From: a virus
IMG/VR virus record: IMGVR_UViG_3300030098_001471
Coordinates: 1-26,669 of that record
DNA length: 26,669 bases
Direction: 5' to 3' (one strand)
Part shown: positions 1-26,669 of the stretch, one piece after another
How positions within the stretch are numbered: the first letter of the stretch is position 1
How the letters are laid out: every line of letters begins with the position of its first letter
Translations under genes and position numbers: made by a program
The notes under the pieces: model-generated
What the model was told of the DNA's origin: nothing
Seen by the model: only the letters and a program-made list of their open reading frames with translations
Database searches by the model: none

Positions 1-207
1 ATAGCCATCTTTGAGAATACTGCACCGATTGCATTGTTTGAAGCAATAGCAATCTCCGGTGATGAATAAATATCCATCCCGGCTAATGCACCAATGAACC
101 CGGTTTTCAACATATCATCTTGCGATGAAGGTGATCCACCGAATTGGTTAGAAGTAACAAGATCGTTTGATAGTCCGTATGTTCCATAGATCGCTCTAGG
201 GTTATGT
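1..207 (-). CDS. Major capsid protein, exon 2 (intron-bearing allele, runs off the window start)
   Basis: This is the second exon of the HK97-fold-like major capsid gene, coding from His171 (HNPRAIYG) onward. The stretch matches, residue for residue, the protein coded at 26368-26574, although the DNA differs at 17 of 207 positions. If the contig is closed, the frame continues at 26367 and ends at the stop at 26220. Exon 1 (509 nt), exon 2 (207 nt) and the remainder (148 nt) then sum to 864 nt, which is 287 codons plus a stop. That in-frame closure is the best support for a circular molecule. The exon starts with A of a split GT|A valine codon. The capsid assignment rests on gene order after the scaffold and on general sequence character, not on a diagnostic motif. 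Confidence 0.85.
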
Positions 208-451
208 CATTTGTTGTAGTAGGCTTTTTATCCTACATCCCATCTTTTCAAATGGGTATCGGCATATCTTTTCATCTTTATTAAGATGTTGGAGTCTCTT
301 GGATAGATTATATCTTTTCACTATCTATGCTCTGCCCCTGACTATGCTTCGCATAGCCTTCGGTTCGGGTTGCCTTGTGTTTTCACATTTAGGATTCCCG
401 CTTAATACTCCAATAATAATCATCATAATCGCTTATGCTGACGGCATCTCT
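208..451 (-). ncRNA. Group I self-splicing intron (IA-like), no internal ORF
   Basis: A 244-nt insertion is absent from the second allele of the gene. On the minus strand the exon ends in U, the intron ends in G and the helices of a group I core can be read directly. P1 pairs exon AUGGU (456-452) with GCCGU (445-441), giving U.G at the splice site. P2 is 437-433/428-424. P3 is UUGGAGU (413-407) with ACUCCAA (295-289). P4 is 400-397/369-366. The P5 loop is UGUG/CACA (387-384/379-376), and P6 is 356-351/347-342. P7 is GCAUA (330-326) with UAUGC (266-262), inside R-like CAGAGCAUAGA and S-like AAGAUAUGCC. P7.1 (325-321/306-302) suggests subgroup IA. P8 is 288-283/278-273, P9 256-252/243-239, and a further hairpin 236-232/223-219. 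Without splicing the frame stops 5 codons in. No endonuclease ORF is present. The boundary is ambiguous by one A. Confidence 0.93.
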
Positions 452-960
452 ACCATACTATACGGAGCTGGTGCGGCTTCTGCTTGAAGTGTACCCAAAG
501 CCGCAAACAAATCATCAACGCTTATCCCGTTAGATGTATCGTTTGAAGTGTTTGAGAAGTTGCCAAAATTAGCAACGATCAAAGCATCAACCTTTGCCGC
601 AATTGCATTACCAACTAATTCACCAGCAATTCCTGTTACATCGTTTGCATTTGAAAGGATTGCCTCATCGTGAACAGGAACTCGAATAGAATACATATCT
701 AAAGTGATAGTTTTCTTTTCACTATCGAGTTGTGTTGCACTTATTGCAGTAGAATCGTGTTCAGAATGAGATGCAACATCTGCACTCGTTACTTGATTTG
801 ATCCCAAGTTATAAACCGGGAATGTTATTGTATCAGCCTTATCTCTTGATTCTTGCATCACAAGAGGTAGACAAACATTCGCTTTTGAGAAGTGAACCAT
901 CGCATCAGCGAGAACTTCTTGTAGTGATCCGGCAAAGTTGCCGGTATCTCCAGCCGCCAT
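452..960 (-). CDS. Major capsid protein, exon 1
   Basis: This is the N-terminal 169 codons plus two bases (GT) of the major capsid protein that builds the icosahedral shell. It starts at ATG 960 behind an AGGAG ribosome site and begins MAAGDTGNFAGS. The exon contains the long amphipathic segment ELVGNAIAAKVDALIVANF (about residues 115-133), typical of the spine helix region of HK97-like coats. It ends at APAPYSMV, where the intron enters. It lies directly after the scaffold and a 47-residue protein, the usual order portal-MuF-scaffold-capsid. There is no N-terminal prohead protease domain, so maturation by a phage protease is not evident here. The unspliced transcript would give a 175-residue truncated product, so splicing is needed for a functional coat protein. 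Confidence 0.88.
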
Positions 961-969
961 ATTGAACTC

Positions 970-1113
970 CTATTTCTTAAAAATTTTGTTCCATTTTTCA
1001 GTAGAGATATGAGTAAATGATGATCTTACTTTTGAAGGTGTTTTATCCGCACCAACCGAAAGACTAAATCCATCCTCAAAGCTAACATCCTTCCCATCTA
1101 ATTGATATTTCAT
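970..1113 (-). CDS. Small capsid-associated protein of unknown function (47 aa)
   Basis: A 47-residue protein (MKYQLDGKDVSFEDGF...) lies between scaffold and capsid genes, ending 9 bases before the capsid start. An ATG further upstream at 1242 in the same frame would give 90 residues but overlaps the scaffold C-terminus by 53 bases. The start chosen here has a near-perfect ribosome site (GGGAGG, 5-6 bases before ATG 1113), which decides the call. It has no recognised domain. By position it could be a capsid decoration or assembly factor, which is only an inference from neighbours. Confidence 0.6.
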   Translation of the reverse strand: MKYQLDGKDVSFEDGFSLSVGADKTPSKVRSSFTHISTEKWNKIFKK

Positions 1114-1189
1114 TTCTCCCTCCCTAGTGTTTTGAGTGGTAACTCTTCCGCTAGTTGGATCAACGAAATCCGGAATTGAATTTGCTTTT

Positions 1190-1759
1190 CTAGGCTTGGT
1201 TCGCCCGGAATGCGGATTTAATTCGTTTGTAGATTGATTCATCTATTTTACCTTTCTGATAGTCTCTTGCCGCATCAACCAAGTTCTTATAACCTTGAGT
1301 TTCAGCCGGCTGATCATTCCCTACCGAAGGAACTGATTGTTTATTACTACGCTCTAAATGGACTCTCAACGCATTATTATCGAGTGAGCCATATAAAGCC
1401 TTATCTTCATCGTTTAGCTTGTCTAGAAGCATATCTCTTTCTTGTGAGTATTGAGCATCATAAACTTCTAATCTAGATTTCAAATCGGTAATCATATGAT
1501 CTTTTTTATTTGATTCCTCTCTTACTAGATTTAAAGCGGATTCGTATTCGCCTTTGTTTTCCATCTCTTTTAGCTTCTGATTTTCAGCATCTTTTGATAC
1601 TTGATTCTTCAAGGCATCAAATTCGGCTTTTATCGTATTTTTTTCGGCAACAACTTCCTTAAAACGATTATAAGGAACATCATTCACGGGAGCTTCTTTT
1701 ACCTCTTGCTCGGGAGTTTGTTCTTCTTTTACCTCTTGAACTTGAGTTTCTTTTTCCAT
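1190..1759 (-). CDS. Capsid scaffolding protein (GP20-like)
   Basis: This 189-residue, highly charged protein is mostly predicted helix and coiled coil. An acidic N-terminus (EVKEEQTPEQEVKEAP, about residues 9-24) is followed by heptad-like Glu/Lys-rich helices to about residue 120, then a basic C-terminal segment (DAARDYQKGKIDESIYKRIK, about 163-182). That shape and the position immediately before the capsid gene are typical of phage scaffolding proteins, whose C-terminal basic helix docks on the coat. The start at ATG 1759 has GAGGT in front. No protease domain is fused. The scaffold role is inferred from composition and context. Confidence 0.75.
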   Translation of the reverse strand: MEKETQVQEVKEEQTPEQEVKEAPVNDVPYNRFKEVVAEKNTIKAEFDALKNQVSKDAENQKLKEMENKGEYESALNLVREESNKKDHMITDLKSRLEVYDAQYSQERDMLLDKLNDEDKALYGSLDNNALRVHLERSNKQSVPSVGNDQPAETQGYKNLVDAARDYQKGKIDESIYKRIKSAFRANQA

Positions 1760-1788
1760 TTTAACCTCTTGATTGAGTTATAAAAATC

Positions 1789-2286
1789 TTATCGCTTCCC
1801 TAATTTTAAATTGATTGGCTTGCTTGTTTCTTTGTCTAAATTCTTTTGAATTGTATTTGCAAGAAAATTCAATGCTTTTTTGCGGTTTTCATTACGAACA
1901 TTATGAACATTATACCCGTTCTTTTTATTACCTAATACTTTCTCGCCTTCTAGAAATATGATAGTTGTTTTATCACTTGTGCTTTTAACTTGTATCTTCT
2001 TCATCATATCCCCGGTTAGATGAAGATTAACTTTTGAAGTATCATTATTTAATGATCTTCCTACAAATTGTTTTAATCTATTGCCTTTCCCAATCTTATC
2101 ATCACCTCTTCCGAACTTTCGCATATCATTCTTCTTATATTTCTTATAGGTTCTTGATCTCAATTTTGGTTTTTTATCATCTTGCATTATACCATTCAAA
2201 GCATCTTTTTTAATTGCTCCTCGGATAAATTGACCTATTTTATCCCAATCTTTAGAAGTAAACCTCAATGCTCTATCCAACTTCAT
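1789..2286 (-). CDS. Virion morphogenesis protein, gp10/Mu-G-like
   Basis: A 165-residue basic protein starts at ATG 2286 in an ATGA overlap with the MuF-like gene. It shows the usual elements of the phage virion morphogenesis family (HK97 gp10, Mu gpG): an N-terminal helix (DWDKIGQFIRGAIK), a Lys/Arg-rich middle (KLRSRTYKKYKK), the stretch NVNLHLTGDMMKKIQVK-like 'HLTGDMMKKI' at about residue 89, and a late segment with NVHNVRNENRK (about 127-137) before the C-terminal helix. The family acts in head completion or as a tail-terminator-type protein. Placement among head genes agrees. Exact role is not certain. Confidence 0.6.
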   Translation of the reverse strand: MKLDRALRFTSKDWDKIGQFIRGAIKKDALNGIMQDDKKPKLRSRTYKKYKKNDMRKFGRGDDKIGKGNRLKQFVGRSLNNDTSKVNLHLTGDMMKKIQVKSTSDKTTIIFLEGEKVLGNKKNGYNVHNVRNENRKKALNFLANTIQKNLDKETSKPINLKLGKR

Positions 2287-3032
2287 ACCGGTACAAATTC
2301 GTGCCTACAATTATAAGAACCGCCTTCAGTAAATGTAACCGGGAGATCGTTAATCTCATCAAATGTAAAACCTTCTGAATTTTTAGGGTTATCTAATACC
2401 GCCCGGCATTCTTCTCGAACTTTGTTATCATCAGCACCAACATACTGAAACCTTTGCTCTTCATCACCTTCAAACGCTTTTTGAGTTGTGCTTCTAAATA
2501 ATCTGCTAATCGTATCGTTTGTGGCTACTCTTGATTGAGCGATTTGATTTGTGCCGCTAAACTCATTGATCAATCTTTCAGATATTGAACTAACAGATTC
2601 ACCGGATACTAATCCTCTGAATACTTCTTTTTTTAATTTGTTGGATAGAACTCTGTTTTCATTAACAAGAGATTCGATTTCTAAATCCATTAGTAACTGC
2701 AAGGATTCAAGATTTAATCCACCTATATCAACACCAAACTCCCCGGCTCTTGTTATGATGCTCGCCATCTCTTTATTGAAAGAAGTTTCAAATTCTTTTG
2801 CGATCTTATCGTATCCCAATCGCTTACTTTCTTCAAAGAAATCTAATGCCCTTGATAGCTCTATATATTCCGATTCCGTTAATGATTCTAATCTAGGTAA
2901 CAATTGATTCACCTTCTCAACCATCTCGGTTTTAATTGTTGCAAGATCGTCATAATATTTATCTACAAAGCTAGCCAAGTAACTGATCCAATACGCTTGC
3001 TGGTTGTTGTGGTTGCTCTTCAACTTGTTCAA
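2283..3032 (-). CDS. Head morphogenesis protein, SPP1 gp7/MuF-like
   Basis: This 249-residue minor head protein is of the type encoded directly after the portal and carried into the capsid with it. The C-terminal third holds the family signature: FQYVGADDNKVREECRAVL (about residues 195-213) and the terminal GGSYNCRHEFVPV, with conserved Cys and Arg-His. The N-terminal two thirds is helical. It overlaps the portal gene by 62 bases when started at TTG 3032. TTG 3023 is also possible, as is TTG 2978, which would overlap only the portal stop. AYWISYLASF near the start looks coding, so an upstream start is preferred. No toxin domain is fused to the C-terminus. Confidence 0.8.
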   Translation of the reverse strand: MNKLKSNHNNQQAYWISYLASFVDKYYDDLATIKTEMVEKVNQLLPRLESLTESEYIELSRALDFFEESKRLGYDKIAKEFETSFNKEMASIITRAGEFGVDIGGLNLESLQLLMDLEIESLVNENRVLSNKLKKEVFRGLVSGESVSSISERLINEFSGTNQIAQSRVATNDTISRLFRSTTQKAFEGDEEQRFQYVGADDNKVREECRAVLDNPKNSEGFTFDEINDLPVTFTEGGSYNCRHEFVPV

Positions 3033-4314
3033 TCATAATCTCCTCTTGAATCTCTCCAAGTTTCATATCGAGTTCTTCTTCAGTTATGTCGCTATTAAAA
3101 TGCCTAAATAGTTCTCGTTTGCTCATAATACCATTATCTAGCATAAATTGAAGTTTGTCTTTTTCCTTTGACCACTCCAAAGGAACTTTTGATTCTTCAA
3201 AATCAACCGCATAACTATCATCGAAAACTCTACCGGTATGAACTTCAATCAATCTTTTATCTACTTCGTACCGCATTTGTTCAAACTCTTTGAATAGAGG
3301 AATATCTGATTCCCTCGATTCCTCATTCTCAAGGTTCATAATCTTTAAGGCGATGCCGGAAGGCGGTGTAGTTCCTTGAGCGAAGTTGATACTCAAAGAA
3401 TGATTTTGAGCGGTAATCGTGAGATATTCTTTTATACCACTAATCATAGCCGGTATATTTGAGTCGGGAGATATATAGGAGAGGTTTGATCCTTCCGGCA
3501 AGGAAATCAGACGATCTATTCCAAACTTAATATTCGGAATCTCCGTATCTATCCCGGTCATTACAGGCGATCCGGTTTGGTATCTAATCGCTAACATTAT
3601 CTCCGTGAATCCAATAGAAGCATTTACTGCACATCTAACTACATCAGAAGCGTTGTAAGGAAAACAGATTCGAGATATTGGATTGATACCATAGATGTTT
3701 ATCATCTCCGGATTGCCTTCAATCGCCTTAATTTTTTCATCGGATGTAAACAAGAAATGCAAACCCGGCTCTCCATCTCTTTCTTCACTAAAGAAATAGA
3801 ATTGCCGATTGCCGCTTGCATCCTTACCAATCTCATAGCTATAACCAAACGGGATCGTTTCACCCTCGTAATAATATTCTTTTACGTTTGGGAGAATATC
3901 ATATTCGATTCGATTTTTTCTAGAGTTCCACTTGCTTCTAACGTGGATCATTCCAAGAGCCCAAGCAAGCTCCGAGGCGGTTCGTAAAGTTGAATCAAGA
4001 TGATAGGTATATTCTAGATATTCCTCCGCTAGTTCGCCTTGAATAAATCTTCGAGGCGGTGCTTTGTAGAGCATCATTCTTGCTCTAGCAAACTTCGGCA
4101 GTACTCGTAAGAATGTTACGGGGATTTGAGAAAGAGTATGCCCGGGGAAGTATGGTTCTATATGAGAATCAATGTTTCGATTATAATAGAAATCAAGAGC
4201 AACTTGTTTCTTTGCATATTCATCCTCTAATACCATATCTTCAGCTTTACGAACTGAATCTATTACCGCCATTCTTCCCAAGTTTGGGATCGTTATTTTA
4301 TCGTGAAATTCCAT
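2971..4314 (-). CDS. Portal protein
   Basis: A 447-residue protein starts at ATG 4314, one base after the terminase stop. It has the expected length and layout for a siphovirus portal (SPP1 gp6/HK97 gp3 type): an N-terminal head-binding segment, a central beta-rich clip and stem region (RYQTGSPVMTGIDTEIP near residue 250), a long C-terminal helix (LFKEFEQMRYEVDKRLIEVH) and a disordered Gln/Glu-rich tail. The portal dodecamer forms the DNA entry channel at the capsid vertex and docks the terminase. The call rests on position between large terminase and MuF protein and on the overall pattern. Confidence 0.85.
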   Translation of the reverse strand: MEFHDKITIPNLGRMAVIDSVRKAEDMVLEDEYAKKQVALDFYYNRNIDSHIEPYFPGHTLSQIPVTFLRVLPKFARARMMLYKAPPRRFIQGELAEEYLEYTYHLDSTLRTASELAWALGMIHVRSKWNSRKNRIEYDILPNVKEYYYEGETIPFGYSYEIGKDASGNRQFYFFSEERDGEPGLHFLFTSDEKIKAIEGNPEMINIYGINPISRICFPYNASDVVRCAVNASIGFTEIMLAIRYQTGSPVMTGIDTEIPNIKFGIDRLISLPEGSNLSYISPDSNIPAMISGIKEYLTITAQNHSLSINFAQGTTPPSGIALKIMNLENEESRESDIPLFKEFEQMRYEVDKRLIEVHTGRVFDDSYAVDFEESKVPLEWSKEKDKLQFMLDNGIMSKRELFRHFNSDITEEELDMKLGEIQEEIMIEQVEEQPQQPASVLDQLLG

Positions 4315-5517
4315 TTACAACTCTATACTTATCGGTTTTCGTGAAACAATCGGATGCTTATATGCGATATAATAAGAACAAGCATCAAAAGAATGAGTAA
4401 GTGTTATATCGCTTTTATCAATCTTTCCATCTCTTGAGCGTTGCACTTGTTCTAAATCTTTTATCAAGTAAGTGCATTTAGGATCTATCGTCATTCTAAC
4501 TTTACCATTAGCATCCTTTAACATCCTGTTCAAAGCGTTTAGCCGGTCTATTACCGGAGGATTTGTTTTTCTTGCTACAACTTGAAATTTAAAATCTCTT
4601 AAGATTTGATGATCAGATCGGTTGCTTGTAGTTGATCTAGCTGATCCCGAAGCATCCGGATAAACCGGGATCATTGGAGCGATCTTATTCATCGCCTTCG
4701 CCATCTCTTCCGTATTGCTATTGGTTTGCCTTATCTCATCAAAGTAGTGAATCGTTCCATCGCTAAACTCACAACCAAGTACCGCACTCATATAATCAAC
4801 ATTGAAATCCATTCCCCAAAATAAATTGTTTGATAATTGATTTGCTTTTTTAATATGAATATTTCTATCGAAGTTATAAGCCGCTCGATTCCCGGTAGTC
4901 TCAAACGATGCTAGAAATTCAGTTTTAAAAGCTCTTTCATCCATCATTGATCTAGCTTTTTTAATCTCTTCGCTCGGTACATAACCACCATCTAAAGTCG
5001 TATATTGCCAACTCTTCCAATCCGGATCGTTGGATTGTCCTTTGAGGTAAGCATCATAAAGATGATCGTATCCGTTAGGAGTACCAATAAACAAGGCTTC
5101 CCCGTCCGTAGTTGTTAGCATAGGATAGATTATCTCCTCCCAAACTCTTGGCTTGATATAACTATATTCTTCAAGCACAACCATCTCAATGCCAGCTCCT
5201 CTCAAGTTGTTTTCTTGCTCCGCTCCTTTAATAGCGATCTCGGCATCGTTGGGAAGTTTGATTAATAACTCCGATTCATTTATTTGACAATTATAATCTC
5301 TAAACATTTGCCGCATAATCTTCCAAGTTGTTGATTTGCCTTGCCTGTAAGTTGGTGTAATGATCCATCTCCTCTCTCCGGCTTGAACCTCTTTCGATAG
5401 CAACCAAATCAAAGAAAGGTGAGACTTGCCAAACCTTCTCCCGGCAACCAAAACCTTCCGCTTTGCCGGATGATTGATTATCTCTTTCCTTTTCGTATCT
5501 ACTGACCAATTAACCAA
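4315..5517 (-). CDS. terL: Terminase large subunit
   Basis: This 400-residue DNA-packaging motor has an ATPase and a nuclease domain. Visible motifs are Walker A AGRRFGKS (25-32), an adenine-binding-like ITPTYRQGKS (53-62), Walker B VVLEE (113-117), and the coupling motif IGTPNG (144-149). The RNase H-fold nuclease acids are D237 (GMDFN), D288 (YPDASGSARS) and D378 (HSFDAC). The size and the PVYPDASGSA block are typical of the Terminase_6/3 group. The only usable start is TTG 5517, because a TGA closes the frame four codons upstream. A GAGAG stands in front and the start overlaps the preceding small gene by 8 bases, so translation is probably coupled. All key residues are present. Confidence 0.96.
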   Translation of the reverse strand: MVNWSVDTKRKEIINHPAKRKVLVAGRRFGKSHLSLIWLLSKEVQAGERRWIITPTYRQGKSTTWKIMRQMFRDYNCQINESELLIKLPNDAEIAIKGAEQENNLRGAGIEMVVLEEYSYIKPRVWEEIIYPMLTTTDGEALFIGTPNGYDHLYDAYLKGQSNDPDWKSWQYTTLDGGYVPSEEIKKARSMMDERAFKTEFLASFETTGNRAAYNFDRNIHIKKANQLSNNLFWGMDFNVDYMSAVLGCEFSDGTIHYFDEIRQTNSNTEEMAKAMNKIAPMIPVYPDASGSARSTTSNRSDHQILRDFKFQVVARKTNPPVIDRLNALNRMLKDANGKVRMTIDPKCTYLIKDLEQVQRSRDGKIDKSDITLTHSFDACSYYIAYKHPIVSRKPISIEL

Positions 5518-5686
5518 AAACTCTCTTCATTAATGCTTTGGGTACTTTCTTCCCAGCTTTGTAAAGCCTTTGCATCCGTGCGATGTCTTTTCCCCTTTTA
5601 CTTCTTTCGCTCCCTTTTGCTCCCGATAAATACTTTTTCGGTACGCTTTTAAATCTTTTGTCTTTTGCAACCTTACGGATTTTCAT
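5510..5686 (-). CDS. Small basic protein before terL (58 aa)
   Basis: A 58-residue, strongly basic protein (begins MKIRKVAKDKRFKS, contains KKYLSGAKGSERSKRG) fills the space between the 80-residue gene and terL. Its ATG 5686 lies in an ATGA overlap with the preceding stop and its own stop overlaps the terL start by 8 bases, so it is embedded in the translational chain. About one third of residues are Lys or Arg. Small basic proteins with a similar KYLSG..GS..SKR stretch occur in marine phages as far as I recall, but I cannot assign a family. DNA or terminase binding is possible from charge and position only. Confidence 0.75.
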   Translation of the reverse strand: MKIRKVAKDKRFKSVPKKYLSGAKGSERSKRGKDIARMQRLYKAGKKVPKALMKRVFG

Positions 5687-5925
5687 CTTCTTTTACGTTC
5701 CTTCCTTGCTAAATCCGGATCGTGTTTAATAGCTTTACGACCTTTGGCGATCTTAATAAATGAATTAACTCTAGCATTTGCCCAGCTCGTTGGAGTTTGC
5801 CCCGGTCTAGTTCCGGAAGCTACTGCCGCACCTAAACCTCGATTGTAAACCTTAAATAATGTTGAAGGAAGCAATTTGTTTTTATTGGCTAGTGATGTTA
5901 ATCTTTTTCTAACGGATGCGGTCAT
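5683..5925 (-). CDS. Small conserved phage protein with VYNRGLGAA...ARVNSF motif (80 aa)
   Basis: An 80-residue basic protein starts at ATG 5925 in a TAATG overlap with the small-terminase-like gene. Its central block KVYNRGLGAAVASGTRP (about residues 25-41) followed by SWANARVNSFIKI (47-59) resembles a motif I associate with small proteins of unknown function in marine tailed phages. The tail is rich in Lys/Arg (RKERKRR). It sits between the two terminase-type genes together with a second small basic protein, so a packaging accessory role is plausible but not shown. Confidence 0.75.
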   Translation of the reverse strand: MTASVRKRLTSLANKNKLLPSTLFKVYNRGLGAAVASGTRPGQTPTSWANARVNSFIKIAKGRKAIKHDPDLARKERKRR

Positions 5926-6263
5926 TAATCAATCGTTAATATTTTAATTGGTTCAGTTTTATGAGATACCTCTCTTGTTTCTTTTGCTTTGCCTTCTGTT
6001 CTATCAGATAAATACGTTACTGCTGACATTGATCCATTCATCGCCATAGATAAAACTCTTCTAACCATCTTTTCCTTTTTAGATAAACCACTTTCGTCCT
6101 GTTCATCCCAAACTTTATTTATTATATCGGCTAACGCTCCTCTTCTTCCGTTTGGGTTGGCATTGTTACCCGGCTTGAATTGAGTTGCTGGATTGCCGCT
6201 ATAACCTTTTTTAAATTTTCCATTTGATCTCCGATTTTCCACCGATTTTGATTTACTACTCAT
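5925..6263 (-). CDS. Small terminase-like protein (DUF5681-type N-terminus)
   Basis: A 112-residue protein stands at the head of the packaging genes. Residues about 18-42 carry FKKGYSGNPATQFKPGNN and ANPNGRRG, the FKPG..GNP.GRRG pattern of the DUF5681 domain often encoded beside large terminases. A helical segment (ADIINKVWDEQDESGLSKKE) follows, with a C-terminal beta-like tail. Small terminases recognise viral DNA and load the large subunit; here the role follows from context. A TTG at 6269 is in frame but ATG 6263 is the better start. The gene overlaps the preceding frame's stop at 6256. Confidence 0.7.
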   Translation of the reverse strand: MSSKSKSVENRRSNGKFKKGYSGNPATQFKPGNNANPNGRRGALADIINKVWDEQDESGLSKKEKMVRRVLSMAMNGSMSAVTYLSDRTEGKAKETREVSHKTEPIKILTID

Positions 6264-6432
6264 TATCAACCAATGCCATCATCAAAGGTTTGTTTAACTT
6301 ATCCATTAACTTATTCAAGTCTTTTTCAGAATTAGGAACATCGAACTCTAGCCTCCAACATTGATTAATTTTAAGATTTTTAAATCCAACGAGTTCAACA
6401 TTTAAGGTTATGCCTTCTTTTTCTTTTTTCAT
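6256..6432 (-). CDS. Hypothetical protein, 58 aa from first ATG, coding-like sequence extends upstream
   Basis: From ATG 6432 the frame gives 58 residues (MKKEKEGITLNVELVG...), ending at TAG 6256-6258 and overlapping the small terminase gene. The frame stays open upstream to a TAA at 6574-6576, and the upstream translation (VEEHTDPHSHKISFYG, then RAIDRKSVYDVRAS) looks like real protein. No ATG, GTG or TTG is available there, and an ATG at 6529-6531 in another frame is followed at once by a stop. Either the gene starts at 6432 and the upstream part is decayed, or it uses an unusual start or a frameshift. Function unknown. It is the first gene after the repeat-rich intergenic block. Confidence 0.5.
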   Translation of the reverse strand: MKKEKEGITLNVELVGFKNLKINQCWRLEFDVPNSEKDLNKLMDKLNKPLMMALVDNE

Positions 6433-6537
6433 AGATGCCCGGACATCATATACCGATTTTCTGTCTATCGCCCTTCCGTAAAAACTGATTTTATGCGAGT
6501 GAGGATCGGTATGCTCCTCTACTATTACATAATTATT

Positions 6538-6604
6538 TAGACAAATTTTATTTAGATTTGCTTGTAAGTGTTGTTATTGTTGGATTTGCTTGTAGACAAA
6601 TTTT
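6538..6604. repeat. Two pairs of 12-bp direct repeats in A-B-B-A order
   Basis: TAGACAAATTTT occurs at 6538-6549 and 6593-6604. GATTTGCTTGTA occurs at 6555-6566 and 6583-6594. The order along the plus strand is A, B, B, A, and the last B and A share two bases. In so AT-rich a region short matches are expected, but two different exact 12-mers within 67 bp are unlikely by chance. They could be iteron-like binding sites. Confidence 0.8.
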
Positions 6605-6616
6605 TTTTTAAAAGAG

Positions 6617-6632
6617 TTTCCGGTGCCGGAAA
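6617..6632. repeat. Perfect 7-bp palindrome, TTTCCGG-TG-CCGGAAA
   Basis: The 7-bp inverted repeat has a 2-bp centre. It is the only GC-rich island in the surrounding AT-rich block. On the minus strand the run after it is CTCTTTTAAAAA, with no clean U-tract, so it is more likely a protein-binding operator than a terminator. Each arm contains a CCGG site. Confidence 0.7.
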
Positions 6633-6637
6633 TGTGC

Positions 6638-6657
6638 ATAATAGAATATAATAGAAT
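6638..6657. repeat. Tandem 10-bp repeat ATAATAGAAT x2
   Basis: Two exact head-to-tail copies are followed by a partial third (ATAAAATAGG). On the minus strand each reads ATTCTATTAT and contains a TATTAT hexamer, so the repeat could hold -10 elements. Confidence 0.7.
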
Positions 6658-6723
6658 AAAATAGGATACTACTTAAACCCAAAAACAAGGGATTTAGGGT
6701 TGGAATAGTATATTAATGGGGAG

Positions 6724-7152
6724 TTATTTAAATTTTTCTAATATTATTAACTTTTGTTTTTTTGTTACTCCGCATTGTTTCCAGCCGGCTCTTTTAAAAC
6801 AATATCCAGCGTTATTTGATTTGATTTTTTTTGCATTGACATAGGTATAGTGCCTTTTATCAGACCATACTTTAAAAGCAATTTCATCCGCTTGTTTAAT
6901 AAGGATTGAGCTTTTAATTTGGGATTCATTTCTAAATACAGAACAATAAATTCCGGTTTCTCCGGAAAAACTTAAATGCTTTCTCCAAACAAAGAAAGCA
7001 TCACCTTCCCAAGTGCGAAGAACGATTTTTTCACCCGGCCCGCAGAAGAGTTTTTGTGATCTGTTTTTTTTATTACTATTATAAGAATAATGTTTTTTAA
7101 ATAAATCATAACAATATTCGTCTCCGTCTCTTGTGAGATACCAATATTTCAA
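6724..7152 (-). CDS. GNAT-fold protein, possibly Mom-like DNA modification enzyme
   Basis: This 142-residue protein has a recognisable pattern. It has an N-terminal DLFKKHYSYN, then CGPGEKIVL and AFFVWRKH (about 37-58), CSVFRNES (about 70-77), and a C-terminal block YTYVNAKKIKSNNAGYCFKRAGW (shown here as YTYVNAKKIKS plus NNAGYCFKRAGW). The NxGYxFKxAGW ending is the acetyl-CoA-binding and last-strand pattern of GNAT acyltransferases. I associate this full pattern with small phage GNATs related to the Mom DNA-modification group, which would alter adenine in phage DNA to resist restriction; that link is recollection and inference. It is the last early gene, 12 bases after the nuclease-like gene. 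A methyltransferase elsewhere in the window makes DNA protection a plausible theme. Confidence 0.55.
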   Translation of the reverse strand: MKYWYLTRDGDEYCYDLFKKHYSYNSNKKNRSQKLFCGPGEKIVLRTWEGDAFFVWRKHLSFSGETGIYCSVFRNESQIKSSILIKQADEIAFKVWSDKRHYTYVNAKKIKSNNAGYCFKRAGWKQCGVTKKQKLIILEKFK

Positions 7153-7164
7153 AATTAAATATAG

Positions 7165-7632
7165 TTAAAAATTAATCCATTTGTATTTTTTAGAAATGGA
7201 GGTATGTATATATCCAATTAGTTTATTCTTTTGATTCTCTTCTCCTCCGAAATGCGTATTTTTTGGGAGGTTCTTTTTTTGCCATCTGAAATTATATTTT
7301 TTGATAGCTAATTTTGTTAGGTTAAATATATAGAATGTATCGGACATTACTACAATATAGAGAAATTGTTTTTTGCTATTTATAGCGTTTTGAATGTTTT
7401 TTTCGTACTTCTCATATTCTAAAAGACAAGTTTCGTAATATGTATTTCTTATCTTAATCTCTGCAATATAACGATCTTCTTCCGCATCATAATCGCAAAA
7501 TATATCTTTTGTAAGATTGAATGATGTTTGTGCTTTTTTATTTATGAACGATACAACAAAGGCACTAGCCAAATCGTGTACGATATTTGATCTGCTTATC
7601 ACAATCCTATCAAATTTCAAAATCCATAACAA
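7165..7632 (-). CDS. Probable PD-(D/E)XK-type nuclease
   Basis: This 155-residue protein has an acidic region CDYDAEEDRY (about 46-55) immediately followed by IAEIKIR (56-62). That is an E-x-K core preceded by aspartates, the layout of PD-(D/E)XK nucleases. A helix (YETCLLEYEKYEKN) and a strand FLYIVVMSDTFYIFNL come next, then LPKNTHFGG (about 122-130) as in many small resolvase or restriction-like nucleases. The frame begins at TTG 7632, overlapping the HTH gene by 23 bases. TTG 7620 is an alternative, and no ATG lies nearby. A Holliday junction or recombination nuclease would fit the replication module. The fold call is moderate. Confidence 0.5.
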   Translation of the reverse strand: MLWILKFDRIVISRSNIVHDLASAFVVSFINKKAQTSFNLTKDIFCDYDAEEDRYIAEIKIRNTYYETCLLEYEKYEKNIQNAINSKKQFLYIVVMSDTFYIFNLTKLAIKKYNFRWQKKNLPKNTHFGGEENQKNKLIGYIHTSISKKYKWINF

Positions 7633-7897
7633 ACAACTTATCTATCGCCCGGTCATAGTATTTAACAACGCTATGATAATCAATGCCCTCGTTCCTTGCT
7701 ATTTCCTTGAAGCTCAATCCTAAATCAAAGTGAGAATCAAATATCTCATTTTCTCTTCTGCTGAATTTATCTACTGATCTTCTCCCTATTAAAAAAGATT
7801 TTAGTTCTCTTTCTTTTTGTTCTCGTTCTTTTTGCATCTTCTCAAGTTTGTTTTTTTGATCTCCGCACATTGGACAGGGTTTGATATGTGGCTTCAT
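7610..7897 (-). CDS. Zinc-knuckle plus sigma-4-like HTH protein
   Basis: This 95-residue protein has three parts: CPMCGDQ at 8-14 (one CxxC pair), a charged coiled coil (about 15-36) and a helix-turn-helix (about 46-88, SRRENEIFDSHFDLGLSFKE then IARNEGIDYHSVVKYYDRA). The last part reads like sigma factor region 4 or LuxR-type HTH: R-E-x-E-I-F, then G-L-S-x-K-E-I-A, then V..YY.RA. It could be the phage's late transcription regulator, since it is made just before the packaging genes. The start at ATG 7897 has GAGGT in front and follows the MazG-like stop by two bases. Confidence 0.65.
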   Translation of the reverse strand: MKPHIKPCPMCGDQKNKLEKMQKEREQKERELKSFLIGRRSVDKFSRRENEIFDSHFDLGLSFKEIARNEGIDYHSVVKYYDRAIDKLFVMDFEI

Positions 7898-7899
7898 AA

Positions 7900-8076
7900 T
7901 TACCTCTTTTTACTTAATTTAATTAATTCGGTTGTTAAATAAACTATGCAATCCAATAATTCTTCTATTGATTCCTTTATCCAATCTCTACCATCATCTG
8001 GATTAATATCAGAGCCATATTTTTTTTGACCTAACTCCAAACGCTTTTCAATCATTCTTATAATTTGTTTATTCAT
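7900..8076 (-). CDS. Short MazG/dATP-pyrophosphohydrolase-like protein (58 aa)
   Basis: This 58-residue helical protein has the core pattern of all-alpha NTP pyrophosphatases: RLELGQKKYGSDI (12-24), then GRDWIKESIEELLDCIVY (29-46). The ExxEExxD-like acids (E35, E38, E39, D42) would bind Mg2+. Small phage proteins of this kind are taken to clear nucleotides from the pool. It is shorter than full MazG domains (about 90-110 residues) and probably works as a helical oligomer if active. ATG 8076 overlaps the stop of the upstream membrane protein (ATGAATAA). Confidence 0.65.
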   Translation of the reverse strand: MNKQIIRMIEKRLELGQKKYGSDINPDDGRDWIKESIEELLDCIVYLTTELIKLSKKR

Positions 8077-8242
8077 CTGATGACACGCACTTACAAATAT
8101 GATCTAATTTCTTTCTTATCTTTACCAAGCTGATCATAAATATAATCAATCCAATTGCGTTAATTGTTACCGCTATGAACCAGCCATTACTTTCCAAACC
8201 TGTGAAAAATTCCCAAGTAAGCCAAGTTATAGATTCTTTCAT
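8069..8242 (-). CDS. Single-span membrane protein (57 aa)
   Basis: This 57-residue protein starts at ATG 8242 after a GGAGAG ribosome site. Residues 21-41 (WFIAVTINAIGLIIFMISLV) form one clear transmembrane helix, followed by a positively charged stretch KIRKK and a short tail with CKC. The charge pattern suggests the C-terminus is cytoplasmic. No family recognised. It stands between the exonuclease and the MazG-like gene in the early operon. Confidence 0.7.
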   Translation of the reverse strand: MKESITWLTWEFFTGLESNGWFIAVTINAIGLIIFMISLVKIRKKLDHICKCVSSDE

Positions 8243-8346
8243 TTATCTCTCCTTTTTTTAAAATTTGCCTCGATTGGTAGCCAACCAAATTCCACTTGTT
8301 ACAGATATTTCCTATCATACCTGTAATTTATGAAAAAACGAGGCAT
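8243..8346 (-). promoter_or_regulatory. 104-bp intergenic spacer with nested inverted repeats
   Basis: Between the exonuclease stop and the 57-residue membrane gene lie three inverted repeats. The outer pair is TGCCTCG (8266-8272) with CGAGGCA (8339-8345), seven bp. An inner pair TTGGT/ACCAA lies at 8274-8278/8284-8288, and another TTACAG/CTGTAA at 8299-8304/8321-8326. On the minus strand TATGAT (8313-8318) resembles a -10 element but has no well-spaced -35. An internal operator or a folded leader is possible. Confidence 0.4.
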
Positions 8347-9276
8347 TTATGGAATACTCCTATAATCAGAAGTTTCCGAATTTGAATTTTTCTTTTGCCG
8401 GATATGTGGAGTTTTGCAGTTCATACAACGGATTATTCTAAATCTGTTTGCGGTTGTAAAATAAAATTTATCTGTTTCCTCAAGGTGATCTGATCCGCAA
8501 TTTGTGCAAACGCTTGCATCCATTAAAATCCCGATATTTGGATGATTCTTCATAAAAGGACGCAATTTAAGATATACATCTTCCAAACCCCGAACATCTT
8601 GCTTATTATATTTTAACATTAAATCAAGAGCTTCTTGATCTCCTTCAACGCACTTCTTCCAAAGTTCAAAGCCGCCATACTTACCAACATCAATTTTTTC
8701 ATTTAAATTGAATCTTTTTGTTAAATAATCTTGTTTATAACTCACAAAAGCGAAGTTCCTTCTTGCAACTTTTAAAGTATCTATTGTCCTGTATGGAGTT
8801 GGAGGTTCAATATCATTTAATATAAATCTTGCTTTTAGTTTACGATCATCGAAGCGATCTATATTATGTCCAATACAAATATCAGCTTCATCTAATAACT
8901 GCCAAATATTTTTTAAAATTCTAGAATCATCTCGATTAACTGCTTCAGTTGGATTTACAATTCCATATTTAATCTTATCATCATACAACCATTTAGCCGA
9001 CCAGCTAATCACAAACCAATCTTTTATTATATTATCGTGAGGGATAAATTGTTTGTATAATCCCCAAACATAAACTTCCATAGGTGCAGTTTCTATATCG
9101 TAAAGAAGAATTTTAGGTAAATCCCCGGTGTTAATTAATTCATCCATTAAATTATGATTAAATTGCCTATTGCAAGTTTTGCATTTATACCTAACCGATA
9201 TTTTCATCCCATCAGATTTTCGATAATGGTATCCCTTTCTAGAAAGATGCCCGGAAGAACAATGTTTGCAGATCAT
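8347..9276 (-). CDS. DEDDy 3'-5' exonuclease-like protein flanked by zinc ribbons
   Basis: This 309-residue protein has three parts. Residues 3-36 form an N-terminal four-Cys zinc finger (CKHC...CKTC). Residues 55-240 form an RNase H-fold exonuclease of the RNase_H_2 type: D60 and E62 in LLYDIETAP, D140/D143/D144 in IGHNIDRFDD, and Y223/D227 in YNKQD, which completes the DEDDy set. Residues 257-287 form a C-terminal zinc ribbon (CTNC...CMNC). It probably trims DNA ends or proofreads in phage replication or recombination. ATG 9276 is chosen because AGGA stands eight bases before it and it forms an ATGA overlap with the previous gene. An upstream start at 9303 is less likely. Confidence 0.82.
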   Translation of the reverse strand: MICKHCSSGHLSRKGYHYRKSDGMKISVRYKCKTCNRQFNHNLMDELINTGDLPKILLYDIETAPMEVYVWGLYKQFIPHDNIIKDWFVISWSAKWLYDDKIKYGIVNPTEAVNRDDSRILKNIWQLLDEADICIGHNIDRFDDRKLKARFILNDIEPPTPYRTIDTLKVARRNFAFVSYKQDYLTKRFNLNEKIDVGKYGGFELWKKCVEGDQEALDLMLKYNKQDVRGLEDVYLKLRPFMKNHPNIGILMDASVCTNCGSDHLEETDKFYFTTANRFRIIRCMNCKTPHIRQKKNSNSETSDYRSIP

Positions 9277-9548
9277 TTTGATTTCCTTTCGCATTTTGGA
9301 CAAGTAATTTTTTTCTTCCCATAGCTTGGGAAATCTTCAAAATAATAATATAGCTTTTTATTTAGTTTTTTATTATCAGCATAATTATTTCGCAGTTTAT
9401 CCCATTGCCAACATTGGCGGCACTCACGACAATGAAAAATATTTCGATCAGCATCGTGAGCGGTTGAGTTTTTATATCCAGCCTGTTTTTTTCCAAGATT
9501 ATCATAGTGTTTATTAATCCAATTTATAGGATTATTATACTTATCCAA
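9273..9548 (-). CDS. Small zinc-finger protein, TTG start
   Basis: This 91-residue protein has FHCRECRQCWQWD in the middle and CPKCERKSK at the C-terminus, giving a four-Cys zinc site (CxxC...CxxC), and aromatic, basic stretches that could bind nucleic acid. TTG 9548 is preferred as start because GGAGG lies eight bases before it and it overlaps the preceding stop (TTGGATAA). ATG 9563 and ATG 9575 are in frame but lack such a site. It lies between the initiator-like gene and the zinc-ribbon exonuclease and overlaps both. Confidence 0.65.
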   Translation of the reverse strand: MDKYNNPINWINKHYDNLGKKQAGYKNSTAHDADRNIFHCRECRQCWQWDKLRNNYADNKKLNKKLYYYFEDFPSYGKKKITCPKCERKSK

Positions 9549-10401
9549 TTTGACCGCCTCCATTAAATAATTCATTTACAATTCTAGCATCTATATCAGA
9601 AGTATTTTCAACCTTTGGATCATCCGGAACTAAATCAACACTACAACATTCACTTGATTGTTTAAGCTGGTAATCATTGGGGAGTAATTTCTTTCCGCAC
9701 TTACTACACCACGCTTTAAATAATCCCGTTGGAGTTTTTAAAAACGATCTCTTTTTAACTTCCGGTTTAATATCAATCACTTCATCATCCCAACACTCTT
9801 GATTTAGCCAAGTGGTTGGATGTTTAATATATGCTTTATCTTTGTGCTTCCAAGTTTGTTTCTGTTTTTTTAATCCGTTCATTAAATTATCAAATGATGT
9901 TTTTTTCAAGGATTGGATAAAAGATTTATAAGCCTTTGGCTTGGATACTTTTTTATCATAAACATTCCAAAATTCTTCAAACTGATCTATATATATATTA
10001 TTATCTTTCTTATACTTATTGTTTTTGTATCGCTGGTGTATCGCTTGTGTACTCGTTGGTGTATCGTTTTTATTTTCTTCAATCTGATAAGTTGTGTAAT
10101 TACAGATACTTACAATGTTTTGCCCTGTATCCGTTTTAATGTCAATCATTTTACATTTTTGTAACATTTTTAAAAACCTTTGAACTTTTCCAATTGACCA
10201 ATCCCACCGCCTAGCTAGGTATCTAATACTAGCATCAACCTCACCCGGTAATAATTTTACTTCCTCCCCATTGATAAACTTTATTCGTTCTTTGTATGTT
10301 ACCATAAGAAGCAAATCAATCCAAGCCTTCAATTTTTCGGAATTGTTCCAGATCCAATTTTCTCGGATTTGTCTATGTAGTTTTATATATCCGTTATTCA
10401 T
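9541..10401 (-). CDS. Replication-initiator-like protein (winged-helix N-terminus)
   Basis: This 286-residue protein begins MNNGYIKLHRQIRENWIW, a start common to phage replisome-organiser proteins. About residues 45-105 (LLPGEVDASIRYLARRWDWS then GKVQRFLKMLQKCKMI) read as a winged helix that binds DNA. A linker rich in Asn, Lys and Tyr follows. The segment EFWNVYDKKVSKPKAYKSF with WLNQECWDDE (about 145-210) is the pattern of a second domain often found in phage initiators. Cysteines near the end (CSKCGKK...CC) could bind zinc. It would recruit host replication proteins to the phage origin, which is important here because no phage polymerase, helicase or primase is seen. Confidence 0.7.
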   Translation of the reverse strand: MNNGYIKLHRQIRENWIWNNSEKLKAWIDLLLMVTYKERIKFINGEEVKLLPGEVDASIRYLARRWDWSIGKVQRFLKMLQKCKMIDIKTDTGQNIVSICNYTTYQIEENKNDTPTSTQAIHQRYKNNKYKKDNNIYIDQFEEFWNVYDKKVSKPKAYKSFIQSLKKTSFDNLMNGLKKQKQTWKHKDKAYIKHPTTWLNQECWDDEVIDIKPEVKKRSFLKTPTGLFKAWCSKCGKKLLPNDYQLKQSSECCSVDLVPDDPKVENTSDIDARIVNELFNGGGQIG

Positions 10402-10453
10402 AAAATTTGCCTACTTGGCCGCTTCCACCAACCTTATTAAATAATTTAGCATT

Positions 10454-11365
10454 TTAGTAGGCAATCCTTTTAAAAATCTCATAAGCAACTTGAGGAACTA
10501 TTGCGTTTCCGAGTCCTTTAAGTCTGTCCACCCGATTGGGAATCCCATTAGCCACTCTACCCAGTTTGGGTTCAGCGTTCCAGTAGCTTTTGGGTTTTTT
10601 TGTAATTCTTCTTGTGCGACTTGTTCTGTAATGCTTCCTAAAGAATGATTCCTCTTCTTTCCGTTCTGTTTTAAAGTGAAATTGCTTCTGAATCCTTCGG
10701 TAGCGGCAGGAGTTAAATATTTTTTTTTCTGTAACATTTTCGGTTCTTCTAGGAGTCCTTTTTCTATTGCATTTAATTGATCGTTTAGATTGAGTGGCAT
10801 TTTTCGATCTATCCTTGATTTCATATTTTGATAACTTCTTTTCCCTCTCTCCATATTCGCATCCGGGGTACGAAACAATCCATATTCTTTTTCTTCTATG
10901 CCAAGCTCCAACTTCGTTTGCTCCCACAATTTGCCACTCTGAATCATACCCGATTTCGGCAAGATCTTCAATAACTCTTGTTCCGCCCCGAAGAGTGAGC
11001 ATTGGCACATTCTCAATAACTGCATATCTTGGTCGTATATCGCTAATAATTCTGTACATTTCTGACCATAAACCCGACCTTGTTTGCTCTCCTGTTTCTT
11101 CATCTATTAAACCCTTTCCTTTTCCAGCTATTGATATATCTTGGCAAGGAAAACCTCCCGTAATAAGATCAATATCTTTAAAATTTTTGGTATCTAGTTT
11201 AGTAATATCTTTATATATAGGAACTCCCGGAAAATTTTTTTTTAAAACTTTTTGACAATATTTATCAATTTCACAAAATCCAACAATATCTAAATCATCT
11301 TTCCAAACCCAAGAAGCCGATAAAGCAAATCCACCAATTCCGGAAAATAAATCAAGCATTCTCAT
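10454..11365 (-). CDS. DNA (cytosine-5)-methyltransferase
   Basis: This 303-residue C5-MTase has its motifs in order: motif I LDLFSGIGGF (4-13) binding SAM, motif IV GGFPCQDIS (70-78) with catalytic Cys74, motif VI ENV (118-120), motif VIII ANEVGAWHRRKRIW (149-162), and a C-terminal RLKGLGNAIVPQVAYEI, motif X. The target-recognition region (about 170-260) is unusually basic and low in complexity in this frame. A second frame over the same DNA looks more protein-like (separate entry). The gene overlaps the HNH gene by 14 bases. The likely role is protection of phage DNA from host restriction. The target is unknown, although CCGG is frequent in this genome. All catalytic motifs are intact. Confidence 0.93.
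   Translation of the reverse strand: MRMLDLFSGIGGFALSASWVWKDDLDIVGFCEIDKYCQKVLKKNFPGVPIYKDITKLDTKNFKDIDLITGGFPCQDISIAGKGKGLIDEETGEQTRSGLWSEMYRIISDIRPRYAVIENVPMLTLRGGTRVIEDLAEIGYDSEWQIVGANEVGAWHRRKRIWIVSYPGCEYGEREKKLSKYEIKDRSKNATQSKRSIKCNRKRTPRRTENVTEKKIFNSCRYRRIQKQFHFKTERKEEESFFRKHYRTSRTRRITKKPKSYWNAEPKLGRVANGIPNRVDRLKGLGNAIVPQVAYEIFKRIAY
10498..11103 (-). CDS. Overprinted ORF inside the methyltransferase gene (201 aa)
   Basis: A 201-codon frame lies entirely within the methyltransferase gene, shifted by one base. Its translation is not random-looking: LPKSGMIQSGKLWEQTKLE (about 49-67), GLFRTPDANMERG (about 75-87), MPLNLNDQLNAIEKGLL, LTPAATEGF, and near the end LNPNWVEWLMGFPIGWTDL. I recall this order of motifs (P.SGM..SGKL, L.TPDA, LNP.WVEWLMGFP.GWT) from phage proteins usually labelled methyltransferase-related. 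Its motifs lie over motif VIII and motif X of the other frame. ATG 11103 has AAAGGG eight bases upstream. It may be translated independently, or fused to the N-terminal half by frameshifting. Expression is unproven. Confidence 0.45.
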   Translation of the reverse strand: MKKQESKQGRVYGQKCTELLAIYDQDMQLLRMCQCSLFGAEQELLKILPKSGMIQSGKLWEQTKLELGIEEKEYGLFRTPDANMERGKRSYQNMKSRIDRKMPLNLNDQLNAIEKGLLEEPKMLQKKKYLTPAATEGFRSNFTLKQNGKKRNHSLGSITEQVAQEELQKNPKATGTLNPNWVEWLMGFPIGWTDLKDSETQ

Positions 11366-11720
11366 TTATTAAATCTTTTATTTTTGTTTCTAATTCTTTT
11401 TTTATTTCTTGAAAATTATAATTACCATATTTAATAGTGTTTGATATAGTCTTTAATTTTTCTAATCGTTCAATACCCAATTCTTCCTCTGCCCACTCTT
11501 TAGCTTGAACGGGATGCTTATGCCACCAATACAAGTGGCATCCAATACAGAGAGCTTTAACATTATCCGTTAAAAATTGCATTCTTGGATGTTTACCCCG
11601 GGGATAAATATGAGATGCGTGAAGATTTGAACTCTTGCCGCACCTTAAACAACATTTATCCCGGAGTAATATAAATTCCCTCAAAAGCGAATGAAGTTTA
11701 TTCCTTTGCGATTTAGTCAT
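11352..11720 (-). CDS. HNH endonuclease
   Basis: This 122-residue protein has a compact HNH fold: C24xxC27 (CLRCGKSSN), H37 in LHASHIYPRGKHP, N53 in TDNVKALC, and C58xxC61-H62 (CIGCHLYWWHKH). The two Cys pairs would bind a structural zinc, while His/Asn/His coordinate the catalytic metal. A C-terminal Lys-rich helix follows. It is free-standing, directly upstream of the methyltransferase and overlapping it. It could be a nicking or packaging nuclease, a recombination factor, or a restriction or homing enzyme. The intron in the capsid gene has no nuclease of its own, so action in trans is conceivable but unsupported. Confidence 0.85.
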   Translation of the reverse strand: MTKSQRNKLHSLLREFILLRDKCCLRCGKSSNLHASHIYPRGKHPRMQFLTDNVKALCIGCHLYWWHKHPVQAKEWAEEELGIERLEKLKTISNTIKYGNYNFQEIKKELETKIKDLINENA

Positions 11721-11761
11721 ATTTTACAATGAATAACTTTTTAAGGGAATCGTTTGTTTCA

Positions 11762-12214
11762 TTAGAAAGGAACATCTCCCTTTCTGCCATTCATAACATA
11801 ATCAACCCAATCCTCAACCTCTGCAATAGTCTTATCCGTTAATTCCTTGCCCATTTTAAAGGCTTCTATTGCGAATCCGTGCCTTACCTTGCCTTCTGCG
11901 ATTTTATCCCAATTCGGCGATTCTTTCGCATTGGTAGATTTAGTACCTACGTTTTTAGATTTAGGTGTTACGAAATATTCGCTTGTTCCATCGTTCTTGC
12001 TTTTATGCTCAATAGTAACAATATCACCTTTTCCGTATTTTTGCAGTTTTGCAGATAGTAAGGTTGTAGCAAAGAATACATATTCAGTACCCTCAACCTC
12101 CATCCCATACATAAACCAATCACCGTTTTGGTTGCTTCCGGTTTTTGGCTCATCAAATAACAAAGTTGCATCAACAATATCACCAACTGATATTATTAGT
12201 TTATCTCTATTCAT
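11762..12214 (-). CDS. Single-stranded DNA-binding-like protein
   Basis: This 150-residue protein begins with a beta-rich domain (about 1-85: ISVGDIVDATLLFDEPKTG, DWFMYGMEVEGTEYVFF, KYGKGDIVTIEHK) consistent with an OB fold, then a Ser/Thr/Lys linker. A C-terminal helix ends in GRKGDVPF, like the acidic DDxPF tip by which SSBs recruit partners. It is not close to E. coli SSB; the call rests on the tip, the beta pattern and the neighbourhood. AGGAGAGCG precedes ATG 12214. Confidence 0.6.
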   Translation of the reverse strand: MNRDKLIISVGDIVDATLLFDEPKTGSNQNGDWFMYGMEVEGTEYVFFATTLLSAKLQKYGKGDIVTIEHKSKNDGTSEYFVTPKSKNVGTKSTNAKESPNWDKIAEGKVRHGFAIEAFKMGKELTDKTIAEVEDWVDYVMNGRKGDVPF

Positions 12215-12222
12215 ACGCTCTC

Positions 12223-12330
12223 CTATAGTATTTTTATTAAGTGAATTATAATTATAAAGAAAAAGATTGGCACTACAATAATCGGTGCATACCGATCAAT
12301 CCAATCAATTATTATTTCTATGATTTGCAT
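12223..12330 (-). CDS. Single-span membrane microprotein (35 aa)
   Basis: A 35-residue frame starts at ATG 12330 with AGGAGCG eight bases upstream. It reads MQIIEIIIDWIDRYAP followed by a hydrophobic span (IIVVPIFFFIIIIHLI), nearly all Ile/Phe/Val. The strong ribosome site, the tight fit between flanking genes (12-base gap on one side) and the clean transmembrane segment support it. Function unknown. Confidence 0.65.
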   Translation of the reverse strand: MQIIEIIIDWIDRYAPIIVVPIFFFIIIIHLIKIL

Positions 12331-12341
12331 TTTTTACGCTC

Positions 12342-12623
12342 CTAATTTGTGGGATTATTCCCGTTAATAAGTTTTTTATAATCGTGCAAAAATTGATCTG
12401 TTATATCTTTTTCAAGTTGCTGATCCCAAACGCTTACTATATTCGGCTCTCTATCTTTGTAATCTTTCAAAGTAAAATTTATATCCTCAATAAATTCATC
12501 AATGTTAGTACCAGCCGAATGAGTAAAAGCAAAAGATGTTTCAGTTTCGATTTGAATTTCAGCGTGGTATCTTAAATTGTGAGGAATACTAATCACAGAT
12601 TCCGGGTTCTGAATTAATGCCAA
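12342..12623 (-). CDS. Hypothetical protein (93 aa), TTG start
   Basis: This 93-residue acidic protein is of no recognised family. It contains SIPHNLRYHAEIQIETETSF (beta-like), then a helical C-terminal half (DEFIEDINFTLKDYK, KDITDQFLHDYKKL). The start is TTG 12623, decided by GGAGG seven bases upstream. It overlaps the preceding 60-residue gene by 35 bases. It belongs to the early operon of small genes. Confidence 0.65.
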   Translation of the reverse strand: MALIQNPESVISIPHNLRYHAEIQIETETSFAFTHSAGTNIDEFIEDINFTLKDYKDREPNIVSVWDQQLEKDITDQFLHDYKKLINGNNPTN

Positions 12624-12771
12624 CCTTAACCTCCTTTTTTGGGTTACTTAAATCTTTTAAAATTTGTTCAGCTTCTAACTTCTTTTGCTCATCGGCACAA
12701 ATGCGAATAAACACTTCCAAACTTTCAAGTATTAATTTATGTTCATTTTTCAATACTTTATAACTAAACAT
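12589..12771 (-). CDS. Hypothetical protein (60 aa)
   Basis: This 60-residue helical protein (NEHKLILESLEVFIRICADE, then KKLEAEQILKDLSN) has an ATG at 12771 that overlaps the end of the upstream gene by 8 bases; its own end overlaps the next start. The nested overlaps point to translational coupling. No family recognised. Confidence 0.6.
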   Translation of the reverse strand: MFSYKVLKNEHKLILESLEVFIRICADEQKKLEAEQILKDLSNPKKEVKVGINSEPGICD

Positions 12772-13084
12772 TTAAAACCTCATTCATTTCATTCAAACAA
12801 CTACCGCAAGTTCTTGTTTTATCGGTATCACAAACCCGACAAGGTTTATCAGATTCAGTATCTTTTTTAATTGAATCATCAATCATATTATCAAGATCAA
12901 CCATTAAACGCTCAATCTTGTTAGATAATGCCTCTAATTCGCCTAATATCGCATCTTTTTCGCAAGTATCAAGGTTACCTTCAGTATTAAAATAAAACTC
13001 CGTTAATTGGCTTTTTATTTCTTTTAGGTTTTTAGTACGCTCGGACTCCCAACCTAGTTGAACTCCAATAATTGGTAATATCAT
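12764..13084 (-). CDS. Coiled-coil protein with C-terminal zinc site (106 aa)
   Basis: This 106-residue protein has GELEALSNKIERLMVDLDNM (about 48-67) forming a heptad-type helix, then CRVCDTDKTRTCGSCLNEM (about 82-100) with two CxxC pairs likely to bind zinc. GGAG lies eight bases before ATG 13084. Small two-part proteins of this type often bind nucleic acid or a host protein, but nothing here identifies the partner. Confidence 0.65.
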   Translation of the reverse strand: MILPIIGVQLGWESERTKNLKEIKSQLTEFYFNTEGNLDTCEKDAILGELEALSNKIERLMVDLDNMIDDSIKKDTESDKPCRVCDTDKTRTCGSCLNEMNEVLNV

Positions 13085-13114
13085 TTATTTATCTCCTTAT
13101 ATTATTAGCTCGCC

Positions 13115-13312
13115 TTACAAATTGTTTAATGCTTTTAAAATTCCTTTTTTTGTAGGCTCTATATCTTTATAATCAATACCTCCAATCACTAGATAATTAT
13201 CCCTTCTTTTATATTTAGAAATTTCTTTTTGAGCTTTTTTCTTTGATGTAAAATATAAATCAAAACCTTCTTCTGAATGTTTTTCTCTAATACTTATAGA
13301 ATAAAATCGCAT
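13115..13312 (-). CDS. Hypothetical protein (65 aa)
   Basis: This 65-residue basic protein (MRFYSISIREKHSEEGFDLY, FTSKKKAQKEISKYKRRDN) is not recognised. ATG 13312 is chosen because AGGAGG lies eight bases upstream. GTG 13321, in frame, would put the ribosome site inside the gene. It follows the 117-residue gene by one base. Confidence 0.65.
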   Translation of the reverse strand: MRFYSISIREKHSEEGFDLYFTSKKKAQKEISKYKRRDNYLVIGGIDYKDIEPTKKGILKALNNL

Positions 13313-13313
13313 T

Positions 13314-13667
13314 TTACTCACCTCCTTCTTCTAGTTCAGAAATAACTTTTTTAAGATCGGGTAAGGAAATATTAACCCGAAACTTTTTTACTTTTCCGTG
13401 TTCCGATAATTTTACTTTAGTTATCCCTCTTAAATGATAACCCGATGATGTTATCCAAAAACTCATATTAGGCTTTTCTATTGGTTTAGGAAACCACTTA
13501 TATTCGTATGCTCCACCAATTATAACTCCATTTTCATCTTTCTCGTAAACTTGTCTCCATTCACCTTGCTCACTTTCGTTTTTTATTTCTTGTATCTCAA
13601 TATCTGAAGTTTCTCCTTTATGCTCTCTTAACTTTTTTTCAAAAGATTTATTAAATTTATTTTTCAT
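13314..13667 (-). CDS. Early hypothetical protein (117 aa) with the repeated GGATAGTAGTA leader
   Basis: This 117-residue charged protein has a Lys/Glu-rich N-terminus, a middle (EYKWFPKPIEKPNMSFWITS) rich in aromatics, and a C-terminal helix (ISLPDLKKVISELEEGGE). No family recognised. Its ribosome-site region, AAAGGATAGTAGTATAATG, is the same as that of the first early gene except for one base before the ATG. Both starts can therefore pair with the same segment of the early leader (14099-14108). Confidence 0.7.
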   Translation of the reverse strand: MKNKFNKSFEKKLREHKGETSDIEIQEIKNESEQGEWRQVYEKDENGVIIGGAYEYKWFPKPIEKPNMSFWITSSGYHLRGITKVKLSEHGKVKKFRVNISLPDLKKVISELEEGGE

Positions 13668-13669
13668 TA

Positions 13670-13680
13670 TACTACTATCC
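13670..13680 (-). promoter_or_regulatory. Second copy of the GGATAGTAGTA ribosome-site element
   Basis: GGATAGTAGTA stands two bases before ATG 13667 and is identical to 14065-14075 before ATG 14062. Ten of its bases are complementary to the leader segment at 14099-14108, so this second start may share the first one's control. Confidence 0.6.
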
Positions 13681-13705
13681 TTTATTTTAATTTATGTTTA
13701 TACCC

Positions 13706-13728
13706 AAAAAGCCGCATTTAAGCGGCTT
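13706..13728 (-). terminator. Short hairpin with U-run between the first two early genes
   Basis: The minus-strand transcript forms AAGCCGC/GCGGCUU (13728-13722 with 13715-13709), 7 bp with a 6-base loop, running into UUUUU. It lies 20 bases after the first early gene. The U-run is short, so termination is probably partial. Confidence 0.55.
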
Positions 13729-13747
13729 AATGGATTCGATCTTTTTT

Positions 13748-14062
13748 TTATCTAACAAACTTTTTTAAACGTACCTCCGTTTTATCGAATATCGTTTTTG
13801 ATTCTTTTACCTTAAAGGTGCCTCCACTAATTGATTTGTGTTTTCTAATTGATTTAAAAACCTTTGGATGCTTTTTAGATTCATTATAAAAAGAACTTAA
13901 TTCAATATGTGCAGTTCCATCCTCTTCTAGGTGAATGCTAATATCTGTTGTATGATCATTATTAGACAAAAGAAACATAGTTTTATTTTCACCTTTAAAA
14001 ATATAATTTTGTTTTGAAACTTTCCAATTAGCCTTGTTTTTTATTTTAGTACTTATTTTCAT
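13748..14062 (-). CDS. First early gene, hypothetical protein (104 aa)
   Basis: This 104-residue basic protein (begins MKISTKIKNKANWKVSKQNY; contains TTDISIHLEEDGTAHIELSS, a beta-hairpin-like stretch) is of no recognised family. It is the promoter-proximal early gene, with AAAGGATAGTAGTA before ATG 14062, and it is followed by a small hairpin. Its 120-base leader folds and can hide this ribosome site. Being first in the operon with a dedicated leader suggests an early takeover or regulatory protein; that is inference from position. Confidence 0.7.
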   Translation of the reverse strand: MKISTKIKNKANWKVSKQNYIFKGENKTMFLLSNNDHTTDISIHLEEDGTAHIELSSFYNESKKHPKVFKSIRKHKSISGGTFKVKESKTIFDKTEVRLKKFVR

Positions 14063-14064
14063 TT

Positions 14065-14184
14065 TACTACTATCCTTTTAACACCGCCCCGGCTGGATGA
14101 TAGTAGTAGTGTGTGTTTGAGATGCGGAATCCCAAGAGGAGAGCCGAGGCGGTATTTAATTTATTATTTAAATCTACTATCATC
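14065..14184 (-). promoter_or_regulatory. Structured early leader with alternative pairings that include the ribosome site
   Basis: The predicted transcript begins near 14184. Segment A GAUGAUAGUAG (14184-14174) is perfectly complementary over 11 bp to segment B CUACUAUCAUC (14106-14096). B overlaps UACUACUAUC (14108-14099), perfectly complementary over 10 bp to GAUAGUAGUA (14074-14065) in the ribosome-site segment C, two bases before ATG. Between A and C a 12-bp stem with one G.U pairs ACCGCCUCGGCU (14153-14142) with AGCCGGGGCGGU (14094-14083). Its 47-base loop holds a second hairpin (14135-14129/14123-14117, loop UCCGC) and B. B with C would form an H-type pseudoknot hiding the ribosome site; B with A would free it. 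No known riboswitch class recognised. Confidence 0.65.
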
Positions 14185-14190
14185 AACAAG

Positions 14191-14218
14191 AGTATAAACA
14201 ATAAATTTCAATTGTCAA
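14191..14218 (-). promoter_or_regulatory. Early sigma-70-type promoter
   Basis: The perfect -35 TTGACA (14218-14213) and -10 TATACT (14196-14191) are separated by 16 bp on the minus strand. They start four bases after the U-run of the tail-operon terminator, and no gene overlaps them. A start site about 7 bases downstream is near 14184, exactly where leader segment A begins. This is the clearest promoter in the window and would drive the early genes, and possibly the whole circuit. Confidence 0.85.
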
Positions 14219-14221
14219 AGG

Positions 14222-14250
14222 AAAAAAGGCGATAAATAAAATTACCGCCT
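14222..14250 (-). terminator. Rho-independent terminator of the tail operon
   Basis: On the minus strand AGGCGGUAA (14250-14242) pairs with UUAUCGCCU (14235-14227), with one G.U in the stem and a short U-rich loop. UUUUUU follows. It lies 15 bases after the last tail gene and directly before the early promoter. Confidence 0.85.
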
Positions 14251-14264
14251 AGCGATAGACAGAT

Positions 14265-15017
14265 TTAAGAAAGTTGTTCCCTCAATGATAATGATGCTGA
14301 ATACCTTTCAAAAGCTACTTCAGTAAATGCAATCGGTGCATCAAGGCGAACATAATTAAAATTTGAATCATCATACCATAAAAACTTTTTACGATTGGTA
14401 ACTGCACTTTCAAAGGTTTGAAGGTTGTTTTTAAAAGTTTGGCTAATTGAACTAAAATTTAATGAAAAGGTTGAAATCGGATTATGTGTTTGAGTTCCAA
14501 ACTCAACTCCTCCGATACTTCTTTGAATTTCTGTTCCGAATATTTCTTGCTCTGCAATCCCTACATCGGGATTCATTTCAAAAGATAATTTTTTTCCAAG
14601 AATAACCTCTGTTAATCCGGTGAATGTAGCCGAGCCACCTCCTTGCCCAAGAAAAAAATATCTATAAGTTGCTTCCGTAAAATTATTTACTTGCCAAGCA
14701 TTAGCAGAAAAGGAGGATGTTAGGCTTGCTATGGTTGTTCCGTTTGTTCCATCCGATGATCTTGCTAGGAAAATATCATCAGTTTCAGCCGCATTCATAT
14801 AAAGAGCGATTGAACTAACTGCGACTGCACTTCCAAAATCAATTCTTATTGCATCAGTATCTACATAAGAAGTTACCGCTAGGCTAATAGATTGATCGTT
14901 GATTCGATCTTCATTATCAATAGTATCACTCGAAGCATTGCTAAAAGTGTTTGAGCTATAAGATCCATCAATTATCGTTGCTTCGGTAAAGCCTACCGAA
15001 TCGTACATAAAATACAT
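14265..15017 (-). CDS. Distal tail protein with carbohydrate-binding-like fold (250 aa)
   Basis: This 250-residue beta-rich protein is the last gene of the tail operon. About residues 20-130 (DGSYSSNTFSNASSDTIDNE, TDAIRIDFGSAVAVSSIALY, YRYFFLGQGG) read like a galactose-binding or discoidin-type jelly roll: 'I.IDFG....VS.IAL' and a later 'YRYFFL'. The C-terminal half (EFGTQTHNPISTFSLNFSSI) is a second beta domain. It follows the large hub-like gene by a one-base overlap and may sit at the tail tip and touch surface sugars. That is inference from fold pattern and position. Confidence 0.55.
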   Translation of the reverse strand: MYFMYDSVGFTEATIIDGSYSSNTFSNASSDTIDNEDRINDQSISLAVTSYVDTDAIRIDFGSAVAVSSIALYMNAAETDDIFLARSSDGTNGTTIASLTSSFSANAWQVNNFTEATYRYFFLGQGGGSATFTGLTEVILGKKLSFEMNPDVGIAEQEIFGTEIQRSIGGVEFGTQTHNPISTFSLNFSSISQTFKNNLQTFESAVTNRKKFLWYDDSNFNYVRLDAPIAFTEVAFERYSASLSLREQLS

Positions 15018-17308
15018 TAACCTACCTCCCTTGCTACTATGGAGTTTGAACCAACTCCTCTATTTGTTTTGATAACCATAAAATATTTACTCCAATTATC
15101 GGCAAAGGCTTTTACAGGCATATTTGAAGAATCAAATTGAACTATATCACCCGTTTCTAATAGATAGCCTTTCTGATTGTTTACGATTTTGCAACTTATC
15201 TCTAGCTTAACATCAAGAAAAAGATTTCCCATATAACTCTGGAATCCATCGTTGGGATTGTCATCAAGATTTACATTTGCCTTATTCACCAGCATATCTA
15301 GATTAAACTCTTTTATATTTTCATTTGTTGCGATGTTATATTTTGTCCGAGCGGCTGAATTAGAATCTGTATCTGTGGACATATAAACATTTTTAGCCGG
15401 ATGCTTTTCAGAATTTACAACTACGCTAGTAAGTAGCTTATCGAAAGAAGTGTTGTTTATTTCTATATCTGCTATATCATCGGCTGATAGAGTAGTTGTT
15501 ACATCCCCGGAAGAATAAGAATCTTTTATATGATAATATGCAAGAGAGTTATCGTGAACCCTAAATTTAAATATAAAACAAAATTCTTGTTGGATTTGTT
15601 CAAGAATATCTATTACGGGTCTCGGTTCTAATTCCCAATATCTAATGTTCCAAGCACTCGTAACTCGATCAGCATAAACATCACTCCAATTATATATGTT
15701 TTCATCCGAATCATCAATGCCCATAGTTTTTTTAATTATTTCCCGATGAGCTTCTAAACCGGTTGATGCAATTCCACTTCCACCTGTATAACTCTTTGAA
15801 AAGCCATCGTGTCCGCTATATAATTGTTTTATTTCGTTGATCCTTGCATTACCATCAGTTTTATCATTTTTTGTGTCTATGGCAGTTGTTGCGGTGAATC
15901 TCATATCGTAAAATTTCAAAACATTTTTTGAGGATGTTCCAAGAGGTAAAGTTACATTATTATCAGCAACCGCATTTCTCTGGACTCGCATTTTAAACCC
16001 ATCGGGATAACCACCATTATTAATATAATCCGTTGCTCTGTTGCTTGTTCCAACTTGCTCACCTATATCAATTCCACTTGCTGAATTTGTATTTGGAGTA
16101 TCAGCACCCTCAAAAAAATCTAACTCGGTTGAAGTTCCTTCAGATATGTCAAAAACTTTTAAATTATTAAAAGAAAAATCACCGGAACTTGTTGCGTAGA
16201 AATTTGTCATTCTCCAGACAAATGTAAAAGTTAATCCGTGATTGTTGCTTGAAAAACTAGAACTCAAAGCCGGAAGATCATCAAATGCTCGTAAATTAAA
16301 AGTTTGATCTTTGTTTACTTGAATATTATAATCAGAAGAATTAGAAATATCAGATCCTCCGAGTTCTAGTGTTCCGAATGTACCGCTTGAATCTTGATCT
16401 GTTGTTCCATCAATTACATTATCGCTATCAAATAATCGAGATATAATATTAAAAGGTTTGAATTTAAAATGTCTTTTTAAATGAGTTCTTGTTTTTAATG
16501 CAAATCCGTTGCTATACGCTTCAGCATCATTTGAATCTTCAACCGGTAAAAAAGCATCTAAACTATTATCATAATAATATAAGGTTGAATCTGTTGATCC
16601 GGTGTTTTCGTGGTTTAAGCAGAAGAAAAAATATTTTGTCGTTTGATCCACCGGAACAGGATGAACCGCTTTTGATAAATTATCTGCATAATCCGGGGAA
16701 GCGTATGTACTAGATGATGCGGTATAATCCCCAAAGGCGATTGGAAAATAATTTCCGTTTGCTGATCTAACATTAGGATAAGTTAGATTGTCGTATGGTC
16801 TCCGAGTCGTTATAGTTAGATTTATAGTAGATTCATTATGATTAAAATCTGTTAGCCTTCCTGTAAAAATCCTTACGCACTTACCAATAGAATCAACATC
16901 ATCCGGCTGAAAATAAACATCAACCTTACGATTGATATAATTATTTGATCCATTCAAAATCTGTTCAGAGAAGTTTGTTCCGTTTAATTTAAAATTGGCT
17001 ATCGTAAAAGACATATTAGAAGTCGAAGCGGTTTGTTTTTCAAGATCAATAGAATCTCGAACTCCGCTTGTGCTTGTTATTACGCCGTGATAAAAATTGC
17101 TTCCGGAAGTTGTTGCTATATCAACATTATTCCAATGATCATCAATCTCCTCATATTTTTCAGAAGCGTTCTCCCAAGCTGAAATGCCAACTTCTGTATC
17201 TGCAAAAGCAATTCCTGTAAAATTAGTTTCATCTCCATAATATAATTGAACTAACCAATTTTCTTTATGTGAGGTTTTTGAAAAATCTTCCGGTAATGTA
17301 ATCGCCAT
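15017..17308 (-). CDS. Large tail tip/hub protein (763 aa)
   Basis: This 763-residue protein is next after the tape measure, the usual place of distal tail and hub (Dit/Tal-like) proteins. The N-terminal part (NWLVQLYYGDETNF, CVRIFTGRLTDFNHNES) resembles the start of baseplate hub domains, in which a beta barrel encircles the tail end. The middle is Ser/Thr/Asn-rich and likely forms beta domains, one of them with SGDFSFNNLKVFDISEG. The C-terminal third (VIDILEQIQQEFCFIFKFRV, ISCKIVNNQKGYLLETGDIV) again looks like hub domains IV/III. No lytic enzyme motif seen. The start at ATG 17308 overlaps the tape-measure stop by one base. Confidence 0.65.
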   Translation of the reverse strand: MAITLPEDFSKTSHKENWLVQLYYGDETNFTGIAFADTEVGISAWENASEKYEEIDDHWNNVDIATTSGSNFYHGVITSTSGVRDSIDLEKQTASTSNMSFTIANFKLNGTNFSEQILNGSNNYINRKVDVYFQPDDVDSIGKCVRIFTGRLTDFNHNESTINLTITTRRPYDNLTYPNVRSANGNYFPIAFGDYTASSSTYASPDYADNLSKAVHPVPVDQTTKYFFFCLNHENTGSTDSTLYYYDNSLDAFLPVEDSNDAEAYSNGFALKTRTHLKRHFKFKPFNIISRLFDSDNVIDGTTDQDSSGTFGTLELGGSDISNSSDYNIQVNKDQTFNLRAFDDLPALSSSFSSNNHGLTFTFVWRMTNFYATSSGDFSFNNLKVFDISEGTSTELDFFEGADTPNTNSASGIDIGEQVGTSNRATDYINNGGYPDGFKMRVQRNAVADNNVTLPLGTSSKNVLKFYDMRFTATTAIDTKNDKTDGNARINEIKQLYSGHDGFSKSYTGGSGIASTGLEAHREIIKKTMGIDDSDENIYNWSDVYADRVTSAWNIRYWELEPRPVIDILEQIQQEFCFIFKFRVHDNSLAYYHIKDSYSSGDVTTTLSADDIADIEINNTSFDKLLTSVVVNSEKHPAKNVYMSTDTDSNSAARTKYNIATNENIKEFNLDMLVNKANVNLDDNPNDGFQSYMGNLFLDVKLEISCKIVNNQKGYLLETGDIVQFDSSNMPVKAFADNWSKYFMVIKTNRGVGSNSIVAREVG

Positions 17309-18798
17309 TAAGCCAAGTTCAATCTTTTAGCTTTTTCAATCGCTGGAATAATGGTATCAATAATCGTTTCATCTACTAGAGGAGCGGATACATTGATTGT
17401 TATTCCTCCCATCTTGCCCGTTAGATTCCTTTGTTGAGCTTCATTAAGGATAACTTCGCCCGGTGTAAGCATCGCTGGAACTGAATCTGTGTTCCCCGTA
17501 CCCGGTACGATTCCACCGGTTGCAAACCTATTGGCAATACTATCAATCCCTTTATCAATTGCTGAACTTACAATCAAACCAGCACCAGCCGCAGCCGCAA
17601 TATTAAACGGAAATGGTACAGTTTTAAAAACACTAGAAACAAATCCAGCAACCGCCTCCATAGCTTCAGCCTTTACAACCGCTCTCATAGCTTCCTCTGC
17701 TGATTGACCACTTAAAAAAGCACTTTTAATATCTTGTTGTATCATAGCATTCTTTTTCGCCATTACCTTATTATATGATACAATGTTTGCCGCATTCACT
17801 CTTTCAATTACTGCACCAAATTCAATATTTGCGTTTTTACTTGTTCTAATAATATCGAGTTGCTTTTGTTGTTTGAATATTAAATGATCAAATCTTGATA
17901 TTTCAGCATCCAAAGCCTCTTTGCTTGTATTTAAGGCAACCTCTGAAACTTGATTTCTTTCGATATATCCCGTATTAAAAATATCAGAAACATAAATTGC
18001 CTCTTCTATTGCTTCTTTTTCTTCGTTGTGCAGTAATCTTCTTTCTCTCAATAAATTATTTAATTGCTCTTCATCAGAAATAGTATCTTCATTTATATAA
18101 TCTGTTAATTGTTGAGTAAAAGATGAAAAATCCGTAGCTATAACTTTAACCAATGGAGATAATTGATTTCCAATGGCTTCCGCTAAATCTCCAGCTGAAT
18201 TTCTTGCTTGGTCTAAAGCTCCCGACATTGTTTGTGCTTGTGCGGTTGCTTGTCCTTCAAAAAGATTAGCAAGCACTTTTACTGCATTTCCAGCCTTCAT
18301 TTCTTCAGCGGTTAAATCCCTTAATTGAGGAACTAACTCACCTAATTCACCGGCTAAACCAGAAAAAGTTTTAGCAGTATTTCTAACCGCACTTTCTAGA
18401 CTCATCCCGGTAGCTTCTGCCAAATCCATAGCAACCGGAATAATATCCATTATTTTTTCTTCGGAAAATCCAATACTAGCCAAAAAAGCCTGTTGTTGTA
18501 TTGTTGCTTCATCTCCAAATCTTGTAACCTCTTGTAAGGCACTCGCTTGCTCTAATAACCTTTGAGATGTTTTCCCTAATGCGGTCTCTAGTTTTTTCTC
18601 TGCATCTTCTTGAATACCAGCTAAATGAATTACAGATGAAAAGCTATTTATTAAACCTTTAGCACCGAAATAAGCGGCAGAAGCAACTCCAACCGCTTTT
18701 CCCAAATTGGTAATTGTGCCTCTTAATCCTTTGAGTTCTTCTTGGGATTTTTTAGCTCCTTTGGTGCTTACTTCTATATTAACTTTTTGAGTTGCCAT
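17308..18798 (-). CDS. Tape measure protein
   Basis: This 496-residue protein has the tape-measure shape. The N-terminus is helical (KGAKKSQEELKGLRGTITNL), followed by a small hydrophobic patch, a long Ala/Glu/Gln-rich helical region (MDLAEATGMSLESAVRNTAK, ALDQARNSAGDLAEAIGNQL), a hydrophobic segment about residues 395-415 (FPFNIAAAAGAGLIVSSAI), and a C-terminal GGIVPGTGNTDSVPAMLTPG stretch found in many of these proteins. At the customary 0.15 nm per residue, tail length would be about 75 nm, short for a siphovirus. It follows the assembly chaperones with a 20-base overlap. Confidence 0.9.
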   Translation of the reverse strand: MATQKVNIEVSTKGAKKSQEELKGLRGTITNLGKAVGVASAAYFGAKGLINSFSSVIHLAGIQEDAEKKLETALGKTSQRLLEQASALQEVTRFGDEATIQQQAFLASIGFSEEKIMDIIPVAMDLAEATGMSLESAVRNTAKTFSGLAGELGELVPQLRDLTAEEMKAGNAVKVLANLFEGQATAQAQTMSGALDQARNSAGDLAEAIGNQLSPLVKVIATDFSSFTQQLTDYINEDTISDEEQLNNLLRERRLLHNEEKEAIEEAIYVSDIFNTGYIERNQVSEVALNTSKEALDAEISRFDHLIFKQQKQLDIIRTSKNANIEFGAVIERVNAANIVSYNKVMAKKNAMIQQDIKSAFLSGQSAEEAMRAVVKAEAMEAVAGFVSSVFKTVPFPFNIAAAAGAGLIVSSAIDKGIDSIANRFATGGIVPGTGNTDSVPAMLTPGEVILNEAQQRNLTGKMGGITINVSAPLVDETIIDTIIPAIEKAKRLNLA

Positions 18799-19186
18799 CT
18801 TTTTTATTTGCCTTGTGGTTTAAAGCTAAACTCATTTCGTTCTTAATGATATTAAACATTGATAATTTATAAGCATTTGCCTCATCAAGATTATGAGCAA
18901 GCGGAATATTATACTCTGTGATATAGTGATATTCATTTAATAGTTGTAGATGTTCGTTATCAATAATGTAGTTAGGATTTGCGAATATCGGCACAAGATA
19001 GAACAATTGTTGCCCGATACTATACTTATTATTTGACTTTTCAATTTGTTCAATCTCATTCCAAATATCATCCTCCGAACTATAATATTTGTTCTTTTTA
19101 GTTATTGGGGATTGAGCTTCGTAAGGGAGCGTAAACTGATTATGGCTTGAGCGATCAAATGCCCAATGCCATACATAATAACTCAA
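18779..19186 (-). CDS. Tail assembly chaperone, T part of a G-T frameshift product
   Basis: This 135-codon frame has no ATG at its beginning: the first usable codon is TTG 19186, inside the upstream stop (TTGA), with only a weak GGGG upstream. It is better explained as the extension of the upstream chaperone. After a -1 slip at A AAA AAA (19198-19204) the ribosome enters this frame at 19198 and reads RKWGLSYYVWHWAFDR, giving a fusion of about 229 residues. The segment YYVWHWAFDRSSHNQFTLP is conserved-looking. In lambda, G and G-T chaperone the tape measure during tail assembly; the position directly before the tape measure matches. Confidence 0.75.
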   Translation of the reverse strand: MSYYVWHWAFDRSSHNQFTLPYEAQSPITKKNKYYSSEDDIWNEIEQIEKSNNKYSIGQQLFYLVPIFANPNYIIDNEHLQLLNEYHYITEYNIPLAHNLDEANAYKLSMFNIIKNEMSLALNHKANKKDGNSKS

Positions 19187-19467
19187 TCCCCATTTTCTTT
19201 TTTTGATGCATCAGAGAGTTCCATATAATTCATTAGAATCGCAGTTAATATCTTCAACTGAAAATCATAATCAAATTGTTTTAAATACTCTTTCGGATTT
19301 TGAAAGGCTATCTCTGCGGTACTTCCCAAAAGAGAATTAAAATCCTTCTGTTTAACATTTTCAGATCCATTCGAATAAACATCTGCAAACTCTCCTTGAA
19401 GTTCTAGCTTTTGTTTATAGTTTATATCCCTTGCGGTGATCTCTGATCCATCTATTTTTATTTTCAT
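19183..19467 (-). CDS. Tail assembly chaperone, G part
   Basis: This 94-residue protein (MKIKIDGSEITARDINYKQK, ..., ILMNYMELSDASKKENGD) lies between the tail tube and tape-measure genes, where lambda-type gpG is found. It has a short beta N-terminus then helices. Seven A residues near its end (19198-19204, codons tcA AAA AAA) sit five codons before the stop and form a -1 slippery heptamer. Most ribosomes would end here and a minority continue into the T frame. Confidence 0.75.
   Translation of the reverse strand: MKIKIDGSEITARDINYKQKLELQGEFADVYSNGSENVKQKDFNSLLGSTAEIAFQNPKEYLKQFDYDFQLKILTAILMNYMELSDASKKENGD
19198..19204 (-). promoter_or_regulatory. Predicted -1 ribosomal frameshift site, A AAA AAA
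   Basis: On the coding strand the bases read TC-AAAAAAA-GAAAATGGGG, in zero frame tcA AAA AAA gaa, the exact X XXY YYZ phasing for a -1 slip. The zero-frame stop follows 12 bases later (TGA 19185-19183). The -1 frame is open through to 18779. Confidence 0.8.
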
Positions 19468-19485
19468 TTTCGCTCCCTTTGAAAA

Positions 19486-20505
19486 TTAACAACTTACTTC
19501 AACAAGTGAATTTGATCCGTTTCCTAGTGCTTTAACTTCTACGTCCAGCATCATCGCATTACCCTCATTGAATCCAACGCTTGTAATGATTGATCTTGGC
19601 AAGCTGAATCCAAAACTTCCATCAGCTAGAGACGCTTGATGATTGCAGAGCGTTGCTCCGGTTGATGATCCGGATACTTGAGTTGTGTTGAACCTCTCAA
19701 ACATATCAAGGAAGTTATTATCATACAAACAAGAAAAACTTGCAGAAGAAGAAACTTCTCCGCTTCTTGTTGCTACTTCATACCCGGTTGAAGTTATACC
19801 ACTAAAAGCAATTGGATTATCAATTGTTAAGTTAAATGATGATAGAACCGCATTAGCAACTCCAGCGATAATACGATCATCTGCATCCCAAGAACTCATA
19901 AAATAATCATTCCCGGTAATTGCTTGATCTGCTGAAATTGATGCAATCGTAAGTTCTCCCGATGCTGGCTTTGTTCCCGATTGAAAAGTTGCCGAGAATT
20001 TAACTCTGCCGCCTTCAGTTCCAGCATCTCCCGAAAGCGAAAGGCTAGTTAAGAAACAATCTTTAAAAGCAAGATCGGAATCAGTTGCCGGGGATTTCAT
20101 TACGATAGATAAAATTTGATTTGATGTTTGATTCGTAGTTCCAACTCCATAGCTACTCGTTGCAACATTTGAAGCGATTGCATAAGGTGCAGAAGTATCT
20201 AAAGTTAAATGCGATAATAATAAATCGAGTCCTTCAGTAGTTGCAGTTCCAGAAACGCTAATTTCTTTTACCGCAGTTATATTATCTTGAAAAAAGTTGG
20301 TATCAAGTAACACCCTTGATCCACTTCTAACATCTAAAGTTTGATTTATTCCTAAATTTGGTGATCCAATACTATCAACATCTAGAGCAATATAATCGTT
20401 ATCCGGTGATCCACTTGAACCCGGATTTATAGTTCCGTAATCATCTTGCTCTGCTACTAAAAATTGAAATAGTTTAGGATCGTAACTTGTTCCCGAGATA
20501 GCCAT
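19486..20505 (-). CDS. Major tail tube protein
   Basis: This 339-residue Ser/Thr/Ala/Gly-rich beta protein precedes the chaperones in the operon. Repeated short strands are visible (AVKEISVSGTATTEGLDLLL, RVKFSATFQSGTKPASGEL, SSFNLTIDNPIAFSGITSTG). Proteins of this composition and place form stacked hexameric rings of the siphovirus tail tube. The C-terminus (MLDVEVKALGNGSNSLVEVS) is also beta. The role is inferred from context and composition. Confidence 0.75.
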   Translation of the reverse strand: MAISGTSYDPKLFQFLVAEQDDYGTINPGSSGSPDNDYIALDVDSIGSPNLGINQTLDVRSGSRVLLDTNFFQDNITAVKEISVSGTATTEGLDLLLSHLTLDTSAPYAIASNVATSSYGVGTTNQTSNQILSIVMKSPATDSDLAFKDCFLTSLSLSGDAGTEGGRVKFSATFQSGTKPASGELTIASISADQAITGNDYFMSSWDADDRIIAGVANAVLSSFNLTIDNPIAFSGITSTGYEVATRSGEVSSSASFSCLYDNNFLDMFERFNTTQVSGSSTGATLCNHQASLADGSFGFSLPRSIITSVGFNEGNAMMLDVEVKALGNGSNSLVEVSC

Positions 20506-20508
20506 AAT

Positions 20509-20691
20509 CTAATCCTTTTTTTTCTTTTTTTGTTCTGTTACATAATTAAAAGCCTTTGGCGGTATCTTATCAACCTCCACAATCTTCCCTTTATTGATCT
20601 TTTCGATCAAATCTTCATCTGTGCCATAATTCCAAAAACACCAACCGGATCTATCCGGAATTTGACAATCTTTTTTAATTTTTATTTTCAT
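20509..20691 (-). CDS. Small hypothetical protein between tail genes (60 aa)
   Basis: This 60-residue protein (MKIKIKKDCQIPDRSGWCFW, then NYGTDEDLIEKINKGKIVEV) has a Lys-run at the C-terminus (EQKKKKKD). The start overlaps the previous stop by four bases (ATGA type). A short SH3-like beta protein of this kind is sometimes found between tail completion and tube genes. No function assigned. Confidence 0.6.
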   Translation of the reverse strand: MKIKIKKDCQIPDRSGWCFWNYGTDEDLIEKINKGKIVEVDKIPPKAFNYVTEQKKKKKD

Positions 20692-21092
20692 ATTTCTAGC
20701 CTTTGAATAGTTAAGGTTATATTCGCTCTTGCCTTATCATCTTCTCTCTCATATTCAACAGATTCACAAACTCCGTTGAAATATTCATTTTCAGTTGAAC
20801 TTTGCGGACTTGAAAAAATTACTTTTACCCTTTCAGCGATATTTGAAACTTGCTTAAATACATTCTCTGAATATTGCCCTCCGGTTGTAATCTCATAAAC
20901 TAACAATAAAGTATATTGGCGGATTGCAGTTGTTGCAAAACGATCAACAATATCATCCGCTACCGGTTGCAAAAAGAATGAAGAATTACCTCTATTCTCA
21001 TCAAAGGACATCGGAACTCCCGTAATCTCTTTTGTAATAACAGAAGCAACTTTATCAATCGCCTTATGAATTTGATTGGTATAATCAATCAT
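20688..21092 (-). CDS. Tail completion/terminator-like protein
   Basis: This 134-residue protein has helix (IHKAIDKVASVITKEITGV), middle strands (YTLLLVYEITTGGQYSENVF), helix (KQVSNIAERVKVIF) and C-terminal strand (ARANITLTIQRLEI). This is the alternating layout of tail terminator proteins (lambda gpU-like), which cap the tail tube. Its position between connector and tube genes agrees. ATGA overlap with the connector-like gene. Moderate confidence. Confidence 0.5.
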   Translation of the reverse strand: MIDYTNQIHKAIDKVASVITKEITGVPMSFDENRGNSSFFLQPVADDIVDRFATTAIRQYTLLLVYEITTGGQYSENVFKQVSNIAERVKVIFSSPQSSTENEYFNGVCESVEYEREDDKARANITLTIQRLEI

Positions 21093-22081
21093 ACTCGTTC
21101 CGCCCTAACCATTTTTACCGGTGTAGCTTGTGCTTCTATGATACCGGAACACTCTACTTCAAAAGAGTCATTTGTATTTAGAACTCCGTATGAAAATCTA
21201 ACCTCTAAACCTCTTCCGATAGAATCATACCCACCGCTAATAATTTGTTCAGATACTAGGGTTGAAGTTTGTAATCCGGCTGATGATATTCCTTTAGTAG
21301 TATATGTTATCGAAGTATTATCCGTTCCTCTTGTTAGCGTTCCACCACTATCAATTTTAATTTCTATAAGATCATATTCAACTGAACATCTACCCCGGAC
21401 ATCTACAATATCAGCGGTTGAATTAGCATTAACAGATTTCTTCCTTACAATTCCTTTATTTAAAGCTAGATCATTATGCTGATAAAGAGATATTGATCCG
21501 TTTCTAATTCTATCAATTATCCCCGTATCATCAATATTCATAACTTGATTCGATAATTCATCCCTTAAATCTGAATCATAAACTCCAACGATCAAACTAG
21601 CGGCTTGAAAAGCGGTAGCCATTACAATTACTTCCGGATAATCGTGTCCGGTTTTGCTTGCTATGCCGACTCCCTTTCGTGGATAGATAGGTTGTTGAGT
21701 CATACTTCTAATCATATCGGAAGCTCTTGGGATTATTGTGTTAGTGATTAGTGTATCTGTATCTTGCCCTATCTCCCAAATTGATCCATTTAATTGGCTA
21801 ACATTTGTACTTGCTTCAAAATACTGAATTAAATTATCTGTATATCTCCATTCTCCATCGCTTGAAGGTTGTGATCCAGCTTCCACTCCTAAATCTTCAC
21901 CATCCTTATAGAGTACCGCATCGCTTGAAATATATCCGGGAGAATATAGATTGTAAAGATTCGATGTTCCGCTTGCTACCCAATTCGGTGATAATAGAGA
22001 TCGTTGATTGTATTTAGATGCTTCTGGCAATACAAATAAAACATCATTCAGATCGCATAAATTTGATTCGTATGTACTCAC
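21089..22081 (-). CDS. Head-tail connector-like protein with extra beta domain (330 aa)
   Basis: This 330-residue protein starts at GTG 22081, with GGGAGGG seven bases upstream and an ATGA/GTGA-type overlap. The N-terminal third includes NLCDLNDVLFVLPEASKYNQ and a long helix (LITNTIIPRASDMIRSMTQQ), like the all-helical connectors (gp6/gp15 type). YPEVIVMATAFQAASLIVG and RDELSNQVMNIDDTGIIDRI are also helical. The C-terminal 110 residues (EYDLIEIKIDSGGTLTRGTD, GRGLEVRFSYGVLNTNDSFE) form a separate beta domain. Two-domain size is larger than typical connectors (about 100-120 residues), so the extra part may decorate the neck. Confidence 0.5.
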   Translation of the reverse strand: MSTYESNLCDLNDVLFVLPEASKYNQRSLLSPNWVASGTSNLYNLYSPGYISSDAVLYKDGEDLGVEAGSQPSSDGEWRYTDNLIQYFEASTNVSQLNGSIWEIGQDTDTLITNTIIPRASDMIRSMTQQPIYPRKGVGIASKTGHDYPEVIVMATAFQAASLIVGVYDSDLRDELSNQVMNIDDTGIIDRIRNGSISLYQHNDLALNKGIVRKKSVNANSTADIVDVRGRCSVEYDLIEIKIDSGGTLTRGTDNTSITYTTKGISSAGLQTSTLVSEQIISGGYDSIGRGLEVRFSYGVLNTNDSFEVECSGIIEAQATPVKMVRAERV

Positions 22082-22311
22082 GCTTCAACCCTCCCAATTG
22101 GTTTAATATCTTGAATTTCCATTATTTCCAACTCATCAGATACTTTCAAGCGACTAATGATTTCACTCATTAGACTTATTTGTTTGCCGGTTGGATTTAT
22201 AGTATCATAAACTTTTAATTCTTTAGCTAACCTAATACTTTCATTTATATTATTAAATGTTCCATCATCTTTAAAATCATTGTTCATAGCTTTTTGAAAT
22301 CTATTTTTCAT
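22078..22311 (-). CDS. Hypothetical protein (77 aa)
   Basis: This 77-residue helical, charged protein (NDFKDDGTFNNINESIRLAK, GKQISLMSEIISRLKVSDEL) has no recognised domain. ATG 22311 overlaps the preceding small zinc protein's stop (ATGA). It lies between the lysis and connector genes. Confidence 0.65.
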   Translation of the reverse strand: MKNRFQKAMNNDFKDDGTFNNINESIRLAKELKVYDTINPTGKQISLMSEIISRLKVSDELEIMEIQDIKPIGRVEA

Positions 22312-22448
22312 CTTTTTTTCCTTTTTTTAGGGCAGAATTTCATATAATCAATTCTATTCTCATTGGTAGCTAGTCCGCAATAAGTGATGTTATTAGACTC
22401 TCCACAGAATCCACAAATAATATCTTTTATCTTGCAGTATACAAACAA
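22308..22448 (-). CDS. Small zinc-binding protein (46 aa), TTG start
   Basis: This 46-residue frame begins at TTG 22448 immediately after the endolysin stop, with GAGGG five bases upstream, and ends at an ATGA overlap. It contains C5, ICGFCGES (C12, C15), ITYCGL (C24) and FCPKKRKKR (C39): a probable four-Cys zinc site and a basic tail. Neither frame neighbour overlaps it, so it accounts for a gap otherwise unexplained. Function unknown. Confidence 0.7.
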   Translation of the reverse strand: MFVYCKIKDIICGFCGESNNITYCGLATNENRIDYMKFCPKKRKKR

Positions 22449-22829
22449 TTAATCCCTCAACTCTATATGCACTAGATCATCAAATCCATTATCCTTAACC
22501 TCGCCATCACTATCCCAATCACCACCCCAACGAATAGAGTATCCTAATTGTTTGGCTATACCTCGAACCATACCGCCCATATAATGAAATCTATCTCTAT
22601 CTTTCCAATCTATCGGGTAAGGTGCTAAATCAACCGCCTTCCCTTCCATATGCTTCGAGTATTTAACTTTAGTTGATCCCTTTGCTAATAATTCTTCTTG
22701 TCTTTCAGCAGATCTTAAACCTTCAATAATAGTAACATCCATTAATTTAATTAATTCGTTGAGAACATTAACGATTCTAGAATCAACTCCCTTTAGCCTT
22801 TCTCTTGATCTTTTCCCGAATTTATACAT
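22449..22829 (-). CDS. Endolysin, M15 family L-alanyl-D-glutamate-type peptidase
   Basis: This 126-residue peptidoglycan peptidase of the VanY/M15 type resembles T5 endolysin. The zinc ligands are visible: H60 and D67 in SKHMEGKAVDLAP and H121 in DLVHIEL, with D118 as likely catalytic acid. The substrate-side RSAERQEELL (39-48) and IRWGGDWD (99-106) are family landmarks. It would cut the stem peptide at host lysis. It lacks a signal peptide or wall-binding domain, so it depends on a holin. Overlaps the previous gene by one base. Confidence 0.92.
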   Translation of the reverse strand: MYKFGKRSRERLKGVDSRIVNVLNELIKLMDVTIIEGLRSAERQEELLAKGSTKVKYSKHMEGKAVDLAPYPIDWKDRDRFHYMGGMVRGIAKQLGYSIRWGGDWDSDGEVKDNGFDDLVHIELRD

Positions 22830-23134
22830 TAACTCAATCTCCTAATTATTGACTCCGCCCACTTTCTACCGGGATCGCCTCCCCATAAATCCCAAGAAAT
22901 AGAAGCTCTAGAAATAGGCTCTTTTCGATTCCTTCTTTCTGCCGGAGTATCGTGCCGAGCAAAAAAAGAAACCATCCTTCTGATTGAACTCATACTAATA
23001 TTAGCACCTCTTGATAAATCTCTTGCTCTAGAGATACCAACTTGAGTTCCTCCCTTTTTTGATTTTGGTGCTTTCCTTCTTCTCTCCAATGCTCTCCTCG
23101 CTACGTCTTGGACTCTCTTTGGCGGAACAGGCAT
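22829..23134 (-). CDS. DUF5824-like small phage protein (101 aa)
   Basis: This 101-residue, very basic protein has the landmarks GGTQVGISRARDLSRGANIS (28-47), SSIRRMVSFFARHD (49-62) and SWDLWGGDPGRKWAESIIRR (about 79-98). The 'GT.VG..RA..L..', 'RRM.SFFARH' and 'W.LWGGD.GR.WA' blocks are those I associate with DUF5824. The function of the family is unknown to me. Here it lies in the lysis cassette between the 26-residue basic peptide and the endolysin. Confidence 0.75.
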   Translation of the reverse strand: MPVPPKRVQDVARRALERRRKAPKSKKGGTQVGISRARDLSRGANISMSSIRRMVSFFARHDTPAERRNRKEPISRASISWDLWGGDPGRKWAESIIRRLS

Positions 23135-23136
23135 AC

Positions 23137-23217
23137 TTACCTTCGCCTTTTTAATTTTCTCTTGATTTTCGGCTTTTTAGACCGCCTTTTTTTTGACTTA
23201 TACATACTTTTTGGCAT
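23137..23217 (-). CDS. Protamine-like basic peptide (26 aa)
   Basis: This 26-codon frame has ATG 23217 in a TAATG overlap with the preceding stop, and its own stop is two bases before the DUF5824-like start. 16 of 26 residues are Lys or Arg (MPKSMYKSKKRRSKKP, then KIKRKLKRRR). The perfect fit between neighbours supports translation, but with so few codons the call is tentative. Possible roles: DNA condensation in the head or membrane/RNA binding. Confidence 0.5.
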   Translation of the reverse strand: MPKSMYKSKKRRSKKPKIKRKLKRRR

Positions 23218-23480
23218 TATCGGCTCTTTCTTATCATTCTAATCGCTCCAGCTAGTATATCGGTCATTATATCAGCTAACTCCCTAAACATTGGCTCTTC
23301 TTTTTGATCTGATACGAAAGGAACGTTTATCGCCTTATCCATTTTTTCAGCTAATCTTTCTTCAACTTCTTTTGATTGGATATATTGAATTAACATCTCT
23401 TCTGCTCCCTTTGCTTGTTCATCTGCCATAGCTTTTACAGAATCCATAGCTTTGTCGAGCAACATCTTTTTGAAATCCAT
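23217..23480 (-). CDS. Helical protein of the lysis region (87 aa)
   Basis: This 87-residue, mostly helical charged protein (LLDKAMDSVKAMADEQAKGA, QSKEVEERLAEKMDKAINV) has a more hydrophobic C-terminal helix (LADIMTDILAGAIRMIRKSR) that could be amphipathic and touch membrane. AAGGAG stands before ATG 23480. No family recognised. Confidence 0.65.
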   Translation of the reverse strand: MDFKKMLLDKAMDSVKAMADEQAKGAEEMLIQYIQSKEVEERLAEKMDKAINVPFVSDQKEEPMFRELADIMTDILAGAIRMIRKSR

Positions 23481-23627
23481 TTACGACTCCTTGATTTTTT
23501 TTATTTTATAATACAAGTAAATAATATTCATAATTCCGATAGTTAAGCCAATGAAGTAAGGTAATAAATCCATAAATACAATTCCCATACTTCCCAAGCT
23601 CGTACCAGATACTTTTAAACTATCCAT
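23481..23627 (-). CDS. Single-span membrane protein, holin candidate (48 aa)
   Basis: This 48-residue frame has ATG 23627 in a TAATG overlap with the preceding stop. Residues about 14-40 are hydrophobic (MGIVFMDLLPYFIGLTIG then IMNIIYLYY), followed by a basic tail KIKKIKES: one span with an inside-positive C-terminus. It lies among lysis genes, where a holin is needed for the signal-less endolysin. Two other membrane proteins nearby compete for that role. Confidence 0.6.
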   Translation of the reverse strand: MDSLKVSGTSLGSMGIVFMDLLPYFIGLTIGIMNIIYLYYKIKKIKES

Positions 23628-23944
23628 TATCTAGAGTTTCCTCCGTTTATCCTTCCGGACATATAACTTACCTTATCGCTTAACTCGTTAAGTTCTTTGG
23701 TAATATCTTCCCTGTGCCGCAAAGAAGTTTCATCTGATTTATTCCAACGATCTAGCATTTTTAAAACGATACTTTCTAAATTTTCCAATGTTTCTGATTG
23801 ACCTTTGTTTTCAATTTTAAGTTCTTGGATAGCTTCGCCCTGTTGCTCGGCTCTTTTAGCATTTTGATAGACCATAAAAACGAACATAGCTCCAACTACT
23901 CCGATCATCCCGGCTTCCGAATAAACTGCTAAAAATTGCTCCAT
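23627..23944 (-). CDS. Membrane-anchored coiled-coil protein (105 aa)
   Basis: This 105-residue protein has an N-terminal transmembrane segment (EAGMIGVVGAMFVFMVY, about 11-27) then a long coiled coil (AEQQGEAIQELKIENKGQSE, ETLENLESIVLKML, EDITKELNELSDKVSYMSG). The layout recalls Rz-type spanins, haemolysin XhlA-type or holin-like proteins. No homolog is certain. It is in the lysis cassette. Confidence 0.65.
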   Translation of the reverse strand: MEQFLAVYSEAGMIGVVGAMFVFMVYQNAKRAEQQGEAIQELKIENKGQSETLENLESIVLKMLDRWNKSDETSLRHREDITKELNELSDKVSYMSGRINGGNSR

Positions 23945-23996
23945 TATTTATAAGTGTACCTCGCTACTAAATTATATGATGTACTAACAATCCAAT

Positions 23997-24335
23997 TCAT
24001 TTCTTTCTTTTCTTTTTTCGCCAAGATAATGGATTTAGATTTAATTCTTTTTGATACCAATTTAATTCTTCCTCCATCCTTTCAAATCGAACACGCTCTT
24101 CAGATATATGCTTTTGAACAAGATCGGATATTTGATCATTAGCTTCTGCCATCCTTTGTTCCAATATTGTGATGCGATTCTCCACCCTCCAAGCTCCGTA
24201 AAGAAGTCCGCCCACAAGTACCAATAACTGACAAAGCCACTTAATATTAATGTTAAGGGAGAGATTGTCATCAATGACATCGCCTCGTATGCTTCTAGCG
24301 GTTTGAGGTTTTCCATTTATAGACCCATTAGCCAT
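23997..24335 (-). CDS. Membrane-anchored coiled-coil protein, Rz-like (112 aa)
   Basis: This 112-residue protein has one transmembrane helix about 33-48 (WLCQLLVLVGGLLYGAW) followed by a charged coiled coil (ENRITILEQRMAEANDQISD, VRFERMEEELNWYQKELN) and a very basic tail (WRKKKRKK). A span plus periplasmic coiled coil is the i-spanin (Rz) or XhlA-like layout. An alternative frame in the same DNA (24062-24316) is less protein-like. The gene overlaps the small membrane ORF upstream by 19 bases. Confidence 0.65.
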   Translation of the reverse strand: MANGSINGKPQTARSIRGDVIDDNLSLNINIKWLCQLLVLVGGLLYGAWRVENRITILEQRMAEANDQISDLVQKHISEERVRFERMEEELNWYQKELNLNPLSWRKKKRKK

Positions 24336-24424
24336 CTAACAACCAAAGTAAATATCCAAACAAATCCGAATACTCCAAGCCAAAATCCAATCTCCTTATC
24401 TTCGTACAATCTTAATCTCTTCAT
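24317..24424 (-). CDS. Single-span membrane microprotein (35 aa)
   Basis: This 35-codon frame reads MKRLRLYEDKEIGFWLGVFG then FVWIFTLVVRWLMGL: positively charged start and one clear transmembrane helix (about 12-33). It fills the gap between the lipoprotein-like and Rz-like genes, overlapping each (29 and 19 bases). No good ribosome site, so translation would depend on coupling. Tentative. Confidence 0.45.
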   Translation of the reverse strand: MKRLRLYEDKEIGFWLGVFGFVWIFTLVVRWLMGL

Positions 24425-24698
24425 ATCTATGGTGATAATAACACCAGCCGCTTCCCTCATATACTCTTGAGTACCAATGAACAGAAGAATCTATATCAAT
24501 AATTTCATTAAATACAGAAGCGTATCGGATTGAGTCCGGATAAACTTGCGGTTCTAAAATAGTTCCGGATTTGCAACTTGAAAGAAGCGTTAAAATAAAG
24601 ATTGACATTAAAAACAAAACGTAAATCAAAATATAATACCTAGCTTCTTTCTTTGCGTTTTCCCGTAGCCTTCCGTGCCGATAATCATCCCTTGCCAT
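24396..24698 (-). CDS. Lipoprotein-like lysis protein (100 aa)
   Basis: This 100-residue protein has a basic N-terminus of 20 residues and a hydrophobic helix ILIYVLFLMSIFILTLL (about 23-39), then SSCKSGTIL: an L-S-S-C lipobox with Cys42. The signal is longer than usual for lipoproteins but plausible. The rest (SIRYASVFNEIIDIDSSVHW, EGSGWCYYHHRYEEIKIV) is soluble. An outer-membrane lipoprotein would match an o-spanin (Rz1-like) partner to the downstream coiled-coil proteins. Inference from topology and context. Confidence 0.55.
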   Translation of the reverse strand: MARDDYRHGRLRENAKKEARYYILIYVLFLMSIFILTLLSSCKSGTILEPQVYPDSIRYASVFNEIIDIDSSVHWYSRVYEGSGWCYYHHRYEEIKIVRR

Positions 24699-24822
24699 CT
24701 TTCGCCTTTGCTTCTTTTATAGCATTTTCATATCCATTTATAAGAAACTGAACTTCACTTATCTCTCTTTGAAGTAAAGCAAGTCTTGATTTAAGCTCTT
24801 TTATTCTATCTTGTTCGTTCAT
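24685..24822 (-). CDS. Small coiled-coil protein (45 aa)
   Basis: This 45-residue frame (MNEQDRIKELKSRLALLQRE, ISEVQFLINGYENAIKEAKA) is one continuous heptad-type coiled coil. It starts at ATG 24822 between the tail-fibre stop and the lipoprotein-like gene and overlaps the latter by 14 bases. The ribosome site is weak. It may pair with other coiled-coil proteins of the lysis region. Confidence 0.65.
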   Translation of the reverse strand: MNEQDRIKELKSRLALLQREISEVQFLINGYENAIKEAKAKDGKG

Positions 24823-24845
24823 TATTAATTCTTTATTATTTACCT

Positions 24846-25781
24846 CTACTCGCTAGGATCTTTTTCTTCTGTACTATTGCTTGATTCTTGTACTTTTAAA
24901 GGTTCAACTATTACCTTTCCATTGTCATCCGTCCAACTTGTCTCAATCATATGTTTATCCTGCCTTTCACCTACTACAAGCCAAGATATAGTAGCAGTTG
25001 AATTTTCATTTTGACAAGTGATAGTAAGGATATTGCTACTAACAGAGCCTTTAACTGCATCCCAATCTGACTCATTAGACGTAAAACATTGGACATCTGT
25101 ATTTAATGCAACAAAAGTGCCATCTGTCATTCCTGCAACTTCGTCAATATTAATCGTTGCAGCTCCTTTTGATAAGTTTACCTTGCCTCTGTAGATATTA
25201 TCAGCTTGAGGTGCTTCAACAAAAGAATGAACTAAATGATGTGTGTCTTTTTTTGATTCTAATGGATGATCTATTTTAAAAGATCCACTACCTTTAGATA
25301 AAGCACCTACAACAGACACCGCTCCATCTGATGCAATACTCATTCTAGTATCTAAATCAAGAGCACCTGTACTGCCTTTAGTTTTAAAGTGTAGTGCCCC
25401 ACGTGATGCAGAAGCTGTCCTTTCAAATGTAATTGCACCACCGGGACTAATGCTTGAACTTGGAGCAGTTGAGGATATTCTAAAACCAATACCAAGCTCT
25501 TCATTATTATCATCTGCTTGGTTCAAAATATTAATTGCAAATTTATCCATCCCTGCATCGTCAGTAGCATCTGAAGTATCGTGAATAAGTACCTTACCTA
25601 CTGGTTGACCGCCTACACCCACTCTATCTGTATTTAAATATAAAGCTGATCCAGTACCATCTCCATCAACTACTTGAATAGCGTTAGTATTATTACCTGC
25701 TACAAGACTATCTGTATTGCCGTTTAATTTTAATAGTGATGTATAGCTACTTGCTATACTTGCTCCTGTTAAACTTGCCAT
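24846..25781 (-). CDS. Tail fibre / receptor-binding-like protein (311 aa)
   Basis: This 311-residue protein has an N-terminal part (LLKLNGNTDSLVAGNNTNAI, VGVGGQPVGKVLIHDTSDA) with the short G-rich beta repeats of phage fibre shafts. The C-terminal part SKGSGSFKIDHPLES (about 163-177), LVHSFVEAPQADNIYRGKVN and later TISWLVVGERQD matches a domain found at the tips of fibres and some bacterial surface proteins (FKIDHPL..., HSFVE.P...NIY.G). Codon use differs from the neighbours, and CCGG, common elsewhere, occurs only once. It likely contacts the host surface. AAGGAAAGGATT precedes ATG 25781. Confidence 0.75.
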   Translation of the reverse strand: MASLTGASIASSYTSLLKLNGNTDSLVAGNNTNAIQVVDGDGTGSALYLNTDRVGVGGQPVGKVLIHDTSDATDDAGMDKFAINILNQADDNNEELGIGFRISSTAPSSSISPGGAITFERTASASRGALHFKTKGSTGALDLDTRMSIASDGAVSVVGALSKGSGSFKIDHPLESKKDTHHLVHSFVEAPQADNIYRGKVNLSKGAATINIDEVAGMTDGTFVALNTDVQCFTSNESDWDAVKGSVSSNILTITCQNENSTATISWLVVGERQDKHMIETSWTDDNGKVIVEPLKVQESSNSTEEKDPSE

Positions 25782-25821
25782 TTTTTAATCCTTTCCTTGA
25801 TTAAAGTTTCGTAGTCAACTA

Positions 25822-26169
25822 CTACGGGTTATTTAATAGATTCCACTTCCTTGCTTCATCTTCATAAGCCTGTAAGGAAGATTCCCAATTAGCACTCTCC
25901 CCGGCAAAGTCTCCAACTAATCCAGATAAACTAGATTGGGTTGATCCTGCCGCACTTGCAAAGGCTAATTTCAAAGCTGAATTAACGGATGCGTTGCTTG
26001 TTCCGGCAGTTGCATTCGCCCAAGCTCGAAGCATTGAAGAGATTGATCCCGAATATCCAGCTTCCTCAAGTCCGGCTCTAACGCACCCATTGAAAGAGAG
26101 AGCATTAGCATCTACACCGGCAAGGTCTGCAAAATATTCCTTTAAAATTCTATTATTACTTATCGCCAT
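25822..26169 (-). CDS. Small structural-type protein (115 aa)
   Basis: This 115-residue Ala/Ser-rich helical protein (begins MAISNNRILKEYFADLAGVD; ALSFNGCVRAGLEEAGYSGS; ASVNSALKLAFASAAGSTQS) directly follows the capsid gene in the operon. A TTG at 26193 would add 8 residues, but ATG 26169 is the better start, with GGAT upstream. Similar short proteins with 'LKEYFADL..V..NALS.NG..RA.L' accompany capsid or tail-fibre genes in marine phages by my recollection. Exact role unknown. Confidence 0.65.
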   Translation of the reverse strand: MAISNNRILKEYFADLAGVDANALSFNGCVRAGLEEAGYSGSISSMLRAWANATAGTSNASVNSALKLAFASAAGSTQSSLSGLVGDFAGESANWESSLQAYEDEARKWNLLNNP

Positions 26170-26183
26170 AATTTTATCCGTTA

Positions 26184-26203
26184 GGGGAGGCAAAAACCTC
26201 CCC
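26184..26203 (-). other. Strong hairpin after the capsid gene
   Basis: GGGGAGG (26203-26197 on the minus strand) pairs with CCUCCCC (26190-26184), 7 bp with a UUUUUG loop, 16 bases after the capsid stop. The run after it is UAACGGAU, not a U-tract, so it is not a normal terminator. It could protect or partition the highly expressed capsid message. Confidence 0.6.
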
Positions 26204-26219
26204 CAACTTATTTAACTTA

Positions 26220-26669
26220 TTAAGTTACTTTGTGAGTTAGCTCAACTCCATATGTATCAGCTAATTCTACAGATCCGCAGAAAATGCTACCTACATAATC
26301 GGTTTTAAGTCTAACCGCATCACGCTCAACTTCCATCCTCATAAGATCACCAGCATATCCAAATCCGATAGCCATCTTTGAGAATACTGCACCGATTGCA
26401 TTGTTTGAAGCAATAGCAATCTCTGGTGATGAATAAATATCCATTCCGGCTAATGCACCAATGAACCCGGTTTTTAACATATCATCTTGCGAGGAAGGTG
26501 ATCCACCGAATTGATTAGAAGTAACTAGATCATTTGATAATCCATAAGTTCCGTATATAGCTCTTGGATTGTGAACCATTGAATACGGAGCCGGTGCGGC
26601 TTCTGCTTGAAGTGTACCCAAAGCCGCAAACAAATCATCAACGCTTATCCCGTTAGATGTATCGTTTGA
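26220..26669 (-). CDS. Major capsid protein, intronless allele (C-terminal 149 residues)
   Basis: This frame is open from the window end (SNDTSNGIS...) to the stop at 26220 and carries the C-terminal half of the coat protein. At the site where the intron sits in the other allele the bases read ...ATGGTTCAC..., with no insertion. The protein is identical to exons 1 and 2 over the shared part (26368-26669 with 1-207 and 452-546) while the DNA differs at 21 of 302 positions, all synonymous, including one serine changed from AGT to TCA. The C-terminus (SKMAIGFGYAGDLMRMEVER, VELADTYGVELTHKVT) is typical of the strand-rich end of HK97-fold coats. Confidence 0.85.
   Translation of the reverse strand, partial: SNDTSNGISVDDLFAALGTLQAEAAPAPYSMVHNPRAIYGTYGLSNDLVTSNQFGGSPSSQDDMLKTGFIGALAGMDIYSSPEIAIASNNAIGAVFSKMAIGFGYAGDLMRMEVERDAVRLKTDYVGSIFCGSVELADTYGVELTHKVT

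Follow-up and report, generated by a model that had tools for sequence, protein, structure and literature searches.

A conserved phage early leader with competing base pairings as a candidate translation switch

How might a phage control its first early gene through a leader whose parts can pair in mutually exclusive ways? The question is raised by a phage record of 26,669 bases (the window, meaning the whole stretch of DNA analysed here), nearly all of whose genes lie on the minus strand. A sequence-only reading had proposed its early leader as a candidate new cis-regulatory RNA in which a central segment, B, pairs either with a segment A at the 5′ end or with a segment C at the ribosome site of gene 1 (Table 1). 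Comparison with relatives supports this proposal of a new cis-acting RNA with competing pairings. In our best reading, the leader is a translation switch or a c4-like antisense element governing early genes. We found no description of the element in the open-access literature, to which the search was limited; as an RNA control element it seems to be both widespread and undescribed. It was located by its anatomy alone and is supported by co-variation.

Table 1. Features around the early leader of the window
Feature	Position	Strand	Remarks
Tail gene	14265-15017	-	Ends upstream of the leader; then terminator-like hairpin, promoter, leader, gene 1 and more early genes
Intrinsic terminator-like hairpin of the upstream tail operon	14222-14253	-	Equivalent present in L083-L086
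Early promoter	14191-14218	-	TTGACA 14218-14213, 16-bp spacer, TATACT 14196-14191
Segment A, GATGATAGTAG	14174-14184	-	Starts at predicted +1, G14184; AUG 14183-14181
Linker from A to P1, A/U-rich	14154-14173	-	15-30 nt in relatives
P1 5′ arm, ACCGCCTCGGCT	14142-14153	-	15 bp when extended with G.U
P2 hairpin	14117-14135	-	7 bp, loop UCCGC
Segment B, TACTACTATCATC	14096-14108	-	Partner of A via 14106-14096, of C via 14108-14099
P1 3′ arm (P1′), AGCCGGGGCGGT	14083-14094	-
Segment C, (G)GATAGTAGTA	14065-14075	-	Overlaps gene 1 Shine-Dalgarno AAAGGA (14078-14073)
Leader open frame	14070-14183	-	From the 5′-terminal AUG; 37 codons, then TAG TAG TAA inside C
Gene 1	13748-14062	-	104 aa, no family; ATG 14062-14060
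Second C copy, AAAGGATAGTAGTATAATG	13665-13683	-	At start of gene 2 (13314-13667); complementary to B 10/10

Anatomy of the Leader

All three segments were found on the minus strand, and A pairs with B (CTACTATCATC, 14106-14096) at 11 of 11 positions, as had been described. The 10/10 pairing of C (14074-14065) also held, with the correction that its partner is TACTACTATC (14108-14099), two bases off the stretch of B first proposed. Since the two partners share 8 bases, the A:B and B:C pairings are mutually exclusive. The remaining anatomical claims were borne out as well. C adjoins the ribosome site and ends two bases before the gene 1 ATG. The 12-bp stem P1 joins 14153-14142 to 14094-14083 and reaches 15 bp if G.U ends are counted, with a single base between the end of B and its 3′ arm, and the 7-bp hairpin P2 lies where it had been drawn. 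The predicted transcript start, 7 nt after the -10 hexamer, is the first base of A. Two features had been missed: the sequence of A is nearly repeated in C, and A contains an AUG at +2 from which the leader frame is open.

Together with P1, the B:C pairing is an H-type pseudoknot. A:B together with P1 is a pseudoknot too and, judging from the lengths, could stack B on P1′. That A:B pairing releases the ribosome site, as had been suggested, is plausible. The nested fold of the window leader alone (-32.0 kcal/mol, z = -2.0) is only modestly unusual, so that one sequence is no proof and the case against chance is comparative.

Two further points concern the window at large. An origin of replication at the leader was considered and set aside: GC skew stays negative throughout the window and does not turn at 14.1 kb. 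One protein seems to be split over positions 433-960 and 26220-26633 (common stretch LFAALGTLQAEAAPAPYSMV), which suggests a circular or overlapping assembly.

The Layout Recurs in Relatives

Because gene 1 is without relatives, neighboring genes were taken as anchors: the terminase, the adjacent tail protein, a second type of tail protein at that place and an early protein. As IMG/VR anchors, gene 1, gene 2 and the large tail protein retrieved none. With these anchors, the same layout (5′-terminal A, stem P1, usually P2, loop segment B, P1′ and C beside the start codon) was found in a further 32 records of IMG/VR. It occurs once in each genome and at a constant locus, the early-operon promoter right after a tail gene. 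The promoter keeps its position relative to the element in relatives. Collapsing identical leaders left 28 distinct leaders with 11 different A sequences; all are from metagenomic contigs, and their transcript ends are predictions. In L083-L086, for example, the same promoter and order of parts follow the tail gene in quite different letters: A is GATGAGACAATT, P1 is AGAGGGAGC/GCTCCCTCT, P2 is GCCC-UUCC-GGGC, B is AATTGTCTCATCC and C is GGATGAGA. L018, L026, L030, L059 and many others carry further versions.

The phages with the element are uncultured and probably marine. Against annotated phages, neither megablast of the window early region nor tblastn with gene 1, the adjacent tail protein, an early protein and the L018 tail protein gave a match. 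The terminase did find relatives there, all below 60% identity (best ~38%), and hence no close cultured relative. A tail-protein profile had no match in bacterial genomes and so named no host.

Co-variation Sets the Pairings Apart from Chance

All loci were scanned on both strands with a descriptor requiring A:B of at least 9, B:C of at least 7 and P1 of at least 7 pairs, correctly ordered ahead of an ATG. The descriptor matched the early leader in every genome having one and almost nothing else, the extras being a weak match (score 24) in L111 and an opposite-strand mirror match in L090/L196, where the leader is in part a palindrome. Nothing comparable came from dinucleotide shuffles: there were 0 matches in shuffles of the first set of loci, and 605 kb of shuffled loci yielded one weak match with a score of 24, compared with 28-40 for real leaders.

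The partners co-vary in A:B, B:C, P1 and P2. Across the 11 A classes, cognate partners were far more stable than non-cognate ones for A:B (-14.1 vs. -7.3 kcal/mol), B:C (-12.7 vs. -6.7 kcal/mol) and P1 (-19.4 vs. -7.0 kcal/mol). When partners were re-dealt among these classes, 0 of 5000 arrangements were as stable as the observed one, for each of the three pairings. In a plain MAFFT alignment with three misplaced rows left uncorrected, 88.8% of A:B cells were paired, compared with 71.2% in shuffles; the A:B covariation score was 0.387 vs. 0.087 in shuffles, a value reached by 0/500 shuffles and by no slid register (at most 0.101). Element-anchored counts over the 28 leaders located the variation. 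Positions 0-4 of A:B are invariant (GATGA/TCATC), positions 5-8 show two or three pair types and are paired in 27-28 of 28, those from +6 to +8 being paired in all 28 with 2-3 types each. P1 is free to vary in its letters but pairs throughout, with 2-5 standard pair types per position in the 28 leaders. The P2 hairpin is kept with altered stem letters in most relatives and is absent from L026, L028 and L030. Allowing G.U in P1 joined broken stretches and gained Watson-Crick pairs in 16 of 27 leaders, compared with two when A.C was allowed, which points to RNA of the sense strand. Leaders within a class are closely related and not independent, and the number of independent events is therefore nearer ten than 28. 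Conservation and strong covariation in relatives, which the sequence-only reading had named as its check, were thus both found.

The 5′ End, the Leader Frame and the Energy Balance

The predicted start includes A, at an equal place in most relatives. GATGA is invariant in all 28 distinct leaders; for 21 of them it begins 6-7 nt downstream of the best -10 hexamer, and for the remaining 7, which have uncertain -10 calls, 4-5 nt downstream. The invariant GAUGA puts an AUG at the predicted +2. In 12 of 13 representatives, the frame that starts at this AUG has no stop before C, with a shuffle expectation of ~0.2 each; the remaining two leader frames contain stops. In most leaders the frame enters gene 1, and in L059 and its kin it ends in TAATG at gene 1. 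A conserved leader peptide was ruled out: codon changes between close leaders were 27 synonymous vs. 85 non-synonymous, and close pairs showed no codon-position or synonymous bias in the leader frame. Because the peptide is not conserved, use of the 5′ AUG and ribosome traffic over the leader frame are inferences only. If the 5′-terminal AUG is used, the element would offer a direct test of the trade between leaderless and Shine-Dalgarno initiation on one mRNA.

A:B is the weaker pairing in no leader: its advantage over B:C ranges from nil to 4.5 kcal/mol (-14.5 vs. -13.1 kcal/mol in the window), and these near-equal energies fit the need of a two-state switch. The spacing is more variable. 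Of the 21 tabulated leader variants, 12 have 0-1 nt between B and P1′ and the others have 5-14 nt, and P1′ lies 4-17 nt from C (4-7 nt in several leaders). The short P1′-C loop may strain the full B:C pseudoknot.

Additional C Sites and a Variable First Gene

In the window, the 23-nt ribosome-site/start region of gene 1 recurs before gene 2 (13661-13683; 96%) and is complementary to B. Relatives likewise have sequences complementary to their own B directly before other start codons. A whole-record search for GGAGATGATn(0-5)ATG found 10 extra leader-strand sites in 7 of 8 GGAGATGAT-class records; 25 other records had none on the leader strand and two on the opposite strand. GGATGAGACAAAATG was present in 4/4 L127-class records and in no other records. 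Two other classes that were searched (GATGATAAC and GATGAATAC) showed no clear extra sites of their own. C thus recurs before other genes in three classes, each time matching the genome's own B, a class match that favors recognition by pairing over a mere habit of sequence and is compatible with B acting within one transcript or in trans. The genes behind the extra C sites encode a DNA methyltransferase and several proteins without assigned function. C-type sites were seen in L026 (5289-5301), L028 (8546-8558), L030 (2687 and 8456), L011 (4737), L127 (6132) and L219 (6688). A code-like scheme is suggested, in which the letters of A, B, C and the extra C copies shift in concert between phages and the device itself is retained.

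The first gene itself is hypervariable: the 28 leaders precede 21 unrelated gene-1 protein families. Near-identical leaders stand before unrelated first genes in L093 (3848-4000), L094 (3878-4030) and L104 (3859-4010) and in L083/L085. In both sets, the change of cargo falls exactly at the start codon. The leader acts like a constant control unit to which different loads are attached, the early cargo genes being swapped as modules, and the slot that it drives is a likely place for host-takeover genes.

A Second Group Divides the Two Contacts Between Loops

A second group (group II: L153/L156, L164, L172, L181, L218, L221, L122/L123 and L099) differs from the leaders described above (group I) in having the P1-P2 hairpin upstream of the early promoter, either directly behind the tail gene or in the corresponding position. 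The main loop of this hairpin matches the 5′ end of the early mRNA over 9-14 nt (14/14 in L181, TTAGTTATGAATAA with TTATTCATAACTAA; 11/11 in L221), and its P2 loop matches the Shine-Dalgarno region over 5-9 nt (TAACTCCAT with ATGGAGTTA in L164; six bases in L122 and L221; five in L218). The early mRNA again has an AUG or GUG near the predicted +1. L099 is an exception, its Shine-Dalgarno match lying beside P2 and not in the P2 loop. A group II descriptor was rejected as a stand-alone detector, being too weak against shuffles, and the group II cases rest on position together with two matched loops.

Two further cases stand apart. L100 is a member overlooked by the descriptor owing to one G.U pair, and L117 keeps A:B (14/14), P1 and P2 and is without B:C. 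Given L117 and the separate loops per target in group II, a strict A/C toggle is not universal. The constant theme is a loop that covers a 5′-terminal start and, through that loop or another, a Shine-Dalgarno start.

Comparison with Known Systems

That the leader falls in no known RNA class, as first suspected, was confirmed with the Rfam 15 covariance models, which gave no family match in the window or in group I and II loci. Matches to U6atac, Rota_CRE and SNORD74 were below threshold and off-target and were set aside.

The nearest working analogue is c4, which is encoded just upstream of its target on the same strand. Like c4, the element is a phage-encoded structured RNA with loops complementary to a phage mRNA ribosome site (B:C in group I, the P2 loop and the Shine-Dalgarno region in group II), and group II is very similar. 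The c4 antisense RNA of phages P1 and P7 has loops that pair with the ribosome site of its target, the ant mRNA (PMC12197685; c4 is also listed in PMC2864571). However, the c4 model (RF01695) matched neither the window nor the loci of either group, at the gathering threshold or up to E = 5, so that the leader is not filed as c4. The leader also differs in that its loop targets its own mRNA 5′ terminus as well, in that group I holds element and target in one short leader in mutually exclusive pairings, and in its genes.

In hok mRNA, the extreme 5′ segment pairs internally (tac/fold-back), and alternative pairings govern a downstream start through kinetic refolding; the switch is triggered by 3′-end processing, and the antisense partner Sok is separate. 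The leader shares the internally paired 5′ segment and the alternative pairings over a downstream start, but no 3′ partner is seen for it, and it is unrelated in genes, layout and sequence (the last compared via Rfam only). In the RepY/repZ leader of ColIb-P9-type plasmids, a short leader frame, translational coupling, a pseudoknot and an antisense loop govern one gene. The combination of leader frame, pseudoknot and antisense loop is similar, whereas that pseudoknot activates translation, and neither a 5′-terminal start nor class-matched extra targets are known there. The T4 gene 32 leader pseudoknot was described in a 2010 review as possibly the only viral case in translational autoregulation (PMC3014915). 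It too is a phage leader pseudoknot linked to translation control, but this classic example lies 67 nt upstream and binds gp32, whereas here the pseudoknot itself lies over the ribosome site and competes with another pairing. The SAM-II riboswitch of Sinorhizobium meliloti metA lies over the Shine-Dalgarno sequence, with a second in-frame start downstream (PMC9373788); the leader resembles it in its structure over the Shine-Dalgarno sequence and its further in-frame start and differs in having none of the conserved ligand-binding core of SAM-II.

The trait that defines a leaderless mRNA is an AUG placed at the 5′ end or close to it (PMC9031893). An AUG at the predicted +2 in group I, followed by an A/U-rich open frame, and an (A/G)UG near the predicted +1 in group II would resemble this trait if the predicted 5′ ends are right. 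Coding selection on the frame was not found, although the frame is kept open. A difference is that the 5′ AUG region, whose use is likewise supposed, is hidden by another segment of the same RNA. For leaderless translation, one review regards riboswitch-type control as improbable except within the coding sequence (PMC9031893), and if the 5′ AUG is used, it is there that this element lies.

A Proposed Mechanism and Its Alternatives

We consider it probable that the early leader is a conserved base-paired element controlling translation initiation of the first early gene, with A and C switching through B. B, displayed by P1 (usually with P2), would be an "anti-start" sequence with two partners, the mRNA 5′ terminus A, whose AUG is one base from the 5′ end, and the Shine-Dalgarno/start region C of gene 1. 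As transcription proceeds, A would be made and met by B before C is transcribed, so that the newborn RNA would keep C open and allow translation. A ribosome at the 5′-terminal AUG, 5′-end processing or another factor might then free A, whereupon B would move to C and close the Shine-Dalgarno start. Both B and C would be opened again by a ribosome that passes over the leader frame, through in-frame read-through or through stop and restart at C. In phages with extra C sites, B probably acts there too, along the transcript or in trans, like c4 of P1/P7. A more specific proposal, made tentatively and with less confidence, is that one antisense loop reads two look-alike starts (the 5′-terminal start codon and one or several Shine-Dalgarno starts), sets the mode of initiation and coordinates early genes through a common ribosome-site code.

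The P1-P2-B module could instead be a trans antisense RNA, or be processed into one, that represses all C genes, with A only a self-titrating or anchoring site. The group II hairpin, which lies outside the early transcript and has two antisense loops, points this way, as do class-matched C sites before unrelated genes and the published complementarity of c4 loops to the ant ribosome site (PMC12197685). We nevertheless find such a c4-like repressor rather unlikely: the group I hairpin is part of the early mRNA and P1 is not followed by a terminator; A is fixed at the predicted +1 and forms the strongest pairing with B, neither of which a plain trans repressor needs; and Rfam finds no c4 match. 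Still less probable is a shield for the 5′ end, in which A:B and P1 hide it and slow RppH/RNase E decay, B:C being secondary to the resemblance of A and C. Such a shield would explain why most leaders have A at the predicted +1, why B and P1′ are 0-1 nt apart in 12/21 variants and why L117 has A:B without B:C. It sits badly with a B:C co-variation as strong as that of A:B and with C-type sites away from 5′ ends, and group II would require protection in trans.

Three related repeats near a promoter, with A over +1, also recall DNA operators, A, B and C being direct or inverted repeats bound by a phage repressor. P1 and P2, however, co-vary without a common sequence, the bridges are G.U on the sense strand with hardly any A.C, and C and its extra copies lie at ribosome sites, some several kilobases from the promoter, all of which makes operators very improbable. 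H-type pseudoknots over the Shine-Dalgarno sequence are found in the preQ1 and SAM-II riboswitches, and the resemblance raises the idea of a pseudoknotted leader that binds a small molecule. We give it the least credence of all. No common aptamer core, and no other support for a small-molecule aptamer, was found in the alignment and pair tables; besides GATGA/TCATC, which is pairing or start codon, and the A/U-rich linker, no unpaired core is conserved. Moreover, the downstream genes are unrelated (21 gene-1 families behind 28 leaders), and no Rfam riboswitch matched. The translation switch through B remains our preferred reading for these uncultured, apparently marine phages.

Other Structured Elements near the Early Genes

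Two other structures were observed in the loci searched. In L054, a GC-rich, apparently structured stretch (700-900) without an Rfam match lies between short ATGATGATTAACAAT repeats ahead of the early genes. In L112, L113, L114, L151, L159, L161, L173 and L175, a different structured element lies up to ~420 nt after the tail gene: a small HTH-like gene is followed by a hairpin of the GGGCAGCACC...GGTGCTGCCC type with a CTCTCTCTC loop just before the next ATG, and this loop resembles an anti-Shine-Dalgarno sequence.
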